NCBI RefSeq assembly: GCF_014205215.1
Contig: NZ_JACHNC010000001.1
Span: 4,407,001 to 4,471,000, forward strand
Reading direction: 5' to 3'
Origin: Actinoplanes lobatus
GTDB lineage: Bacteria > Actinomycetota > Actinomycetes > Mycobacteriales > Micromonosporaceae
DNA length: 64,000 nt
In this document: positions 1 through 64,000 of the stretch, one piece after another
Layout: each line of letters opens with the position of its first letter
Numbering within the stretch: the stretch's first letter is position 1
Translations under genes and position numbers: made by a program
Notes under the pieces: model-generated
The model's database searches: none
What the model was told of the DNA's origin: nothing
The model's input: the letters and a program-made list of their open reading frames with translations, nothing else

Positions 1-1
1 C

Positions 2-3000
2 CGGGCGGTCCGCGACGCCGACGGGCTGCTGTGGTTCCGCGGGCGGGCCGACGACCAGGTGAAACTGCACGGGTACCGGGTCGAGCCCGGCGAGGTGGAG
101 GCGGTGCTGCGGGCGCATCCGGCAGTGGACCGGGCTGCGGTACGGGTCGAGGACGGCCGCCTGCTTGCCTGGGTACGGTCGACGGTCTCCGGTGACGAGT
201 TGCGTTCCCATTTGAGTGGGCTGCTTCCGGCGTACCTCGTACCGTCCCGGATCGAGGTGATGGCCGACCTGCCGCTCACCGCCACCGGCAAGATCGACCG
301 GGCGTCGCTGGCCCGGACGGCGAGCCCGCCGCCGGTCACCGACACCGAACGCCTGCTCGCGTCCCTGTGGGAGAAGCAGCTCGGCGTCGCGCCGGTCGGC
401 CGCGACGACGACTTCTTCGCCCTCGGCGGCGACTCGATCGGGGTGCTCGAGCTTTTCGCGAGCCTGGCGGAACACCGGGCCTCACTGCCGCGACCCACGG
501 TCGTCTATCGATGTCGTACGGTCGCCGCGCTCGCTTCCGCCTTGGACGAGATCGCCCCCGAACCCGCCGCGCTCAAAGCCGCTGCCTCCGATGCCGCTGC
601 CCACGGACCCGCTGCCTCCGTACCCGCCGTGCTCAATGCCGCTGCCCCCGGACCCGCTGCCTCCGTACCCGCCGTGCTCAATGCCGCTGCCCCCGGACCC
701 GCTGCCTCCGTACCCGCCGTGCTCAATGCCGCTGCCTCCGGACCTGCTGCTTCCGAACCTGCGGTGGCCTCCGATGCTGCTGCCTCCGGAACCCCCGAAT
801 CTGTTGCCTGCGGACCCGCTGCCTCCGGAGTCGCCGCTTCCGGGGCCGTTTTCGTTCCGGGCGCCGGGGCTGTTGTGGCTGGAGCCGCCTCTGTTTCGGG
901 TGGCGGGGCTGTCGTGTCGGGAGCTGCTTCCGTTTCGGGAGCCGGGGCTGGCGAGAATGGACCGGGCGGGGACTTTCCGGTCAGCCTCACTCAGCGTGGG
1001 TTCATGCTCGCGGACGCGGTCGGGGCGGCGTCGACCTGGCTGGCCGCGCCGCGCGTGCACGGGCCGCTCGACCTCGACCGATTCCAGCGTGCCGTGGACG
1101 TGCTGGTGGCGCGGCATCCGATGCTGCGGACCGTGTTCCCCCGCGACGCCAGGCCGCCGGTGCAGCGGGAACTTCCGTTCGCCTGTCTGACCGTCGGCTA
1201 CCAGGCGGAGCCGCGGGCGCTCGGCGAGGAACTGGCGGCCGAGCGGGAGCACCGGTTCGATCCGGCGGAATGGCCGCTCGTGCGGTTGCGGCTGCTCCGG
1301 TACGGGCTGGAAGAGCACGTCCTGCTGGTGCACGCACACCACCTGGTCGGCGACGGGTACAGCACCGCGCTCCTGATGCGGGAACTACTGGCCCTCTACG
1401 ACGGGGATGCGCTGACGCCGCTGCGCGCGACCTTCCGCGACTACGTCGGACATCTGCGTGGTGTGCGGTTGGAGACCGTGCCCGGTGACGGCGGGCGAAT
1501 CAGCACCGGGGGAGCGATCGTTACGACCGGTTTCACGATCGGCGCGGCCGAGGTGGCGATTTTGCGAGAACGTGCCGCCGCGGCCGGGGTCACGCCGTTC
1601 GTGCCGGTGCTCACGGCATATCACCGGGCGCTCGCCCTGACCACCGGCCAGCTGGACCCGCTGCTCAACCGGCTCGACCCAGTGGCTGCCCCCAAGTCGG
1701 TGGCTGCCCCCAAGTCGGTGGCTGCCCCCAAGTCGGTGGCTGCCCCCAAGTCGGTGGCTGCCCCCAAGTCGGTGGCAGTCACCGAGTCGGTGGCGGACCC
1801 CCATTTGGTGGCTGCTCCTGAATCGGTGACTGCCGCTGAGTCGGTGGCAGTCACCGAGTCGGTGGCGGACCCCCACTCGGTGACTGCCTCCGATTCGGTG
1901 GCGAACCCCAACCCGGTAATGGACGCCGACCCGGTGCTGGACTCCGACCTGGTGATCGGTGTGGCGGTGACCGGTCGCGATCACGCCGTACCGGATCTGG
2001 GCCGGATCTTCGGGCCGTGCGCGACGGCCGTCGCAGTCCGTTCCGGCGCGGATGCCGGGCTTGCCGAGGTGGCCGCCGCCGTCGACGACGCCCGGACGCG
2101 GATGTTCACTGCGCCGTACGGCTGGCGATACTTCTTCACCCACCTGGATTTCGGAGCGCTCGGCGATTTGTCGGGCCGCACCCTGCGAGTGTCCTGGGAC
2201 GACGATACGGATGCCGAACTCGCCCTCCCGCCGGGCACGGACGTCCTGCTGGCGGTACGCCCGACACGGAACGGCGCGCTGCGCCTGACCCTCCGCTCCC
2301 GCCTCCCCGACGACGACGCGGCGCACCTGACGGCCGAGCTGACCGCCGCCCTAACGGCCCGCCCCTCCGCCGATCTTGGACGCTCAGCCACCGATGGCGG
2401 TGGAACTACGCCCAAGATCGAGGAAAGGGCGGGTGAGGGGCCGCGGCCGGGCCTGGCTTCCGCAGATCTTGGGCGGCTTGCCGCCGATGGTGGTGGGGAC
2501 ACGTCCAAGATCGAGGGCGGGGTGGGCGAGGGGCCGCGGCCGGAATCCGCCTCTGTGGATCTTGGACGTGTGGCCACCGGGAGCGGTGGGAATGCGTCCA
2601 GGCTTGAGGCGGGGGCGGGCAGGGGGCCGTGGCCGGCACCGGCTTCCGCGGATCTTGGGCGACTTGCCACCGGGAGCGGTGGGGATTCGTCCAAGATCGC
2701 GGAAGGGGTGGGTGAGGGGGCGCGATCGGAACCCGTCTCTGTGGATCTTGGACGTGTGGCCACCGGGGGCGGTGGGGATTCGTCCAAGATCGCGGAAGGG
2801 GTGGGTGAGGGGGCGCGGCCGGAACCCGTCTCTGTGGATCTTGGACGTGTGGCCGCCGGGAGCGGTGGGGAAGCGTCCAAGATTGCTGGGTGGGTGGGGC
2901 TGGATGCCGCACTTGTCGGCTATCTGCCCGCGCCGGGGCACCTTGCCGCAATGGCCACGGGACTTCCGGAGGAGATCCGGCGGATCCTGCCGACGCTGGA

Positions 3001-3964
3001 TCGGGAGACGATCCGGGAGACCCTCTTTCCGGGCCGCCGCCCTCGGCTGCTGGAGATCGCCGACACCTCGCTGGGCAGATCCGGGTTCCTTGCGCTGCCC
3101 CGGTTCGCCGACGAGCTCACCCACCCGGGGCTGGCTGAGGACGCCGCCACCGCCGCGGACCTGGCGGCCGCCCACGGAGCGCGCACCGTCTCGCTGGCGG
3201 GCATGATCCCGGCGCATACCGGGTACGGCGGGGCGCTCACGCCGTACCTCTGCTCGGGAGTCAGCCTGACCACCGGCCATGCGGTGACCGCCGCTTCGGT
3301 CGTGCGCACGACGGTGGCCGCGGTGGCCGCGCAGGGCCGGAGTACGAGCGGCCGGAAGTTGAGCGAATGCACCGTCGCGATCCTCGGAGTCGGTTCCATA
3401 GGAACCTCGTCACTACGACTGCTGCTGACCGAAGATGATCACCGTCCGGCGAGGCTGATCCTGTGCGATCTGCCGTCCGCCGCGACCCGTCTCGCGGAGC
3501 TGGCCGCCACCCTGGACGTGCCCACGTCGATCGTGCTGAGCGCGGAGGGTGTCTACCCGGCGGACGTCATCGTGGCCGCCACCAGCGGTGGCCCGGGCAC
3601 CCTGGACGTCGACCGGCTGCGGCCCGGCACGATCCTGGTCGACGACTCGTTCCCGCACTGCTTCGACACCGGCCGGGCGCTGGCCCGGATGCGGGAGCGC
3701 GGCGACGTGCTGATCGCCGGCGGTGGGTTGCTCGACTGCGGGGAGATCCGCCAGACGGTGGCGGAGGGCCTGCCCGCGGTCGCCGTCCAGCTTCCGGATG
3801 CGATCGCGTCCTGCCGGCTGGAGTCGTTGCTGCACGCGGTACGCCCGGAGTTGCCGCTGGTCACCGGTCCGGTCACGGCCGAGCTGGCGGCCGCCTACCG
3901 CAGCGCGCTGGACGAGGCCGGGATCCGGGCGGCCCCACTGCACCTACTGGATCAACGCCTGTGA
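2..3964 (+). CDS. Nonribosomal peptide synthetase, 3' part (A-T-C-reductase-like)
   Basis: The reading frame is open from base 2, so the gene begins left of the window. Numbering from the GTG at 59, the end of an adenylation domain is visible: GRADDQVKLHGYRVEPGEVE lies across the window edge and TGKIDR is the A10 lysine motif. A carrier domain follows with FFALGGDSIG (phosphopantetheine Ser about 126), then an Ala/Pro linker, then a condensation domain with intact HHLVGDG (about 427-433). A linker of six 31-residue repeats (about 770-940) leads to a C-terminal domain (about 950-1301) with a Rossmann motif AILGVGSIG near 1107. Its motifs LAGMIPAH, TTGHAVTA and ILVDDSFPHCFD recall cyanobacterial acyl-ACP reductase. 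There is no thioesterase, so reductive or other unusual release from the carrier is inferred. The substrate cannot be read because the A-domain pocket is missing. Confidence 0.9.
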   Translation, partial: RAVRDADGLLWFRGRADDQVKLHGYRVEPGEVEAVLRAHPAVDRAAVRVEDGRLLAWVRSTVSGDELRSHLSGLLPAYLVPSRIEVMADLPLTATGKIDRASLARTASPPPVTDTERLLASLWEKQLGVAPVGRDDDFFALGGDSIGVLELFASLAEHRASLPRPTVVYRCRTVAALASALDEIAPEPAALKAAASDAAAHGPAASVPAVLNAAAPGPAASVPAVLNAAAPGPAASVPAVLNAAASGPAASEPAVASDAAASGTPESVACGPAASGVAASGAVFVPGAGAVVAGAASVSGGGAVVSGAASVSGAGAGENGPGGDFPVSLTQRGFMLADAVGAASTWLAAPRVHGPLDLDRFQRAVDVLVARHPMLRTVFPRDARPPVQRELPFACLTVGYQAEPRALGEELAAEREHRFDPAEWPLVRLRLLRYGLEEHVLLVHAHHLVGDGYSTALLMRELLALYDGDALTPLRATFRDYVGHLRGVRLETVPGDGGRISTGGAIVTTGFTIGAAEVAILRERAAAAGVTPFVPVLTAYHRALALTTGQLDPLLNRLDPVAAPKSVAAPKSVAAPKSVAAPKSVAAPKSVAVTESVADPHLVAAPESVTAAESVAVTESVADPHSVTASDSVANPNPVMDADPVLDSDLVIGVAVTGRDHAVPDLGRIFGPCATAVAVRSGADAGLAEVAAAVDDARTRMFTAPYGWRYFFTHLDFGALGDLSGRTLRVSWDDDTDAELALPPGTDVLLAVRPTRNGALRLTLRSRLPDDDAAHLTAELTAALTARPSADLGRSATDGGGTTPKIEERAGEGPRPGLASADLGRLAADGGGDTSKIEGGVGEGPRPESASVDLGRVATGSGGNASRLEAGAGRGPWPAPASADLGRLATGSGGDSSKIAEGVGEGARSEPVSVDLGRVATGGGGDSSKIAEGVGEGARPEPVSVDLGRVAAGSGGEASKIAGWVGLDAALVGYLPAPGHLAAMATGLPEEIRRILPTLDRETIRETLFPGRRPRLLEIADTSLGRSGFLALPRFADELTHPGLAEDAATAADLAAAHGARTVSLAGMIPAHTGYGGALTPYLCSGVSLTTGHAVTAASVVRTTVAAVAAQGRSTSGRKLSECTVAILGVGSIGTSSLRLLLTEDDHRPARLILCDLPSAATRLAELAATLDVPTSIVLSAEGVYPADVIVAATSGGPGTLDVDRLRPGTILVDDSFPHCFDTGRALARMRERGDVLIAGGGLLDCGEIRQTVAEGLPAVAVQLPDAIASCRLESLLHAVRPELPLVTGPVTAELAAAYRSALDEAGIRAAPLHLLDQRL
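611..745 (+). repeat. 45-bp in-frame tandem repeat in NRPS linker
   Basis: Three near-identical 45-bp units start at 611, 656 and 701. Each encodes 15 residues of the type ASVPAVLNAAAPGPA. They lie in the linker between the carrier and condensation domains, and the rest of the linker (about 540-960) is degenerate Ala/Pro/Ser/Gly of the same flavour. Unit length is a multiple of three, so copy-number change would not break the frame. Confidence 0.85.
1680..1930 (+). repeat. 18-bp in-frame tandem repeat inside the condensation domain
   Basis: Five perfect or near-perfect 18-bp units encoding SVAAPK run from about 1680 to 1770. They grade into diverged units (SVAVTE, SVADPH) up to about 1930. 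The array sits within the condensation domain, between the segment ending ALALTTGQ and the segment beginning VIGVAVTGRD, where normal domains have only a short connection. It therefore inserts a flexible segment of about 80 residues into a folded domain. Confidence 0.85.
2372..2884 (+). repeat. Six 93-bp tandem units carrying a 48-bp palindrome, in frame in the NRPS
   Basis: Copies of a 48-bp imperfect palindrome start at 2372, 2465, 2558, 2651, 2744 and 2837, an exact 93-bp period (31 codons). Each has outer arms GATCTTGGACG / CGTCCAAGATC and inner arms CCACCG / CGGTGG around a short centre, and encodes a peptide like DLGRVATGSGGDSSKIA. The right arm has decayed in copies 3 and 6. The same palindrome occurs outside genes at 7148-7195 and 7231-7278, so it behaves like a dispersed REP-type element that became protein-coding here. 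Confidence 0.9.
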
Positions 3965-4053
3965 GACGAAAAGCAAGCCGTTACCGGATCAGCGCCTGGC
4001 GAAACGGAGAGCGACGGCGCCGCCGGATCAGCGCCTGTGAAACGGAGAGCGAG
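3947..4053 (+). repeat. Three short direct repeats across the NRPS stop codon
   Basis: Three diverged copies of a unit of about 31 bp, resembling CCGGATCAGCGCCTGTGAAA followed by CGGAGAGCGA, start at 3947, 3984 and 4023. The first includes the NRPS stop codon. A partial match (ACCGGATCAACGGCT) also lies at the end of the converging regulator gene near 4081. No obvious terminator hairpin is seen in this gap. Confidence 0.6.
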
Positions 4054-4078
4054 GGCTGGGAACGAAAATGCGATGGTC

Positions 4079-4801
4079 CTACCGGATCAACGGCTCGACG
4101 CCGAAGGCGACGTCGAGGCGGTAGCGCTCCCCCGCGTACCGTGACTCGCTCAGCTCCAACGGCCGTTCATTCTGGTCGAGGATCAGCCGTTCCTCGACCA
4201 GCAGGGCCGATCCGACCGGCACACCCAGCTCCCGAGCGTCCTCCTCGGTGGCCGACTGCGCGCCGATCGTCGCCGTACCCCGAACCGGGGTGTGTCCGAG
4301 TTTGACCAGCGCTTCGTGCACCGACAGCGACAGGTCGGCGTCCAGCAGTCCTGGGATGCTGCCCGGGTAGATGGCCCGCTCGTACGCGATCGGCTCGTCG
4401 TCGGCGAATCGCACACGGTGGATCGCGTACACGTCCCCGCGGCGCAGCCGCAGGCGCGTCGCCTCGAGCGCGGTGGGCTGCCGCAGTTCGGCGACCACCA
4501 CCTTGGCCCAGGGGCGTTTGCCCTGTTTGCGGATTTCCTCGCTGAGCCGGATGAGGTGGTCGGCGCGGCGCGGCCCGCTGGGCACCGCGACGAACGTGCC
4601 GCGGCCCGGGGCTCGGTAGACGAGGCCGTCGTTGACCAGCTGGGTGACCGCGGCGCGGGCGGTCATCCGGCTGACGCCGTGTTCGCGGGCGAGTTCGGGT
4701 TCGGAGGGCAGCGGGTCGTGCGGCCGGGACTTGGCGATGAGCGCGCGCAGCGACTGCTCGATGCGGAAGTAGCGTGGCGCGAAATCGGGATCCCCGGACA
4801 T
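4079..4801 (-). CDS. GntR family transcriptional regulator (HutC subfamily)
   Basis: This 240-residue protein has an N-terminal winged helix-turn-helix (about residues 8-75; LPSEPELAREHGVSRMTARA is the diagnostic helix pair). The C-terminal UTRA-type effector domain (about 95-235) includes IHRVRFADDEPIAYERAIYP. HutC members usually bind small metabolites and repress neighbouring genes. The ATG at 4801 is preferred because AAGG lies 8 nt upstream; a GTG at 4810 is also in frame. The gene is divergent from deoC, and two identical palindromes of the kind bound by HutC regulators fill the space between them, so autoregulation and control of deoC are likely. The effector is not evident. Confidence 0.9.
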   Translation of the reverse strand: MSGDPDFAPRYFRIEQSLRALIAKSRPHDPLPSEPELAREHGVSRMTARAAVTQLVNDGLVYRAPGRGTFVAVPSGPRRADHLIRLSEEIRKQGKRPWAKVVVAELRQPTALEATRLRLRRGDVYAIHRVRFADDEPIAYERAIYPGSIPGLLDADLSLSVHEALVKLGHTPVRGTATIGAQSATEEDARELGVPVGSALLVEERLILDQNERPLELSESRYAGERYRLDVAFGVEPLIR

Positions 4802-4828
4802 GCCGATCACCTTACCGATGCGCCAAAC

Positions 4829-4856
4829 CTGTCTAGACAGCTACCTGTCTAGACAG
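4829..4856. promoter_or_regulatory. Twin palindromic operator between the GntR gene and deoC
   Basis: Two identical 12-bp palindromes CTGTCTAGACAG lie at 4829-4840 and 4845-4856, separated by CTAC (16-bp centre-to-centre). The core GTCTAGAC matches the symmetric GT-N-TA-N-AC pattern typical of HutC-subfamily operators. The sites end only 15 nt before the deoC ATG and 28 nt from the regulator ATG, so binding would block both promoters. Confidence 0.75.
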
Positions 4857-4871
4857 CTACTGTTCGGTGCC

Positions 4872-5567
4872 ATGAATTTCACCGTGCCGCAGATCGCCAA
4901 AATGATCGACCACTCCATCCTCCGCCCCGAGTTCACCCTCGAGGACCTTCGTGATGGCTGTGCGATCGCCAAGAAGTACGACGTCGCCTCGGTGTGCGTC
5001 CGCCCGTGTGACGTGACCGTCGCCGTCGACCTGCTGCGCGGCACGAACGTCGCGGTCGGCACGGTGGTCGGCTTCCCGCACGGCGACACCCCCACCGGGA
5101 TCAAGATCTCCGAGACCGAGTTGGCCGTGCACCAGGGCGCGTCCGAAATCGACATGGTCCTCAACATCGGGTGGCTGCGCTCCGGCGACATCGCCGCCGT
5201 CGAGCACGAGATCGGCCTCGTGGTGAAGGCCGCGGGCGCCGCCCACGTCAAGGTCATCCTCGAGACGGCGTACCTCACCGACGAGGAGAAACTGGCCGCC
5301 TGCTGGGCCGCCGAGCGGGCCGGCGCGGCCTTCGTGAAGACCTCCACCGGCTTCGCACCCCAGGGCGCCACCATCGACGACCTCGCGCTGATGCGCTCGG
5401 CCGTCTCGGCGAAGGTGCAGGTCAAGGCATCCGGCGGGGTGCGGACCCTGGACGCGATGATCGCGATGGCCGGCGTCGGCGTGACGCGTTTCGGCACGTC
5501 GGCGACGGCCGAGATCCTGCAGGACCTGGCTCGTCGCCAGGTTGCGGTCTCCGGTGGCCGGGCCTGA
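4872..5567 (+). CDS. deoC: Deoxyribose-phosphate aldolase
   Basis: This 231-residue class I aldolase cleaves 2-deoxyribose 5-phosphate to glyceraldehyde 3-phosphate and acetaldehyde in deoxynucleoside breakdown. The Schiff-base lysine is in FVKTSTGF (K156). The second active-site lysine is in VKASGGVR (K185), and the acidic residue is in EIDMVLNIG (about D94). The length and the TIM-barrel motifs are typical. The ATG at 4872 (MNFTVPQIAK) is chosen because upstream in-frame starts would run through the twin operator. There is no clear ribosome-binding site, so a near-leaderless transcript is possible. It is probably repressed by the divergent HutC regulator. It stands alone, without the usual deoA/deoD/cdd partners. 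Confidence 0.95.
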   Translation: MNFTVPQIAKMIDHSILRPEFTLEDLRDGCAIAKKYDVASVCVRPCDVTVAVDLLRGTNVAVGTVVGFPHGDTPTGIKISETELAVHQGASEIDMVLNIGWLRSGDIAAVEHEIGLVVKAAGAAHVKVILETAYLTDEEKLAACWAAERAGAAFVKTSTGFAPQGATIDDLALMRSAVSAKVQVKASGGVRTLDAMIAMAGVGVTRFGTSATAEILQDLARRQVAVSGGRA

Positions 5568-5680
5568 TTCTTCTTCGGTACGGGGTGAGCGTTCCCGATC
5601 TCCGCTCCGTACTACCGGATGACGGTCCCCCGGATCGTCCCGGCCGACGACAGGCCCCCCGCCGTCGGGCCGGAGACGAC

Positions 5681-5721
5681 CGGCCGGCTGTCCACGGTCC
5701 CCCGCCGTGGACAGCCGGCCG
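5681..5721. terminator. Perfect 17-bp hairpin downstream of deoC
   Basis: CGGCCGGCTGTCCACGG (5681-5697) and its exact complement (5705-5721) flank a 7-nt loop TCCCCCG. The hairpin is 113 bp after the deoC stop and 24 bp before the next start. There is no T-tract, so it may be an actinobacterial-type terminator, or a structure controlling the aminotransferase mRNA. Confidence 0.55.
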
Positions 5722-5745
5722 CGGCGGCGTCCGTATGCTGATCCG

Positions 5746-6657
5746 ATGCTGCAGCGGTACGACGAGCGCAACACGGACATCGTCTACTGGATCAACGGCG
5801 AATTGATGCACCGTGACCAGCCCGGACTGTCCCCCTTCGACTCGGTGGTCCAGGGTGGCGACGCGGTCTGGGAAGGCCTGCGCCTCTACCGGGGAGCGAT
5901 CTTCGGCCTCGCCGCGCACCTGTCCCGGCTGCGCCGCTCGGCGTGCGCGCTGAACTTCACCGACATCCCGTCCGACGACACGATCATCGACGCGATCACC
6001 CGTACGCTGCGGGCCAACGAGATGTCGGACGGCGTACACATCAGGCTCACCCTGACCCGCGGGGTGAAGGTGACCAGCGGCATGGACCCGCGGCTCAACA
6101 CCGCCGGGCCGACGCTGATCGTGCTGGCCGAGCACAAGCCCCCGGTCTACGACACCGGCGGCCTGACCCTGGCCACCTCCAGCATCCGCCGCCCGTCGCC
6201 GGACGTCCTCGACCCGAAGATCCACCACAACAACCTGCTGAACTCGATCCTCGCCAAGATCGAAGCGAACGCGGCCGGCGCCGATGACGCCCTCATGCTC
6301 GACCAGCGCGGTTTCGTCGCCGAAACCAACGCCACCCACCTGTTCGCGGTGACCGGCAGCGCCCTGATCACCCCGACCACGGCCGCCTGCCCCGAGGGCA
6401 TCACCCGCCAGACCGTCCTCGACCTGGCCGGGCAGCACGGCATCCCGGCCACCGTCCGCGACATCTCCCTGACCGAGATGTACGCCGCGAGCGAGGTCTT
6501 CTGCACCGGCACCATGGGCGAGATCGCGGCCGTGACGACCATCGACGGCCGCATCATCGGCTCCGGCGCGGTCGGCCCGCTCACCACCCGCATCGCCAAG
6601 CTCTACCAGCACCACGCCGCCGCCAACGGCACCCGCCTGGTCCGAGCCCTCACCTAA
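5746..6657 (+). CDS. Class IV PLP-dependent aminotransferase (branched-chain type)
   Basis: This 303-residue fold-type IV enzyme resembles branched-chain amino acid aminotransferases. The PLP lysine is K158 in DPKIHHNNLLN, preceded by the phosphate-binding segment around HIRLTLTRG, and VVQGGDAVWEGLR and ETNATHLF are further family motifs. The ATG at 5746 (MLQRYDERN) is used because upstream codons in the frame fall within the 5681-5721 hairpin. From memory, the protein is closest in motif order to the aminotransferase half of plant branched-chain-aminotransferase-like fusion proteins. The other half matches the P-loop protein encoded convergently at 7423-8130. Substrate specificity is not determined by the sequence. 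Confidence 0.88.
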   Translation: MLQRYDERNTDIVYWINGELMHRDQPGLSPFDSVVQGGDAVWEGLRLYRGAIFGLAAHLSRLRRSACALNFTDIPSDDTIIDAITRTLRANEMSDGVHIRLTLTRGVKVTSGMDPRLNTAGPTLIVLAEHKPPVYDTGGLTLATSSIRRPSPDVLDPKIHHNNLLNSILAKIEANAAGADDALMLDQRGFVAETNATHLFAVTGSALITPTTAACPEGITRQTVLDLAGQHGIPATVRDISLTEMYAASEVFCTGTMGEIAAVTTIDGRIIGSGAVGPLTTRIAKLYQHHAAANGTRLVRALT

Positions 6658-6699
6658 CCCACCCCCAGCCGTCCCCGTCTCCGGCCGGTCGCCCTCGTC

Positions 6700-6980
6700 T
6701 CCGGCCGGTCGCCCTCGTCTCCGGTCGGCCCAGCCTCTTCGGCCGTCCCTGTCTCCGGTCGGCCCAGCCTCTTCGGTCGTCCCTGTCTCCGGTCGGCCCA
6801 GCCTCTTCGGTCGTCCCTGTCTCCGGTCGGCCCAGCCTCTTCGGTCGTCCCTGTCTCCGGTCGGCCCAGCCTCTTCGGTCGTCCCTGTCTCCGGTCGGCC
6901 CAGCCTCTTCGGTCGTCCCTGTCTCCGGTCGGCCCAGCCTCTTCGGCCGTCCCTGTCTCCGGTCGGCCCACCCTCTTCGC
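6700..6980. repeat. 34-bp tandem array, eight copies
   Basis: Units beginning CCGGTCGGCCCAGCCTCTTC start at 6721, 6755, 6789, 6823, 6857, 6891, 6925 and 6959, an exact 34-bp period, with partial units on both sides. The array opens the 765-bp gap between two convergent genes and is followed (6980-7140) by shorter, irregular GTCTCCGGTTGGCG-type units. Because 34 is not a multiple of three, every frame stays open and long spurious ORFs arise. I regard the array as noncoding. Confidence 0.85.
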
Positions 6981-7147
6981 CGGTGCTGTCTTCGGCCAGC
7001 GTGGTCTCCGGCTCGTGCGGTCTCCGGTTGGCGCGGTCTCCGGCTTGCGTCGTCTCCGGTTGGCGTGGTCTCCGGCTTGCGTCGTCTCCGGTTGGCGTGG
7101 TCTTCGACTGGCACCCTTCGGCTGGCGTCGGCCCGCTCTCTCAACGC

Positions 7148-7278
7148 GATCTTGGACGTTTCGCCACCGGAATCGGCGGTGAAGCGTCCAAGTTCGCGGA
7201 GGCTTCCGCGGCGGTTGCGCGACAAATTTGGATCTTGGGGAGTTGGCTACCGATTCCGGTGGTGAAACGTCCAAGATC
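7148..7278. repeat. Two intergenic copies of the 48-bp palindrome
   Basis: Copies lie at 7148-7195 and 7231-7278 (83 bp apart). Both keep the GATCTTGG left arm, central CCACCG/CCGGTGG-like arms and the CGTCCAAG right arm found six times in the NRPS gene. The second copy has an intact outer arm GATCTTGG / CCAAGATC. These intergenic copies are the evidence that the unit is a dispersed element and not just a protein repeat. Confidence 0.85.
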
Positions 7279-7308
7279 GCGGGAGGGCGGGGTGAGCGCG
7301 AGGCTAGC

Positions 7309-7422
7309 TGAGGCGGTGAGGCGGTGAGGCGGTGAGGCGGTGGGCGGTGAGGCGGTGGGCGGTGAGGCGGTGAGGCGGTGAGGCGGTGAGGCGGTGGGGC
7401 GGTGAGTCAGTGGGGCGGTGAG
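7309..7422. repeat. GAGGCGGT octanucleotide array
   Basis: About a dozen 8-bp GAGGCGGT units, some shortened to GGGCGGT, end in two copies of a longer unit (GGGGCGGTGAGTCAGT). The last copy supplies the stop codon of the minus-strand gene at 7423. Slippage here could move the stop codon of that gene. Confidence 0.8.
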
Positions 7423-8130
7423 TCAGTGGGGGCGGGTGGTGGCCAGTTCCTCGTAGTACGGGCGGGCTGCGTCGACCAGTGGGCGCAAGTGGGGTGGGAC
7501 GTCGGCGGGGGACGGGTCGTAGGGGGTGAAGCTGGTGGAGGCGTTCACGGAGGCGTACCAATGTGGCGCCCACACGCCGTCGGTGGGACGTGGGCCCGGT
7601 GCCCAGGTCAGCATCGCCGGGTCGAAGGCGAAGCCGAGGCCTGCGCAGAGAATCCGCAGCGTGCCCTCGGGATCGCGGAGCACGTCGGCCGCGTCGACCA
7701 CCGGGCCGCCGAAGGCGCGGAAGATCTCCCGCTGCTGCGGATAGCCGAGGTCCTCGAGGGTGGGGGTGCCGCGCACCTTCGCGTAGGAGGCGACCACCCG
7801 CTCCGGTTCGCGGATCAGGAAGGCGTGCCGGAGCCCGGCCAGCCAGTCCCGGCCGATCCCCGGCAGCAGGTGATGTGTCATGTGTTTCTGGTAGAAGACG
7901 GCCGGCTCGCCGGGTAGCGGCCCGGTCAGCCAGCGGGCCACGTCCTGCCAGCGGGTCGGCTGCGCGGCCAGGATCTCCTCCCGGCCGGGGTGATCGAGGC
8001 CGGTCTCCGCCAGGTAGTGGGCGTAGAGCGGCTCGTCGGCGACCACGGTGTCGGCGCGGGAGCCGAAACTGCGCATCATCGCCGTCGAGATGTTGCGGGG
8101 GCCCGACCACATCGCCACGCGGATCGTCAT
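7423..8130 (-). CDS. Sulfotransferase-like P-loop protein
   Basis: This protein has about 235 residues. The N-terminus MWSGPRNISTAMMRSFGSR is a glycine/arginine P-loop like that binding the phosphosulfate in sulfotransferases, followed by DEPLYAHYL and a conserved FLIREPERVVASYAKVR stretch (about 105-125). From memory, this family is fused to a class IV aminotransferase in plants, and here such an aminotransferase lies convergently on the other side of the repeats. A sulfotransferase activity is plausible but not shown. The ATG at 8130 is used; a GTG at 8136 is equally possible. The C-terminal coding sequence runs into the octanucleotide array, so the extreme C-terminus may be variable. Confidence 0.75.
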   Translation of the reverse strand: MTIRVAMWSGPRNISTAMMRSFGSRADTVVADEPLYAHYLAETGLDHPGREEILAAQPTRWQDVARWLTGPLPGEPAVFYQKHMTHHLLPGIGRDWLAGLRHAFLIREPERVVASYAKVRGTPTLEDLGYPQQREIFRAFGGPVVDAADVLRDPEGTLRILCAGLGFAFDPAMLTWAPGPRPTDGVWAPHWYASVNASTSFTPYDPSPADVPPHLRPLVDAARPYYEELATTRPH

Positions 8131-8159
8131 CCCCACATGTTCACATCTGTTACCGCTCG

Positions 8160-8350
8160 ATGGGGGTGAGTGCCGGCGGGGAGTGGCTCGGTGGGTGAGT
8201 GCCGGCGGGGAGGGCGCCGGTGCGATCGGCCTCAGAGGGGTGAGTGCCGGTGGGGATCGGGCCGGTGGTTTGGGTTCGGTGGGGTGGGGCGCTGGGTGGG
8301 AGTGGGCCGGTGGGGTGGATGGCGGTGGGGTGGTGGCAGAGGGGGGTGAG
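8160..8350. repeat. G-rich irregular repeats between two minus-strand genes
   Basis: Copies of GTGAGTGCCGGCGGGGA start at 8166, 8195 and 8240. They are followed by irregular GGGTGGGGCGCTGGG-like G-rich sequence on the plus strand. I see no convincing gene here. The C-rich minus-strand transcript between the cupin and the P-loop gene would be poorly structured. Confidence 0.6.
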
Positions 8351-8358
8351 CTGGCGGG

Positions 8359-8820
8359 TTACGGGTCGGTGGGGTCCTTTGTGCCGACGGCGATGGGGCC
8401 GACCCACCTCAGGTCGGGGACGTTGACGACGATCGCCTCCTGTGTGGTTCGGGAGATCACCACGACGGCCTCGTTCTCCGGGTCCGGGTTCTCCTCGCGG
8501 TGCGGCACCCACGGCGGTACGTAGATGTAGTCGCCGGGCTTGGTGTCGACCCGGATCTCGCCGTGTTCGTCGTCCAGGAAGACGAATGAGGGGTTGCCGC
8601 TGACCACGTAGATCGCGGTCTCCGACGCGCCGTGGTGGTGGTTGCCGGAGGCGGTGCTCGCGGCCACGTGGGTCTGTCCCATCCAGAGGTTGCGGCTGCC
8701 CACGGTGGTGCCGCTGATCGCCTCGACGCGGCGCATCCCGCTGGTCTGTGCGGTGTCCGGGTGCAGTGCGTGGGAGGCGATGTGGTGCAGCCTGCGGTGG
8801 AACGGGTCCTCGTCGCTCAT
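8359..8820 (-). CDS. Cupin domain protein
   Basis: This 153-residue small beta-barrel protein has cupin motif 1 in GNHHHGASETAIYVVSGNPSF (about 60-80; several candidate metal-binding His). Motif 2 lies in GDYIYVPPWVPHREENP (about 103-120). The ATG at 8820 (MSDEDPFHRR) is preferred over an upstream in-frame start at 8856. No specific reaction can be assigned. The gene is divergent from the flavin reductase, and a T-N11-A motif shared with the monooxygenase operon lies 42 bp upstream of its start. This suggests common control by the LysR regulator. Confidence 0.82.
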   Translation of the reverse strand: MSDEDPFHRRLHHIASHALHPDTAQTSGMRRVEAISGTTVGSRNLWMGQTHVAASTASGNHHHGASETAIYVVSGNPSFVFLDDEHGEIRVDTKPGDYIYVPPWVPHREENPDPENEAVVVISRTTQEAIVVNVPDLRWVGPIAVGTKDPTDP

Positions 8821-8862
8821 GCCCGCATCCTGAGCCGTCCACCCGCCGAATGTCAACGTGAA

Positions 8863-8879
8863 CCTATCGGTTTACTAGG
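8863..8879. promoter_or_regulatory. Putative LysR-type site upstream of flavin reductase and cupin
   Basis: CCTATCGGTTTACTAGG has dyad ends CCTA/TAGG and contains T-N11-A, the LysR-family pattern. Extended to ACCTATCGGTTTACTAGGA it differs at only two positions from the motif at 10407-10425. Exactly 140 nt separate it from the flavin reductase ATG, the same spacing as the second site has to its gene. TAGGAT at its right end could serve as a -10 element. Confidence 0.6.
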
Positions 8880-8890
8880 ATATGGGAACC

Positions 8891-8950
8891 GTGTTGACGC
8901 GACCGCCGGTCGGGGCGCAACGTCGGTGGTGCCGGCCGGGCAGTGCGTGA
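8891..8950 (+). CDS. Candidate leader peptide upstream of flavin reductase
   Basis: A GTG-initiated 19-codon ORF starts about 10 nt after a possible -10 (TAGGAT, 8876-8881), so it could be leaderless. It ends in LTRPPVGAQRRWCRPGSA. An ATG nine bases upstream is in frame. The single Cys codon preceded by Arg-Arg-Trp recalls, loosely, the short Cys-containing leader peptides that precede sulfur genes in Actinobacteria. No translation signal proves it, so confidence is low. Confidence 0.35.
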   Translation: MLTRPPVGAQRRWCRPGSA

Positions 8951-9019
8951 CCTCGGGCATCACACGCTGAGTGGGCCGGCTGATTCGATCTTCGTGCACC
9001 AGCAAGATGGAGGCCCGTC

Positions 9020-9535
9020 ATGACCCTGCAGACGACCGCACCGACCGGCGCCGTGGACGCCGACCTCTTCCGGCAGCTGCTCCGCCGCCACGCCGCGGCG
9101 GTCGTGGTGATCACCGCCCCCGGCGAGCCGGCCACCGGCTTCACCGCCACCTCGTTCACCTCGGTCTCGCTGGACCCGCCGCTGGTCTCGTTCTGCCTGG
9201 CCCGGACGGCTTCGGCGTGGCCGGCCGTCGAGGCGGCGGACACCGTCGCCGTGCACGTGCTCGGCCAGGAGCAGGAGCACGTGGCCCGGACGTTCTCCGC
9301 CCGGGGGATCGACCGTCTCGCCGAGCACGGCGCCTGGCGGCCGGGCCCGGACGGGGTGCCCCTGCTCGACGGGGTGCTGGCCCGGTTGGTCTGCCGGGTC
9401 GTCGACCGGGTCCGGGCCGGCGACCACACGATCGTGCTGGCCAGCCCGCTCGACGGTGAGCACGGGCTGGGGGAGTCGGAGACGCCGCTGGTCTATCACG
9501 CCGGGCGGTACGCCGAGCTGCGTCATGCCGACTGA
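9020..9535 (+). CDS. Flavin reductase-like protein
   Basis: This 171-residue protein has the HpaC/NADH:FMN oxidoreductase fold. VVVITAPGEPATGFTATSFTSVSLDPPLVSFC (about 28-60) is the classic flavin-binding stretch, and the rest matches the small split-barrel family in length. Such enzymes supply reduced FMN to two-component monooxygenases, and three bacterial-luciferase-like monooxygenases are encoded just downstream at 10.5-19 kb. An AGATGGAGG ribosome-binding site precedes the ATG. It is separated from the monooxygenase operon only by the LysR gene, and its upstream motif matches that of the operon. Confidence 0.9.
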   Translation: MTLQTTAPTGAVDADLFRQLLRRHAAAVVVITAPGEPATGFTATSFTSVSLDPPLVSFCLARTASAWPAVEAADTVAVHVLGQEQEHVARTFSARGIDRLAEHGAWRPGPDGVPLLDGVLARLVCRVVDRVRAGDHTIVLASPLDGEHGLGESETPLVYHAGRYAELRHAD

Positions 9536-9538
9536 CCC

Positions 9539-9564
9539 GGTCGCCGGCCGGTCAGCCGGCGACC
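9539..9564. terminator. Bidirectional hairpin between convergent genes
   Basis: GGTCGCCGGC (9539-9548) pairs with GCCGGCGACC (9555-9564) across a 6-nt loop. It starts 4 nt after the flavin reductase stop and overlaps the last codons of the LysR gene, as expected for a terminator shared by convergent genes. There is no T-tract. Confidence 0.65.
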
Positions 9565-10406
9565 GTGAGGATCTTGGTCAGCGCGGTGGCGGCGCCCTCG
9601 ACCAGTTCGGGTGGCAGGCCGCGGCGTGGCCAGACCGACAGTTCCAAGGGCTCCGGCGGCGGCAGGTCGTCGCGGGCCGCCAGGCCCTCCGGCTGCTGGC
9701 CGAGGGTGGCCATCAGGCCGACCCCCAGGCCGGCCCGGACCGCGGCCTGCACTCCGGCCAGGTGCGCCGCCTCGCAGCCGACCTCGGTGGGCAGGGCGCC
9801 GGCGGCCAGCGTCTCCAGGGCCCGGCTGCGCAGCGCGCAGGGCGCGTCGAAGACGACCAGCGGGATCGGCTCGCCCGGCGGCGGCGATGTCCATTCCGGG
9901 GACGAGTACCAGGTCAGGCGTAGTTCGCCGACGGTTCGGGCGTCGCTCTCGTCGGCCGGACCGAGCAGGAGGGCCAGGTCGATCCGCCCGTCCTGGAGGG
10001 CGGACCGGAGCTGGGCGCCGCGGTCGATCCGGAAGCGGATCCGCCGGTCCGGGAACGTGGCGGCCAGCGCGCTGGTCAGGTCGGGCAGCAGTTGGGCCGC
10101 CGCGTGTTCGGTGGAGCCGATCACCAGGGACCGTTCACCTTCGACGCCGAAGGTGTGCAGGGCCTCGTCGTGCAGTGCCAGGATCCGCCGGGCGTGGGTC
10201 AGCAGCGCCTCGCCGTCGGTGGTGAACCGGGAGCCGCGGCCGTCCCGCTCGACCAGGGCGCGGCCGAGTGTGGTCTCCAGCCGGCGGACGTGCTGACTGA
10301 CCGCTCCCTGGCTCAGGTGCAGTGAGGTGGCGGCCCGCTGAAATCCACCGCAGTCCGCGACGGCGACGAGGCTACGCAGCGGTGCGATGTCGAGAATCCG
10401 ACTCAT
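9552..10406 (-). CDS. LysR family transcriptional regulator
   Basis: This 284-residue regulator has an N-terminal winged HTH (about 5-64; VADCGGFQRAATSLHLSQGA, then VSQHVRRLE). The C-terminal periplasmic-binding-like effector domain starts near residue 92 (SLVIGSTEHAAAQLLPDL). It is divergent from the monooxygenase/ABC operon and convergent with the flavin reductase. A T-N11-A motif lies immediately before its start codon (10408-10424) and is repeated upstream of the flavin reductase, so it most likely controls both units and itself. The inducer is unknown; a sulfur or cysteine-related signal is an inference from the neighbours. Confidence 0.9.
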   Translation of the reverse strand: MSRILDIAPLRSLVAVADCGGFQRAATSLHLSQGAVSQHVRRLETTLGRALVERDGRGSRFTTDGEALLTHARRILALHDEALHTFGVEGERSLVIGSTEHAAAQLLPDLTSALAATFPDRRIRFRIDRGAQLRSALQDGRIDLALLLGPADESDARTVGELRLTWYSSPEWTSPPPGEPIPLVVFDAPCALRSRALETLAAGALPTEVGCEAAHLAGVQAAVRAGLGVGLMATLGQQPEGLAARDDLPPPEPLELSVWPRRGLPPELVEGAATALTKILTVAG

Positions 10407-10407
10407 A

Positions 10408-10424
10408 CCTATCAGTCTACTAGG
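10408..10424. promoter_or_regulatory. Putative LysR-type site between regulator and monooxygenase operon
   Basis: CCTATCAGTCTACTAGG (T-N11-A with CCTA/TAGG ends) begins 2 bp from the LysR start codon. It ends 140 nt before the ATG of the first monooxygenase. It matches the motif at 8863-8879 at 15 of 17 positions. Confidence 0.65.
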
Positions 10425-10442
10425 AATTGATTAGGGGTTGTG

Positions 10443-10493
10443 ATGGCTTGTCATCACGATCTCTCCTTGGACGCCGGAACGTGGGCCTGCTGA
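10443..10493 (+). CDS. Candidate Cys-rich leader peptide upstream of the monooxygenase operon
   Basis: An ATG (also read from an adjacent GTG) opens 16 codons, MACHHDLSLDAGTWAC, ending with a Cys codon directly before TGA. The HHDL core loosely resembles the HVDL core of short leader peptides known before actinobacterial sulfur genes. Its placement just after the regulator motif, 71 nt before the structural gene, fits a cis-acting leader. Expression is unproven. Confidence 0.4.
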   Translation: MACHHDLSLDAGTWAC

Positions 10494-10564
10494 TACTGGA
10501 GCCGGTGCCGCCGCCCGAGGCGCCAACCCCCCGAAAAGCCATCGATAAATGAAAAGGTCTATAA

Positions 10565-11896
10565 ATGCCGAAAAAGACACTTAAATTAGGTGCCGTGTTG
10601 CTCGGTGTGGGCGGACCCGGCCAGCATCACACCTGGCTCCACCCGGAGATCCCGGGAGACGCCAGCGTCGACATCCGCTGGTACATCGCCCGCGCCCAGC
10701 AGGCCGAGGCGGCCGGCTTCGACCACGTGTTCATCGTGGACAGCCAGTTCATCACCCCGGACTCACCCAACCACTATCTGAACCGGCTCGAGCCGCTCAC
10801 CCTGCTCTCCGCGGTGGCCGTGCACACCTCGCACATCGGCCTGGTCGGCACCCTGACCACCTCGTACAACGACCCGTTCAACGTGGCCCGGCGGCTGGCG
10901 TCGCTGGACGTGATCAGCGGCGGCCGGGCCGGCTGGAACGTGGTGGCCACCGGCGACGGCGGCACGGCCGGCAACTACGGCCGCAAGGAGCACTACGACT
11001 ACGCCACCCGGTACGGCCGGGCGCTCGAGCACGTCCGCGTGGTCCAGGGACTGTGGGACTCGTACGAGGACGACGCCTTCCCCCGCGACAAGGAGCGCGG
11101 CGTCTTCTTCGACCGGAGCAGGCAGCACGTCCTCGACCATGTCGGCGAGCACTTCAACGTGGCCGGCCCGCTCAACCTCCAGCGCTCCCCGCAGGGCCAG
11201 CCGGTCATCTTCCAGGCCGGCGACTCCGAGGAGGGCCGCGACCTGGGCGCGAGCATCGCCGAGGCGATCTTCACGCATGCGCAGACGATCGAGGAGGGGC
11301 AGGCGTTCGCCCGTGACATCCGGGCCCGCGCCGTGGCCAAGGGCCGTGACCCGGAGAACATCCTGATCGTCCCCGGGATCAGCCCGATCCTCGCGGACAC
11401 CGACGAGGAGGCCCGCGCCAAGGAGGCCGCCATCATCGGCGGCAAGGACTTCGACCGCGCGCTCAAGGAGCTGGGCCGCCCGTTCGGCTGGCACGACTTC
11501 ACCCGGTACGACCTGGACGCACCCTTCCCGGAGCTGGGCGACCTCGGTGACCGCAGCTTCCGCACCCAGGCCGAGAAGATCAAGAAGCTGGCCCGGGACA
11601 ACGGCCTCACCCTGCGGCAGGTCGTCCAGCACACCATCGAGTCGCGCCGCTCGGCGTTCACCGGCTCCCCGCTGACCGTGGCGAACGAGATCCAGAAGTG
11701 GTTCGAGGCCGGCGCCTTCGACGGGGTCAACATCACCGTCACCGTGCCCAGCGAGTTCGCCCGCTTCACCGACGAGGTGCTGCCGATCCTGCGTGAGCGC
11801 GGCGTCGTCCGTACCGGCTACGACGCCACCACGCTGCGCGGCAACCTCGGGCTGCCGATTCCCCGGAACATCCACACTCTCGCGAAGGCGTTCTGA
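10565..11896 (+). CDS. FMN-dependent LLM-class monooxygenase (NtaA/SnaA/DszA type)
   Basis: This 443-residue TIM-barrel flavin monooxygenase belongs to the nitrilotriacetate/DszA branch of the luciferase-like superfamily. Diagnostic motifs are GVGGPGQHHTW near the N-terminus, WYIARAQQAEAAGFDHVFIVDSQ, LNRLEPLTLLSAVA, GRAGWNVVAT (about 118-127) and SPQGQPVIFQAG (about 210-221). Family members use FMNH2 to oxidise sulfonated, sulfur-heterocyclic or aminopolycarboxylate substrates. AAAAGG precedes the ATG. The gene heads an operon with an ABC importer and is a paralogue of the gene at 16754. The substrate is not determined. Confidence 0.92.
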   Translation: MPKKTLKLGAVLLGVGGPGQHHTWLHPEIPGDASVDIRWYIARAQQAEAAGFDHVFIVDSQFITPDSPNHYLNRLEPLTLLSAVAVHTSHIGLVGTLTTSYNDPFNVARRLASLDVISGGRAGWNVVATGDGGTAGNYGRKEHYDYATRYGRALEHVRVVQGLWDSYEDDAFPRDKERGVFFDRSRQHVLDHVGEHFNVAGPLNLQRSPQGQPVIFQAGDSEEGRDLGASIAEAIFTHAQTIEEGQAFARDIRARAVAKGRDPENILIVPGISPILADTDEEARAKEAAIIGGKDFDRALKELGRPFGWHDFTRYDLDAPFPELGDLGDRSFRTQAEKIKKLARDNGLTLRQVVQHTIESRRSAFTGSPLTVANEIQKWFEAGAFDGVNITVTVPSEFARFTDEVLPILRERGVVRTGYDATTLRGNLGLPIPRNIHTLAKAF

Positions 11897-13392
11897 TGAG
11901 ACGTACGAAATTGGCGGCCTTTTTCATCGCACTGACCACGCTGAGCGGTTGCGCCGGAGGCGCCGCGGGATCGGCTGAGGAGACGCCCACCCTGCGCTGG
12001 GCCGTCACCCTGCCCGCCCACTGGGACCCGGTGGTCTCCGGTAGCGGCGCGCAGTTCCGCATCCTGTCGCTCGCCTACGCCTCGCTCACCGAGATCAACG
12101 AGAAGGGCGAGGCCGTCCCGAGCCTCGCCGAGAGCTGGGACTACAACGACAAGGGCGACCAGATCACCTTCCACCTGCGCAAGGGCCTGAAGTTCAGCGA
12201 CGGCGAGCCGGTGAACGCGGAGGCGATCAAGTCCTACCTGGAGCGGGCCAAGACGCAGAAGGACTCGGCCCTCTTCGGTGACCTCACCTCGATCGAGACG
12301 GTCACCGCCAAGGATCTCGACGTGGTGGTCGACCTGACCCAGACCGACTACCAGATCCCGCTGCTGCTCGGCGAGCGCGTGGCGCAGATCCCCAGCCCCA
12401 AGGCGGCCGCCGACCCGGCCGCGCTGGACAAGAACCCGGTCGGCGCCGGCCCGTTCGTGGTCACCGAGAACGTGCCCGGCTCGCACGTCTACCTGAAGAA
12501 GAACCCGGACTACTGGGACGCCGCCAACATCAAGATCGAGAAGGTGGAGCTGCTCTCCGCGCCGGACACCGCGACGATCGTCTCCGGCGTGCAGACCGGC
12601 GTGTACGACCTGGCCGGCCTCGCCCCCAACCAGGTCAAGGCGGCCGAGGCGGCGAAGCTGGACGTGGTGGTCCAGCCCGGTTACAACGCCGCCAACCTCA
12701 GCATCAACGTCAACAAGAAGCCGTTCGACAACCCCAAGGTCGTCGACGCGATCCGGTACGCCACCAACCGCCAGGAATTCGTCGACAAGGTGAGCTTCGG
12801 CATCGCCACGCCGACCGACCAGCCGTTCCCGGACACCTACCTGGCCTACGACTCCGGGTCGGCGAACCGCTGGCCCTACGACGTGGCGAAGGCCAAGGCG
12901 CTGATCGCCGAGGCCGGATACCAGCCCGGTGACATCAAGGTCGACCTGGTCATCCCGAACCAGCAGACGGCCGCCGAGATCATCCAGTCGCAACTCGCCG
13001 CGATCGGCATCACCGTCAACATCAAGGTCGACCCGAACTGGGCCACCCCGTTCTTCGCCAAGGACCTGGCCCTGTCGATCTACGGCACCACCGGCCGGGA
13101 GTCGCCGGTGCAGACACTGACCGCCCACTTCGGTCCGAACGGCCCACTGAACCTGAGCACCCCGTACGAGCCGGAGGGTTTCGAGGCCGCCGTCAAGGTC
13201 GCCAGGGAGACACCGCTCGACTCGGCGGACTACCAGAAGAACCTCCAGGCCGCGACCCGGGCCGGGCTGGAGAGTAGAGCGCTGGTCTTCACGTACTCGC
13301 TGCCGAACCTGTTCGTGAAGAGCACCAGGGTGTCGGACTTCGCGCCGATCCCCGGGCAGCTGCACTGGGCCGGACTGACGGTAGCGCCGTGA
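11896..13392 (+). CDS. ABC transporter substrate-binding lipoprotein (oligopeptide/nickel family)
   Basis: This 498-residue protein has an N-terminal lipoprotein signal, MRRTKLAAFFIALTTLSGC, with the lipobox Cys at residue 19. It is an extracellular solute-binding protein family 5 member, with FHLRKGLKFSDGEPVNAEAI (about 91-110) and GAGPFVV (about 188) as hallmarks. It would capture the operon's substrate outside the membrane and deliver it to the two permeases that follow. Its ATG overlaps the previous stop (ATGA), and it overlaps the next gene by 4 bp, indicating one operon. Confidence 0.93.
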   Translation: MRRTKLAAFFIALTTLSGCAGGAAGSAEETPTLRWAVTLPAHWDPVVSGSGAQFRILSLAYASLTEINEKGEAVPSLAESWDYNDKGDQITFHLRKGLKFSDGEPVNAEAIKSYLERAKTQKDSALFGDLTSIETVTAKDLDVVVDLTQTDYQIPLLLGERVAQIPSPKAAADPAALDKNPVGAGPFVVTENVPGSHVYLKKNPDYWDAANIKIEKVELLSAPDTATIVSGVQTGVYDLAGLAPNQVKAAEAAKLDVVVQPGYNAANLSINVNKKPFDNPKVVDAIRYATNRQEFVDKVSFGIATPTDQPFPDTYLAYDSGSANRWPYDVAKAKALIAEAGYQPGDIKVDLVIPNQQTAAEIIQSQLAAIGITVNIKVDPNWATPFFAKDLALSIYGTTGRESPVQTLTAHFGPNGPLNLSTPYEPEGFEAAVKVARETPLDSADYQKNLQAATRAGLESRALVFTYSLPNLFVKSTRVSDFAPIPGQLHWAGLTVAP

Positions 13393-14336
13393 TCAAGGGC
13401 CTGCTCAGGACAGTCGCCATCTTCGTGCCGGTCTTCCTGGTCGCCACGTTCGTGACGTTCGCGTTGCGGGCCCTGAGCGGGCTCACCCCGGCTCACCTGC
13501 AACTGGGCGAGTCCGCGACCCCCGAGATGGTTGCCGCCATCGAGCACGAGTGGGGTCTCGACCGGCCGTTTCTCGTCCAGTACCTCGACTGGTTCGGCGA
13601 ACTGCTGAAAGGCGATCTCGGCGTCAGCTGGTTCAACGGCGCCGACATCGCGACCCTCCTGCTCCAGGGCGCGATCGTCAGCCTCTCGGTGGCCGGCCTG
13701 GCCCTGGTCATCGGGGTGGTCTTCGGGTTCGGGTTCGGTGTGCTCGCCGCGGTGCGCCGGACCACCTGGGTGGACCGGGCCATCACCGGCTTCATGACCT
13801 TCATCTCGGTGATGCCGTCCTTCGTGGTCGGCATCGCCCTGGTGGTGGTGTTCGCGGTGTCGCTCGGCTGGTTCCCCTCCGCCGGTTACGTGCCGGCGGA
13901 GCGGGGCACCGGGGTATGGCTCGCGCACCTGGTGCTGCCGGCCATCGCGCTCAGCTTCGACACCGTCTCCGACGTGGCCCGGCAGCTGCGGGCCGGGCTG
14001 GTCGCCGCGTACCGGGAGAACTATGTGACCGGCGCCGTGGTCCGCGGGATCGGCCCACGGCGGATCTTCTTCCGCCACGTGCTGCGCAACGGCATGGGCC
14101 CGGCGCTGGTGGTGCTCGGCATGAAGTTCCCGAACCTGCTCGGCGGCGCGGTCGTCACCGAGTCGATCTTCGGGATGCCGGGGTTCGGGCAGTTCGCCGC
14201 CGACTCGGCCCAGCGCGGCGACGTCCCCGCCGTACAGGGCGTCCTGGTCGTCTCGGTGGTTCTGGTCGTGGTCTTCAACCTGCTGGTCAACGTCATCCTG
14301 GTCCGGGTCGCCCCGGCCTCGGCACGGGGGGTCTGA
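13389..14336 (+). CDS. ABC transporter permease (DppB-like)
   Basis: This 315-residue inner-membrane permease has the DppB/OppB layout. It starts with one helix (LRTVAIFVPVFLVATFVTFAL), then a periplasmic segment with HEWGLDRPFLVQYLDWFGELLKGD split over about 50-75, and five further helices. The coupling-loop EAA motif lies around GIGPRRIFFRHVLRNGMGPAL (about 218-238). It pairs with the next permease. It starts with GTG overlapping the binding-protein stop. Confidence 0.93.
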   Translation: MIKGLLRTVAIFVPVFLVATFVTFALRALSGLTPAHLQLGESATPEMVAAIEHEWGLDRPFLVQYLDWFGELLKGDLGVSWFNGADIATLLLQGAIVSLSVAGLALVIGVVFGFGFGVLAAVRRTTWVDRAITGFMTFISVMPSFVVGIALVVVFAVSLGWFPSAGYVPAERGTGVWLAHLVLPAIALSFDTVSDVARQLRAGLVAAYRENYVTGAVVRGIGPRRIFFRHVLRNGMGPALVVLGMKFPNLLGGAVVTESIFGMPGFGQFAADSAQRGDVPAVQGVLVVSVVLVVVFNLLVNVILVRVAPASARGV

Positions 14337-14337
14337 C

Positions 14338-15195
14338 ATGCTCCGCCGGATCCTCGCCCTGCCCACCGGCCGGATCGCCGCCGGCATCCTGCTGGCGATC
14401 GCGCTGCTCGCCGTCCTCGGCCCGTACCTGGCCCCGCACGACCCCCTGGAGGGTGGCCCGGACATCCTCGCCGGGCCGTCCGGCGCACACTGGCTCGGCA
14501 CCGACTACCTGGGCCGCGACGTGGTCAGCCGGCTTCTCGACGGCTCCCGGGTCAGCGTCCTCGGCTCGCTCCAGGTTTCCCTGGTCGCGCTGGTCGTCGG
14601 TGTGGTCCCGGGCATCCTGTCGGTCTACCTCGGCGCCACCTTCGAATGGGTCACCCTGCGGCTCGCCGACACCCTGATCGCGCTGCCGTTCTTGGTCTTC
14701 GCGGTCGCCGTCACCGCCCTGCTGGGCAACGGCATTCCGCAGGCGATGTTCACCGTCGGCATCATGATCTCGCCACTGTTCTACCGGGTGTCCCGGGCCG
14801 CCACCCTGGCGGTCGCCCGCTCCCCGTACGTCGAGGCGGCGCTCATCTCCGGCGCCTCGATCGGCTGGGTGGTCCGCCGGCACGTCTGGGGCAAGGTGCT
14901 CCCGCCGATCGCGGTCGCCCTGGCCACCACGGCCGGCACCGGCTTCGTCGTGGTGTCCAGCCTGACCTTCCTCGGCATCGGCGTCCAGCCGCCCGCCCCG
15001 ACCTGGGGTGGCGTGCTGGCGGCCGACCTCGGCTACCTCAGCTTCCGGCCATGGGCGCCGCTCGTCCCCACCGCGCTGATCATGGCCACGGTCTGGGCCT
15101 GCAACCTGCTCGCCGACGCCATCCGCGACGTCTCCGGCGAGGCCGGGCGCGCGCTGCTGCTGAAGAGGAGGATCGATGTCTCTGCTCGCGCTTGA
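14338..15195 (+). CDS. ABC transporter permease (DppC-like)
   Basis: This 285-residue permease of the DppC/OppC type has an N-terminal helix, the characteristic HWLGTDYLGRDVVSRLLDGSR segment (about 54-74) and several helices. The EAA-type loop is near EAALISGASIGWVVRRHV (about 166-183), and SFRPWAPLVPTALIM is near the end. Spacing to the upstream permease is 1 bp, and the C-terminus overlaps the next ATPase gene by 20 bp. Confidence 0.93.
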   Translation: MLRRILALPTGRIAAGILLAIALLAVLGPYLAPHDPLEGGPDILAGPSGAHWLGTDYLGRDVVSRLLDGSRVSVLGSLQVSLVALVVGVVPGILSVYLGATFEWVTLRLADTLIALPFLVFAVAVTALLGNGIPQAMFTVGIMISPLFYRVSRAATLAVARSPYVEAALISGASIGWVVRRHVWGKVLPPIAVALATTAGTGFVVVSSLTFLGIGVQPPAPTWGGVLAADLGYLSFRPWAPLVPTALIMATVWACNLLADAIRDVSGEAGRALLLKRRIDVSARA

Positions 15196-15973
15196 TCAGG
15201 TCCGGATCACCAACAACGCGGACGGCCGGGAACTCGTCAAGGGAGTCTCGTTCACCCTGGAACCCGGTGGGGTCGTCGGCATCGTCGGTGAATCCGGCAG
15301 CGGCAAGACGCTGACCTGCCGGGCCGCCCTCGGCATCCTGCCCGAGCACTTCGTGGTCTCCGGCGGGAGCATCGAACTCGACGGTCACGACGTCGCCGCG
15401 CTGACCCCGCGACAGTGGACCGGCCTGCGCGGCTCGACGATCAGCGCGGTCTTCCAGGACCCCGCCTCCTACCTCAACCCGTCACTCACCATCGGCTCCC
15501 AGATCGCCGAGGTGGCCAAGGTCAAACTCGGTCTCCGCCGACGGGAAGCAAAGATCAAAACCCTTCAACTGCTTGATTCGGTACGCCTACCCGCGGCCGT
15601 TTTCGACCAGTACCCCCATGAACTGTCCGGCGGCATGCAGCAGCGTTCCCTGATCGCCGCCGCCATCGCCGCCGAACCCCGGGTGCTGATCGCCGACGAG
15701 GCCACCACCGCCCTCGACGTCACCGTGCAGGCCGAGATCCTCGACCTGCTCGCCGAGTTGCGGGAGAGCACCGGCCTGGCCCTGGTCGTGGTGTCGCACG
15801 ACCTGGCCGTGGTGGCCCGGCTCTGCGAGCAGGTGCTGGTCATGCGCTCCGGCGAGGTGGTCGAGCAGGGGCCGGTCGAGAGGATCCTCTACCGGCCGGA
15901 ACACGACTACACCCGCCTTCTCATCGAGGAACACGAGTCCTACGGGTTGGAGCGGTACCTTGTCGCTACTTGA
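15176..15973 (+). CDS. ABC transporter ATP-binding protein (DppD-like)
   Basis: This 265-residue ATPase has Walker A GESGSGKTLT (about 39-48), a Q-loop in VFQDPASYLNPS, signature LSGGMQQR (about 147-154), Walker B LIADEATTALD and the H-loop VVSHD. It starts within the 3' end of the permease gene. It is shorter than classical DppD (about 330), since little of the C-terminal oligopeptide-transporter extension is present. Confidence 0.92.
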   Translation: MSLLALDQVRITNNADGRELVKGVSFTLEPGGVVGIVGESGSGKTLTCRAALGILPEHFVVSGGSIELDGHDVAALTPRQWTGLRGSTISAVFQDPASYLNPSLTIGSQIAEVAKVKLGLRRREAKIKTLQLLDSVRLPAAVFDQYPHELSGGMQQRSLIAAAIAAEPRVLIADEATTALDVTVQAEILDLLAELRESTGLALVVVSHDLAVVARLCEQVLVMRSGEVVEQGPVERILYRPEHDYTRLLIEEHESYGLERYLVAT

Positions 15974-16757
15974 GATCAGCGGCCTCGACGTGCACTACCG
16001 CCGTCGTACCGGCCGCCTGCACGCCCTGCGCTCGGTCTCGTTCACGATCGGCGCCGGGGAGACCGTCGGCGTGATCGGCGAGACCGGCTCCGGCAAGTCG
16101 ACCCTCGCCCGTACGATCCTCGGTCTGGTCCGCCCGTCCGCTGGCCGGATCCTGCTGGATGGGTCGGATGTCGCCGCCTTCAGCCCGCGGCAGTGGCGTG
16201 AGCTGCGGCGGCGGGGTGTCGTCCAGTACGTCTTCCAGGACCCGCTGCGCAGCCTCGACCCGGACCTCACCATCGGCGACTCGCTGGCCGAGCCGCTGCA
16301 CATCCGCGGCGGCGTCCCCGACGCCGGCGAGCGGGTCCGGACGATCCTGGCCCGGGTCCGCCTCGACGCCGAACTGCTGGACCGCCTGCCCGGCGAGCTC
16401 TCCGGCGGCCAGCGGCAGCGCGTCGCCGTCGCCCGGGCGCTGATCACCGAGCCCCGGCTCGTGCTGCTCGACGAGCCGGTCAGCGCCCTCGACTCGGCCA
16501 ACCGGGTCCGCGTCCTGGAACTGCTCAAGGAACTGCGCGACGCCGGCACCGCCCTGATGTTCATCTCGCACGACCTCGGCTCCGTCGCCGGCATCACCGA
16601 CCGGGTCGCCGTCCTCTACCAGGGCGAGATCGTCGAGGACCGGGCCACCCGGGACGTGATCAACAGCCCGGAGCACCCGTACACCCGCAAGCTCATCCGC
16701 TCCGTACCGACCCTGCGGCGCGAGGACCGCCGCACACCCGAAGGGATCCCCGCATGA
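15960..16757 (+). CDS. ABC transporter ATP-binding protein (DppF-like)
   Basis: This second ATPase of the importer has 265 residues: Walker A GETGSGKST (about 40-48), Q-loop VFQDPLRSLDP, signature LSGGQRQRVAVARAL (about 144-158), Walker B LVLLDEPVSALD and H-loop ISHDL. It ends with the family's HPYTRKLIRSVP tail. It overlaps the first ATPase gene by 14 bp and the next monooxygenase by 4 bp. It starts with TTG or a nearby alternative (TTGTCGCTACTTGAGATC). Confidence 0.92.
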   Translation: MSLLEISGLDVHYRRRTGRLHALRSVSFTIGAGETVGVIGETGSGKSTLARTILGLVRPSAGRILLDGSDVAAFSPRQWRELRRRGVVQYVFQDPLRSLDPDLTIGDSLAEPLHIRGGVPDAGERVRTILARVRLDAELLDRLPGELSGGQRQRVAVARALITEPRLVLLDEPVSALDSANRVRVLELLKELRDAGTALMFISHDLGSVAGITDRVAVLYQGEIVEDRATRDVINSPEHPYTRKLIRSVPTLRREDRRTPEGIPA

Positions 16758-18079
16758 CCCGGCAGATCCGGCTGGCCCTCCGCGCGTACGGCGTCGGCGG
16801 GCCCGGCCAGCACAGCCTCTGGAAGGACCCGCGGGTCCCGAAGAACGCCAGCATCGACATCGACTGGTACATCGCCCAGGCGAAAGCCGCCGAGCACGCG
16901 AAGTTCGACGCGCTGTTCATCGTGGACAGCCAGTTCATCGACGCCACCTACCCGCCGCACTACCTCAACCGGCTGGAACCGCTGACCCTGCTGTCCGCGG
17001 TGGCCACCCACACCCGCGACATCGGGCTGGTCGGGACGCTCAGCTCCACCTACAACTCGCCGTTCAACGTGGCCCGCCGGTTCGCCTCGCTCGACCACAT
17101 CAGCCACGGCCGGGCCGGGTGGAACGTGGTGACCAGCCTCGACTCCGGCACCTCCCGCAACTACGGCCTGGACGAGCACCTCGACTACGCCACCCGGTAC
17201 GGCCGGGCCCTCGAACACGTCCAGGTGGTGCGAGGGCTGTGGGACTCGTACGAGGACGACGCCTTCCCCGCCGACGTCGAACGGGACCTGTTCGTCGACC
17301 CCACCAGGCTGCACGCCCTCGACCACGCCGGCGAGCACTTCCGGGTGGCCGGGCCGCTGAACATCTCCCGCTCCCCGCAGGGCCAGCCGGTGATCTTCCA
17401 GGCCGGCGTCTCCGAGGAGGGCCGCAACCTGGCCGCCCACGTGGCCGAGGGCATCTACGCCCCCGGCGGCGACCTGTCCTCCGCCCAGGAGTACTACGCC
17501 GACATCAAGCGCCGGGCCCGCGAGGTCGGCCGCGACCCGGACCACGTGCTGATCTTCCTGGGCGCCCAGCCGGTCCTCGGCGCCACCGACGAACAGGCGC
17601 ACCGGCTGTCCCGGGAGATCTTCGAGGCCGACAACGACTTCCAGCGCAAGCTCGCGCAGTTCGGCCGCAGCTTCGGCGCCCACGACTTCTCCCGGTACGA
17701 CCTGGACGCACCCTTCCCGGACGTGGCCCACCTGGCCGAGAAGAGCGGCCGCACCCGGGGAGCCGAGATCGTCCGCCGGGCCCGGGAGGAGAGCCTCACC
17801 CTGCGCGAGACGGTCCTCGCCTTCACCCAGTACAGGCCGTCGCCGTTCACCGGCGCACCCGACACGGTCGCCGACACCATCGCCGCATGGTTCGAGGCCC
17901 GCGCCTACGACGGGCTCAACGTCGGGTTCCGCACCAACGAGGACCTGGAGCGGTTCGTCGCCGACGTGGTCCCGCTGCTCCAGAAACGCGGCCTGTTCCG
18001 CACCGAGTACGAGGCCGGAACCCTGCGCGGCAACCTCGGCCTGCCGATCCCCGCCAACCGCTGGACGGTGACACGATGA
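16754..18079 (+). CDS. FMN-dependent LLM-class monooxygenase, paralogue of 10565-11896
   Basis: This 441-residue protein is collinear with the first monooxygenase along its whole length. Shared segments include YGVGGPGQHSLW, WYIAQAKAAEHAKFDALFIVDSQ (split here), LNRLEPLTLLSAVA, GRAGWNVV, WDSYEDDAFP, SPQGQPVIFQAG and TLRGNLGLPIP. The two paralogues bracket the importer genes, suggesting duplication followed by specialisation for two substrates or two steps. The ATG overlaps the preceding stop (ATGA), and it overlaps the following gene in the same way. Confidence 0.92.
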   Translation: MTRQIRLALRAYGVGGPGQHSLWKDPRVPKNASIDIDWYIAQAKAAEHAKFDALFIVDSQFIDATYPPHYLNRLEPLTLLSAVATHTRDIGLVGTLSSTYNSPFNVARRFASLDHISHGRAGWNVVTSLDSGTSRNYGLDEHLDYATRYGRALEHVQVVRGLWDSYEDDAFPADVERDLFVDPTRLHALDHAGEHFRVAGPLNISRSPQGQPVIFQAGVSEEGRNLAAHVAEGIYAPGGDLSSAQEYYADIKRRAREVGRDPDHVLIFLGAQPVLGATDEQAHRLSREIFEADNDFQRKLAQFGRSFGAHDFSRYDLDAPFPDVAHLAEKSGRTRGAEIVRRAREESLTLRETVLAFTQYRPSPFTGAPDTVADTIAAWFEARAYDGLNVGFRTNEDLERFVADVVPLLQKRGLFRTEYEAGTLRGNLGLPIPANRWTVTR

Positions 18080-19080
18080 CCTTCCGCCTCGGATTCCTCA
18101 CCCACGTACAGGGGCGCGGGCCGCTCGGCGAGGCCTACCGCCAGGCCCAGGAGCTGTTCGTGGTCGCCGACGAACTCGGCTTCGACGTCGGCTGGGTCGC
18201 CCAGCACCACATTCCGCTGCACGGGGGCGGCCTGTCCTCACCGTGGCCGTTCCTGGCGCACGCCGCCGCGCGTACCAAAAGGATCCGTCTCTCCACCGCC
18301 ATCACCATCCTGCCGCTGGAGAACCCGGTCCGGGTCGCCGAGGACGTGGCCGTCGTCAACACGCTGAGCGGCGGCCGCGTCGAGATCGGCATCGGCAGCG
18401 GCTCCGGCCCGATCGAGTACGCGGCCCTCGGCACCGACTACGAACGCCGCCGCGAGATCACCACCTCGCACTTCGAGATCCTGCGCCGGGCCCTGCGCAA
18501 CCAGGAGGTCGGCACCGACGGCTTCACCGTTCAGCCGCCGCTCACCGACGACTTCACCGATCGGGTGTGGCAGGCCGTCTTCAGCGGGACCGGAGCCCGG
18601 TACGCCGCCGAGGCCGGAGCGAACCTGCTGCTCAACCGGGCCACCTACGGCTACACCGAGAACACCGACGTGGTCCAGCGCGCATGGGCGGACTCCTTCC
18701 TGGAATCCTGGAACGAGCCCCGCACCCCACGGATCGGCATCTCCCGGTTCGTCTTCCCGGCCGCCGACAAACGGACCGCCCTCGCCCAGATCTCCGACGG
18801 GGTGCTGCGCGCCACCCGGAACTTCGTCGACCGGGGCACCTTCCCGGCCGGTCAGAGCCTCGACGAGTACCTGCGCCGGTTCCACGCCTTCTACGGCCAT
18901 CCGGACGAGATCGTGGCCGCCTTCCAGCAGGAGCGGGTCCTGCCGGTCGCCACCGACCTGATCACCCAGTTCAACCCGGGCATCCCCGACTTCGACGCGG
19001 CGGTCCGCGCACTCGAACTCATCGCCACCGAGGTCGCCCCCGCCCTCGGCTGGAAACCCTCGACAGTTACGGCGGCGTGA
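18076..19080 (+). CDS. LLM-class flavin-dependent oxidoreductase, second subfamily
   Basis: This 334-residue luciferase-like protein is clearly different from the two larger paralogues. Its motifs are MTFRLGFLTHVQG, VGWVAQHHIPLHGG, RIRLSTAITILPLENPVRVAED (over about 75-96) and LSGGRVEIGIGSGS (about 102-115). It probably acts on a downstream intermediate and takes reduced flavin from the reductase at 9020-9535. The ATG at 18076 overlaps the previous stop. Translation in this frame is open far upstream, but that stretch is antisense-like shadow of the paralogue. Confidence 0.9.
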   Translation: MTFRLGFLTHVQGRGPLGEAYRQAQELFVVADELGFDVGWVAQHHIPLHGGGLSSPWPFLAHAAARTKRIRLSTAITILPLENPVRVAEDVAVVNTLSGGRVEIGIGSGSGPIEYAALGTDYERRREITTSHFEILRRALRNQEVGTDGFTVQPPLTDDFTDRVWQAVFSGTGARYAAEAGANLLLNRATYGYTENTDVVQRAWADSFLESWNEPRTPRIGISRFVFPAADKRTALAQISDGVLRATRNFVDRGTFPAGQSLDEYLRRFHAFYGHPDEIVAAFQQERVLPVATDLITQFNPGIPDFDAAVRALELIATEVAPALGWKPSTVTAA

Positions 19081-19081
19081 C

Positions 19082-19918
19082 ATGACGGAACACCTTCCCC
19101 CGGCCGGCCTCAACATCCGCGGCACCGTCCTGGTCGTGCCGGGCCGCGGTGAGAGCCCGCTCAGCTACGCCCGCTTCGGCCGCCGCCTGGCCGCCGACGC
19201 CTACCACGTCCGGATCCTGCCACCCGGCGCGGCGCATTCACCGGCCGAGCTGGGCGCGGCCCTCACGGCCGCGGTCCACGACCTTCCCACCTCGGTGGTA
19301 CGCCCACTCGTGCTCGCCGGCTCCGACACCGGCGCGGCCGTCCTCGCCGCCCTGCTCGCCACCCACCCGGAGACCGTTCGGGCCGTGCCCGCTGTTGGTC
19401 CGGCGTCCGGTTCGGATGCGGAGGTGGCGGTGCCGTCATCCGTCCTTCCGGCGGCCGGGGCGGATTCGGTTCCGCCCTGGTGGCCGGAGGCAGTCGTGCT
19501 GGCCGGGCTGCCCGGTCACGACCGGCGCCACGACGGCGACTGGGAGCAGGAGCTGGACGCACGCTCGCACTGTCCGGTGCATCGCGGGGTGCTGTCCGAC
19601 GACGCGGCCGTCGTGCGGGGCGCGCTCGCTGCGGCGGCGCCGGCCGAGCTTCTGGATTCGGTGTACGGGAGCGCGTCACCCGTACCCCATCTGCTCCTGG
19701 TCGGTGAGACCGACCCGCTCGCCGACCGTGACGCGCTGACGCGGCTGGTGAAAACGTTGCCCGCGGCCCGGCTGTCGGTGGTGCGTGGCGCCCACCACGA
19801 CGTCCTCAACGACGTCTCGCACCGTTCCGTCGCCGCCGAGGTCGTCTCGTTCCTGGAGGCCGTCCGCGACGGGGTCCCGCCGCGCCCCTTCGTCCGGGCC
19901 GAATCCAGCGCCTGGTAG
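19082..19918 (+). CDS. Alpha/beta hydrolase-like protein with Asp at the nucleophile elbow
   Basis: This 278-residue protein has the alpha/beta-hydrolase order: beta-strand VLVVPGRGESP (oxyanion region), nucleophile elbow, acid strand HLLLVGETDPLAD (about 202-214) and candidate catalytic His in GAHHDVLND (about 236-244). The elbow reads LAGSDTGAA (about 78-86). The G-x-Nu-x-G pattern places Asp82, not Ser, at the nucleophile position, as in haloalkane dehalogenases and epoxide hydrolases. It is the last gene of the monooxygenase operon, 1 bp after the preceding stop, and is followed by a hairpin. Its substrate is unknown. Confidence 0.8.
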   Translation: MTEHLPPAGLNIRGTVLVVPGRGESPLSYARFGRRLAADAYHVRILPPGAAHSPAELGAALTAAVHDLPTSVVRPLVLAGSDTGAAVLAALLATHPETVRAVPAVGPASGSDAEVAVPSSVLPAAGADSVPPWWPEAVVLAGLPGHDRRHDGDWEQELDARSHCPVHRGVLSDDAAVVRGALAAAAPAELLDSVYGSASPVPHLLLVGETDPLADRDALTRLVKTLPAARLSVVRGAHHDVLNDVSHRSVAAEVVSFLEAVRDGVPPRPFVRAESSAW

Positions 19919-19936
19919 CCGGCCCGATCCGCAGAC

Positions 19937-19962
19937 CCCGGCCCGTCGCCACACGGGCCGGG
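19937..19962 (+). terminator. Hairpin at the end of the monooxygenase/ABC operon
   Basis: CCCGGCCCGT (19937-19946) pairs perfectly with ACGGGCCGGG (19953-19962) across CGCCAC. It starts 18 nt after the hydrolase stop. No T-run follows, as is usual in very GC-rich actinomycetes. Confidence 0.65.
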
Positions 19963-20149
19963 CCCGGTCGGCACTCACTCTGACCGGCCCGCGGCCCGGC
20001 TCGCCAGCACCCGGATTGCCCACTTACCTCCGTAGTGCCGGTCGCGGTGGGCGCGGTCTTCGAGGCCGGTGACCCTGCTGGCCATTCAAGGTAAGCGCGC
20101 TACCAGCGAATACTCGCCTAGGGTGCCGTCGGCTCCCGCCCTCTGCGGC

Positions 20150-20648
20150 CGGTCACGCTGGGTGGGTGGTCACGGTCTTGCTTCCCAGGCATCCGGGTGC
20201 CCGCTCTCAGCCGTTGCGCCGGTCACCCACCCGGTGGCTCGCCCACTCCGAAACCCGACCGGCCGGAACTCCGTGTGAGCGAGGGACTCCGTTCACCGGC
20301 TCATGTGGAAGACAGAGGTCGCCGGAACAGCACCGAAATACCACGCCCTCCACTCACTCACCGCCATGGTCACGGTGAGTGAGTCCCGGCGGGTTCCCGT
20401 GGCACGACCGGCGTCAAGCGCCACCACCCGCCTGGCGTGACTGGCGTGACGGTCGGGAGCGGCATTCCGGGTGGCTGGCAAGCACCACCGCGACCACCCA
20501 CCCCGGCGCGACCGGCGGCACATGCGGGGGTATCCGGCCGATCTCAGCCCGGCGGGCGCGGCACAGGCCGGAGCGGGCAGCAAGCTCGCGTGGAGCCGGC
20601 GGGACGGGGTCACCCGTACCGGATTAGGAGCGGAAGCGAACGTGGACC
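20150..20648 (-). repeat. Short relative of the 36-kb composite repeat element, inverted
   Basis: This fills most of the 782-bp gap 19919-20700. Read on the minus strand it has the same order of modules as 36114-37090: a terminal 130-bp module (20525-20648), one 70-bp unit (about 20437-20520), the roughly 160-bp central module (20270-20430) and one oppositely oriented 70-bp unit (about 20150-20235). The central hairpin here has a 12-bp stem (ACTCACTCACCG, 20352-20363, with 20373-20384) and a 9-nt loop. Short ORFs run through it but are explained by the repeat. The remaining 20649-20700 is unremarkable. Confidence 0.8.
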
Positions 20649-20700
20649 GCCGGAGTTCTCCAACCGGCTTTGCTTTGAGGCCGTTCGGTGCGGGCCGGGG

Positions 20701-21459
20701 TCAGGCGGAGCCGGCGTCGTGCCAGAGGTAGGCGGCCAGGCCCAGGGCGGCCACGGCGATCACGATGCGCAGCGGGCGTTCCGGGGTGCGGCGGACCAGG
20801 GACGGGCCGATCCAGCTGCCGATCAGGCAGCCGGCGCCGAGCAGCAGGGCGGCGGTCCAGTGGACCGGGGCGACCACCGCGTACAGGACGGCGGCGGCCG
20901 CGTTCGACGCGCACAGCACGACGCTCTTCACGGCGTTGCTCACGGCGAGCGGTTCGACCACCGACATCGACAGGACGGCCAGCATGAGTACGCCGGCGGC
21001 CGCCCCGAAATAGCCACCGTAGACGCCGATCAGGAACACCGCGAGGCCCAGTGGTGGCTGGGCGAACCGGGCCTTCGGGCGGGTGTACCAGCCGCGCAAC
21101 CGGTCGCGCAGCAGCAGCACCAGCGCGGCCAGGACGATCAGCAGCGGCACGATCCGTTCGAACACGCCGGCCGTGGTGTTCATCAGCAGGATCGCGCCGG
21201 CCGTGCCGCCGAGCAGCGCGTAGCCGCTCTGCCGCAGGATCCGCGGCCCCTGCCCGCGCAGCTCCGTCCGGGAACCGGCGGCCGAGCCGGCGCCACTGGC
21301 GAGCAGCCCCACCGAGTTCGTCACGTTCGCGGCGATCGGCGGGAGGCCCACGGCCAGCAGGGTCGGATAGCTGATGAGCGAGGCCAGCCCGGCCATCGAC
21401 CCGGTCAGCCCGGATCCGACACCGCCGGCCAGCAGCAGAGCAGCATGATCCAATCGCAC
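20701..21459 (-). CDS. TauE/SafE-type sulfite/anion exporter
   Basis: This 252-residue polytopic membrane protein has about eight helices arranged as two related halves. Each half has a TauE/SafE signature: SMAGLASLISYPTLLAVGLPP near the start and GVYGGYFGAAAGVLML (about 140-155) in the middle. Members export sulfite or sulfoacetate-like anions. Its GTG start is 2 bp after the stop of the aldehyde dehydrogenase gene, so the two are probably translated from one minus-strand mRNA. Its position beside flavin monooxygenases suggests disposal of sulfite released by desulfonation, but this is inference. Confidence 0.85.
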   Translation of the reverse strand: MRLDHAALLLAGGVGSGLTGSMAGLASLISYPTLLAVGLPPIAANVTNSVGLLASGAGSAAGSRTELRGQGPRILRQSGYALLGGTAGAILLMNTTAGVFERIVPLLIVLAALVLLLRDRLRGWYTRPKARFAQPPLGLAVFLIGVYGGYFGAAAGVLMLAVLSMSVVEPLAVSNAVKSVVLCASNAAAAVLYAVVAPVHWTAALLLGAGCLIGSWIGPSLVRRTPERPLRIVIAVAALGLAAYLWHDAGSA

Positions 21460-21461
21460 CC

Positions 21462-22988
21462 TCAGAGTCTCGCCCGGAACACCCCGTCGATTCGCCGCGG
21501 AATGCTGTCGTATCCGTCACGCAGCTCCGGCGGAAGTAGGTCTTCCGGCGCGTTCTGCCAGGTCACCGGGCGCAGGAAGCGGCGGATCGCGGTGGCGCCG
21601 ACCGAGGAGTGCTGGGTGTTGGTGGCCGGCCACGGGCCGCCGTGATGCTGAGCCCAGGCGACCGCCACGCCGGTGGGGTAGCCGTCGAAGACGAGGCGGC
21701 CGGTGTGCGGCCGGAAGCGCCGGGCCAGCTCCGCGGGCAGGGCCGTCTCGCCGGGCCCGCGGTGCACGGTGGCGGTGAGCGACGGCGGGAGCGTGGCGAT
21801 GGCCGCGAACAGGTCCTCCTCACCGCGGTAGCGGGCGATCACCGAGACCGGCCCGAACCGCTCCTCGACGGCTTCCGGCGGAAGATCGCTCGCCGTGGCG
21901 GTGAACAGCAGCGGCACGGCCCGTCGATTGTCGCCGCCGGTGGCGGTGCCCCGCCCGGCATCATGGCTGGTGCCGTTGTGCTGCTCGGCCTCGACGCCAG
22001 TGGCGGTGCTGCGCTGGTAGGCGGCGGCGATGCCGGCGTTGAGCAGCACCATCGGGGCCATCTCGGCGATCGCGGCCTGGGCCGCGGCCACGACGGCGTC
22101 GCCGTCCGGGCCGTCGGGGACGAACGCGAGGCCGGGTTTCGTGCAGAACTGGCCGGCCCCGAGGGTGAACGAGGCGGCGAACTCGGCGCCGATCCGACCG
22201 GCGCGGTCGGCGGCCGCGGCGGGCGTGACCACGACCGGGTTGAGGCTGCTCAGCTCCCCGTGGAACGGGATCGGCTCGGGCCTCTTCTCGATCACCGCGA
22301 GCAGGGCCTTGGCCCCGGCCACCGAACCGGTGAAACCGACCGCCCGGATCGCCGGGTGCGCGACCAGGTCGGCGCCCGCCCGCAACCCGTGCACGATGCC
22401 GAAGGTGCCGGCGGGCGCGCCGGCCTTGGCGGCGGCCGCGGCCAGGATCTCGTAGCAGAGCTGCGAGGTGGCCGGGTGCGAGTGGTGAGCTTTGAGGACG
22501 ACCGGGCTGCCGGCCGCGATGGCCGAGGCGGTGTCGCCGCCCGGAACCGAGAAGGCGAGCGGGAAGTTGCTGGCGCCGAAGACGGCGACCGGCCCGATCG
22601 GTACGAGCATCCGCCGCAGATCCGGCCGCGGCCCCATCGGTGTGTCCCCGGCGTGGTCGACGGCCGCCTCCAGGTACCCGCCGTCGCGCAGCACCTCGCC
22701 GAAGAGCCGCAGCTGGTAGCAGGTGCGGGTCAGTTCGCCGTTGAGCCGAACCGCCCCGAGCGCCGTCTCCCGGTCGGCGACCGCGACGATCCGCTCCCGG
22801 TGCTCCTCCAGTGCCGTGGCCAGATCGTCGAGCAGAGCGGCCCGCCCGTCGCGGCCCATCTCCTCCAACGGCCCGGCGGCGGCGAGCGCGGCCGCGCAGA
22901 TCTCGTCCACCCGGGCCGTTCCGGTCTCCTCGGCGGCGATCTCGACGGTCTCGCCGGTACGCGGGTCGATGCTGGGCACGCTGGTCAT
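21462..22988 (-). CDS. Aldehyde dehydrogenase (alpha-ketoglutarate semialdehyde type)
   Basis: This 508-residue NAD(P)-dependent aldehyde dehydrogenase has catalytic Cys in GAGQFCTKPGLAFV (about 278-291), Glu in FHGELSSLNPVVV (about 243-255), and cofactor motifs VFGASNFPLAFSVPGGD and GFTGSVAGAK. The overall pattern (QFCTKPG and the FHGELSSLNP segment) is that of the ketoglutarate-semialdehyde/fatty-aldehyde subgroup. About residues 332-352 (TATGVEAEQHNGTSHDAGRG) form an unusual hydrophilic loop. It is the first gene of a pair with the TauE-like exporter. A role in oxidising an aldehyde from the adjacent monooxygenase pathway is possible. Confidence 0.9.
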   Translation of the reverse strand: MTSVPSIDPRTGETVEIAAEETGTARVDEICAAALAAAGPLEEMGRDGRAALLDDLATALEEHRERIVAVADRETALGAVRLNGELTRTCYQLRLFGEVLRDGGYLEAAVDHAGDTPMGPRPDLRRMLVPIGPVAVFGASNFPLAFSVPGGDTASAIAAGSPVVLKAHHSHPATSQLCYEILAAAAAKAGAPAGTFGIVHGLRAGADLVAHPAIRAVGFTGSVAGAKALLAVIEKRPEPIPFHGELSSLNPVVVTPAAAADRAGRIGAEFAASFTLGAGQFCTKPGLAFVPDGPDGDAVVAAAQAAIAEMAPMVLLNAGIAAAYQRSTATGVEAEQHNGTSHDAGRGTATGGDNRRAVPLLFTATASDLPPEAVEERFGPVSVIARYRGEEDLFAAIATLPPSLTATVHRGPGETALPAELARRFRPHTGRLVFDGYPTGVAVAWAQHHGGPWPATNTQHSSVGATAIRRFLRPVTWQNAPEDLLPPELRDGYDSIPRRIDGVFRARL

Positions 22989-23145
22989 GCGGTGACCTCC
23001 AGAAAGCCTGGGCAGGATGTCGATGTCGGCGTGGTCGAGGGTCCACCGGTCAGCATCTCACCGGAGGCGACCGCCGTGTCCAGCGCGCGGGCCGCCTAGC
23101 GGGAGCGGCGGCACCTGAGGGGGTGGTGGTTCGGCCGGCCTGCCC

Positions 23146-23275
23146 GGCCACCGATCTGAGCCCGGTGGGCGCGGCACAGGCCGGAGCGGGCAGCGAGATC
23201 GCGCCGGACGGACGGGACGGCCGGGGCTTTTGTGGACTGTCCACCGCGTACCGGGGAAAGGGGGTGGGCGGAAGG
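23146..23275 (+). repeat. Partial copy of the 130-bp terminal repeat module
   Basis: CACCGATCTGAGCCCGGTGG and the following GGCACAGGCCGGAGCGGGCAGC match the terminal module at 20538-20648 and 37590-37735. Similarity continues weakly through GCGTACCGGGGAAAGG. It occupies most of the 308-bp gap between the aldehyde dehydrogenase start and the end of rmlD. The remainder, next to the dehydrogenase start, shows no clear signal. Confidence 0.65.
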
Positions 23276-23296
23276 GGAGGTCCTGGCTGGACCACG

Positions 23297-24145
23297 TCAG
23301 GGGAGGAACAGGGGCATCGCGTCGGTGAGCTGGGCGCGCCAGTGGGGGAGTGGGGCGATGCCCGTTTCGGGCCAGCGGGCGTGGGACAGGACGCTGTAGG
23401 CGGGGCGGCGCGCCGGGCGCGGGAAACGGTCGCTCGTGGTGGGGTGGACCCGGCCGGGGTCGAGGCCGGCCTCCTCGAAGACGGCCCGGGCCAGGCCGAA
23501 CCACGTGGTGGAGCCGGCGGCGGTGCCGTGGTAGGAGCCGGGGGCGGCATCGCCCGCGACGGCGGCGCGGGACAGCGCCACCAACTGCCTCGCCAGGGAG
23601 TAGGACCAGGTGGGTGGGCCTTCCTGGTCGTCGACCACGTCCAGGGTGTCGCGGGTGGCGGCCAGGGTGAGCATGGTGCGGACGAAGTTGGGGCCGTGTT
23701 CGCCGTAGAGCCAGGCGGTGCGGACCACGTAGCCGCCGGAGTCGAGGACGGCCCGTTCGCCGATCGCCTTGCCGCGGCCGTAGGCGTTGATCGGCGCGTG
23801 CGGGGTGTCCTCGGGGATCGGCGTGGTCGCGGAGCCGTCGAAGACGTAGTCGGTGGAGACGTGGATGAGGCGTTTGCCGGCGATGTGCGCGAGGAGCCGG
23901 ACGGCGAATCCGTTGATCGCGGTGGCGCTCGCCTCGTCGGTCTCGGCGCCGTCGACGTTCGTCCAGGCGGCGGCGTTGAGAACGATGTCGGCGCCGGCCA
24001 CCGCGTCGCGGACCTCGACCGGGTCGGTGATGTCCAGGTCGGCGCGGGTGGCGGCGACCACCGCGGTCTCGCCGGATTCAGCCAGGACCGTCTGGAGGTC
24101 GCGGCCGAGCATGCCACCGGCCCCGGTGATGAGCCAACGGGGCAT
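23297..24145 (-). CDS. rmlD: dTDP-4-dehydrorhamnose reductase
   Basis: This 282-residue short-chain dehydrogenase-type protein catalyses the last step of dTDP-L-rhamnose synthesis. It has an N-terminal Rossmann motif ITGAGGMLG (about 6-14), LNAAAWTNVDGAE, the STDYVFDG motif (about 99-106) and a catalytic Tyr/Lys pair in YGRGK (about 125-129). The ATG at 24145 (MPRWLITGAGG) overlaps the rmlB stop, so upstream in-frame codons are ignored. It forms an operon with rmlB. Confidence 0.94.
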   Translation of the reverse strand: MPRWLITGAGGMLGRDLQTVLAESGETAVVAATRADLDITDPVEVRDAVAGADIVLNAAAWTNVDGAETDEASATAINGFAVRLLAHIAGKRLIHVSTDYVFDGSATTPIPEDTPHAPINAYGRGKAIGERAVLDSGGYVVRTAWLYGEHGPNFVRTMLTLAATRDTLDVVDDQEGPPTWSYSLARQLVALSRAAVAGDAAPGSYHGTAAGSTTWFGLARAVFEEAGLDPGRVHPTTSDRFPRPARRPAYSVLSHARWPETGIAPLPHWRAQLTDAMPLFLP

Positions 24146-25122
24146 CAGAGGCCGGCCCGGGACTTGAGGGGTTCCCACCAGGCGCGGTTGTCGCGGTACC
24201 AGGCGACCGTCGCGGCCAGACCCGCGTCGAGGGTGATCCGTGGCGAGTAGCCCAGTTCCTCGCTGATCTTGGTGATGTCCAGGGAGTAGCGGCGGTCGTG
24301 GCCCTTGCGGTCGGCGACCGGGCGGACCATGTCCCAGCCGGCGCCGCACGCCTCCAGGAGACGCCCGGTCAGTTCGCGGTTGGACAGCTCGGTGCCGCCG
24401 CCGATGTGGTAGACCTCGCCGGACCGGCCCTTCTCCAGGACCAGCTGGATGCCGCGGCAGTGGTCGGCGACGTGCAGCCAGTCGCGGACGTTGCCGCCGT
24501 CGCCGTAGAGCGGGACCGGTTTGCCGTCCAGCAGGTTGGTGACGAAGAGCGGGATGACCTTCTCCGGGAACTGGTGCGGCCCGTAGTTGTTGGAGCAGCG
24601 GGTGACCACCACGTCCATGCCGTGGGTGCGGTGCGCGGCCAGGGCGAGCAGGTCGGAGCCGGCCTTGGAGGCGGCGTACGGCGAGTTCGGCGCGAGTGGC
24701 CACGTCTCGGTCCACGAGCCCTCGGCGATCGAGCCGTACACCTCGTCGGTGGAGACGTGCACGAAGCGGCCGACCCCGGCGGCGCGGGCCGCGTCGAGCA
24801 GTACCTGGGTGCCGAGCACGTTGGTGGTCACGAACGGGAGCGCGCCCGAAATCGATCGGTCCACGTGTGATTCGGCGGCGAAATGGACGATGGCGTCATG
24901 GCCGGGGAGTAGGTCCCGGAGGAGATCAGAATCGGAAATGTCTCCCTCTATGAAACGCAGTCGGGAATCCGACAGTGGGAGGTTGGCACGATTTCCTGAA
25001 TAGGACAACAGATCCAGAACGGTCACCGATGCACCGGCCATGCCCGGGTACTCGTCCTGCAAGAGGGCCCTGACGTAGGCCGATCCGATGAAACCGGCAC
25101 CACCGGTCACGAAAATCTGCAC
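24145..25122 (-). CDS. rmlB: dTDP-glucose 4,6-dehydratase
   Basis: This 325-residue extended SDR enzyme converts dTDP-glucose to dTDP-4-keto-6-deoxyglucose. Motifs are VTGGAGFIGS (about 5-14), HFAAESHVDRSI (about 80-91), STDEVYGS and catalytic YAASKAG (about 150-156). RCSNNYGPHQFPEK and RDWLHVADHCRGI further identify RmlB. It starts with GTG, 46 bp from the divergent rmlA start. A GACCCT-gatt-AGGGTC dyad lies between the two. Confidence 0.95.
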   Translation of the reverse strand: MQIFVTGGAGFIGSAYVRALLQDEYPGMAGASVTVLDLLSYSGNRANLPLSDSRLRFIEGDISDSDLLRDLLPGHDAIVHFAAESHVDRSISGALPFVTTNVLGTQVLLDAARAAGVGRFVHVSTDEVYGSIAEGSWTETWPLAPNSPYAASKAGSDLLALAAHRTHGMDVVVTRCSNNYGPHQFPEKVIPLFVTNLLDGKPVPLYGDGGNVRDWLHVADHCRGIQLVLEKGRSGEVYHIGGGTELSNRELTGRLLEACGAGWDMVRPVADRKGHDRRYSLDITKISEELGYSPRITLDAGLAATVAWYRDNRAWWEPLKSRAGL

Positions 25123-25147
25123 GAGTGGCGAGTGTAGACGGTTGGCG

Positions 25148-25163
25148 GACCCTGATTAGGGTC
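25148..25163. promoter_or_regulatory. 16-bp dyad in the rmlB/rmlA divergent spacer
   Basis: GACCCT (25148-25153) and AGGGTC (25158-25163) flank GATT, in the middle of a 46-bp spacer between the two rml operons. The right arm ends 5 nt before the rmlA GTG. It could be a shared operator or a small mRNA hairpin masking the rmlA ribosome-binding site; nothing else supports either. Confidence 0.4.
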
Positions 25164-25168
25164 GCCCG

Positions 25169-26023
25169 GTGCGCGGAATTCTGCTCGCCGGGGGGACCGG
25201 CTCACGGCTGTGGCCCATCACCATGGCGATGTCGAAACAGCTGATGCCCATCTTCGACAAACCGATGATCTACTACCCGCTGTCCACGCTGGTGTCCGCC
25301 GGGATCCGCGAGATCCTGGTGATCACGACACCCGAGGACCAGCCGCACTTCCACCGGCTGCTCGGTGACGGGAGCCGGTTCGGCCTGGAGCTGACCTACG
25401 CGGTGCAGCCACGGCCGGACGGGATCGCCCAGGCCTTCCGGATCGGCGCCGGCTTCATCGGCGACCAGCCGGTGGCGCTGATCCTGGGCGACAACATCTT
25501 CCACGGGCTGGGCGGCTTCACCGAGCCGTCCGGCGGGCGGGTGTTCGCGTACCCGGTGGCCGACCCGGAGCGGTACGGCGTCGTGGAGTTCGACGACGAC
25601 GGCCGGGTGCTGTCGATCGAGGAGAAGCCCGAGAAGCCCAAGTCGACGTACGTGGTCCCCGGCCTGTACTTCTACGACGCCGACGTGGTGGAGATCGCCG
25701 GCCGGCTGGTGCCGAGCGACCGCGGCGAGCTGGAGATCACCGCGGTGAACGAGGAGTACCTGCGCCAGGGCCGGCTCGACGTGACGGTGCTGGACCGGGG
25801 CACCGTGTGGCTGGACACCGGCACGTTCCAGTCGATGGTGCAGGCGTCCGAGTACGTCCGGGTGATCGAGGAGCGGCAGGGCCTGAAGATCGGCTGTGTC
25901 GAGGAGGCGGCCTGGCGGGCCGGGTTCATCTCCGATGATCAGCTGCGTGAGCTGGCCGGTCCGCTGCTGAAGAGCGGGTACGGGCAGTATCTTGTCCGGC
26001 TGTTGGACGGGGGCCTGCGATGA
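25169..26023 (+). CDS. rmlA: Glucose-1-phosphate thymidylyltransferase
   Basis: This 284-residue nucleotidyltransferase makes dTDP-glucose from glucose 1-phosphate. The N-terminal [11 protein letters not shown] (about 7-17) with [20 protein letters not shown] (over about 23-42) and the [10 protein letters not shown] motif (about 150-159) are diagnostic. LDTGTFQSM near residue 213 is also typical. It starts with GTG directly after the 25148-25163 dyad and overlaps rmlC by 4 bp. Confidence 0.95.
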
Positions 26024-26631
26024 GGATCCGCCCGCTGGGCATCGAGGGCGCCTTCGAGGTCACCCCGGTGCAGCACGGCGACGACCGGGGCCGTTTCCTG
26101 GAGTGGTACCGGTTCGACGCGCTGGCCGAGGCGGTCGGGCATCCGCTGGACCTGGCCCAGGCCAACCTGTCGACGTCGGCGCGCGGTGTGGTCCGCGGCA
26201 TCCACTTCGCCGACGTGCCCCCGGGTCAGGCGAAGTACGTGACGTGTGTGTCCGGCGCGGTGCTCGACGTGATCGTGGACATCCGTGTCGGATCGCCGAC
26301 GTTCGGCTCCTGGGAGGCGGTCCGGCTGGACGATGAGGACCGGCGCGCCGTCTATCTGGCCGAGGGGCTGGGGCACGGGTTCTGCGCCCTGACCGAGGGG
26401 GCTACGGTGGCGTACCTGTGCTCGTCCACCTACCGTCCGGGCCACGAGCACGGGATTCATCCGCTTGATCCGGAACTCGGGATTGCCTGGCCGGTGGGGG
26501 AGCCCGTACTGTCCGCCAAGGACGCCGCCGCGCCGGATCTGGGGGAGGCGGGCGCGAAAGGTTTGCTGCCGCGTTACGACGCCTGTAACAGTTTTGTCGA
26601 AACATTGCGTCGGATTGACGACAGTCGATAA
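26020..26631 (+). CDS. rmlC: dTDP-4-dehydrorhamnose 3,5-epimerase
   Basis: This 203-residue RmlC-family cupin epimerises C3 and C5 of the keto-sugar. [19 protein letters not shown] (about 55-73) carries the catalytic His region, [15 protein letters not shown] (about 81-95) follows, and the conserved GLGHGFCAL (about 114-122) and [16 protein letters not shown] are typical. It is translationally coupled to rmlA, completing a four-gene rhamnose set with rmlBD. The 218-bp stretch after it contains no gene I can support. Confidence 0.93.
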
Positions 26632-26849
26632 CCGCGAATGCCGGATAGTCCGAGTTGGACAGCTTCCTACGTATCGGTTCCCGGCATCATCCGAATCGCC
26701 ATTTCCGTCGAACGTAAAGCTGTAGCGCGGGCCTGGGGGCATTGAGAGTCTGTCTCATGTGTCCCGTGGGTTTCGTCCATGGGAAGTTCCGGGGCGTCCG
26801 AGCGCACGGATTAGTGGATCATGAGTCCAACGCAGTGTGGGGGCAAGGC

Positions 26850-28346
26850 GTGCAGACAATTGAATCCGTGGAGACCGTCGATCTCGCGGCGACGGCTTCG
26901 CAGCTCAAGGCCCGCTCCAAGGCCAGTGCGGCCCGGAGCGGATGGCAGAGCCGGTATGCCTGGACCCTCTACCTCATCGACGTCGCGGTCGGCCTCAGCG
27001 CTGCCATCGGGGCGCTGCTGCTGCGGTTCGGCGCCTCCGGGGTCGATCCGCACCAGCGTGATTACCTGCTGTTGACCCTGCTATTACCGATCGCATGGGT
27101 GGCGTGCCTCGCCATCAACAGAGCGTACGAGCCCCGTCACCTCTTCGTAGGGACCGAGGAGTACGCCCGGGTATTCCGCGCCGGATTGGCGTTGACCGCC
27201 GCTCTGGCCATTGTCTCCTTCGCGTTCGATCTGCGTTTGGCCCGCGGTTATGTGAGCATCGCGATGCCGCTCGCCATCCTGGTCGACCTCGGCGCCCGCT
27301 ACGTCTACCGGCAGCGCCTGCACCGGTCCTGGGCCCGCGGCCGGCATCTCAACCGGGTGGTGCTGGTCGGCCACGAGCGGGCCGTCATCGACATGACCCG
27401 CCGGCTGAGCCGCGAGCGCTACCACGGCCTCGGCGTGATCGGCGCCTGCCTGCCGCCCGGCCCGGCCCGCACCGCCGCCACCCCGGGCCTGCCTCCGCTG
27501 TACGGGACGTTCGACGACGTCGCCACGGCGGTCGCCCGCTCCGACGCCGACACCGTCATCGTGCTCTCCTGCCCGGAGATCGACGGGCCCGCGCTGCGCC
27601 GCCTCGCCTGGAAGCTGGAGCGCGACGACGTCGACCTGATCGTGGCCAGCACCCTGGTCGACGTGGCCGGCGACCGCACCACCATCCGCCCGGTCGACGG
27701 CCTGCCGATGCTGCACGTCGAGCACCCACGGCTCAAGGGCAGCGCCCGCGCGGTCAAGGAGATCTTCGACCGGGTCGGCGCCATGCTGCTGCTGTTGCTC
27801 GCCTCGCCGGTGCTGGCGACGGTCGCCGCCCTGGTCCGGTTCCTGCCCGGCGGCCGTGGCCCGGCCATCTTCGAGCAGGAGCGGGTCGGCAAGGACGGCC
27901 GCCTGTTCACGCTGTACAAGTTCCGCACCATGCAGGTCGACGCCGAGGCCCGCCTCTTCGAGCTGGGCGACCTCAACGACACCGACGGCGCGCTGTTCAA
28001 GATGCGGCAGGACCCGCGGATCACGCCGATCGGCCGCTGGCTGCGCCGGTTCTCCGTCGACGAGCTGCCCCAGCTGCTGAACGTGGTGAAGGGCGACATG
28101 TCACTGGTCGGCCCACGCCCGCCGCTGGCCAAGGAGGTCGCCGACTACCCGGCCGACATGCGCCGCCGGCTCGTGGTGAAACCCGGCCTCACCGGCCTGT
28201 GGCAGGTCTCCGGACGGTCCGACCTGTCCTGGGAGGAGTCGATCCGGCTCGACCTCACCTACGTCGAGAACTGGTCGCTCGCGATGGATCTGGCCATCCT
28301 CTTCCGTACCGTGAGCGCGGTGGTGCGCAGTTCGGGGGCGTACTGA
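26850..28346 (+). CDS. Polyprenyl-phosphate sugar-1-phosphate transferase (initiating enzyme)
   Basis: This membrane protein of about 498 residues matches the WbaP/exopolysaccharide glycosylphosphotransferase family. Four N-terminal helices (about 30-150) are followed by a Rossmann-like middle domain (VVLVGHERAVIDM). After another helix comes the catalytic bacterial sugar-transferase domain, with FEQERVGKDGRLF, LYKFRTM, SVDELPQLLNVVKGDMSLVG, PRPPL and KPGLTGLWQVSGRSDLSWEE. It transfers the first sugar phosphate to undecaprenyl phosphate. The GTG at 26850 after GGGGGCAAGG is preferred. An in-frame start at 26742 would add 36 poorly conserved residues. Confidence 0.9.
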   Translation: MQTIESVETVDLAATASQLKARSKASAARSGWQSRYAWTLYLIDVAVGLSAAIGALLLRFGASGVDPHQRDYLLLTLLLPIAWVACLAINRAYEPRHLFVGTEEYARVFRAGLALTAALAIVSFAFDLRLARGYVSIAMPLAILVDLGARYVYRQRLHRSWARGRHLNRVVLVGHERAVIDMTRRLSRERYHGLGVIGACLPPGPARTAATPGLPPLYGTFDDVATAVARSDADTVIVLSCPEIDGPALRRLAWKLERDDVDLIVASTLVDVAGDRTTIRPVDGLPMLHVEHPRLKGSARAVKEIFDRVGAMLLLLLASPVLATVAALVRFLPGGRGPAIFEQERVGKDGRLFTLYKFRTMQVDAEARLFELGDLNDTDGALFKMRQDPRITPIGRWLRRFSVDELPQLLNVVKGDMSLVGPRPPLAKEVADYPADMRRRLVVKPGLTGLWQVSGRSDLSWEESIRLDLTYVENWSLAMDLAILFRTVSAVVRSSGAY

Positions 28347-29692
28347 TGAGGCTCACCGTCATCGGCACCGGCTATCTCGGCGCCACCCACGCCATCTGCA
28401 TGGCCGTCATGGGCCACGACGTCCTCGGCGTCGACGTCGACACCACCAAGATCGAGAAGCTGGCCTCCGGCCAGGTGCCGTTCTTCGAGCCCGGCCTGCC
28501 CGAGCTGCTCAGCAAGGCGCTGGACTCCGGCCGGCTGCGGTTCACCACCTCGTTCGCCGAGGCCGGCGCCTTCGGCGACGTGCATTTCATCTGCGTGGGC
28601 ACGCCCCAGCAGGCGGATTCCGAGGCCGCCGACCTGACGTACGTGGACGCGGCCGTCACCGTGCTCGCGCCCTACCTGCGCCGCCGCACCCTGGTGGTCG
28701 GCAAGTCCACCGTCCCGGTCGGCACGGCGGCCCGCCTCGCCGGGCTGCTGCGCGAGCTGGCCCCGGCCGGGGACGAGGCGGAGCTGGCGTGGAACCCGGA
28801 GTTCCTGCGTGAGGGCTTCGCCGTCGACGACACGATGCGGCCCGACCGGCTCGTCTTCGGGGTCACCTCGGCGTGGGCCGAAGAGCGCCTGCGCGACGCC
28901 TTCGAGCCGGTGCTCGCCCAGGACGTGCCGGTGAAGGTGACCGACCTCCAGACCGCCGAGCTGGTGAAGGTGGCGGCCAACTCCTTCCTGGCCACCAAGA
29001 TCTCCTACATCAACGCGATGGCCGAGATCTGCGAGGCCACCGGCGCCGACGTGCACGACCTGGCCGAGGCGCTGGCCTACGACGACCGGATCGGCGGCCG
29101 GTTCCTGCGGCCCGGGCTCGGGTTCGGCGGCGGCTGCCTGCCCAAGGACATCCGGGCGTTCGCGTACCGGGCCGAGGAGCTCGGGGTCGGCCAGGCGGTC
29201 GGGTTCCTGCGCGAGATCGACGGCATCAACCGGCGACGGCGCGCCCGTACCGTGGATCTGGTCGTGGAGATCTGCGGCGGTGACGTGGCCGGAAAGCGGG
29301 TGGCCGCGCTGGGCGCCGCGTTCAAGCCGAACTCCGACGACATCCGCGACGCGCCCGCCCTCGACGTGGCCGAGCGGCTGCGGGCCGCCGGCGCCACGGT
29401 GGTCGTCTACGACCCCGCCGCCCTGGAGAGCGCCCGGCGCGCGCACCCCGGCCTGGAGTACTCGACAAGCGCCCTGGACGCGGCCCGCGGCGCCGACGTC
29501 GTGGTGCTGCTGACCGAATGGAACGAGTTCCGCGAGATCGAGCCGTCCGCGATGGCCGCCGTGGTCCGCCACCGCAAGATCGTCGACGGCCGGCACGCGC
29601 TCGACCCGGCCGGCTGGCGGGCCGCCGGCTGGGAGTACCGGGCACTCGGCCGGCCCACCGTGGCACCCCTCGAAAAGGAGCACCGCAAGTGA
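28346..29692 (+). CDS. UDP-glucose/UDP-HexNAc 6-dehydrogenase family
   Basis: This 448-residue UDP-sugar dehydrogenase has Rossmann motif VIGTGYLGATHA, ICVGTP (about 88), KSTVPVGT, NPEFLREG (about 148-155) and the catalytic Cys in GFGGGCLPKDIRAF (about 259-272). The C-terminal domain is complete. It oxidises C6 of a UDP-sugar to a uronic acid. UDP-glucose is the default substrate, but UDP-GlcNAc is possible because a WlbA/WlbB-like amino-uronate branch lies at 54.6-60.4 kb. The ATG overlaps the sugar transferase stop (ATGA). Confidence 0.92.
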   Translation: MRLTVIGTGYLGATHAICMAVMGHDVLGVDVDTTKIEKLASGQVPFFEPGLPELLSKALDSGRLRFTTSFAEAGAFGDVHFICVGTPQQADSEAADLTYVDAAVTVLAPYLRRRTLVVGKSTVPVGTAARLAGLLRELAPAGDEAELAWNPEFLREGFAVDDTMRPDRLVFGVTSAWAEERLRDAFEPVLAQDVPVKVTDLQTAELVKVAANSFLATKISYINAMAEICEATGADVHDLAEALAYDDRIGGRFLRPGLGFGGGCLPKDIRAFAYRAEELGVGQAVGFLREIDGINRRRRARTVDLVVEICGGDVAGKRVAALGAAFKPNSDDIRDAPALDVAERLRAAGATVVVYDPAALESARRAHPGLEYSTSALDAARGADVVVLLTEWNEFREIEPSAMAAVVRHRKIVDGRHALDPAGWRAAGWEYRALGRPTVAPLEKEHRK

Positions 29693-30624
29693 ACAGCACG
29701 GAGACGGTCGCGGTCGTCGTCGTCACGTACAACAGCGAGCGCCTGCTCGCCGACCTGCTCTCCTCGCTCGGGCCCGGCCTCGACGGCGTCGACTGGCACC
29801 TGACCGTCGCCGACAACGACTCGGCCGACGACACGGTGGCCACGCTGCGGCGGCTGGCGCCGGACGCCACCGTCGTCGAGATGGGCCGTAACGCGGGCTA
29901 CGCGGCCGGCATCAACGCCGCCGTCGCCAAGTCCGGCCCGTTCACCGCGGTGCTCGTGCTCAACCCCGACGTCCGGCTGACCCCCGGCTGCATCCGGGCG
30001 CTGCTCGGTGTCCTGCGTACCGAGGGGACCGGCATCGCCGTACCCCTGCTGCTCGACGGTGACGGCGAGCTCATCGAGACCATGCGCCGCGAGCCGGCGG
30101 TGCGCCGCATCCTCGGCGACGCGTTCCTCGGCGCCGGCCGGGCCGGCCGGATCCCGGCCCTCGGCGAGGTCGTCACCGACCCGCGCCGCTACCGGGCCGA
30201 GACCGTCACCGACTGGGCCGAGGGCTCCACCATGCTGATCAGCGCGGAGTGCTGGGAGGCGATCGCGCCCTGGGACGAGTCGTTCTTCCTCTACTCCGAG
30301 GAGACCGACTTCGCCCTGCGCGCCGGCGACGCGGGATTCGTCACCCGGTTCACCCCGGCGGTCCACGCCGTCCACCTGGAAGGCGACTCGCGGGTCTCGC
30401 CGGCGCTATGGGCGCTGCTCAGCGTCAACCGGGTGCGTCTCTACAGCCGCCGCCACAACCGGCTGCTCGCGATCGCCTTCTGGGCGGCGCTGCTGCTGCG
30501 GGAGGGCAGCCGCGCGCTGCTCGGCAAGGCGCCCAGCCGGCGCGCGGTCCGCTCCCTGGTGAGCCCGGCCCGTCTCCGGGAGACCCCGGGCCCGCACACC
30601 GTCCACGGCCGCGCCTCAGCGTAG
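29689..30624 (+). CDS. Glycosyltransferase family 2 (rhamnosyltransferase-like)
   Basis: This 311-residue GT-A enzyme has VVVVTYNSERLLADLLSSL at the start, ADNDSADDT (about 41), GRNAGYAAGINAA (about 65-77) and the metal-binding region VLNPDVRL (about 89-96). FFLYSEETDFALRA (about 196-209) is typical of WbbL/RmlT-type rhamnosyltransferases. The GTG at 29689 overlaps the preceding stop. Its 3' end overlaps the convergent deacetylase gene by 9 bp. Confidence 0.9.
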   Translation: MNSTETVAVVVVTYNSERLLADLLSSLGPGLDGVDWHLTVADNDSADDTVATLRRLAPDATVVEMGRNAGYAAGINAAVAKSGPFTAVLVLNPDVRLTPGCIRALLGVLRTEGTGIAVPLLLDGDGELIETMRREPAVRRILGDAFLGAGRAGRIPALGEVVTDPRRYRAETVTDWAEGSTMLISAECWEAIAPWDESFFLYSEETDFALRAGDAGFVTRFTPAVHAVHLEGDSRVSPALWALLSVNRVRLYSRRHNRLLAIAFWAALLLREGSRALLGKAPSRRAVRSLVSPARLRETPGPHTVHGRASA

Positions 30625-31284
30625 CCGTTTGATCACACCGACGGTCTCCAGCTTGAGGCGGGACATCGGGGACGGGCCCTGGAGCGCCTCGGTGCGCAGA
30701 GAGCCCGGGGTGTCGTCGTTGCGGACCGTGTAGCGGGGCTGCAGCCACTGCAGGGCACGGGCGGGGCGGCGGTCGCTGGTGAAGACGCGGGTGTAGCCGA
30801 GGCGCCGCATGCGGGCGAGAAGCGTGCGGTCGTAGCGGCCGAGCGGGCACGCCGCCGTCGACACATCGGCGCCGACCACCTCGGTGAGGCGCTCGCGGGC
30901 GGTGACCAGCTCCTCGTCGGCCGCGGCCGGGTCCAGGCCCCGCCACGGAATGTGCCGCATGCCGTGCGTGCCGACGGTCATGCCGCTGCGGTGCAGCAGC
31001 CGGACCTCCTCCGGGCCGAGGCTGCCGGGGCTGTCGAGCCGGCCGGCGAGGACGAAGAAGTCGGCGGTCAGGCCACGCCGGAGCAGCGCGGGCAGGCCGA
31101 TCCCGACATCCGAGGTGTTGCTGTCGTCGAAGCTGATCCGCAGTCCGGGCCAGTCGCGGATCTCGTCGAGGACGGCGCCGAACAGTTCCTCGCTGATCCA
31201 GTACCGGTCCTCACCGGGCTCGAGCTCCCGCTGCGGGGTGCCGATGCCGTGGAAGCAGACGTTGATGACCGAGTCGTTAGCCAT
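30616..31284 (-). CDS. Polysaccharide deacetylase family protein
   Basis: This 222-residue protein has a NodB-like domain. RISFDDSNTSD (about 48-58) is the metal/base motif 1 with Asp-Asp retained, TVGTHGMRHIPW (about 102-113) is motif 2 with the His-x3-His pair, and CPLGRYD follows near 145. There is no signal peptide, so it may act on cytoplasmic or lipid-linked sugar and not on the finished wall. It is the last gene of a minus-strand trio with two glycosyltransferases, starting 6 bp after the stop of the preceding gene. Confidence 0.87.
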   Translation of the reverse strand: MANDSVINVCFHGIGTPQRELEPGEDRYWISEELFGAVLDEIRDWPGLRISFDDSNTSDVGIGLPALLRRGLTADFFVLAGRLDSPGSLGPEEVRLLHRSGMTVGTHGMRHIPWRGLDPAAADEELVTARERLTEVVGADVSTAACPLGRYDRTLLARMRRLGYTRVFTSDRRPARALQWLQPRYTVRNDDTPGSLRTEALQGPSPMSRLKLETVGVIKRLR

Positions 31285-31290
31285 GATTCC

Positions 31291-32136
31291 CTAGGAGTCG
31301 GATTGCCGGGAGGATTCGTCGCGGCCCCATGCGGCGCCACCGTCACCGGCCCGTTTCGCGGCGACCGCCGCCAGCACGGTGATCGCCACGTAGCAGAGCG
31401 CCGCGGGAGCCAGCCACGGCCGTGGCACGACGACGTCGCGCAGCCAGGAGGACCGGTCCGCGGACCGGACCGGCACGGTGATCTCCCCGCGGGCCGCCGC
31501 CGCGCGCATCGCGGCGTTGCCGCCGCGGACCCGGACCAGGCGGCGGATCAGGTCGCCGGTGCGGCGCGGGGTGGCGACCTTCGAGGTGTACGCCGTGACG
31601 TGCGCCTTCTCCTCGCGGGTGAACTGCGAGTCGAGGAAGAGGTCGTCGGCGACCAGGTCGGGGAACCGGCCGAACCGGGCCCGCCCCTTCTCCGACAGCG
31701 CCACCACGCCCCGCCCGAACAGGCCGTCGCGCAGCACCGGCAGCCGCCCATGGATCGCGTAGTAGGCGCGCACCGCCGGCGGCCGCCCGGAGACGTCGAG
31801 CTCCCGGCCGACCGTGGCGGCCGGCGCGGTCTCCAGGGCCGCGGTCAGGGACCGCACCGCGGCGGTGGTCAGCACCACGTCGGCGTCCAGGTAGACACGC
31901 GGGAACCCGGCGGCGGCCTCGTCACCGGCGTTGAGGGCCGGGGACTTCCCGGCGGTCGCCAGGTCGATGACGCGTACGCCCGGGCGGCTCCGGGCGACCG
32001 CGACGGTGTCGTCGGTGCACCCGTTGGCGACCACGGTGATGTCGAACTCGCCGGGCCGCGCGTCGCTCAGCAGCGCGTCCAGGCAGCGCCCGATCACCGC
32101 CGCCTCGTTGTGTGCGGCGATGACGATGCTGGTCAT
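31291..32136 (-). CDS. Glycosyltransferase family 2, membrane-associated
   Basis: This 281-residue GT-A protein starts with TSIVIAAHNEAAVIGRCLDA and has VVANGCTDDT (about 35-44), a DxD-like metal site in VYLDADVVLT (about 81-90) and an acceptor-side DDLFLDSQF motif (about 163). A C-terminal helix LAPAALCYVAITVLAAVAA (about 240-258) anchors it to the membrane. The ATG overlaps the upstream gene's stop, so it is co-translated with the GT4 gene. Confidence 0.88.
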   Translation of the reverse strand: MTSIVIAAHNEAAVIGRCLDALLSDARPGEFDITVVANGCTDDTVAVARSRPGVRVIDLATAGKSPALNAGDEAAAGFPRVYLDADVVLTTAAVRSLTAALETAPAATVGRELDVSGRPPAVRAYYAIHGRLPVLRDGLFGRGVVALSEKGRARFGRFPDLVADDLFLDSQFTREEKAHVTAYTSKVATPRRTGDLIRRLVRVRGGNAAMRAAAARGEITVPVRSADRSSWLRDVVVPRPWLAPAALCYVAITVLAAVAAKRAGDGGAAWGRDESSRQSDS

Positions 32137-33419
32137 CCCCGCTTCTCCGGGGCCGGTTCGGTGCTGCCGGTGCGCTGCCGGGGGATGCGGGCGCCGCTCG
32201 TGGGCGGCGGCAGGCGCTTGGCGAGCAGCCGCCGGAACACCGCGGCGTACGGGCCGGCCTGGTGCTCCCAGGACAGCAGGCTCAGGAACCGCTCGCGGCC
32301 CAGCTTGCGCATCCGCTGACGCCGCGCGGGGTCGTCGAGCAGCTCGTCGACGGCCTCGGCGAACTCCTCGGGGGCGCCGGTCGGCACGTAGACGCCGGCG
32401 TCACCGAGGGTGCGGCGGGTCTCGGTCAGGTCGGCCGCGATCACCGGAAGCCCGCGGCCCACGTACTCGACGGTCTTCGCCATGGTCGACAGGTCGTTCA
32501 TCCGGGTCGGCAGGTCCGGCTGGACCGCGATGACCGCCTCACGCAGCAGCTCGTCGACGGCCGGGCCGTCGAGCCAGCCGGTGAACTCGACCACGTCGTC
32601 GACCTTGCGCTCGGTGGCGAGGCGGCGTACCGACGGCATGCTCTCGCCGTCACCGGCCAGGATCATCCGCCAGCCGGTGCGGCCCCGACGGCGGGTCAGT
32701 TCCTCGGCGGCCAGCACGACGCCCTCGACGTTGTCCTGCGGGCCGAAGACACCGAGGTAGACGACGTTCAGCACGCCGTCGGCGGGGGTGACCTCGTCGG
32801 GTTCGCCGGTGATCTCCCGGCCGGCCGGGCCGTTGCGGACCACGGTCACCTTCTCCGGCCGTACGCCGCGGCGGACCGCGTTGTCCTTGAACGACTCGTT
32901 GGTGGCGACCACCTCGGTCGCCGTGCGCAGGGTGAGCCACTCCATCGCGACCAGGACCCGGGTGACCCACCGGTTGGGCTCCCGGGCGATGCCGTCGCTG
33001 CCGACCCGGGACGCGTAGACCTCCGGGCACAGGTCGTGGTGGTCGAAGACCCACGGCCGGCCGAGGGCGCGCAGCAGCAGGGCGAGCGGCCAGTAGACGT
33101 CCGGCGGGTTGCAGACCTGGACGGCGTGCGCGCGCCCGGCCAGGACCTCGCCGATCAGGCGGACCGCGATGCAGAGGAAGGACCAGGCGAACTCGACGGC
33201 GAAGGTCAGCACGCCACTGCCGTAGACCTTCACCGGGTACGGCCTGAGCCGGGTGTTCCGGCTGCCCGGCAGCACGCGCAGGCTCTTGTCACCGCGTGGC
33301 GCGATGACGGTCACCTCGAATCCCGCGGCCTCCAGGGTCAGGCACTCACGGATCACCCGGCGGTCGCGCTCGGCCGGCAGATTGGCGATGAGGATGGTGA
33401 TGTGCGGGTTTCGGGCCAT
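32133..33419 (-). CDS. Glycosyltransferase family 4
   Basis: This 428-residue GT-B enzyme has an N-terminal domain starting ITILIANLPAERDRRVIREC with VFDHHDLCPEVYASRV (about 124-139). The C-terminal nucleotide-sugar domain has VVYLGVFGPQDNVEGVV (about 222-238), ILAGDGES (about 257) and the conserved acidic stretch near MAKTVEYVGRGLPVIAADLTE (split over about 319-339). It resembles WbuB/ExpE-type enzymes of capsule clusters. It heads a three-gene minus-strand operon and is divergent from the Wzz-like gene. Confidence 0.9.
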   Translation of the reverse strand: MARNPHITILIANLPAERDRRVIRECLTLEAAGFEVTVIAPRGDKSLRVLPGSRNTRLRPYPVKVYGSGVLTFAVEFAWSFLCIAVRLIGEVLAGRAHAVQVCNPPDVYWPLALLLRALGRPWVFDHHDLCPEVYASRVGSDGIAREPNRWVTRVLVAMEWLTLRTATEVVATNESFKDNAVRRGVRPEKVTVVRNGPAGREITGEPDEVTPADGVLNVVYLGVFGPQDNVEGVVLAAEELTRRRGRTGWRMILAGDGESMPSVRRLATERKVDDVVEFTGWLDGPAVDELLREAVIAVQPDLPTRMNDLSTMAKTVEYVGRGLPVIAADLTETRRTLGDAGVYVPTGAPEEFAEAVDELLDDPARRQRMRKLGRERFLSLLSWEHQAGPYAAVFRRLLAKRLPPPTSGARIPRQRTGSTEPAPEKRG

Positions 33420-33833
33420 CGACGTGTTCGTCTCCTTCGAAGTCCGCGACGACAGTGCCGTGTGGACACTCGGCGGAGCAACCGGCTGTCCGGCCGGGGC
33501 TGAGTCATCCTTTCACCGGCGGCAAGCCATAGACCGACATCAGTTCAGAAATCGGGTACGGCGTACGTCAGGGGACATCACGGAGATTGTCCGTACATGA
33601 TGGACCGGGCAATGCCATCGAATGCGTCGATATGAGGGGATCCCTTGTGGATCTTCGGCAAATGCGAAACGGTTTGTCAGCTTTATGACAAGGCCTCGGG
33701 TTCATGTTCGATGGGAGCCGTCCGGCCGGTTGCCTAAGATCGGGGATGCGGTGGAAACTTGGCCCACTGCTGCCGTCTCGCGGATCCGTGTCGTGACAGG
33801 TCGGCGATTCGACCCGATGACGAGAGGGAAACC
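33420..33833. other. 414-bp divergent spacer without a supported gene
   Basis: This is AT-richer than its surroundings and lies between divergent glycosyltransferase and Wzz-like genes, so it should hold two promoters. The one clear structure is TTGTCA (33674-33679) and TGACAA (33686-33691) around GCTTTA, about 140 bp before the Wzz-like start, a plausible operator. No small ORF with a convincing start signal was found. Confidence 0.5.
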
Positions 33834-34718
33834 GTGGACCTCTGGGACCTGACCAGGCTGCTGCTCCGCCGGTGGTACTTCGCCGTGCCGATGCTGCTGG
33901 CCTCGGTCGCGGTGGTGGCCGGCGCCGCCCAGACGGTGGCCCCCGACTACAAGGCCATGGGTTACATGCAGCTGATCCCGGCGCCCAGCATCGGCAAGGC
34001 GCCGAACCCGAACGCCAAGCCCCGGCCGGCGAACCCGTGGAACGACCTGGGTTACGCGGCCCTGGGCAACGCGGCCGCCCTCACCGTCACCAACACGACC
34101 ACGCTGGAGAAGCTGGCCGCCGAGGGGTATTCGGACAGCATCACCGTGGTCCTCAACGAGCGCACCCCGCTCTTCGAGATCGAGGTCGTCGGGGACAGCC
34201 GGGAGCAGGCCTCCGGCACGGTGCAGAAGATCATCAAGCTGCTCCAGGACGACATCGAGGCCAAGCAGAAGCAGTACGGCACCCTCGCCGAGGACACCAT
34301 CTCCACCCTGGTGATCAACGACGGCAGCGCGCCCGAACAGGACAGCGGCACCCGTAAGCGGGTGCTCATCGTGGCGGCCGGCCTCGGTGTGCTGCTGACG
34401 ACCGCGTCGACCATCGCGCTGGACTACTGGCTGCGCCGCCGCGCGAGCCGCCGTGACGGCTCCTCGGGCACGCCGGCCGACGCCGAGCCCACACCGTCGG
34501 AGCAGGCTTCCTCGTCGTCGGAGCGGACCCAGGTCATCCGGCCGCAGCCGCCGGCGAAGCCCGCGCGCAACAACGTCTACAGCGGTGAGCGCCGGGCCGA
34601 GGACCAGCGCAACGGGGAAGCCCGTAAGCGGAGCGCGCCGGGCCACCAGGCGGTGCCGGACGCGCCGGTGGACTCCACCGTCGTGCTGCCGGTGTCGCAC
34701 CAGTCGCACCGTTCCTGA
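33834..34718 (+). CDS. Wzz-like chain-length determinant protein
   Basis: This 294-residue protein has the two-helix polysaccharide co-polymerase topology. TM1 (RWYFAVPMLLASVAVVAGA, about 13-31) follows a short cytosolic start (VDLWDLTRLLLRR). An extracytoplasmic region of about 140 residues is rich in Asn/Pro then coiled-coil, TM2 is VLIVAAGLGVLLTTASTIAL (about 172-191), and the tail is a Ser/Pro/Arg-rich cytosolic segment of about 100 residues. It lacks an autokinase domain. The GTG at 33834 after AGAGGGAAA is chosen. It probably governs polymer length with the Wzy-like gene 11 bp downstream. Confidence 0.82.
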   Translation: MDLWDLTRLLLRRWYFAVPMLLASVAVVAGAAQTVAPDYKAMGYMQLIPAPSIGKAPNPNAKPRPANPWNDLGYAALGNAAALTVTNTTTLEKLAAEGYSDSITVVLNERTPLFEIEVVGDSREQASGTVQKIIKLLQDDIEAKQKQYGTLAEDTISTLVINDGSAPEQDSGTRKRVLIVAAGLGVLLTTASTIALDYWLRRRASRRDGSSGTPADAEPTPSEQASSSSERTQVIRPQPPAKPARNNVYSGERRAEDQRNGEARKRSAPGHQAVPDAPVDSTVVLPVSHQSHRS

Positions 34719-34729
34719 GCCGGCCGGCC

Positions 34730-36112
34730 ATGACGGCGCCGACACAGCACCATCCGGTCGATCTCGAGCCGTCCCTGATCGCTCCTGGCACGTACACGTC
34801 CCGCCGCCTGCGGGTGCGACTGGACGTGGCCGGCGTCATCTGCCTGCTGTTCTGCCTGCTCTACGGGCTGCCGGCCACGCTGATCGTGCCGGCGCTGACG
34901 TTCGCGGGCCGGCCGGCGCTGCTGCTGGCACTGGCGCTGTTCGCCTGGTGGGTCCTGGCGCGCCTGAGCCCTCAGCTGCTGATGATCGGGCCGCAGCCGT
35001 TGCGCTGGGCCTGCCTGTTCTACCTCATGTCGATCCTGGCGTCGTGCATCGCCGGGATGCTGCGCGGACTGCCCACCCTGGAGGCGAACGGGCAGACCTT
35101 CACGTTGCTGATCACGTTCCAGTTCCTCGGCCTGATCCTGATGGCGGCCGACGGGATCGCCAACTGGGCCCGGCTTCGCAAGATCATTCAGGTGTTCGTC
35201 TGGGCGGCCGCGTTCATGTCGGTGGTCGGGCTCATCCAGTCGCTGTTCGAGTACGACGTCGCCCAGCACCTCGTGGTGCCCGGCCTGGAGCTCAAGTCGG
35301 ACCTGGCCGACTTCCAGAAGCGCGGTGACGGCCTCTTCCGGGTCGCCGGCACCGCGACCCACTACATCGAGTTCAGCACGGTCCTGGCCATGGCCGTCCC
35401 CTTCGGCCTGCACTTCGCCCGCTTCGCGAAGAGCCGGAACAGCCGGATCATGTTCGGCGTGCTGACGCTGGTCATCGCGGTGGCGATCCCGATCGCGATC
35501 TCGCGGACCGGCGTGGTGGCCCTCGGCGTCGCCTTCCTGGTCATGTTCATCACCGCGTGGAACTGGCGGGTCCGCTACAACCTGGCGGTGATCAGCATCG
35601 CCGTGATGGGCGCGATGAGCGTGGTCCGCCCGGGCCTGCTCGGCACCCTCAAGTCGATGTTCCTGTGGGTGGAGGCGGACCCCAGCATCGAGGGGCGCAC
35701 CAAGGACTACGAGTACATCGCCCACTGGTTCTCGCAGCGCCCCTGGCTGGGCCGCGGCCCCGGCACGCTGATCCCGGACCTCTACATCATCCTCGACAAC
35801 CAGTGGCTCTACACCCTGGTTACCTGCGGGATCATCGGCGTCCTGGCGCTGGCCACGCTGCACCTCACCTGCATCGTGCTGGCGTCGGTCGCGCTGCGCC
35901 GCTCCCAGTCGGAGGAGGACCGGCATCTCTGCGCGGCCCTGATCGCCACACAGGTGCTGGCCATCGTGGTCGGCGGCACCTTCGACTCGCTCGGGTTCAC
36001 CACCTTCGCCTTCACCCTGGCCGCGCTGTCCGGCCTGTGCGGGGCGGTGTGGCGCTTCACCCATCCGCGGCGCACCGTCCGGACCTCCACGGTGCGCCGC
36101 ATCCTGGGCTGA
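34730..36112 (+). CDS. O-antigen ligase/polymerase-like membrane protein (Wzy/WaaL superfamily)
   Basis: This 460-residue polytopic protein has about 10-12 predicted helices. A large extracytoplasmic loop (about 290-350) contains WVEADPSIEGRTKDYEYI and WLGRGPGTLIPDLY, and ISRTGVVALGVAFLVM (about 252-267) carries the family's SRT/G motif. These are hallmarks of the Wzy_C family that polymerises or ligates lipid-linked repeats. It directly follows the Wzz-like gene. Its stop codon is 2 bp before the left terminal repeat of the composite element at 36114. Confidence 0.87.
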   Translation: MTAPTQHHPVDLEPSLIAPGTYTSRRLRVRLDVAGVICLLFCLLYGLPATLIVPALTFAGRPALLLALALFAWWVLARLSPQLLMIGPQPLRWACLFYLMSILASCIAGMLRGLPTLEANGQTFTLLITFQFLGLILMAADGIANWARLRKIIQVFVWAAAFMSVVGLIQSLFEYDVAQHLVVPGLELKSDLADFQKRGDGLFRVAGTATHYIEFSTVLAMAVPFGLHFARFAKSRNSRIMFGVLTLVIAVAIPIAISRTGVVALGVAFLVMFITAWNWRVRYNLAVISIAVMGAMSVVRPGLLGTLKSMFLWVEADPSIEGRTKDYEYIAHWFSQRPWLGRGPGTLIPDLYIILDNQWLYTLVTCGIIGVLALATLHLTCIVLASVALRRSQSEEDRHLCAALIATQVLAIVVGGTFDSLGFTTFAFTLAALSGLCGAVWRFTHPRRTVRTSTVRRILG

Positions 36113-36289
36113 GGGCTAGAGACCTTTCGTGGTCGAGGTCCGTCTGTCGCTTCCGCCCCTTCCCGGTACGCGTGACGCCGTCCCCGTCTCATCAGGGCCG
36201 TTCCGTCCGGTCGGCGCGTGCTTGCTGCCCGCTCGGGCCTGTGCCGCGCCCGCCGGGCGTAGATCGGTCGGACACTCCCGCATGTGCCG

Positions 36290-36600
36290 CGCGGTTGCGC
36301 TGGGTGGGTGGTTGGGGTGGTGGTTGCCTGGCATGCGGGGTGCTGCTTGCGGCCGTGACGCCGGTTGCGCTGGGTGGGTGGTTGGGGTGGTGGTTGCCTG
36401 GCATGCGGGGTGCTGCTTGCGGCCGTGACGCCGGTTGCGCTGGGTGGGTGGTTGGGGTGGTGGTTGCCTGGCATGCGGGGTGTTGCTTGCGGCCGTGACG
36501 CCGGTCGCGCCGGGTGGGTGGTTGGGGTGGTGATCGCCAGGCATCCGGGGTGCTGCTCCCGGCCGTCACGCCGGTCACGCCGGGTGGGTGGTGGCGCTTG
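36290..36600 (-). repeat. 70-bp tandem array, left arm of the composite element
   Basis: Units marked by TGGGTGGGTGGTTGGGGTGG begin at 36301, 36371 and 36441, with diverged copies at 36511 and 36581: an exact 70-bp period and about 4.5 copies. Read on the minus strand the unit is homologous to the 71-bp units at 37020-37516 (shared GGCCGT(G/A)ACGCCGGT and GCCTGG/CCCAGAC-like parts). Adjacent copies are too similar, and lack variable spacers, to be CRISPR. Confidence 0.9.
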
Positions 36601-36633
36601 ACGTCGGTCGCGCCACGGGAATCCGTCGGGAGT

Positions 36634-36660
36634 CACTCACCGTGACCATGGCGGTGAGTG
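36634..36660. repeat. Conserved central hairpin of the composite element
   Basis: CACTCACCG (36634-36642) and CGGTGAGTG (36652-36660) flank TGACCATGG. The relative at 20352-20384 keeps the 9-nt loop (in complement) and extends the stem to 12 bp with a paired extra GAGT/ACTC. Pairing kept in two diverged copies suggests the fold matters. Confidence 0.7.
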
Positions 36661-37019
36661 CGTGGAGGCGCGTGGTACATCGGTGCTGTTCTGCCGATCT
36701 CAATCTTCCACAAGGGCCGGTGGGCGGGGTCCCTCGCTTACACGGAGTGTCGGCCAGGCGGGTTTGTGGGGTGAGCGGGCGCGAAAGTCGTCGGGTGGGT
36801 GGCCGTCACGGCGATGGGCGGGGTGGGCGCACGCGCTGGTGATGTCGTGGTCGCCTGCTTGTCCTATAGCGGTGGTGGCCGCGCACGCGGCGGCTTGCGT
36901 GTGCGGCCACGACCGCTTCGACAGCCCGACCGTGTGCACCTACCCGCGCTGAACCCGCCCGCCGGGAGGACGGCCGTGCGCGGCTGCCAGGCCCGGCAGG
37001 ACCGTGGATGACGAGTACC

Positions 37020-37516
37020 GTGACCGGCGTTACGGCCGAGGGCAGGCACTCCGGGTGCCTGGGAAGCAACACCGCGACCACCCGCCCACGGTGACCGGCG
37101 TTACGGCCGAGGGCAGGCACTCCGGGTGTCTGGCGAGCAACACCGTGACCACCCGCCCACGGTGACCGGCGTTACGGCCGAGAGCGGGCACTCCGGGTGT
37201 CTGGGAAGCAACACCGTGACCACCCGCCCACGGTGACCGGCGTTACGGCCGAGGGCAGGCACTCCGGGTGTCTGGGAAGCAACACCGTGACCACCCGCCC
37301 ACGGTGACCGGCGTTACGGCCGAGGGCAGGCACTCCGGGTGTCTGGCGAGCAACACCGCGACCACCCGCCCACGGTGACCGGCGTTACGGCCGAGAGCGG
37401 GCACTCCGGGTGTCTGGGAAGCAGCACCGCGACCACCCGCCCACGGTGACCGGCGTTACGGCCGAGAGCAGGCACTCCGGGTGTCTGGAAAGCAACACCG
37501 CGACCAACCGTCCAGC
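37020..37516 (+). repeat. 71-bp tandem array, seven copies
   Basis: Units beginning GTGACCGGCGTTACGGCCGA start at 37020, 37091, 37162, 37233, 37304, 37375 and 37446, an exact 71-bp period. Copies differ mainly at GGGCAGG/AGAGCGG and GGGAAGC/GGCGAGC positions, so exchange between units seems recent. This is the right arm of the composite element, before the right terminal repeat. Confidence 0.92.
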
Positions 37517-37740
37517 GTGCCCCGGTCCGCCGAGGGCGAGAGTCGACGCCCTGGCCGTGACCGGCGGCAAAGAGGGGGCCGGGCCGGCCACCGATCTACG
37601 CCCGGCGGGCGCGGCAAAGGCCGGAGCGGGCAGCAAGCGAGCGCCGACCGGACGGGGCGGCCCTGATGAGGCGGGGCGAGGTCACGCGTACCGGAAAGGA
37701 GGAGCCGGAAGCGGAACGCGGACCTCGACCACGAAGGTCT

Positions 37741-38868
37741 CTAGCCGCACTCGGTGATCTTCTTGGTCTCCTTCTTGATCCGCCCTGTCGCCCAGTCGTA
37801 GGTGACGACCGCGTTGCCGTCCCACTCGCCGATCTCGCTGCAGGTGACCTCGACCGGGCCGTACGCCGCCGTGCCCTGCACGATCTTGTTGCCGGTCACC
37901 GAGGAGAACTGTCCGCCGCCCAGGCGTAGTGCGTACCCACCGCCGGCCAGCAGGTTGTCGTCGACCGCCCCGCCGTTGTTGCCCTGGCCGTCCGGGATGA
38001 AGATCGGAGCGGTGGGGCAGTCGTCCTGCCGCTGGTCGATGGTGTTGTGCCGCAGCGTGATGTGCGGGCCGCCGTAGCCCTGCACGCCGTCGCCGTGCGG
38101 GTCCTCGCTGGCGCAGAGGCCGGGCGGGACGGCGAGCTGGACGAACGAGTCCTCGATGACGATCGGCCCGGCGCCGGTGTTGCTGCTGCCGCCGGCCCGG
38201 AAGCCCTCGATCCGGTTGATGATCTTGCAGCGCCGGCAGGTGAAGTCGGCGGTGCCGATGGCGAACTCGCCGTTGGTGGTGAACTCCTGGCCGGGCGGGT
38301 TGACCGCCTCCAGCCCGATCATGGTGAGCGGCCCGTAGATGCGGTCGCCGACGAAGTTGTTGATCTGGCCGTAGACCCGGCTGTTGCGGATGGTGACGTT
38401 GTCGGCCTGCACCGTGATGCTGCCCTTGACCAGGTAGTTCTCGATCGTGGTGCCGGCCTTGGTGATCTTCAGGTCGCCCTCGACCGTCTTCTTCGGCGCC
38501 CATCCGGCGGGCACCCCGGCGCACGACGCCGTCGGGTAGGCCGGCAGCGCGCAGCTCCCGCCGCCCGCCGGGCGGGCCGTCGACCGGCTGGGCGAGGCGG
38601 ATGCCTTGGCGCTGACCGAGGCGGAGGCGGTCGTGGCCGGGCCGAGCGACAGGCTGGGCCGTGCCGACACCGGCACGGACGGGGCGTCGGCGGAGGCGGC
38701 CGGCGGCCCGGCGGGCCCGCCCGCGCTGGTGGTGGCCGGCTCCGCGCCTGGCACGAACCGGTAGACGGCGGCGCCCGCGGTGGCGGCGACGACGGCGGCG
38801 GCCGTGGCGGCGATGGCGATCCAGGGCCGGCGCCGGCGGTGCCCGCCGGGCGTCTGCTGCTGATTCAC
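37741..38868 (-). CDS. Membrane-anchored right-handed beta-helix protein
   Basis: This protein has about 375 residues. A basic start (GGHRRRRPW) precedes a single anchor helix IAIAATAAAVVAATAGAAVY (about 14-33). A Ser/Ala/Pro linker of about 70 residues leads to a pectate-lyase-like parallel beta-helix, seen as successive short strands: GTTIENYLVKG, NVTIRNSRVYGQINN, PIVIEDSFVQL, HITLRHNTIDQ. It lies outside the membrane and may bind, trim or hold the polysaccharide. No catalytic residues can be named. GGAGGG lies 10 nt before the GTG at 38868; longer in-frame starts exist. The stop codon lies within the right end of the composite element. Confidence 0.75.
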   Translation of the reverse strand: MNQQQTPGGHRRRRPWIAIAATAAAVVAATAGAAVYRFVPGAEPATTSAGGPAGPPAASADAPSVPVSARPSLSLGPATTASASVSAKASASPSRSTARPAGGGSCALPAYPTASCAGVPAGWAPKKTVEGDLKITKAGTTIENYLVKGSITVQADNVTIRNSRVYGQINNFVGDRIYGPLTMIGLEAVNPPGQEFTTNGEFAIGTADFTCRRCKIINRIEGFRAGGSSNTGAGPIVIEDSFVQLAVPPGLCASEDPHGDGVQGYGGPHITLRHNTIDQRQDDCPTAPIFIPDGQGNNGGAVDDNLLAGGGYALRLGGGQFSSVTGNKIVQGTAAYGPVEVTCSEIGEWDGNAVVTYDWATGRIKKETKKITECG

Positions 38869-39175
38869 GACGGTTCTTCCCTCCGATGTCACTTCGGATG
38901 GTCCATTGACCGGCTCGTTCACGGTGACAGACAAGAGTAAATGCAATGCGGCGCGCCGGGGGCCGTCCATTCGGGCCCGACAGGCTCTATTTCCCGGCCG
39001 TTCAGCGGGTTCCGTCGAGTGTGGACCGGATGAAATGTTCTCGCGCGGGTCGCCGTGCACCGTAACGGATCATGGCCGGGCCTCCGCCGGTCTGACGGGA
39101 ATCCGCCAGAGTCGATGTGGCGGCCTTTCGGCGCGGTACGGTCGGCGCGATCGCGAACTTGAAGGGGATTCCGTT
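38869..39175. other. 307-bp divergent spacer
   Basis: This separates the beta-helix gene (minus) from the GNAT gene (plus) and must hold both promoters. It contains GGTCCATTGACCGG near 38899, a partial dyad. The similar string GTCCATTG recurs at 38967 and upstream of the secreted-protein gene (43122, 43171), so it might be a shared site. No gene is seen. Confidence 0.4.
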
Positions 39176-40036
39176 TTGGGTGTTCGGGTAGTGCCCATCA
39201 CCGCCGACGACGTCCGGATGGTCGCGGAGTTCCTCCACGCCAATCTCAACAGCCGCGTCCCGGTCGACGACTGGGTCCGTGCCGTCGACGTGCCGTGGAA
39301 GGTGGACGCTCCGGACCACGGGCGGATGCTCCTCGACGAGGACGGGGCGGTGGCCGGCGCGCTGCTCGCCTTCTACTCGGAGCGGGAGATCGGCGGGCGC
39401 ACCGAGCGGTTCTGCAACCTCGGGGCCTGGTGCGTGCTGCCGGAGCACCGGTTCCACAGCCTGAAACTGCTCAAGGCGCTGCTCGCCCGGCCCGGCTACC
39501 ACTTCACCGACCTCTCGCCGAGCGGCAACGTCGTGCCGATCAACACCCGGCTCGGCTTCACCTCCCTGGACACCGCGACCGCCCTGGTGCCCAACCTGCC
39601 GTGGCCGGCCGTTCCGGGCCGCCGCCGGGTCACCGCCGACCCGGACCGCATCCGCCGCGCGCTCACCGGTCCCACCCTGGCCCGCTACCTGGACCACGCC
39701 GACGCGCCCGCCGCCCGGCACGTGCTGCTGACCGACGGCGACGAGTCGTGCCTGGTGATCTTCCGGCGGGACCGTCGCAAGGGCCTGCCGTTGTTCGCCT
39801 CGATCCTGTGGGTCAGCGATCCCGCCCTGTTCCGCCGGATGCGCCGCCGGCTGTTCAGCCACCTGCTGCTGCGCCACGGCGTGCCGCTCACCCTCGCCGA
39901 GCTGCGGGTGACCGGCCCGCGCCCCGCGCTGTCGCGGCTGCTGGGCTCGCCCCGGCACAAGATGTTCCGCAGCGCGAGCCTGGGCCCGGACGACATCGAC
40001 TACCTCTACAGCGAGCTGGTCAGCCTCAACTGGTGA
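39176..40036 (+). CDS. GNAT-like acyltransferase of the polysaccharide cluster
   Basis: This protein of about 286 residues has a GNAT fold in the first half: VPITADDVRMVAEFLHAN, a core strand GALLAFYSEREIGGRTERFCNLGAWCVLPEHRFHS split over about 62-96, and YHFTDLSPSGNVVPINTRLGF. Residues past about 150 are a less conserved second half. It may acylate a sugar or carry the acyl group activated by the AMP-ligase/carrier cassette that follows 37 bp downstream. A TTG at 39176 with GAAGGGGA 7-8 nt upstream is the best start. Other in-frame starts from 38906 lack such a signal. Confidence 0.68.
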   Translation: MGVRVVPITADDVRMVAEFLHANLNSRVPVDDWVRAVDVPWKVDAPDHGRMLLDEDGAVAGALLAFYSEREIGGRTERFCNLGAWCVLPEHRFHSLKLLKALLARPGYHFTDLSPSGNVVPINTRLGFTSLDTATALVPNLPWPAVPGRRRVTADPDRIRRALTGPTLARYLDHADAPAARHVLLTDGDESCLVIFRRDRRKGLPLFASILWVSDPALFRRMRRRLFSHLLLRHGVPLTLAELRVTGPRPALSRLLGSPRHKMFRSASLGPDDIDYLYSELVSLNW

Positions 40037-40073
40037 GTCCACCGGACACCGACGACAAGGACACAACCGCACC

Positions 40074-41603
40074 ATGCGTACCCGACTGCATGAGATCGTC
40101 GCCGAGGCCGCCGCCCGGCGCGGTGACGCTCCCGCGCTGACCTACGGAGACGAGACCCTCGACTACGCCGGCCTGTGGGCCGGCGTCCGCCGGGTGGCCG
40201 GCGGCCTGCGCCGGCTCGGCCTGGCCGACGGTGAACGGGTGGCGGTCTGGACCGAGAAGCGGATCGAGGCGGTCCAGGCGATCTTCGGCGCGTCCGCGGC
40301 CGGCGGCGTGTTCGTGCCGGTCAACCCGATGCTGAAAGCCCGGCAGGTGGCCTACATCCTGGCGGACTGCTCGGTCCGGATCCTGATCACCACCCCCGAA
40401 CGGTACGCGCTGGTCCGCGACGAGCTGGAGCAGGTCAAGTCGGTCGAGACCGTGGTGCTGGTCGGCGACCGGTCCTGGACCGACCTGGTCTCCGGCGAGC
40501 CGGAGCCGCCGCCGCTGGGCGGCGTGGACGTGGACGTGGCGGCCATCCTCTACACCTCGGGTAGCACCGGCCGGCCCAAGGGCGTGGTGCTGTCGCACCG
40601 CAACCTGCTCGTCGGCGGCGCCAGCGTCAGCCGATACCTGGACAACCGGCCCGGCGACGTGCTCCTGGCCGCCCTGCCGCTCAGCTTCGACGCCGGGTTC
40701 AGCCAGCTCACCACCGCCTTCACCGTCGGCGCGCACGTGGTGCTGATGAACTACCTGCTGGCCCGCGACGTCGTCCGGCTCTGCGCCCGGCACCAGGTCA
40801 CCGGCCTGACCTGCGTGGCCCCGCTGTGGCTGCAACTGGCCGAGCAGAAGTGGCCGGAGGAGGCGACCCGCGCGCTGCGGTACTTCGCCAACACCGGCGG
40901 CCGGATGCCGAAGGCCACGCTGGAGCGGCTGCGCGGGCACTTCCCGGCCGCGCGACCGTTCCTCATGTACGGCCTGACCGAGGCCTTCCGCTCCACCTAT
41001 CTTGACCCGGCCGAGGTGGACCGGCGTCCCGACTCGATCGGCAAGGCCATCCCCAACGCCGAGATCCTGGTGCTGCGCCCGGACGGCACGCCCACCGGCC
41101 CCGGTGAGGAGGGGGAGCTGGTGCACCGGGGCGCGCTGGTGGCCCTCGGCTACTGGAACGATCCGCAGCGCACCGCCGAGCGTTTCCGCCCCCTGCCGGG
41201 CCGCGACGGCGAGCTGGTGCCCGAGATCGCGGTCTTCTCCGGTGACACGGTGATCCGCGACGAGGAGGGCTTCCTCTACTTCGTGGGCCGCACCGACGAC
41301 ATGATCAAGACGTCCGGCTACCGGGTCAGCCCCACCGAGATCGAAGAGGTGGCCTACGACAGCGGCCTGGTGCGCGACGCCGTCGCCCTCGGCCTGCCGG
41401 ACGACACGCTCGGGCAGCGGGTGGTCCTGGTGGCCAGCCCACCGGACGGCGCCGAGCTGGACACCGCCGCCCTGACCGCGGTGTTCAAACGGGAGCTGCC
41501 GCTCTACATGGTCCCCCGGGCGATCGTGGCGCGGCCGGTGCTGCCCCGCTCGCCGAACGGAAAGTTCGACCGCAACCTGATCCGCCAGGAGCTGACCTCA
41601 TGA
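40074..41603 (+). CDS. AMP-dependent acyl/aminoacyl ligase (exosortase-cluster type)
   Basis: This 509-residue ANL-superfamily adenylating enzyme has P-loop LYTSGSTGRPKGVVLSH (about 158-174), YGLTEAFRSTY (about 299-309), SGDTVIRDEEGFLYFVGR, TDDMIKTSGYRVSPTEIEE (about 411-429) and C-terminal lysine motif PNGKFDR. The YGLTEAFRS form and the following decarboxylase and carrier protein match the ligase that accompanies exosortase A loci in Proteobacteria. Here it likely activates an amino or hydroxy acid and loads the small carrier encoded at 42853. It overlaps the decarboxylase gene by 4 bp. Confidence 0.88.
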   Translation: MRTRLHEIVAEAAARRGDAPALTYGDETLDYAGLWAGVRRVAGGLRRLGLADGERVAVWTEKRIEAVQAIFGASAAGGVFVPVNPMLKARQVAYILADCSVRILITTPERYALVRDELEQVKSVETVVLVGDRSWTDLVSGEPEPPPLGGVDVDVAAILYTSGSTGRPKGVVLSHRNLLVGGASVSRYLDNRPGDVLLAALPLSFDAGFSQLTTAFTVGAHVVLMNYLLARDVVRLCARHQVTGLTCVAPLWLQLAEQKWPEEATRALRYFANTGGRMPKATLERLRGHFPAARPFLMYGLTEAFRSTYLDPAEVDRRPDSIGKAIPNAEILVLRPDGTPTGPGEEGELVHRGALVALGYWNDPQRTAERFRPLPGRDGELVPEIAVFSGDTVIRDEEGFLYFVGRTDDMIKTSGYRVSPTEIEEVAYDSGLVRDAVALGLPDDTLGQRVVLVASPPDGAELDTAALTAVFKRELPLYMVPRAIVARPVLPRSPNGKFDRNLIRQELTS

Positions 41604-42826
41604 CCAAGCACGTGGCGGCGGCCGCTTTCGGACGGGACGCCGGCCGGCTCAGCGTCGGCGGGGTGCCCGTCGACCGGCTCGCCGAGAGAGCCGGCAGCAC
41701 ACCCTTCTTCGCGTACGACCGGCGGCTGCTCACCGAGCGCATCGGGCTGCTGCGGGCCACGCTGCCGCCCGAGGTGAAGCTGAGCTACGCGGTGAAGGCC
41801 AACCCGATGCCGGCCGTGGTGCAGCACCTCGCCGGCCTGGTCGACGGCCTCGACGTGGCCTCCGCGCTGGAGATGCGCACCGCGCTGGACACCACGGTGC
41901 CGCCGGAGCGGATCAGCTTCGCCGGCCCCGGCAAGACCGACGCCGAGCTACGTGCGGCGATCGCGGCCGGGGTGACCGTGGAGATGGAGTCGGAGAACGA
42001 GGCGGACCGGGTCGCCGCGCTGGGCCGGGTCCTCGGCATCCGGCCGCGGGTCGCGGTGCGCGTCAACCCGGACTTCGCGGTCAAGGGCTCCGGGATGCGG
42101 CTCGGCGGCGGCCCGCAGCAGTTCGGCGTGGACGCCGAGCGGGTGCCCGCCCTGCTGAAGGATCTGGAGCGGGCGGACGTCGACTTCCTCGGCTTCCACA
42201 TCTTCGCCGGCTCGCAGAACCTGCACGCCGACATCCTCGCCGAGGCCCAGCAACGGACCGTCGACCTGGCCGTCCGGCTGGCCGGGGAGTCGCCGCTGCC
42301 GGTGCGGTACCTGAACCTCGGCGGCGGGTTCGGGATCCCGTACCACGACCGGGACGCGCCGCTGGACCTCGCCGCGATCGGCGCCAACCTCACCGAGCTG
42401 GTGGCCGGGCCGATCCGGGCCGGGCTGCCGCGGGCGCGGGTCGCGATCGAGCTCGGGCGCTACATCGCCGGCGAGGCCGGGGTGTACGTGACCCGGGTCG
42501 TCGACCGCAAGGAGTCGCGCGGCACGACGTTCCTGGTCGTCGACGGCGGCCTGCACCATCAGCTGGCCGCGTCCGGGAACTTCGGCCAGGTCATCCGGCG
42601 CAACTATCCGCTCGGCGTGGCCACCCGGATCGACGGCGAGCCGGAGGAGACGGTGACCGTGGTGGGCTGCCTGTGCACCCCGCTGGACCTGCTGGGCAAG
42701 GACGTGTCGCTGCCCCGGGCCGGCGTCGGCGACCTGATCGTCCTGTTCCAGGCCGGCGCGTACGGGCTCACCGCGAGCCCGACCGCCTTCCTCGGTCATC
42801 CGGCCCCCGCCGAGATGCTGCTCTGA
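41600..42826 (+). CDS. PLP-dependent (fold III) amino-acid decarboxylase
   Basis: This 408-residue protein belongs to the ornithine/diaminopimelate decarboxylase superfamily. The PLP lysine is in KLSYAVKANPMPAVV (about 57-71). The barrel has FHIFAGSQ (about 198-205), glycine loop LNLGGGFGIPYHD (about 241-253) and ELGRYIAGEAGVYVTRV (about 287-303). The beta-domain has VVGCLCTPLDLLG (about 354-366), with a Cys at the usual specificity-helix position. Motif spacing resembles the decarboxylase of exosortase loci. Coupled to the AMP ligase and followed by the carrier gene, it may decarboxylate the activated amino acid on the carrier. Confidence 0.9.
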   Translation: MTKHVAAAAFGRDAGRLSVGGVPVDRLAERAGSTPFFAYDRRLLTERIGLLRATLPPEVKLSYAVKANPMPAVVQHLAGLVDGLDVASALEMRTALDTTVPPERISFAGPGKTDAELRAAIAAGVTVEMESENEADRVAALGRVLGIRPRVAVRVNPDFAVKGSGMRLGGGPQQFGVDAERVPALLKDLERADVDFLGFHIFAGSQNLHADILAEAQQRTVDLAVRLAGESPLPVRYLNLGGGFGIPYHDRDAPLDLAAIGANLTELVAGPIRAGLPRARVAIELGRYIAGEAGVYVTRVVDRKESRGTTFLVVDGGLHHQLAASGNFGQVIRRNYPLGVATRIDGEPEETVTVVGCLCTPLDLLGKDVSLPRAGVGDLIVLFQAGAYGLTASPTAFLGHPAPAEMLL

Positions 42827-42852
42827 GCAACGACAACCGGAAGGAAAGTCAC

Positions 42853-43116
42853 GTGAGTGTCACCAGTGCGGACAACCTGGCCGAGGTGCGGGCGCTGCTC
42901 GTCTCGGTGCTCGGCATCGAGGACCGGGCCGCCACGCTGGACGCGGCCACCCCTCTGCTGGGCAGCCTGCCCGAGCTCGACTCGATGGCGGTGCTGGAGA
43001 TCGTCGCGGGGGTCGAGGAGCGGTTCGGGATCAGCGTCGACGACGACGAGGTGACCGCCGAGCTGTTCGAGACGCTGGGCAGCCTGGCCGCGTTCGTCGA
43101 TGAGAAGAGAAACTGA
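42853..43116 (+). CDS. Acyl carrier protein
   Basis: This 87-residue discrete carrier protein has four predicted helices and the phosphopantetheine attachment motif LPELDSMAVLEIVAG (Ser about 41). The acidic surface (VDDDEVTAELFETLG) is typical. GGAAGGAAAG precedes a GTG at 42853. It completes the ligase-decarboxylase-carrier cassette and presumably presents the acyl or aminoacyl group to an acyltransferase such as the GNAT protein at 39176. Confidence 0.9.
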   Translation: MSVTSADNLAEVRALLVSVLGIEDRAATLDAATPLLGSLPELDSMAVLEIVAGVEERFGISVDDDEVTAELFETLGSLAAFVDEKRN

Positions 43117-43276
43117 CCGTCCATTGCGGTACGTCCTCCGAACGGGGGACTCGGCGGCGACTGACGGCGGTCCATTGGGGATGGACGAGCGATGCCCGGG
43201 CACGGGCGCCCCGTTAGCGTTCGGCCGATATCGGTGTGTGTAGTTCTTTGGGGGCAATGGTGGGGGAGTCGACGCG

Positions 43277-46200
43277 GTGATCGGGAAGTTTGACCTGCCA
43301 GGGCTGGTGGCCCGGCGGTCGCGCCGCACGAAGTCTGTGATCAAGGCGGCGGTGGCGACCGCCAGTTGTGTGGCGCTGATGGTCTCCACCGGCGCCGTCG
43401 CCGGCGCCCCGGCCTACGCGGCCGATCCGTGCGCCAGCCCGGTGAACCCGATCGTCTGCGAGAACAGCAAGCAGGGGACGCCGTCGGAGGAGTGGGACGA
43501 CATCTGGGGTTCGGGCGACGAGACCGTTCAGGGTTTCGCGACCGACGCCAGCGTCAACGTCGGGCAGACGATCGGCTTCAAGATCAAGGCCGCGGCGGCG
43601 TACCGCATCGACATCTACCGGCTCGGCTGGTACCAGGGCGACGGCGCGCGCAAGCTGGACACGCTGCGCCCGCCGCTGGGCTCCCCGCAGCCCGAGTGCG
43701 TCACCAACGCCGCCACCGAGATCTACGACTGCGGCACCTGGTCGGTGTCGGCGACGTGGACCGTGCCGGCGAGCGCCGTCTCCGGCATCTTCATCGCCAA
43801 GCTGGTCATCGAGGAGTCCGGCGACACCAGCCAGATCCCGTTCGTGGTCCGCAACGACGCCAGCACCTCGAAGCTGTACTTCAAGACCTCCGACGCCACC
43901 TGGCAGGCGTACAACACCTACGGCGGCTCCAACTTCTACTGGGGCGGCCCGATGGGCCGCGCGGTCAAGCTGAGCTACAACCGGCCGTACGAGACGCGCG
44001 GCGTGGCCGGCGGCCGCGACTACCTGTTCGCCAACGAGTACCCGATGCTGCGCTTCCTGGAGCGCAACGGCTACGACGTCAGCTACTTCACCGACCTGGA
44101 CGCCGACATCCGCGGCAACCTGATCCGCAACCACAAGGCGTTCCTGTCGGTGGGCCACGACGAGTACTGGTCCGGCCCGGAGCGGGAGAACGTCGAGGCG
44201 GCCCGGGACGCGGGCGTCCACCTCGCCTTCTTCAGCGGCAACGAGGTCTACTGGAAGACCCGCTGGGAGCCGAGCGTCGACGGCGCGAACACCCCGAACC
44301 GCACCCTGGTCTGCTACAAGGAGACCTGGGCCGGCGACAAGATCGACCCGTCCACCGAGTGGACCGGCACCTGGCGTGACCCGCGGTTCACCCCGCCGTC
44401 CAACGGCGGCACCCCGGAGAACGCGCTGACCGGGGTGCTCTACATGTCCAACAACACCGACCTGGCCCTCAAGGTGCCCGCCGACCAGGGCGAGAACAGG
44501 TTCTGGCGGCACACCGACGCGGCCGACCAGGACGACGGGGAGACACTCACCCTCGCGAACCACACCGTCGGCTACGAGTCCGACGAGGACCTGGACAACG
44601 GCTTCCGCCCGCCGGGCCTGATCCGGCTCTCCACCACGACCGGCCCGGCCCCGGAGTACCTGCTCGACTTCGGGCTGCGGACCGCCCCCGGCACCACCAC
44701 CCACCACCTCACCCTCTACCGGGCGCCCAGCGGCGCGCTGGTGTTCGGCGCCGGCACCATCCAGTGGGCCTGGGGCCTGGACGAGAAGCACGACGGCGAG
44801 GCACAGGAGCCGGCCGACCGGGTGATGCAGCAGGCGACCGTCAACCTGCTGGCCGACATGGGCGTGCAACCCACGTCGCTGATGTCGGCGCTGGTCGCCA
44901 CCACCGCCTCCACCGACACCGTCGGGCCCACCACCACGATCACCTCGCCGGCGGCCGGCTCCGCGATGACCAACGGCGCGAAGGTCACCGTGCAGGGCAC
45001 CGCCACCGACCTGGGCGGCGGCCGGGTGGCCGGCGTCGAGGTCTCCACCGACGACGGCCAGACCTGGCACCCGGCCACCGGCGGCTCCTCGTGGAGCTAC
45101 CAGTTCTACGCCACCGGCGCCGCCACCCAGGTGGTCCGGGCCCGCGGCATCGACGACAGCGGCAACATCGGGACCAGCCCGGCGGTCCGCACCTTCGACC
45201 TGAACGGCCCGACCACCCTGTTCGGGCAGCGGGTCCCGCAGGTCCCGGTCGCCGACGACGGCTCCGCCGTGACCCTCGGCACCAGGTTCACGCCGACCAC
45301 CGACGGCACGGTCACCGGAGTGCGTTTCTACAAGGGCTCCGGCAACAGCGGCTCGCACACCGGCTCGGTGTGGTCGTCGACCGGCCAGCTCCTGCGGACC
45401 GGATCGTTCGCCGGCGAGACGGCGACCGGCTGGCAGAAGCTGAAGTTCGCCAAGCCGCTCCCGGTCACCAAGGGCACCACGTACATCGTCGGCTACTACG
45501 CGCCCAACGGCCGGTACGCCGCCGACGACCGCTTCTTCAGCGGCCTGGACTGGAAGTCCGGTCCGCTGACCGCACCGCGCGGCCGCACCTCCGGCGGCAA
45601 CGGGATGTTCCGGGCCGGCAACGGCGTCCCGGTCATCGCCTCGTCGACCGACGCCAACTACTACGTCGACGTGACGTTCGTCGACGGCGAGACGGCGGCG
45701 CCGACCGTGCTGACCACCGCCCCGGAGGACGCCGAGATCGGGGTCGCGCTCGGCGCCCAGCCGATGGCGGTCTTCTCCAAGCCGCTGGCCGCGTCGTCGA
45801 TCGCGTTCACCCTGCGCCGCCCGGACGGCACGACCGTCCCCGGCGCCACGGTCTACGACGCGGACACCCGCTCGGTGACCTTCCGGCCGACGGCATCGCT
45901 GGACACCGCGGTCGCCTACACCGCCCGGGTCACCGCCCAGGACCTCCAGGGCGTCGCCAGCACCCCGCTGGAGTGGACGTTCACCACGACGCCGTACGCC
46001 CAGGTGTCGACCCTGTTCGCCCCCGACGCGACACCGGCCGCCGCGTCGTCCGGGGACTCGGACGCGATCACGCTGGGCGCCCGGTTCAAGCCGACGGTCG
46101 ACGGCCTGGTGATCGGCGTCCGGTTCTACAAGGGCCCCGGCAACAACGGCGTCCACACCGGCACCCTCTACGGACCCGGTGGCCAGATGGCCAAGGCGAC

Positions 46201-46978
46201 CTTCGGCACCGAGTCGGAGTCGGGCTGGCAGTCCGTGCACTTCGCGCAGCCCGTCGACGTGACGGCCGGGGCGACGTACACGGTGGCGTACTGGGCGCCG
46301 AACGGCAACTACGCCTACGACCCCGGCTACTTCAACGAGGCACGCACCGCCCCGGACCGCACCATGACCGCCGCGACCGGCGCCAACGGGGTGTACGCCT
46401 ACGGCAGTGACCGGTTGCCGGAGAGCACCTACGGCGCCACCAACTACTGGGTGGACCCGCTGTTCGTGCCGGACGGCCCGCCGCCGCCCGCCGAGCAGCC
46501 GGATCCGCCGGCCGGATCGACGACGATCCTCGGGTCGGCCACCCCGGCCGTGGAGAACTTCGACGACAACTCGGGCATCGAGGTCGGTGTGAAGTTCCGC
46601 TCCGACGTCGCCGGCAAGGTGCACGGCATCCGGTTCTGGAAGGGCACGCAGAACACCGGCACCCACCGCGGCACCCTGTGGACCGCCGGCGGGCAGGAGA
46701 TCGCCTCCGGGACGTTCGAGTACGAGACCGGTTCCGGCTGGCAGACGCTGCTGTTCGACAACCCGGTGGACATCTCCGCGAACACCACGTTCGTGGCGTC
46801 GTACCGGACGAGCAAGGGCTACTACTCGGCCGACCTGAACGCCTACGCCAACGGGCACGACAACGCACCGCTGCACGTGCCCCCGGCCGGAGGTGTCTTC
46901 ACCTACGACGGCGGGTTCCCGAACTCGGCCTCCAACCACAACTTCTGGGTCGACGTCTACTTCATCCCGAACAGCTGA
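43277..46978 (+). CDS. Secreted multidomain protein: DMFase-like domain, Ig-like domains, three DUF4082 domains
   Basis: This 1,233-residue exported protein has a long Sec-type signal peptide (RRSRRTK then AAVATASCVALMVSTGAVA, cleavage about APAYA-ADP). Residues about 60-540 resemble the large-subunit domain of N,N-dimethylformamidase (IDIYRLGWYQGDGAR, AYNTYGGSNFYW, SVGHDEYWS, FFSGNEVYWKTRWE). An Ig-like segment (about 552-640), DUF4082-like repeat 1 (about 650-795), a Big5-like domain (about 800-905), and DUF4082 repeats 2 and 3 (about 910-1060 and 1085-1233) follow. Each repeat has G(V/I)RF(Y/W)KG and YxxxYxxxxG-type motifs. Enzymatic activity is unproven. It is likely displayed on or around the polysaccharide. 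GGGGGAG precedes the GTG. Confidence 0.85.
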   Translation: MIGKFDLPGLVARRSRRTKSVIKAAVATASCVALMVSTGAVAGAPAYAADPCASPVNPIVCENSKQGTPSEEWDDIWGSGDETVQGFATDASVNVGQTIGFKIKAAAAYRIDIYRLGWYQGDGARKLDTLRPPLGSPQPECVTNAATEIYDCGTWSVSATWTVPASAVSGIFIAKLVIEESGDTSQIPFVVRNDASTSKLYFKTSDATWQAYNTYGGSNFYWGGPMGRAVKLSYNRPYETRGVAGGRDYLFANEYPMLRFLERNGYDVSYFTDLDADIRGNLIRNHKAFLSVGHDEYWSGPERENVEAARDAGVHLAFFSGNEVYWKTRWEPSVDGANTPNRTLVCYKETWAGDKIDPSTEWTGTWRDPRFTPPSNGGTPENALTGVLYMSNNTDLALKVPADQGENRFWRHTDAADQDDGETLTLANHTVGYESDEDLDNGFRPPGLIRLSTTTGPAPEYLLDFGLRTAPGTTTHHLTLYRAPSGALVFGAGTIQWAWGLDEKHDGEAQEPADRVMQQATVNLLADMGVQPTSLMSALVATTASTDTVGPTTTITSPAAGSAMTNGAKVTVQGTATDLGGGRVAGVEVSTDDGQTWHPATGGSSWSYQFYATGAATQVVRARGIDDSGNIGTSPAVRTFDLNGPTTLFGQRVPQVPVADDGSAVTLGTRFTPTTDGTVTGVRFYKGSGNSGSHTGSVWSSTGQLLRTGSFAGETATGWQKLKFAKPLPVTKGTTYIVGYYAPNGRYAADDRFFSGLDWKSGPLTAPRGRTSGGNGMFRAGNGVPVIASSTDANYYVDVTFVDGETAAPTVLTTAPEDAEIGVALGAQPMAVFSKPLAASSIAFTLRRPDGTTVPGATVYDADTRSVTFRPTASLDTAVAYTARVTAQDLQGVASTPLEWTFTTTPYAQVSTLFAPDATPAAASSGDSDAITLGARFKPTVDGLVIGVRFYKGPGNNGVHTGTLYGPGGQMAKATFGTESESGWQSVHFAQPVDVTAGATYTVAYWAPNGNYAYDPGYFNEARTAPDRTMTAATGANGVYAYGSDRLPESTYGATNYWVDPLFVPDGPPPPAEQPDPPAGSTTILGSATPAVENFDDNSGIEVGVKFRSDVAGKVHGIRFWKGTQNTGTHRGTLWTAGGQEIASGTFEYETGSGWQTLLFDNPVDISANTTFVASYRTSKGYYSADLNAYANGHDNAPLHVPPAGGVFTYDGGFPNSASNHNFWVDVYFIPNS

Positions 46979-46982
46979 CGGG

Positions 46983-47016
46983 GGACGAGGCCGGTACGCA
47001 CGTGCCGGCCTCGTCC
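46983..47016 (+). terminator. 12-bp GC-rich hairpin after the secreted-protein gene
   Basis: GGACGAGGCCGG (46983-46994) pairs perfectly with CCGGCCTCGTCC (47005-47016) across 10 nt. It begins 4 nt after the stop codon and about 90 nt before the next start. It likely ends the preceding transcript and separates it from the glycosyltransferase/ABC operon. Confidence 0.7.
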
Positions 47017-47106
47017 ACATCAGACGGTCGGGATTCCGACGACAGGAAGAAGATTGATGCCTGCCGAAACTAGGCTCACCGTGAGCCGAGAGAGAAGGGC
47101 TGGCCG

Positions 47107-48195
47107 GTGCGGAAGGTAACCCCCCGGGCGCTGACGGACCGGCCCCGGGTCACCGTCGTGATCCCCTGTTACAACTACGGCCACTTCCTCGCCGAGTGCC
47201 TCGAAACGGTCTTCGCCGACGCCGATCAGGTCGACGTCGACGCCCTGATCGTCGACGACGCGTCACCGGACGGCAGCGCCGAGGTGGCCCGGCGGATCGC
47301 GGCGGAGGACCCACGGGTCACCGTGATCGCCCACGAGACCAACAAACGGCACATCGCCACGTACAACGAGGGTCTGGCCGCCGCCGAGGGCGAGTTCGTC
47401 GTCCTGCTCTCCGCCGACGACCTGCTCGCGAAGGGCTCCCTCGCCCGCTCCGCCGCGCTGCTGCGGGCACACCCCGAGGTCGGCCTGGTGTACGGCTTCT
47501 CCCGCCGGTTCTTCGACACCCCGCCCCCACCGCGGACCGGCCTGCGGTCCTGGTCCATCTGGGACGGGCCGGAGTGGGTGGCCCGGGTGACCCGCACCGC
47601 CACCAACCCCATCTACACCCCCGAGGTGATGATGCGGGCGAGCACCATGCGCGACCTCTCCGGGTACGACGCCCGGCTCCCGCACGCCGCCGACTACCAC
47701 CTGTGGCTGCGCGCCGGCACCCGCGCCGCGATCGGCCGGGTCAACGGCGTCGACCAGGCGTTCTACCGGGTCCACGGGGCCAACATGCACACCGGCGAGT
47801 ACTCCGGCGACGTCCTCGACGTCGAGCAGCGCCACCTCACCCTGCGGATCCTGTTCGAGGAGGACGGCGACCGGCTGCCCGGCGCCGGCCGGATGCGCGA
47901 CGACGCGTACCGTGCGCTGGCCCGGGAGGCCCTGATCCTGGCCTGCCGGCCCTACGAGCGCGGCCGTCCCGGCGCCGCCGAGGCCGAACAGCTGGCCCGC
48001 CTCGCCGAGCTGGCCGGCGAGATCTGGCCGGCGTCCGAGGACAGCGCGCTACGGCGAACCTACGAGCGGTACGCCGCGGGCCGCGGCCCCGTCGTCCCCG
48101 TCCCTGTCACGGCGCTGCGCGACCGCGCGGTGCTCCACCTCGGATGGCGCCGGTGGCGTCACTCCGGCATCTCCCCGGCGGTACGGTCACTGTGA
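47107..48195 (+). CDS. Glycosyltransferase family 2
   Basis: This 362-residue enzyme has a GT-A domain in the first 220 residues: VTVVIPCYNYGHFLAECLET (about 14-33), LIVDDASPDGSAEVA (about 47-61), YNEGLAAAEGEFVVLLSADDLL (with the DxD-like SADD near 104) and HAADYHLWLRAG (about 195). The remainder is helical. It starts with GTG after GAGAAGGG and overlaps the next gene by 4 bp (GTGA). It heads an operon with an ABC-2 transporter and another glycosyltransferase. Confidence 0.9.
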   Translation: MRKVTPRALTDRPRVTVVIPCYNYGHFLAECLETVFADADQVDVDALIVDDASPDGSAEVARRIAAEDPRVTVIAHETNKRHIATYNEGLAAAEGEFVVLLSADDLLAKGSLARSAALLRAHPEVGLVYGFSRRFFDTPPPPRTGLRSWSIWDGPEWVARVTRTATNPIYTPEVMMRASTMRDLSGYDARLPHAADYHLWLRAGTRAAIGRVNGVDQAFYRVHGANMHTGEYSGDVLDVEQRHLTLRILFEEDGDRLPGAGRMRDDAYRALAREALILACRPYERGRPGAAEAEQLARLAELAGEIWPASEDSALRRTYERYAAGRGPVVPVPVTALRDRAVLHLGWRRWRHSGISPAVRSL

Positions 48196-49199
48196 CGAGC
48201 ACTTCCGTGGACGGCGACGACGTCATCGTCCTGTCCGGCCTGACGAAGCTCTACGAACCCACCCCGCGATGGATGCGGATCTTCGCCCGCTCACACCTGA
48301 CCGAGCCGGTCAAGGCACTGGACGGCGTCGACCTGACCGTCCGGGCCGGCGAGATCTGCGCGATCGTGGGTCCCAACGGCGCCGGCAAGACCACCATGTT
48401 CCGGATCCTGGTCGGCCTCACCACCTCGACCGGCGGCACCGCCACGATCATGGGCCTGGACGCCGGCCGCGACTCCGAACAGGTCCGCCAGGTGGTCGGC
48501 TGGATGCCGTCCGAGGACCGCAGCCTGCTCATGCGCGCCACCTCCAAGGAGAACCTCCAACTGCACGGCCGCCTCCAGGGCATGCCACGCCGTGAGCTCG
48601 CCGAGCGGATCCCGTACGTCCTGGAGACGGTGAACCTGACCGCCCAGACCGAGTCGGTCGTGGCCGGCCTCTCGGCCGGCATGCGGGCGCGGCTGCGGCT
48701 CGCCCGCGCCCTGCTGCCCGGCCCGCGCGCGCTGATCCTGGACGAGCCCACCGGCGCCGTCGACCCGATCGCCGCGCACGGCCTGCTCACCCTGATCATG
48801 GACCTGGTCAAGCAGGAACGCCTCGCGGTGCTCATCTCCTCGCACCGGCTGGAGGAGATCGAGGCCCTGCAATCACACGCGTTGCTGATGGACCGGGGCC
48901 GCGTCAACTACTCGGGCGACCTGGACAGCCTGCGCCGCGAATGGGACCGGCCGGTCGTCGAGTTCGTCCTCGACACGCCCGCCGCCGCGCACGCCGTGGC
49001 GGACAACCTGGCCGCTCAAGGACTCGAGGCCCACGTCGACGACACCTCGGTGCGCTGCGGGCACGCCGGTGACGAGCCGGTCGGCGCGGTGCTGGCCCGG
49101 CTCGGCCCGCTGGCCGCCTCGATCCGCCACGTGCGGGAGCACCCCATGCCCCTGCGCGACCTCATCGCCCGCGTGTACGAACGGGGAACCCACGCATGA
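48192..49199 (+). CDS. ABC-2 type transporter ATP-binding protein
   Basis: This 335-residue ATPase has Walker A VGPNGAGKTTM (about 58-68), Q-loop region GWMPSEDRSLL, signature variant LSAGMRARLRLARALL (about 161-176), Walker B ALILDEPTGAVD (about 181-192) and H-loop ISSHRLEE. A C-terminal extension of about 80 residues resembles those of exporters handling large molecules. The N-terminal FARSHLTEPVKALDGVDL also fits glycan/drug exporters. It works with the permease that follows (4-bp overlap). Confidence 0.9.
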   Translation: MTSTSVDGDDVIVLSGLTKLYEPTPRWMRIFARSHLTEPVKALDGVDLTVRAGEICAIVGPNGAGKTTMFRILVGLTTSTGGTATIMGLDAGRDSEQVRQVVGWMPSEDRSLLMRATSKENLQLHGRLQGMPRRELAERIPYVLETVNLTAQTESVVAGLSAGMRARLRLARALLPGPRALILDEPTGAVDPIAAHGLLTLIMDLVKQERLAVLISSHRLEEIEALQSHALLMDRGRVNYSGDLDSLRREWDRPVVEFVLDTPAAAHAVADNLAAQGLEAHVDDTSVRCGHAGDEPVGAVLARLGPLAASIRHVREHPMPLRDLIARVYERGTHA

Positions 49200-50026
49200 C
49201 ATCCGTCTACCCGGCCACGGTCCACAAACGCAGCCGGTTCACCAAGGTCGTCGACACGCTCGAGGCGTACATCCGGATCGACCTGGTCGAGGAACGGATG
49301 TTCCCGGCCTCGACGATCATGCGCTATCTCGCCGTGGTGTTCCCGGTGCTGCTCTACTACTTCCAGAGCACCTTCCTCACCATCTCCGACGAGCTGTTCA
49401 TGACCATGCTCATCGGCGCCGCGGTGATCGCCGGACTCCAGGACGCGCTGACCGGCCTCACCGGACGGCTCAACTTCGCGATGGAACGCGGCACCCTGGA
49501 GACCTACCTGGTCGAGCCGGTGCCGTGGGCGCTCATCCCGGTCGCGATGAACATCTGGCGCAGCGTCACCGGCGCCTTGCTGGCCTGCGTCATGGTGGCG
49601 CTCGGCTGGATGCTCGGCGGCCCGGTCCACGCGCCCGGCATCCCCGCCGCGCTGCTGGTGCTCTTCCTCGGCATCCTGGCCTGCAACGCGCTCGGCTCCT
49701 TCGCGGCGAGCTTCATCCTGCTGTTCAAGCGGGGTGAGCCGGTCGTGATGCTGTACAGCCTCGCGGCCTCGGTCCTCGGCGGCGCGCTCTTCCCGATCGA
49801 GGTGCTGCCGGTCTGGATCCGCTGGGCCAGCTATCTGGTGCCGCATTCGTACGTGATCGCCGCCGAGCGCCGGCTGCTGATGCCCGGGATGCCCGCCGAG
49901 GGACTGTCCCCGCTGGCCGCGACCCTGATCCTGGCCGGCTTCACCCTGGTCACCTTCGTGGCCGGCCTGTTCGTCTTCGACCGTTCGCTGCGCCTGGCCC
50001 GCCGACTGGGGATCCTGAGCATATGA
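49196..50026 (+). CDS. ABC-2 type transporter permease
   Basis: This 276-residue membrane protein has six helices, e.g. IMRYLAVVFPVLLYYF (about 42-57), ALLACVMVALGWMLGG, IPAALLVLFLGILACNALGSFAAS and ATLILAGFTLVTFVAGLFVF. The cytosolic N-terminus probably contacts the ATPase. The motif LGGALFPIEVLPVWIRWASYLVPHSY (over about 198-223) is typical of ABC-2 exporters. It may export glycolipid or finished polysaccharide, a second route alongside the Wzy-like system. Confidence 0.9.
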   Translation: MTSVYPATVHKRSRFTKVVDTLEAYIRIDLVEERMFPASTIMRYLAVVFPVLLYYFQSTFLTISDELFMTMLIGAAVIAGLQDALTGLTGRLNFAMERGTLETYLVEPVPWALIPVAMNIWRSVTGALLACVMVALGWMLGGPVHAPGIPAALLVLFLGILACNALGSFAASFILLFKRGEPVVMLYSLAASVLGGALFPIEVLPVWIRWASYLVPHSYVIAAERRLLMPGMPAEGLSPLAATLILAGFTLVTFVAGLFVFDRSLRLARRLGILSI

Positions 50027-51255
50027 GTCCCGACCTGCGCCGACTCAACGCCCGCCGCCGCGAGGCCGTCCGGCTGCTCCGGGATTCCGGGGTTCGTGGG
50101 ATCGCGCAACGCGCCGCCCGGGTCGCCTACCGGCGGCTGGGTGCCTCCGAACTGGAGACCCAGATCGACCTGGACTACATGGCCGACTCCCGGGACCTGC
50201 GGCTCACCGTGCCCGGCAAGCGCCCGGATCGGGGCACCCCGCTGACCGTCGGCTGGATCTGTTCGCCGCCCGGCGCCGGCTCGGGCGGGCACACCACCTT
50301 CTTCCGCATGATCGAGGGGATGGAGGCGGCCGGTCACACCTGCGTGCTCTACCTGTACGACCCGTTCCGTGGCGATCTGGCCCGGCACGAGCGGGTGATC
50401 CGGCAGTACTGGCCGGGCGTACGGGCCGAGGTGCGGTCGGTGGCGGACGGGCTCGCCCCGCTCGACGCGTACGTCGCCTCGGCGTGGGAGACCGCGCACG
50501 TGCTGGCCGCGCGTGCCGACCTGCCGACCCGGCGGCTGTACTTCGTCCAGGACTTCGAGCCGTTCTTCTACCCGCGGGGCTCGCACTACGTGCTGGCCGA
50601 GGACACGTACCGGTTCGGGTTCCGGTCGATCACGGTGGGGCCGATGCTGGCGAACCTGCTGCGCGACCGGTTCGGGGTGACGGCGGCGGTGGCGAACTTC
50701 GGGATCGACACGAACATCTACGGGCTGACCAATCCGGAACCGCGTACCGGTGTGGTGTTCTACGCCAAGCGGGACGTGCCGCGCCGCGGGTTCCTGCTCG
50801 GTCTGCTGGCCCTGCGGGAGTTCCATCGGCGGCAGCCGGAGCAGCCGATCCACATCTTCGGCGATCCGACGGTCGAGGTGCCCTTCCCGGCGGTCAACCA
50901 CGGGGTGCTCAAACCGGCGGAGCTGGCCGCCCTCTACAACGACTGCGCGGCCGGGATCGCGATGTCGTTCACCAACCTGTCGCTGGTGCCGGACGAGATG
51001 CTGGCGTGCGGTGTGGTGCCGGTGATGGCCGAGTCCGAGTACGCCAAGGTGACGCTGGACAACCCGCATGTGCGGTGGGCGCATCCGACGGCGTACGGGC
51101 TGGCCGAGGCGCTCGGCGGGATCGTCGGCGGCGACCGGCCCGCGCCGGAGGTGGTCGCCGCCAGCGTCCGGCCGACGCCGTGGGACGACGCGAAACGGGT
51201 GACCCGGGAGACCATCGAGGACGAGGTCTACGGCGCGCCGGCCGCCTCCCGGTAG
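50023..51255 (+). CDS. GT4-like glycosyltransferase (WsaF/rhamnosyltransferase type)
   Basis: This 410-residue GT-B protein has GWICSPPGAGSGGHTTFFRMI (over about 76-96) with the glycine-rich donor loop, AYVASAWETAHVLA, LYFVQDFEPFFYPRGSHY (about 180-197; typical of WsaF-like rhamnosyltransferases) and GVVFYAKRDVPRRGF. FTNLSLVPDEMLACGVVPV (about 318-336) forms the sugar-nucleotide site. The ATG overlaps the permease stop. It overlaps the convergent GT4 gene by 28 bp. Confidence 0.85.
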   Translation: MSPDLRRLNARRREAVRLLRDSGVRGIAQRAARVAYRRLGASELETQIDLDYMADSRDLRLTVPGKRPDRGTPLTVGWICSPPGAGSGGHTTFFRMIEGMEAAGHTCVLYLYDPFRGDLARHERVIRQYWPGVRAEVRSVADGLAPLDAYVASAWETAHVLAARADLPTRRLYFVQDFEPFFYPRGSHYVLAEDTYRFGFRSITVGPMLANLLRDRFGVTAAVANFGIDTNIYGLTNPEPRTGVVFYAKRDVPRRGFLLGLLALREFHRRQPEQPIHIFGDPTVEVPFPAVNHGVLKPAELAALYNDCAAGIAMSFTNLSLVPDEMLACGVVPVMAESEYAKVTLDNPHVRWAHPTAYGLAEALGGIVGGDRPAPEVVAASVRPTPWDDAKRVTRETIEDEVYGAPAASR

Positions 51256-52388
51256 GCGCCGGTCAGCACGGCGCCCGCCGCCGACCAGGTCAGCTCCCCG
51301 GCTCCGCGGACACTCTCGGTGCGGAGCCGGGCTAGCAGCTCCGGATCGGTCCACAGCGAGCGCAGCCGTTCGGTGAGCGCGTCCACGTCGCCGGCCGGGT
51401 GGAACAGCGCGTCCACGCCGTCGGTGCCGGGGGCGCCGCTGTGGTCGGAGACCACGAGCACGCACCCGCACGCCCGGGCCTCGTAGGTGACGAGGGCGCT
51501 GCCCTCCTCCACCGAGGGCAGCACCAGCACGTCGCAGTCGCGCATGAGGGCCGCCGGATCGGGCACGTGGCCCGCTTCGGTGACGCTGGGGTGGGCGAGC
51601 AGCTCCTCGATGACCCGCCGGTAGCCGGGTTCGATGCTTCCGGCGATGACGAACCGGCCGCCGGCGTCGGCGGCGCCGCAGCGCAGCCAGGCCCGGAGCG
51701 CGTCGTGCAGACCCTTGCGGGGTTCGCCGCGTCCCACGAAGCCGACGGTGAACGGCCGTCCGGAGTCGTCGCGGCCCCCGGTGTGGAAGCGGCCGGGGTC
51801 GTAGCCGTAGCGGTGCCGCAGCAGACGCGAAGCCGGTGTGCCGGCGTCGAGGAAGGTGCGCGCCACGAAGTCGGACGGGCAGAGCAGGCGGTCGGCCAGC
51901 GCGTACTCGCGTTCCTCGATGGCCAGCTTCCCGGGTTGCCGGGCGTGCGGGCTGGACGGGTCGACCGGGATGCCGAGGTCGGCGCAGACCTTCTCGACGG
52001 CGTCGAAGGCGAATCCGGTGTGCGCGTTCGGCCGCTCCAGGACGCTGGGCACCCCGAGGCGGCGGGCCGTGGTCAGGAGCCGTTCGGACCGTAGCGGCCA
52101 GGCGTGCACCAGGTCGATGCGGCCGGCGAGGCGGCGCAGGGCGGCCGCGGCCCGGCGGTCGTGCCAGTCCAGGGCGCGCAGGTAGCCGACGACCCGGAAC
52201 GGCACCTTGAGCCCGGCCGGGCGCAGCGTCTCGACGACCCGGACGCCGGGCGGCAGCGGCCGTTCGTTGCTGGCGCAGAGCACGGTGACCTCGGCGCCGT
52301 GTTCGGCGGCGCCGCTGACCTGGTGCCAGGCGGTCATGCCGATGCCGGAGACGCCGAGCCGGGTGGGGAACGAGTACAGGACGCGCAT
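51228..52388 (-). CDS. Glycosyltransferase family 4
   Basis: This 386-residue GT-B enzyme has N-terminal VLYSFPTRLGVSGIGMTAWH, a middle acceptor part (VHAWPLRSERLL, ERPNAHTGFAFD), and C-terminal VGFVGRGEPRKGLHDALRAW (about 220-239), IAGSIEPGYRR and the acidic donor motif VLPSVEEGSALVTYEARACG (about 299-318; E-x7-E). The ATG at 52388 overlaps the stop of the previous gene. It is the last gene of the long minus-strand sugar operon. Confidence 0.9.
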   Translation of the reverse strand: MRVLYSFPTRLGVSGIGMTAWHQVSGAAEHGAEVTVLCASNERPLPPGVRVVETLRPAGLKVPFRVVGYLRALDWHDRRAAAALRRLAGRIDLVHAWPLRSERLLTTARRLGVPSVLERPNAHTGFAFDAVEKVCADLGIPVDPSSPHARQPGKLAIEEREYALADRLLCPSDFVARTFLDAGTPASRLLRHRYGYDPGRFHTGGRDDSGRPFTVGFVGRGEPRKGLHDALRAWLRCGAADAGGRFVIAGSIEPGYRRVIEELLAHPSVTEAGHVPDPAALMRDCDVLVLPSVEEGSALVTYEARACGCVLVVSDHSGAPGTDGVDALFHPAGDVDALTERLRSLWTDPELLARLRTESVRGAGELTWSAAGAVLTGAYREAAGAP

Positions 52389-53419
52389 CAGGAGCCTTCC
52401 TCGCCGCGGACCACCGCGGGCGACCATGCGTCGTGGATGAGCAGCTGTGGCTCGCCGGTGCCGTCGGCGGGGACCCGCCACACGTCGCTGGACGCGGTGC
52501 CGGCGGTCTCCCGGGGAAGTCCGTAGACGACGGTCCGGTCGTCGAGCCATTCGACCTGGTCGTCGACGCTGCGGGTCTCGGCCAGCAGGGTCTCGGCGCC
52601 GGTACGCAGGTCGTAGACGGCCAGCCGCCACTTTCCGGCGGGCAGGTCGCCGTGCTTCTTGAAGGCGACCCGGGTGCGGTCCGGTGACAGCGACGGGCAT
52701 TCGACGTCGCCGTGCAGGGCGGTGACGGTACGGGCGGAGAGGCTGCCCTCGACCAGCCACGTCCGGGCACCCGACGCGGCGGTCGCGTAGAACCGGTCGT
52801 CGTCGAGGAACGTGACGCCCCACAGGTTCTTGTCCGATGCGGTGACGACCCTGCCGTCGACGGTCAGCGTGAACTTCTCGATGTCGCCGACGACCTCGCC
52901 GTCCACCCGGGCGACCACGGTACGGGTGGAGAACTGTCCCGGGTTGGCGTAGGAGTCGCCGAAGACGAACGTGGTGGTGGCGGCCAGCGTCCCGTCCCGT
53001 GACAGCCGGGCCCGGCTCGGTATGCCGGTCAACGGCAGATCCCGGACCGTTGTCCACGACGGGCCCAGCAGCCGCGCCTGGTAGGTGGTGACCAGTCCGC
53101 GTTCGGCGGAGAGACAGATCGCGTCGGCGGCGGTGGCGTAGACGCGTTCGCAGGAGGCGGGGGTGAGCGTCCGCGGCCCGTCGGGTGCGGTGAGCGGGAC
53201 GACCGCGACCTTGCCGTAGCCGGCGCCGAGGGCGGTGCTGCGGAACACCAGGTGCGGCTGGGCGCGCACGGTGGCCAGGTCGGCGCCCGGCGGGACCGGC
53301 GGTGCGGCGGCCACCGTCCGGGCCTGGTCGCGGCGCACCTTCCACACGTAGGCGCCGGCGCCGGCCACGGCGACGATCAGGACCGTGACCAGGGCGGCGA
53401 CGCGGTTGCGGAGGCTCAC
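52388..53419 (-). CDS. TolB/beta-propeller-like exported protein
   Basis: This 343-residue protein has an N-terminal anchor or signal helix (AALVTVLIVAVAGAGAYVW, about 7-25). Repeated beta-strand blocks of about 45 residues contain SPDRTR, TLTPASCERVY, RLAVYDLRTGAETLLAE and WRVPADGTGEPQLL, consistent with a WD40/TolB-like propeller. It probably sits outside the membrane. No enzyme function is evident. The GTG at 53419 overlaps the MFS gene's stop. It may guide export or assembly of the glycan made by this operon. Confidence 0.78.
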   Translation of the reverse strand: MSLRNRVAALVTVLIVAVAGAGAYVWKVRRDQARTVAAAPPVPPGADLATVRAQPHLVFRSTALGAGYGKVAVVPLTAPDGPRTLTPASCERVYATAADAICLSAERGLVTTYQARLLGPSWTTVRDLPLTGIPSRARLSRDGTLAATTTFVFGDSYANPGQFSTRTVVARVDGEVVGDIEKFTLTVDGRVVTASDKNLWGVTFLDDDRFYATAASGARTWLVEGSLSARTVTALHGDVECPSLSPDRTRVAFKKHGDLPAGKWRLAVYDLRTGAETLLAETRSVDDQVEWLDDRTVVYGLPRETAGTASSDVWRVPADGTGEPQLLIHDAWSPAVVRGEEGS

Positions 53420-54642
53420 CGGGACGCCTCGGCGCCGCGCAGCAGCCACGCCGCGACCGGGATGGCCACGGCCAGGAGCGCGGCGAACAGCAGCAGCGAC
53501 ACGGCGGGCCCCCGCACCGCCCACAGCACGCCGAAGGTCAGCGACGACGCGAACCGGGCCAGCACCACCACGGTCTGCGCGGCCGCGATGCCGCTGCCCC
53601 GGGTCTCCGCCGGGACCAGCGGGCTGACCAGCGCCGGCAGGACCCCGTCGGTGGCCGCGTAGAAGACCCCGAGCAGCAGCAGGACGGCCAGCGTCAGGCC
53701 GGGGCCGCCGGACGGCAGCGCGCCCAGCAGGTAGCACGCGAGCAGGGCGCCGTGCCCGGCCACCAGGACGCGGGCGCGGCCGAACCGGTCGGCCAGGCGC
53801 CCCATCGGTACGGCGAGCGCCAGGTAGGCGATGTTCGTACCCACGTAGAGGAGCGGGAAATAGACGGCCGCGACGTCATCGCGCTCCTGGAGTGCCAGGT
53901 AGAGGAATCCGTCGCCGACGGTGAGCAGGCCGAGCACGCCGGCCGCGATCAGCGGCCGGCGCAGTCGCCGCCCGCCCACCTCGCGCAGCACCCGGCGCAG
54001 GCCGGTCCGGGTGGACGGGGCGGTGGTGCGCAGGTTCGGCACGAACAGCACGAGTACGGCGACGCCTACCACGGCGAACGCGAACGACACCACGAAGATC
54101 GAGTCGTAGCTGCCCGGCACGCTCCACAGCAGCGCGAACGCGACGAGCGGTCCGAGCGCCGCGCCGATCGTGTCGAGGGCCCGGTGCACGCCGAACGCGC
54201 GGCCCAGCATCGCCGGATCGGACGCCTCGGCGATCAGCGCGTCCCGGGGTGCGGTCCGCAGGCCCTTGCCGAGACGGTCCGCGGTGACCACCGCGGTGAT
54301 GGCGGCGAATCCGGTGGCCGCGAGCATGGCGATCCGGCTGATCGCGGAGGCGCCGTACCCCACGACGGCCACCCACTTGGGCTGCCCGCCACGGTCACCG
54401 GCGTAGCCGCCGGCGATGCGCAGGAACGCGCTGACCCCCTGGTACACGCCGTCCAGGAAGCCGTACGCCACCGGGCTCAACCCGACCGTCGCCGTCAGGT
54501 ACAGCGGCAGCACCGACGCCACCATCTCGGAGGAGACGTCGGTGAGCAGGCTGACCGTGCCCAGCAGCAGCACGGTCGCGGAGACCTTCCCGGCGGTGGG
54601 CCCGATTCCGTCGGCCGGGCGGTCCCGGATCGTCACATACAC
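53416..54642 (-). CDS. Major facilitator superfamily transporter
   Basis: This 408-residue protein has 12 predicted helices. SLLTDVSSEMVASVLPLYLT (about 24-43) begins the fold, and motif-A-like sequences after helix 2 (AGGYAGDRGGQPKW) and in the second half (MGRLADRFGRARVL) are present. ADRLGKGLRTAPRDALIAE (about 122-140) marks the subfamily. The substrate is unknown. The GTG at 54642 preceded by GAGGAAAG is preferred. It lies in the amino-sugar operon, 13 bp after the DegT gene. Confidence 0.88.
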   Translation of the reverse strand: MYVTIRDRPADGIGPTAGKVSATVLLLGTVSLLTDVSSEMVASVLPLYLTATVGLSPVAYGFLDGVYQGVSAFLRIAGGYAGDRGGQPKWVAVVGYGASAISRIAMLAATGFAAITAVVTADRLGKGLRTAPRDALIAEASDPAMLGRAFGVHRALDTIGAALGPLVAFALLWSVPGSYDSIFVVSFAFAVVGVAVLVLFVPNLRTTAPSTRTGLRRVLREVGGRRLRRPLIAAGVLGLLTVGDGFLYLALQERDDVAAVYFPLLYVGTNIAYLALAVPMGRLADRFGRARVLVAGHGALLACYLLGALPSGGPGLTLAVLLLLGVFYAATDGVLPALVSPLVPAETRGSGIAAAQTVVVLARFASSLTFGVLWAVRGPAVSLLLFAALLAVAIPVAAWLLRGAEASR

Positions 54643-54655
54643 GGTGCGGCTTTCC

Positions 54656-55753
54656 TCAGGGGCGTAGCGCCCCGGCCAGAGCCTCGGCCACGCGGGCCTG
54701 CTGGTCCGGGGTGATCTGCGGGTAGATCGGCAGGGACAGGATCTCCGGGGCCACCCGCTCGGCGTTCGGGAACGAGCCGCCGAGCGACGCGAACGCGCCG
54801 GTCCGGTGCACCGGGAAGGGGTAGTGGATGGCGGCGCCGACCCCGGCCGCGTTGAGTCTCGTGAGCACCTCGTCGCGGTTCGGCACCCGGACACAGTAGA
54901 TGTGCCACACGTGCACGTTGCCGTCCAGGGTGACCGGGCGGATCACCTCGCCGAGCCCTTCGAGCAGCTCGTCGTAGCGGGCGGCCGCGGCCCGGCGCCG
55001 CTCGTTCCACGAGGCCAGCCGGGCCAGCTTGGCGCGCAGCACGACCGCCTGGAGACCGTCGAGGCGGCTGTTCACGCCGACCAGGTCGTGGTGGTATTTG
55101 CGCAGGCCACCGTGGCTGCCGAGGGTGCGGACCGTGGTGGCCCACTCCTCGGAGCCGGTGGTGACGGCGCCGGCGTCACCGTAGGCGCCGAGGTTCTTGC
55201 CGGGGTAGAAGCTGGTCGCCGCGATGCCGTCCACACCGGAGCCGCGCCCGTGCCGGGTGGCGCCCTGCGACTGCGCGGCGTCCTCGACGACGACGATGTC
55301 CCGGCCGCCGATCCCGGCCCGGAGCTGTTCGACCGGGGCGAGCTGGCCGTACAGGTGAACCGGCACGATGGCGCGGGTCCGCGGCGTGATCGCGGCGAGC
55401 GCCGCCTCGACGTCGATCAGATAGGTACGCGGATCGCAGTCCACCAGCACGACCTCGGCACCGGTGCGGGCGACCGCCTCGGCGGTGGCGATGAACGTGT
55501 TGGCCGGCAGGATCACCTCGGTGCCGGGACCGGCACCGACCGCCCGGAACGCCAGCTCCAGCGCGTCGGTGCCGTTGGCCACGCCGATGCAGTGCGGCAG
55601 CCCGGAGAACGCGGCGTACTCCCGCTCGAACGCGGCCACCTCGGGCCCGCCGATGAACGCCGTGTCGGCGATGGTGCGCTTGAATCCGGCCTCGACCTCC
55701 TCGGCCACCTCCGCGTGCGCGGCGGCCAGGTCGACGAGCGGGATGCGGGTCAT
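54656..55753 (-). CDS. DegT/DnrJ/EryC1 sugar aminotransferase (second copy)
   Basis: This 365-residue PLP enzyme aminates a keto-sugar nucleotide. Motifs are FIGGPEVAAFEREYA (about 34-48), VANGTDALELAFRA (about 57-70), VPVHLYGQLAPVEQL, DAAQSQGATRHGR (Asp about 158) and catalytic-lysine segment SFYPGKNLGAYGDAGAV (about 181-197). The C-terminal PVHRTGAFASLG is also typical. It is very close to WlbC/DesV-type aminotransferases, and a second member is encoded at 56394-57518. The ATG overlaps the acyltransferase stop. Confidence 0.93.
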   Translation of the reverse strand: MTRIPLVDLAAAHAEVAEEVEAGFKRTIADTAFIGGPEVAAFEREYAAFSGLPHCIGVANGTDALELAFRAVGAGPGTEVILPANTFIATAEAVARTGAEVVLVDCDPRTYLIDVEAALAAITPRTRAIVPVHLYGQLAPVEQLRAGIGGRDIVVVEDAAQSQGATRHGRGSGVDGIAATSFYPGKNLGAYGDAGAVTTGSEEWATTVRTLGSHGGLRKYHHDLVGVNSRLDGLQAVVLRAKLARLASWNERRRAAAARYDELLEGLGEVIRPVTLDGNVHVWHIYCVRVPNRDEVLTRLNAAGVGAAIHYPFPVHRTGAFASLGGSFPNAERVAPEILSLPIYPQITPDQQARVAEALAGALRP

Positions 55754-56397
55754 GAAACTTGCCTTTCCGGGATGGAAGACCTACGGAGAAGACGGGCCGG
55801 GCTGCCGGCCCACACCTCGGCCGGGGGCACGTCGCGGAGCACGACCGAGCCCATCCCGACCAGGGACCAGGCGCCGACGGTCACGCCCTCGCGCAGCAGC
55901 GCGCCGGCGCCGATGTAGGCGCCCTCGGACAGGACCACCCCGCCGCCCAGCCGTACCCCGGACGCGATCGTGACGTACGGGGCCACCAGGTCGTCATGGG
56001 TGAGCACGGCCTGCGGCATGACCGCCACGTGGGCGCCCACGGTGACGTCGGCGGTCAGCACGGTGCCGGCCAGCAGGACGGTGCCCTCGCCGACGGTGCT
56101 GCCGGCGCCGATCGACACCGAGGGGTGTACGACGGTCGCGTACCGCCGTGGGGGCAGGGCGAGGCGCTCGACGATGCGCCGCCGGGCGGTGTAGGCACGT
56201 GGATTGCCCACGCACACCACCACGGCGGCGTCCATCCCGAGCACGCTGTCGACCGGCCCGAGGATCGGCAACCCGGAGCGCTGGGTCCCGTGCAGCGCCG
56301 GATCGTCGTCGACGAAGCCGAGGACCCGCCAGCCGGAGGCGGCCGCGGCCGTCTCCCGGGCGAAGCCACCGGCTCCGACGATGACCAGGTCCTTCAC
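55750..56397 (-). CDS. PglD/NeuD-type sugar O/N-acyltransferase
   Basis: This 215-residue protein has an N-terminal Rossmann-like part (VIVGAGGFARETAAA, about 5-19). A left-handed beta-helix of hexapeptide repeats follows (GAGSTVGEGTVLLAGTVL, over about 96-114), with catalytic His in VLTHDDLVAPYVTIASG. GMGSVVLRDVPPAEVWAGSPARLL (over about 180-203) closes the family signature. It probably acetylates the amino group set by a neighbouring DegT enzyme. The GTG overlaps the upstream DegT stop. Confidence 0.9.
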   Translation of the reverse strand: MKDLVIVGAGGFARETAAAASGWRVLGFVDDDPALHGTQRSGLPILGPVDSVLGMDAAVVVCVGNPRAYTARRRIVERLALPPRRYATVVHPSVSIGAGSTVGEGTVLLAGTVLTADVTVGAHVAVMPQAVLTHDDLVAPYVTIASGVRLGGGVVLSEGAYIGAGALLREGVTVGAWSLVGMGSVVLRDVPPAEVWAGSPARLLRRSSIPERQVS

Positions 56398-57518
56398 CGG
56401 GCGGCCAGCTCGCGCAGCACCCCGGCGATGTGGTCCTGGTCGGCTTCGGTCAGCCTGTGGTGCAGCGGCAGGATCAGCGACTGCCGGGTGATCCGCTCGG
56501 TCACCGGCAGCGGGCCCGGTGTCACGTCCGCGTAGGCCGGCTCCAGGTGCGCCGCCATGATGCCCCGGCGTGCCGACACCCCCTTGGCCGCGAGTTCGGA
56601 GAGAACGTCGTCCCGGCTGACCGGGAACCCGTCGAGCAGCACCCAGAACGACTGGTAGTTCGTCTGCCCATAGGCCGGATCGGTCACGGGGACGAGCCCG
56701 TCCACATCCGACAGAAGCTCCTGATAGCGGGCCGCGAGCTGTCGGCGCTGAGCCACCAGGCCGGCGAGTTTGGCCAGCTGGACCAGGCCGACAGCGGCCT
56801 GGATGTCGGTCATCCGGTAGTTGAAGGCCGTCTCCAGATACGCCTCCAGCACCGGCTGCTTCGACGCGTGCCGGTCGGCCGCGGACACGTTCATGCCGTG
56901 CTCACGCAGCCGCTTCAGCCGGGCCGCGGCCTCCGGGGAGTCGACGGTGACCATGCCACCCTCACCCGTGGTGATCAGCTTGCGCGGGTGGAACGACCAG
57001 GCCGCCACCTTCGCGCCGGTGCCGGCCGGGGCGCCGTAGACGGTGGATCCGGCCGCGCACGCGGCGTCCTCGACCAGGCCGACGCCCCAGTCGTCCGCGG
57101 CCTTGCGCAGCGCGACGGTGTCGAACGGCACGCCGCCCTGGTGCACCGCGATGACCGCCCGGGTCCGCGGCGTGCGCACCGCGTCGACCGTCTCCACCGT
57201 GAGGTTCCCGGTGGCCAGGTCGACGTCGGCGAAGACCGGGGTGGCGCCCACGTAGCGGACCGCGTTCGCGGTGGCGATGAACGACAGCGACGGCACGATC
57301 ACCTCGTCACCGGGCCCGATGTCGAGCAGCACCAGCGCGAGGTGCAGGCCGGTCGTGCAGGACGACACCGCCACACCGTGCCCGGCGCCGACCGCGGCCG
57401 CGAACTCCTGCTCGAACCGCGCGACCCGCGGCCCCTGCGCGACCCAGCCGGAGCGGACCGCATCGGCGGCGGCCTGCGCCTCCTCCTCCCCGAGGTCGGG
57501 GATCATCACCGGGATCAC
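56394..57518 (-). CDS. DegT/DnrJ/EryC1 sugar aminotransferase (first copy)
   Basis: This 374-residue enzyme has IPDLGEEEAQAAADAVRSGW, VSSCTTGLHLALVLL (about 55-69), IAVHQGGVPFDTVAL, EDAACAAGSTVYG (Asp about 157) and the PLP-lysine segment SFHPRKLITTGEGGMV (about 177-192). FNYRMTDIQAAVGLVQL (about 231) follows. It has the typical length. The GTG start at 57518 overlaps the epimerase stop. With the second copy at 54656 it implies two aminations or two different amino sugars in this branch. Confidence 0.93.
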   Translation of the reverse strand: MIPVMIPDLGEEEAQAAADAVRSGWVAQGPRVARFEQEFAAAVGAGHGVAVSSCTTGLHLALVLLDIGPGDEVIVPSLSFIATANAVRYVGATPVFADVDLATGNLTVETVDAVRTPRTRAVIAVHQGGVPFDTVALRKAADDWGVGLVEDAACAAGSTVYGAPAGTGAKVAAWSFHPRKLITTGEGGMVTVDSPEAAARLKRLREHGMNVSAADRHASKQPVLEAYLETAFNYRMTDIQAAVGLVQLAKLAGLVAQRRQLAARYQELLSDVDGLVPVTDPAYGQTNYQSFWVLLDGFPVSRDDVLSELAAKGVSARRGIMAAHLEPAYADVTPGPLPVTERITRQSLILPLHHRLTEADQDHIAGVLRELAAR

Positions 57519-58480
57519 TTGGACGACCGCCACCAGTCGACCAGGCCCTGGAGGCCCTCGGTGAGCGTGAGCTGCGGCTTCCAGCCCAGCCTCTGCTCGG
57601 CGAGGGAGATGTCGGCCAGGCGGCGGGTGACGCCGTTGACCGCGCGGGCCGGCCCGTGCTCCGGCGCCAGGTCCGACTTCATCACGGCGCTGAGCGCGGC
57701 GGCCAACTCCTTGAGGCTGGTCTCCTCGTGGCTGGCGATGTTGAACACCTCGTCGGTGACGTCCGCCCGGGCGGCCAGGATGTTGGCGCGGGCGATGTCG
57801 GCGACGTGCACGAAGTCCATGGTGGCCAGCCCGTCGCCGAGGATCAGCGGGGGAGTGCCGGCCTCGATCCGCTCCATCCAGCGGATCAGCACCTCGGTGT
57901 AGAGGCCGTGGATGTCCATCCGTGGCCCGTACACGTTGAAGTAGCGCAGGGCCACGTAGTCCAGGTCCTTCATGGCCTTGAAGCTGCGCAGCGTCGCCTC
58001 GTTGAACGCCTTCGCCGCCCCGTAGAACGTGTCGTTGTTGTACGGGTGGTGCCGCTCGGTGGTCGGGAACTCCTCGGCGAGCCCGTAGACCGACGCCGAC
58101 GACGACGCGATCACCTTCGTGACGCCCGCGTCGGCGGCCGCCTCGATCACGTTGAAGGTGCCGTCGACCAGCACCTCGTTGGCGAGCCGGGGCTCCTCGG
58201 CGCACTGGGTGATCCGGATGGCGGCCAGGTGGAAGACGAGATCCTGGCCCTCGGTGAGCGACCGGACCAGCGAGTTGTCCCGAATATCGCCCTCGACGAG
58301 CCGGACGTTTCCGGATTCGAGCGCCCACGCGAGGTTGTCGCGCCGCCCGCGTACGAAATTGTCGAGAACGACGATCTCCGAGGCGCCCCCGCGCACCAGC
58401 TCGTCGACGACGTGCGAGCCGATGGTGCCCGCCCCGCCGGTCACGAGAGCGCGCGCGCCCTCGATCGGTACCCCAGTCAC
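57515..58480 (-). CDS. NAD-dependent sugar epimerase/dehydratase
   Basis: This 321-residue extended SDR protein has Rossmann motif VTGGAGTIGSHVVDEL (about 12-27), VFHLAAIRITQCAEEP (about 81), SSSASVYG (about 121), catalytic YGAAKAFNE (about 147-155) and YFNVYGPRMD. The active site Tyr-x3-Lys is intact. The overall pattern is that of UDP-glucose/GlcNAc C4-epimerases. The GTG at 58480 overlaps the oxidoreductase stop. It probably changes C4 of a UDP-amino sugar in the same branch. Confidence 0.9.
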   Translation of the reverse strand: MTGVPIEGARALVTGGAGTIGSHVVDELVRGGASEIVVLDNFVRGRRDNLAWALESGNVRLVEGDIRDNSLVRSLTEGQDLVFHLAAIRITQCAEEPRLANEVLVDGTFNVIEAAADAGVTKVIASSSASVYGLAEEFPTTERHHPYNNDTFYGAAKAFNEATLRSFKAMKDLDYVALRYFNVYGPRMDIHGLYTEVLIRWMERIEAGTPPLILGDGLATMDFVHVADIARANILAARADVTDEVFNIASHEETSLKELAAALSAVMKSDLAPEHGPARAVNGVTRRLADISLAEQRLGWKPQLTLTEGLQGLVDWWRSSK

Positions 58481-59544
58481 GCCGTGTGCCCTTCGCTCAG
58501 CTTGATCATGGTTCCGCCCTCGGCCAGGCTGCGTGAGGCCGCCTGGAGGAGCTCCAGCACCCGCAGCCCGGACCGGCCGTCGGTCAGTGCGGGAGTGCCG
58601 GTGGTGATGGCCCGCGCGTACTCCTCGACCATGGTTCGCAGCGCCTCCCGCTCGGTGAGCGCGGGCGCGACCATGTCGCCGGACCGGTACGACACGAGGA
58701 TGTCCCGCCGCTGCTCGTCCCCGAGCTCCTCGGGGGACGCCACGTCCACCCCGCGGTCGTAGATCGACAGCCGCTGGCTGGGGTTCAGGTCGTCCCACAC
58801 CAGGGTCCGCTTCGACCCGCCGAAGATCGCGGTGCGCACCTTCACCGGGGACAGCCAGTTGACGTGGATGTGCGCGATCGCCCCGTTGCTGAGCTGCAAC
58901 GTCAGGTACGCCACGCAGGCCCGCCCGGCGCCGATCCCGTCCGCGCCGTGCGCCGCCACCGCGATCGGCCGGACCTCGGGCGGCAGCACGAAGTCGAGGA
59001 TCGACAGGTCGTGTGGCGCCAGGTCCCACACCACGTCGATGTCGCGCTGCACCAGGCCCAGATTGATCCGCACCGAGTCGAGGAAGTGCAGCTCGCCCAG
59101 CTCGCCGGCGGCCAGCAGGTCGCGGATGCGCAGCACGGCCGGGGTGTAGCAGTAGGTGTGGTCGCACATCAGGGTGAGCCCGCGCCGGTCGGCCTCGTCG
59201 ACCAGCTGCCGGCCCTCCTCGAAGGTGGCCGCGAGCGGCTTCTCCACGAGCACGTGCTTGCCGGCGCGCAGCGCGGCCAGGGCGACGGGCAGGTGGGTGC
59301 CGGCCGGGGTGGCGATGGCGACGGCGTGCACGCCCGGGTCGGCGAGAACCTCGTCGAGGTCGGCGGAGACTCCGACGGTGGAGTAGCCACCGAGCACCTT
59401 CCGGGCCCGATCGACGTCGAGGTCGCAGAGCCACCGCAGGTGGAAGGCGGGGCTGCCCTGGAAGTTGCGGACGAGGTTGGGGCCCCAGTAGCCGGCCCCG
59501 ATGACGGCCACGCCGATGGGCTCGTCGGGCACGTGAGAGGTCAC
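58477..59544 (-). CDS. Gfo/Idh/MocA oxidoreductase (WlbA-like)
   Basis: This 355-residue NAD-dependent sugar oxidoreductase has AVIGAGYWGPNLVRNF (about 13-28), AIATPAGTHLPVALAALRAG, VLVEKPLAATFEEG (about 99-112; catalytic Lys of EKP) and CDHTYCYTPAV, then DLAPHDLSILDFVLP (His general acid region, about 174). It closely fits enzymes that oxidise C3 of UDP-GlcNAc(A) before amination by a DegT partner. It starts with GTG and is the first gene of an eight-gene minus-strand operon. Confidence 0.91.
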   Translation of the reverse strand: MTSHVPDEPIGVAVIGAGYWGPNLVRNFQGSPAFHLRWLCDLDVDRARKVLGGYSTVGVSADLDEVLADPGVHAVAIATPAGTHLPVALAALRAGKHVLVEKPLAATFEEGRQLVDEADRRGLTLMCDHTYCYTPAVLRIRDLLAAGELGELHFLDSVRINLGLVQRDIDVVWDLAPHDLSILDFVLPPEVRPIAVAAHGADGIGAGRACVAYLTLQLSNGAIAHIHVNWLSPVKVRTAIFGGSKRTLVWDDLNPSQRLSIYDRGVDVASPEELGDEQRRDILVSYRSGDMVAPALTEREALRTMVEEYARAITTGTPALTDGRSGLRVLELLQAASRSLAEGGTMIKLSEGHTA

Positions 59545-59703
59545 AGGAATCCGTTCGTCGAAGTGGCGGACGCGGTCCGTCGGGAAAGCTATCGATCCCT
59601 TGTGGCCGGACGCCAGATCACTGACGGATTTACGGCGGAGCCGGGGTCAAGGCGAACCCTTCGGCCGATCGGGGGACCCCTCAATGGCCATTTTGGACTC
59701 CTA

Positions 59704-59719
59704 TGTCGGCTGGCCGACA
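59704..59719. promoter_or_regulatory. 16-bp dyad in the divergent spacer of the amino-sugar genes
   Basis: TGTCGG (59704-59709) and CCGACA (59714-59719) around CTGG lie 57 bp before the plus-strand acyltransferase ATG. This is in the 232-bp spacer with the WlbA-like gene and is a possible shared operator. The rest of the spacer shows only a weak GGGGACCCC-type element near 59680. Confidence 0.4.
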
Positions 59720-59776
59720 ACGTCTCCGGGCGCCGGCCTCTACCCTGTGCCGGATCGATGACGAGGAAGGTTCACG

Positions 59777-60394
59777 ATGACCGTCGCACCGACAGCCGAT
59801 GTGGACGAGCGGGCCGTGATCGGCGCCGGCACCCGGATCTGGCATCTCGCGCAGATCCGTGAGCGTGCCACGATCGGGCGGGACTGCAACATCGGCCGGG
59901 GGGCGTACGTGGGTCCCGGCGTGGTCCTCGGCGACAACTGCAAGCTCCAGAACCACGCCCTGGTCTACGAACCGGCCCGGCTCGGCGACGGCGTGTTCGT
60001 CGGCCCGGCCGCGGTGCTCACCAACGACGAGTACCCGCGTGCCGTCACCCCGGACGGCCGGCTCAAGACCGGCGACGACTGGACCGCGGTCGGTGTGACG
60101 ATCGGTGCGGGCGCCTCGATCGGCGCGCGGGCGGTCTGCGTCGCCCCGGTCACCGTCGGCCGGTGGGCGCTGGTCGCGGCCGGCGCGGTGGTCACCACGG
60201 ACGTCCCCGACTTCGCCCTGGTCGTCGGTGTGCCGGCGCGCCGGGTCGGCTGGGTGGGCCGGGCCGGGCACCCGCTGACCGCCAAGGGCGACGGCGTCTG
60301 GCTGTGCCCGGAGACCGGCGCCGAGTACCTCGAACGCGACGGCGTCCTCAGCCCGCCAGCCGGTCCAGACGGCGGGCCAGCACCCGTTCGGTGA
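59777..60394 (+). CDS. WlbB/WbpD-type N-acetyltransferase (left-handed beta-helix)
   Basis: This 205-residue hexapeptide-repeat acyltransferase has repeats from GAGTRIWHLAQIRERATIG through NIGRGAYVGPGVVLG and NCKLQNHALVYEPARLGDGV. The NDEYPRA motif (about 82-88) is typical of UDP-2-acetamido-3-amino-uronate acetyltransferases, and VTIGAGASIGARAVC follows. AGGAAGG precedes the ATG at 59777. It is divergent from the WlbA-like gene and likely acetylates the 3-amino group installed by a DegT enzyme. Its 3' end overlaps the convergent GTPase gene by 47 bp. Confidence 0.9.
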   Translation: MTVAPTADVDERAVIGAGTRIWHLAQIRERATIGRDCNIGRGAYVGPGVVLGDNCKLQNHALVYEPARLGDGVFVGPAAVLTNDEYPRAVTPDGRLKTGDDWTAVGVTIGAGASIGARAVCVAPVTVGRWALVAAGAVVTTDVPDFALVVGVPARRVGWVGRAGHPLTAKGDGVWLCPETGAEYLERDGVLSPPAGPDGGPAPVR

Positions 60395-60938
60395 GCGCGA
60401 CCAGCACCGCCTTCACCGAGTCCCGCTGACGGGCGTCGCACTCCAGCAACGGCATGGTCTCCGCGATGCCGAGCGCGTCACGGACCTCAGGCAGCTCGAA
60501 ACGGCGCGCCCCGTCGAACGCGTTGACCCCGATGATGAACGGGATGTCGTGTTCCTCGAAGTAGTCGATCGCCGGAAAACAGTCCTCGATCCGGCGGGTG
60601 TCGACCAGCACGATCGCGCCGAGCGCCCCGGTCACCAGGTCGTCCCAGAGGAACGCGAACCGGTCCTGCCCCGGCGTGCCGAACAGGTAGAGCAGCAGCG
60701 CGTCGTCCAGGGTGATCCGGCCGAAGTCCAGCGCCACGGTGGTGGTGGTCTTGGCGGAGACCGCCGAGGTGTCGTCCACCCCGATCGACCTCTCGGTCAT
60801 CTCCGCCTCGGTGACCAGCGGCTCGATCTCCGAGACGGCGCTCACGAAGGTCGTCTTGCCGACCCCGAACCCGCCACTGATGACGATCTTGACGGCCATC
60901 GGCGACGACGGCGCCATCGGGTTAGAGCGCCCGAACAC
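60348..60938 (-). CDS. Conservon small GTPase (CvnD-like)
   Basis: This 196-residue Ras-like GTPase has G1 ISGGFGVGKTTFVSAVSE (about 20-37), a switch region with TTTTVALDFGRITL, G3 LFGTPGQDRFAF (about 85-96) and G4-like GVNAFDGARRF (about 137-147). These are the features of the fourth product of cvn operons. It acts downstream of the kinase/roadblock/DUF742 complex in signalling for development or secondary metabolism. The GTG at 60938 has AGAGGATCAGGGATC before it. An internal ATG at 60917 or 60899 is an alternative. It overlaps the DUF742 gene by 17 bp. Confidence 0.9.
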   Translation of the reverse strand: MFGRSNPMAPSSPMAVKIVISGGFGVGKTTFVSAVSEIEPLVTEAEMTERSIGVDDTSAVSAKTTTTVALDFGRITLDDALLLYLFGTPGQDRFAFLWDDLVTGALGAIVLVDTRRIEDCFPAIDYFEEHDIPFIIGVNAFDGARRFELPEVRDALGIAETMPLLECDARQRDSVKAVLVALTERVLARRLDRLAG

Positions 60939-61251
60939 GATCCCTGATCCTCTCGATCAACGCGGTGGTCAGCTCGCCGGGCATCTCGCCGGCCCGGAGC
61001 AGGCCCTGGGTGAGCAGGTCGGCGACGATCACGCGGACCACGCCCATCGGGGCGCCGAGCGCGGACGACAGGTCGGCGATCGACCGCGGCCGCTGGCACA
61101 GTTCGACGATCCGGCGGGCCTCGAACCGCAGCGGCGCGGACAGGGCGGCCGGTTCGGCGTACAGCTGGGTCTCGATTCGCAGCCCGTCGCGCAGCGGCTG
61201 GGTGCGCCCGTTGGTGAGCATGAACGGCCGAACGACCGGATCCTCGCTCAT
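60922..61251 (-). CDS. DUF742 protein (CvnC-like)
   Basis: This 109-residue protein has VRPFMLTNGRTQPLRDGLRIETQLYA (over about 7-32), a winged-helix-like core (RIVELCQRPRSIADLSSALG) and GVVRVIVADLLTQGLL, all diagnostic of the third protein of conservons. It is thought to bridge the kinase/roadblock complex and the GTPase. The ATG overlaps the roadblock gene's stop by 4 bp. Confidence 0.92.
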   Translation of the reverse strand: MSEDPVVRPFMLTNGRTQPLRDGLRIETQLYAEPAALSAPLRFEARRIVELCQRPRSIADLSSALGAPMGVVRVIVADLLTQGLLRAGEMPGELTTALIERIRDRVRAL

Positions 61252-61673
61252 CGGGGTAGGTGCTGCCGCGATTCGGCGATCAGGGCCGGGGTCAGCAGGT
61301 CGCCGAACCGGTCCGCGAGCAGGGAGATCTCGTACCCGACCAGGCCCAGGTCGCTGTCCCCGCCGGCCACCACGCCCAGGCAGCTGCCGCCCGGGATCAC
61401 CGAGATCACCAGGAAGCCCCGGTGCATCTCGATCATGATCAGTTTCAGTCCCTCGAAGTCGTACCGGCGGGAGGCGCTGCGGGCCAGGCTGGCCATGCTG
61501 GACACGATGGCGCCCAACTGGTCGGCCTCGGCCCGGCTCAGCCCCTCCGAGCTGGCGATCAGCAGGCCGTCGGAGGACACGGCCACCGCGTCGCGTACCC
61601 CGTCGGTCTGATGGACGAAGTTGCCGAGCAGCCAGTTGCACTGGTGCCGGTCCGCTGTCGCCTCGACGCTCAT
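61248..61673 (-). CDS. Roadblock/LC7 domain protein (CvnB-like)
   Basis: This 141-residue roadblock/LC7-fold protein has NWLLGNFVHQTDGVRDAVAVS (over about 13-33), SDGLLIASSEGLSRAEADQLGA, SMASLARSASRRYDFEGLKLIM and LVISVIPGGSCLGVVAGGDSDLG. It regulates the partner GTPase in conservons. An ATG at 61673 with GAGGAG upstream is used; a TTG at 61679 is also in frame. It starts 12 bp after the kinase gene. Confidence 0.93.
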   Translation of the reverse strand: MSVEATADRHQCNWLLGNFVHQTDGVRDAVAVSSDGLLIASSEGLSRAEADQLGAIVSSMASLARSASRRYDFEGLKLIMIEMHRGFLVISVIPGGSCLGVVAGGDSDLGLVGYEISLLADRFGDLLTPALIAESRQHLPR

Positions 61674-61685
61674 CGACAAAGCTCC

Positions 61686-63938
61686 TCACTGGTTGCGGTG
61701 CCGGTCGCGGCCGGCACCGCGCTGGATGCCCGCGCGCAGGGCGGTCAGGCGGGTCCGGACCGCCTCCGGCGAATCCGGGACCGGAGCGGACGGTTCCGGT
61801 CGCAGTGCCGGCGCCGGCTCGATACTGGGTCGCTGTGCCCTCGGCGTACGCCGTCGCAGGCCGTTGACGGTGTGCCCGTTGTCGGCGTGGCTGGGCCGGC
61901 GGGGCGCGGGCACCAGCGGCCGCTGCTCCAGGACCACGTAGTCGACCTCCACGGCGAACGGCCCCGGCTCCGGCGGTTGCAGGGAGGGCCAGTCGACGGG
62001 CGGTTCCGGAGCGGCGGAGAGCGCGGGTGCGGGCAGGGCCGCGGCCGGGCTGACCGGCGCGGGCTCGTCGAGGGCCGCGGCGCCGCCCAGCAGGCCCACC
62101 GGCAGCGACACCCGGGCCGTCACCCCGGTCACCGCCGACCGGGCCAGCTGGACCTCGATGCCCATCTCGGCGGCCAGCCGGCCGACCACGTAGTGGCCGA
62201 GGAACCGGGCCGGCGCCGTGAGGAAGTCGCCCTCACCGCGCAGCCGCCGGTTGGCCCGCTCCAGCTCGTCCACGCTCATCCCGACGCCCTGGTCGCAGAT
62301 GGCGATCAGGTAGCCGGCGTCGACCAGCCGGCCGTGGATCTCCACGTCCAGGTCCGGCGGCGAGAACGACAGGCCGTTCTCGATCAGTTCGGCGAGCATG
62401 TGCGCCAGGCCGCTGGCCACCGACCCGGCCACCAGGGCCTCGTCCAGCCGCCGCAGCGACACCCGCCGGTACTCCTCCACCTCGGACACCGCGGCCCGGA
62501 TCACGTCGGTCAGCGGCAGCGGCCGCGACCACTGCCGGGGGCTGGCCGCGCCGACCAGCACGAGCAGGCTCTCGGCGTTGCGGCGCATGCGGGTGGCCAG
62601 GTGGTCCAGCTCGAACAGGTTCGCCAGGCCGGTCGGGCTGGCCTCCTCCCGTTCCAGCTTGGTGATGAAGCCGAGCTGACGGCGCAGCAGGTTCTGGTTG
62701 CGGCGGCCCAGGTTGGCCAGCGAGTCGGCGGAGGCCCGGCGCAGTTCGGCCTGCTCGGTGGCGAGCGCGTACGCCGTCGCCTGCACCCGCTCGAACGCGT
62801 CCGCGACCCGGCGCATCTCGGCGCTGGCCCGGTCGGCGACCCGTACCGCCCCGGGCGGCCCGGTCGCCTCCCCGGCCGCGGTCCGGCGCACCGCCTCCGG
62901 CAGCCGCTCGCCGGCCAGCCGGTTCGCCTCGTCGGCGAGTTCGGCGAGCGGGCTGGAGACCGACTGCGCGGCGATCGTACCCAGATAGACGGCGATCCCG
63001 ACGCAGAGCAGGACCACCGCGGCGAGCCCGGCCAACCGCAGGTTGGCCTCGTCGAGGAGCACGGCGGCGCGGGCCCGCAGCGAGTCGCCGATGGTCTGCG
63101 CCAGCTTCGACATGTCGTCGAGGACGGTGGACATGGCGGCCCAGTAGCCCTGCGCGTCGATCCGCAGGGTCTGCCCGTCGCCGGAGCGCAGCGCCCGCGC
63201 CTCCAGCTGGGCCGCCCGCTGGGCCTGCGCCGTGCCGAACAGCCGGTCCTTGGCGGCGAGCGCTTCCGGGGTGGCGTACTCGTCGAACTCGGCGAGGGCG
63301 GCGTCCAGGTCGGCGCGCAGCCGCACGTACCGGAGGTACTCGCCGTCCTCGAACCCGCCGGCCGAGAACACCCCGTTGAGGTACGCCAGCTGCTGTGCGC
63401 TCGCCTCCTTGGCCAGGTTGAGCATGGCCAGCGACTCGGAGCCGAGCCGCATGGTGGCGTCCGCGGCGTTGTCCAGCGCGAAGTAGACCTCGCGCAGCTC
63501 GTCGAGGACCTCGTTGTACTCCTCGAAGACCTCGCCCCGCTCGGCGCCGCCGCCGTCCACCTCCTCGCGGATCCCGGTCAGCGCGGTCGCCTGTTCGAGC
63601 GCCTCGGTCACCTGGCCGTCCAGGTCGCCGTCGTCGGCGATCAGCTGTCGTACCGAGCTGATCCGCGCGTCGACCCGTTGCCGTGCCGCCACGATCTCGG
63701 CACGGAAGCCCTCGTTGCCGGCGAGCAGCCCGAGCGTCACGCCGCGCTCGTTCTGCACCTCCTGGGACACCGCCTGGACGGCCAGGTCCAGCGTGACCGC
63801 CCGGTCGGTACGCGCCGCCAGCCGGTAGTTGCCGAACTCCTCCACCACCACGACGCCGAGCAGCAGCAGCATCGCCGCGACCGGAAAGGCCAGCATCCGG
63901 ACGATGCGACCGCGGATCGTGTGCCCGCCCCGGCTCAT
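61686..63938 (-). CDS. Sensor histidine kinase-like protein with NIT domain (CvnA-like)
   Basis: This protein has about 750 residues: TM1 (RMLAFPVAAMLLLLGVVVVEEF), a large extracytoplasmic nitrate/nitrite-sensing-type region (about 45-300) containing VQAVSQEVQNERGVTLGLLAG, and TM2 (LAGLAAVVLLCVGIAVYLGTI, about 321-341). A HAMP-like linker, a helical dimerisation segment (RRNQNLLRRQLGF, LFELDHLATRMRRNAESLLVL) and an ATPase domain (NGLSFSPPDLDVEIHG, ICDQGVGMSVDELE, GHYVVGRLA) follow. The tail is Pro-rich. The usual phospho-His H-box is not obvious; ELDH is the only candidate. The ATG at 63938 is used; a GTG at 63998 is in frame. Confidence 0.9.
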   Translation of the reverse strand: MSRGGHTIRGRIVRMLAFPVAAMLLLLGVVVVEEFGNYRLAARTDRAVTLDLAVQAVSQEVQNERGVTLGLLAGNEGFRAEIVAARQRVDARISSVRQLIADDGDLDGQVTEALEQATALTGIREEVDGGGAERGEVFEEYNEVLDELREVYFALDNAADATMRLGSESLAMLNLAKEASAQQLAYLNGVFSAGGFEDGEYLRYVRLRADLDAALAEFDEYATPEALAAKDRLFGTAQAQRAAQLEARALRSGDGQTLRIDAQGYWAAMSTVLDDMSKLAQTIGDSLRARAAVLLDEANLRLAGLAAVVLLCVGIAVYLGTIAAQSVSSPLAELADEANRLAGERLPEAVRRTAAGEATGPPGAVRVADRASAEMRRVADAFERVQATAYALATEQAELRRASADSLANLGRRNQNLLRRQLGFITKLEREEASPTGLANLFELDHLATRMRRNAESLLVLVGAASPRQWSRPLPLTDVIRAAVSEVEEYRRVSLRRLDEALVAGSVASGLAHMLAELIENGLSFSPPDLDVEIHGRLVDAGYLIAICDQGVGMSVDELERANRRLRGEGDFLTAPARFLGHYVVGRLAAEMGIEVQLARSAVTGVTARVSLPVGLLGGAAALDEPAPVSPAAALPAPALSAAPEPPVDWPSLQPPEPGPFAVEVDYVVLEQRPLVPAPRRPSHADNGHTVNGLRRRTPRAQRPSIEPAPALRPEPSAPVPDSPEAVRTRLTALRAGIQRGAGRDRHRNQ

Positions 63939-64000
63939 GCCTCGCCCCGCTCCCGTGTAGACCTGCCGTGCCGCCGCACAGAATTGACGGACGTGCACAT

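Follow-up and report, generated by a model that had tools for sequence, protein, structure and literature searches.

The 64-kb stretch of Actinoplanes lobatus DNA analysed here (the window) contains a near-palindromic noncoding element at positions 36116-37744, and both of its neighbouring genes point toward it. The locus is composed as follows.

34730..36112, plus strand: left neighbour, an O-antigen ligase-like gene (Wzy_C); its TGA stop at 36110-36112 lies 3 bp before the left CTAG
36116..36119, no strand: left CTAG, the putative duplicated target, which abuts the element exactly
36120-37740: element proper, between the flanking CTAGs
36120..36268, plus strand: left terminal unit; the blocks GTGGTCGAGGTCCG, GGTACGCGTGAC, CCGTCCGGTCGGCGCG and GCGCCCGCCGGGCGTAGATCGGT are conserved in a 55-end alignment
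36284..36592, plus strand: left tandem array, period 70, 4.4 copies, 94% matches (Tandem Repeats Finder)
36605..36693, plus strand: central module C1, aligned in 33 copies
36632-36646: dyad GTCAC-TCACC-GTGAC in C1; the conservation of C1 is highest around this dyad (GTCAC-N5-GTGAC)
36699..36932, no strand: central modules C2 and C3, the palindrome centre, partly reverse complements of each other
37020..37514, minus strand: right tandem array, period 71, 7.0 copies, 94% matches (Tandem Repeats Finder)
37591..37740, minus strand: right terminal unit, the second inverted repeat
37741..37744, no strand: right CTAG, with the TAG stop of the right-hand gene (minus strand) inside
37741..39060, minus strand: right neighbour, with its native C-terminus and itself without a Pfam match

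A preliminary description of this DNA had pointed out a near-palindrome with inverted ends and homologous arrays facing each other, which is in good agreement with our alignments. The outer 155 bp of both ends are 87% identical in inverted orientation, and the whole element aligns with its own reverse complement over 529 bp (71% identity, E 2.5e-72). The 70-bp and 71-bp units are likewise homologous when inverted (73% over 114 bp). The position precisely between two gene ends is also borne out, as is the lack of a gene of its own: open reading frames are present, but none of them is called as a gene by codon usage. Two of the 12 CTAG occurrences in the window abut the element exactly. For the right-hand gene, the C-terminus of the protein falls within one residue of the same position in all 34 aligned homologues (the best 34 of 91), and thus the gene is not truncated. 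The closest homologue of this gene is from A. campanulatus (95%), and several homologues are named right-handed beta-helix proteins.

Elsewhere in the window, two more decayed copies of the same kind were found at 20323-20648 (a C1 module and an end) and at 23142-23254 (a single end), with a CTAG nearby at 20118 and 23096, respectively. The window also carries other repetitive DNA. A 93/186-bp tandem palindromic repeat (GATCTTGGACG...CGTCCAAGATC) occupies 2372-2883, and since a look-alike of it adjoins an end of the palindrome family in locus L291, it perhaps represents a second dispersed intergenic family. A 34-bp unit is repeated at 6706-6979 (8.1 copies, 97% matches), neighboured by 16-, 20- and 8-bp repeats between 6668 and 7422.

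The genome of A. lobatus, a soil bacterium, comprises 10.4 Mb on two contigs and contains many relatives of the window element. BLASTN with the entire element gave 204 matches, which fall into about 40 loci among the matches listed. A 32-base core pattern of the window end, allowing up to three mismatches, matched 128 times, while the reversed pattern gave no match. As this genome-wide occurrence of the end core shows, the element is not a local duplication, the alternative that the preliminary description had set up as its own refutation; other two-ended elements exist in the genome, and a related species is without the element at this locus. An HMM of the ends, applied to the regions fetched for the core-pattern matches listed, recovered at least 131 ends, i.e., 40 facing pairs and 51 single ends. 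These counts are lower bounds, and at least three of the single ends have a partner that the end model missed.

The members of this dispersed family vary strongly in their interior, and their sizes range from 93 bp to about 2.1 kb. Arrays with a period of 68-71 are found in 23 of the 40 pairs, 13 of which carry them in both arms, and C1 can be aligned in 33 copies. The smallest copy (5554687-5554779, 93 bp) is 71% self-complementary and bounded by CTAG on both sides; these CTAGs are the stops of the two convergent genes called to its left and right. A palindrome copy of about 143 bp lies at 3.459 Mb, and remnants of some 19-33 bp appear, by eye, directly after stop codons. In the 55-end alignment the end blocks are largely more than 90% conserved, compared to a mean column identity of 76%. 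The average identity of the ends is 77%, a divergence of about 23% that marks most copies as old. The left end of the window element is an exception: it shares 97% identity with an end at 8.553 Mb and 96% with another at 1.168 Mb, a closeness that points to copying or conversion in recent times. Both ends of one element are no closer to each other (78%) than ends of different elements (77%), and co-evolution of the arms was not seen in the 10 elements compared. A possible polarity of the two ends was noticed by eye.

The elements are clearly biased toward convergent genes. At the 40 pairs, the flanking genes are convergent in 26 cases, tandem in 14 and never divergent, whereas the 408 other gene pairs on the same segments comprise 74 convergent, 254 tandem and 80 divergent ones (26/40 vs 74/408, Fisher p 1e-9). 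Considering all ends, 106 of 131 (39 of 51 for single ends) have a nearest called gene that is transcribed toward them, and the remaining 25 do not; at 88 of 131 the gene is transcribed toward the end and has its stop within 60 nt. Genes were called with a crude, simple codon-usage script, and hence some of the "tandem" and "away" calls are probably wrong. The stop codons themselves are kept in register with the ends. There are 40 full-length ends, of which 34 face a gene; in 17 of these 34 the stop lies in one and the same 4-bp register (12 TAG, 5 TGA; binomial p 2e-15 against an assumed uniform null of 4%).

The tetramer CTAG is depleted tenfold in this genome (0.25 per kb vs 2.6 expected; the fetched segments hold 192 occurrences over 763 kb). 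If element ends are counted as well, 46 of the 192 serve as the stop of a called gene. Of 62 ends examined, 33 were readable at the relevant position, and 10 of them have CTAG before the conserved AGANC. Matches to the terminal 19-mer start with CTAG in 16 of 31 cases, with a search pattern that itself starts with CTAG. A check for target-site duplication, as advised in the preliminary description, gave a divided result. CTAG on both sides was found in two elements only, the window element and the 93-bp copy; among the 13 pairs tabulated with both ends, the window element is the only case, and the other 12 are without it. In addition, TGA accounts for five of the 17 in-register stops and would not result directly from a duplication of CTAG. 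Without any element, a shared CTAG forms the overlapping stops of 4 out of 74 convergent pairs.

The family is present in three Actinoplanes species: A. lobatus, A. flavus and a third one (genome G015). All nine exact core matches in named genomes belong to A. flavus NEAU-H7, the A. lobatus record itself being perhaps excluded from that search. When the left end was used as a query, 11 of 60 genomes (own included) gave any match, but strong ones occurred only in A. lobatus and A. flavus, and G015 holds a diverged form. The core pattern matched 86 times in A. flavus and not at all in G015. An exact two-block end pattern was found in 4 of 354 genomes of the bacterial family, namely the three species and a genome of another genus, whose single match looks unrelated; this pattern is insensitive, since A. 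flavus gives 1 match with it and 86 with the core pattern. Most of the nine loci fetched from G015 share the first blocks and differ in the arms, some of them with long self-inverted repeats. The family has thus diversified by species. An origin from phages or plasmids was rejected, as viral contigs contain no exact core match and plasmids no BLASTN match.

The preliminary description had advised a search for empty sites in related strains, and comparison with A. flavus revealed sites without an element. At the window locus, the alignments of both flanks are separated by 173 bp in A. flavus and by 3,178 bp in A. lobatus. In A. flavus, the orthologue of the gene at 38906-40036 comes shortly after the ligase gene, with neither the element nor the beta-helix gene present; thus both may have been gained or both lost. 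For the 9.52-Mb site, the corresponding spacing is 11 bp in A. flavus vs 1.4 kb in A. lobatus. At 5.18 Mb, A. flavus retains, by eye, a 30-bp remnant. For the 93-bp copy the left neighbour differs in A. flavus, so this comparison is uninformative.

The sites at 8.55 and 4.30 Mb have their gene ends in the same position in both species, and A. flavus has IS5 sequence directly behind the stop instead of the element. The transposase at 4.30 Mb matches NF033580 with 246 bits (L262, 151-1077). The two flanks of the 8.55-Mb site lie on different A. flavus contigs (ends of L277 and L279), which bear the start and the end of an IS5 transposase; a single IS copy joining them is therefore presumed. The right-hand stop at this site is TGA in A. 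lobatus; in A. flavus, assuming that the IS duplicated 2 bp (TA), it would have been TAG prior to the insertion.

From 25 locus pairs of both species, one of them without an alignment, many keep one or both ends and differ strongly in the interior, e.g., 650 vs about 360 bp, or 2.1 kb vs one end. Such length differences would fit the role of a recombination target, another suggestion of the preliminary description. The best match of an A. flavus end at a syntenic locus is the syntenic A. lobatus end in only 8 of 22 cases by bit score (10 by percent identity), where a few of the 22 may not be the orthologous end. The other 14 match a paralogue best by bit score. This suggests that sites are re-used or converted.

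Taking these observations together, we consider it rather probable that the family consists of gene-free, non-autonomous mobile elements with a foldback-like architecture, which insert at the CTAG of tail-to-tail genes and are moved in trans by an IS5-like DDE transposase. An element would insert at CTAG, a rare tetramer that can serve as the overlapping stop of two tail-to-tail genes, and the four bases would be duplicated on insertion, such that each of the convergent genes keeps its own TAG stop. Because the duplication would leave each gene this stop, an insertion at a shared CTAG should be nearly harmless, and such copies would survive. The transposase, of the kind that targets CTAG or YTAR, would act on the MITE-like ends; the arms may have grown by tandem arrays, and recombination between array units would let the interior expand and shrink. 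The 70-bp units might be seen as protein-binding repeats, although this is only an analogy. Of this account, the sequences show the dispersed family, the register of the stops, the bias toward convergent genes, the polymorphism between species, the varying size of the interior and the lack of a called gene; transposition itself, a CTAG duplication as the rule, the enzyme and the reason why the arms grew are inferred.

Mobilisation in trans, already suggested in the preliminary description, gains indirect support from the dispersed copies, the empty orthologous site, the stop and CTAG register and the missing gene, but a mobilising enzyme was not found. A genome scan with the terminal 19-mer, in search of an autonomous copy, returned the known copies and eight new loci, where no transposase-bearing element was recognised; by eye, and with genes unannotated there, these loci are mini copies, short remnants and possible chance matches. 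The terminal sequence of the family is, by eye, unlike the IS5 ends of A. flavus. A gene for an XerC/D-like tyrosine recombinase lies near a single end at 7.701 Mb (L108, 5929-6876), in a locus that aligns with L167 of A. flavus. We do not regard this as evidence for a tyrosine recombinase as the mobiliser, as it is one such neighbour among many flanking genes.

A rival reading, to which we give a minor but appreciable chance, does without current transposition: gene conversion and homologous recombination alone would have spread an old family of intergenic repeats and kept its copies alike, and selection would halt the conversion tracts at the stop codon. Orthologous elements that differ mainly inside and the short remnants seen by eye after stop codons suit this reading, and so does the better match of 14 of 22 syntenic ends to a paralogue, which fits a re-use of sites equally well. 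It leaves unexplained how the first copies arrived at about 90 loci and why the stops keep one register, and the absence of elements from the window and 9.52-Mb loci of A. flavus speaks against it.

Somewhat less likely still is a function of the terminal units as 3'-end modules, which would follow stops, be C-rich in the direction of transcription and thus could load Rho, two facing units acting as a bidirectional terminator or insulator. The called genes that read toward most ends, the single ones included, are consistent with such a role, and the strong conservation of the end blocks relative to the average column also fits. Along the first 150 nt, the GC skew averages -0.13, -0.20 and -0.10, and it is negative in the bin of 50-100 nt for 98% of 64 half-elements. 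However, such units are lacking behind orthologous stops: the end model found nothing at the 57 congener loci with orthologues of the right-hand genes of 4.30 and 5.18 Mb. The exact two-block pattern, insensitive as it is, has no match in 64 of the 66 other Actinoplanes genomes, and neither the ends nor C1 have a conserved structure. G-quadruplex pause arrays were rejected as well (sense G4 density of 0.02 per kb vs 0.10 in the background).

That the element is a structured noncoding RNA, as also raised in the preliminary description, or is otherwise RNA-based seems highly improbable. The strand does fold strongly, as any palindrome would, which reflects the palindrome rather than visibly selected base pairs. 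When 55 ends were folded as a consensus, the covariation term came to -0.28 kcal/mol with no covariation seen, and the similarity of ends within and between elements given above offers no sign of paired evolution either. The proposed central hairpin is predicted by folding but not conserved: across 33 copies of C1, 79.9% of the positions in question are paired vs 80.3% after shuffling, with no two-sided change. No Rfam match reached the gathering score.

We give just as little credit to the idea that the elements are REPs or REPINs mobilised by a RAYT (Y1) transposase. The elements resemble GTAG and CGTC REPs and REPINs as described in PMC3733652, which are palindromes present in high copy behind genes, frequently between convergent ones, with GTAG-REP termini that often give TAG stops; moreover, six Y1_Tnp matches exist in the genome. 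The units found here are much longer, however, with ends of about 155 bp instead of the 20-40 bp of a tagged REP palindrome, and no linked RAYT was found: the fetched Y1_Tnp loci are without convincing ends (one match, E 0.45). This candidate was therefore rejected.

MITEs are below about 600 bp in size. Like them, the elements have terminal inverted repeats, many dispersed copies and no gene of their own, but the window element measures 1.6 kb. MITEPsy1, an IS5-like element of 100 nt in Pseudomonas syringae, is described as inserting after CTAG or YTAA, duplicating its target and moving in vivo (PMC3189936). Our family shares with it, and with IS5-like MITEs, the gene-free build, the inverted terminal repeats and CTAG as the putative target, and the 93-bp copy is of similar size; unlike MITEPsy1, the present family has copies of up to about 2.1 kb that contain tandem arrays, and no IS with matching ends was found. 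IS5 of E. coli is reported to duplicate a YTAR target, mostly CTAG (PMC5493358). CTAG as the putative target is common to the IS5 family and the elements, and IS5 sequence directly follows two of the same stops in A. flavus; the elements differ from it in their ends and have no called gene that could encode an IS5 transposase.

The architecture resembles that of foldback transposons of animals and plants; foldback elements with tandem-repeat arms are known from eukaryotes. Long inverted arms that hold tandem subrepeats in variable copy number are found here as in Foldback and Galileo, in whose arms transposase binding sites were found in tandem repeats, according to PMC3688188. Galileo, however, is eukaryotic and has a P-superfamily transposase, whereas the family here is bacterial and linked to CTAG at stop codons. 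The preliminary description had not recognised the type of element, and our literature search, with subscription journals mostly outside its scope, likewise gave no bacterial family of such architecture. As a tentative extension, which we put forward as possible rather than probable, the family might be a bacterial foldback-type transposon whose long inverted arms consist of tandem repeats that bind the transposase. It would be directed by CTAG to shared stops of convergent genes and mobilised in trans, and recurrent re-insertion at the same junctions would reshape them between sister species.

If this is true, a high-copy bacterial counterpart of foldback elements would provide a genetically simple system for asking what the arms do. 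The insertion sites suggest a safe-haven rule, by which insertion costs little at a rare tetramer that doubles as the stop of two genes. Such elements would also account for the abundant large gene-free intergenic DNA in these Actinoplanes.
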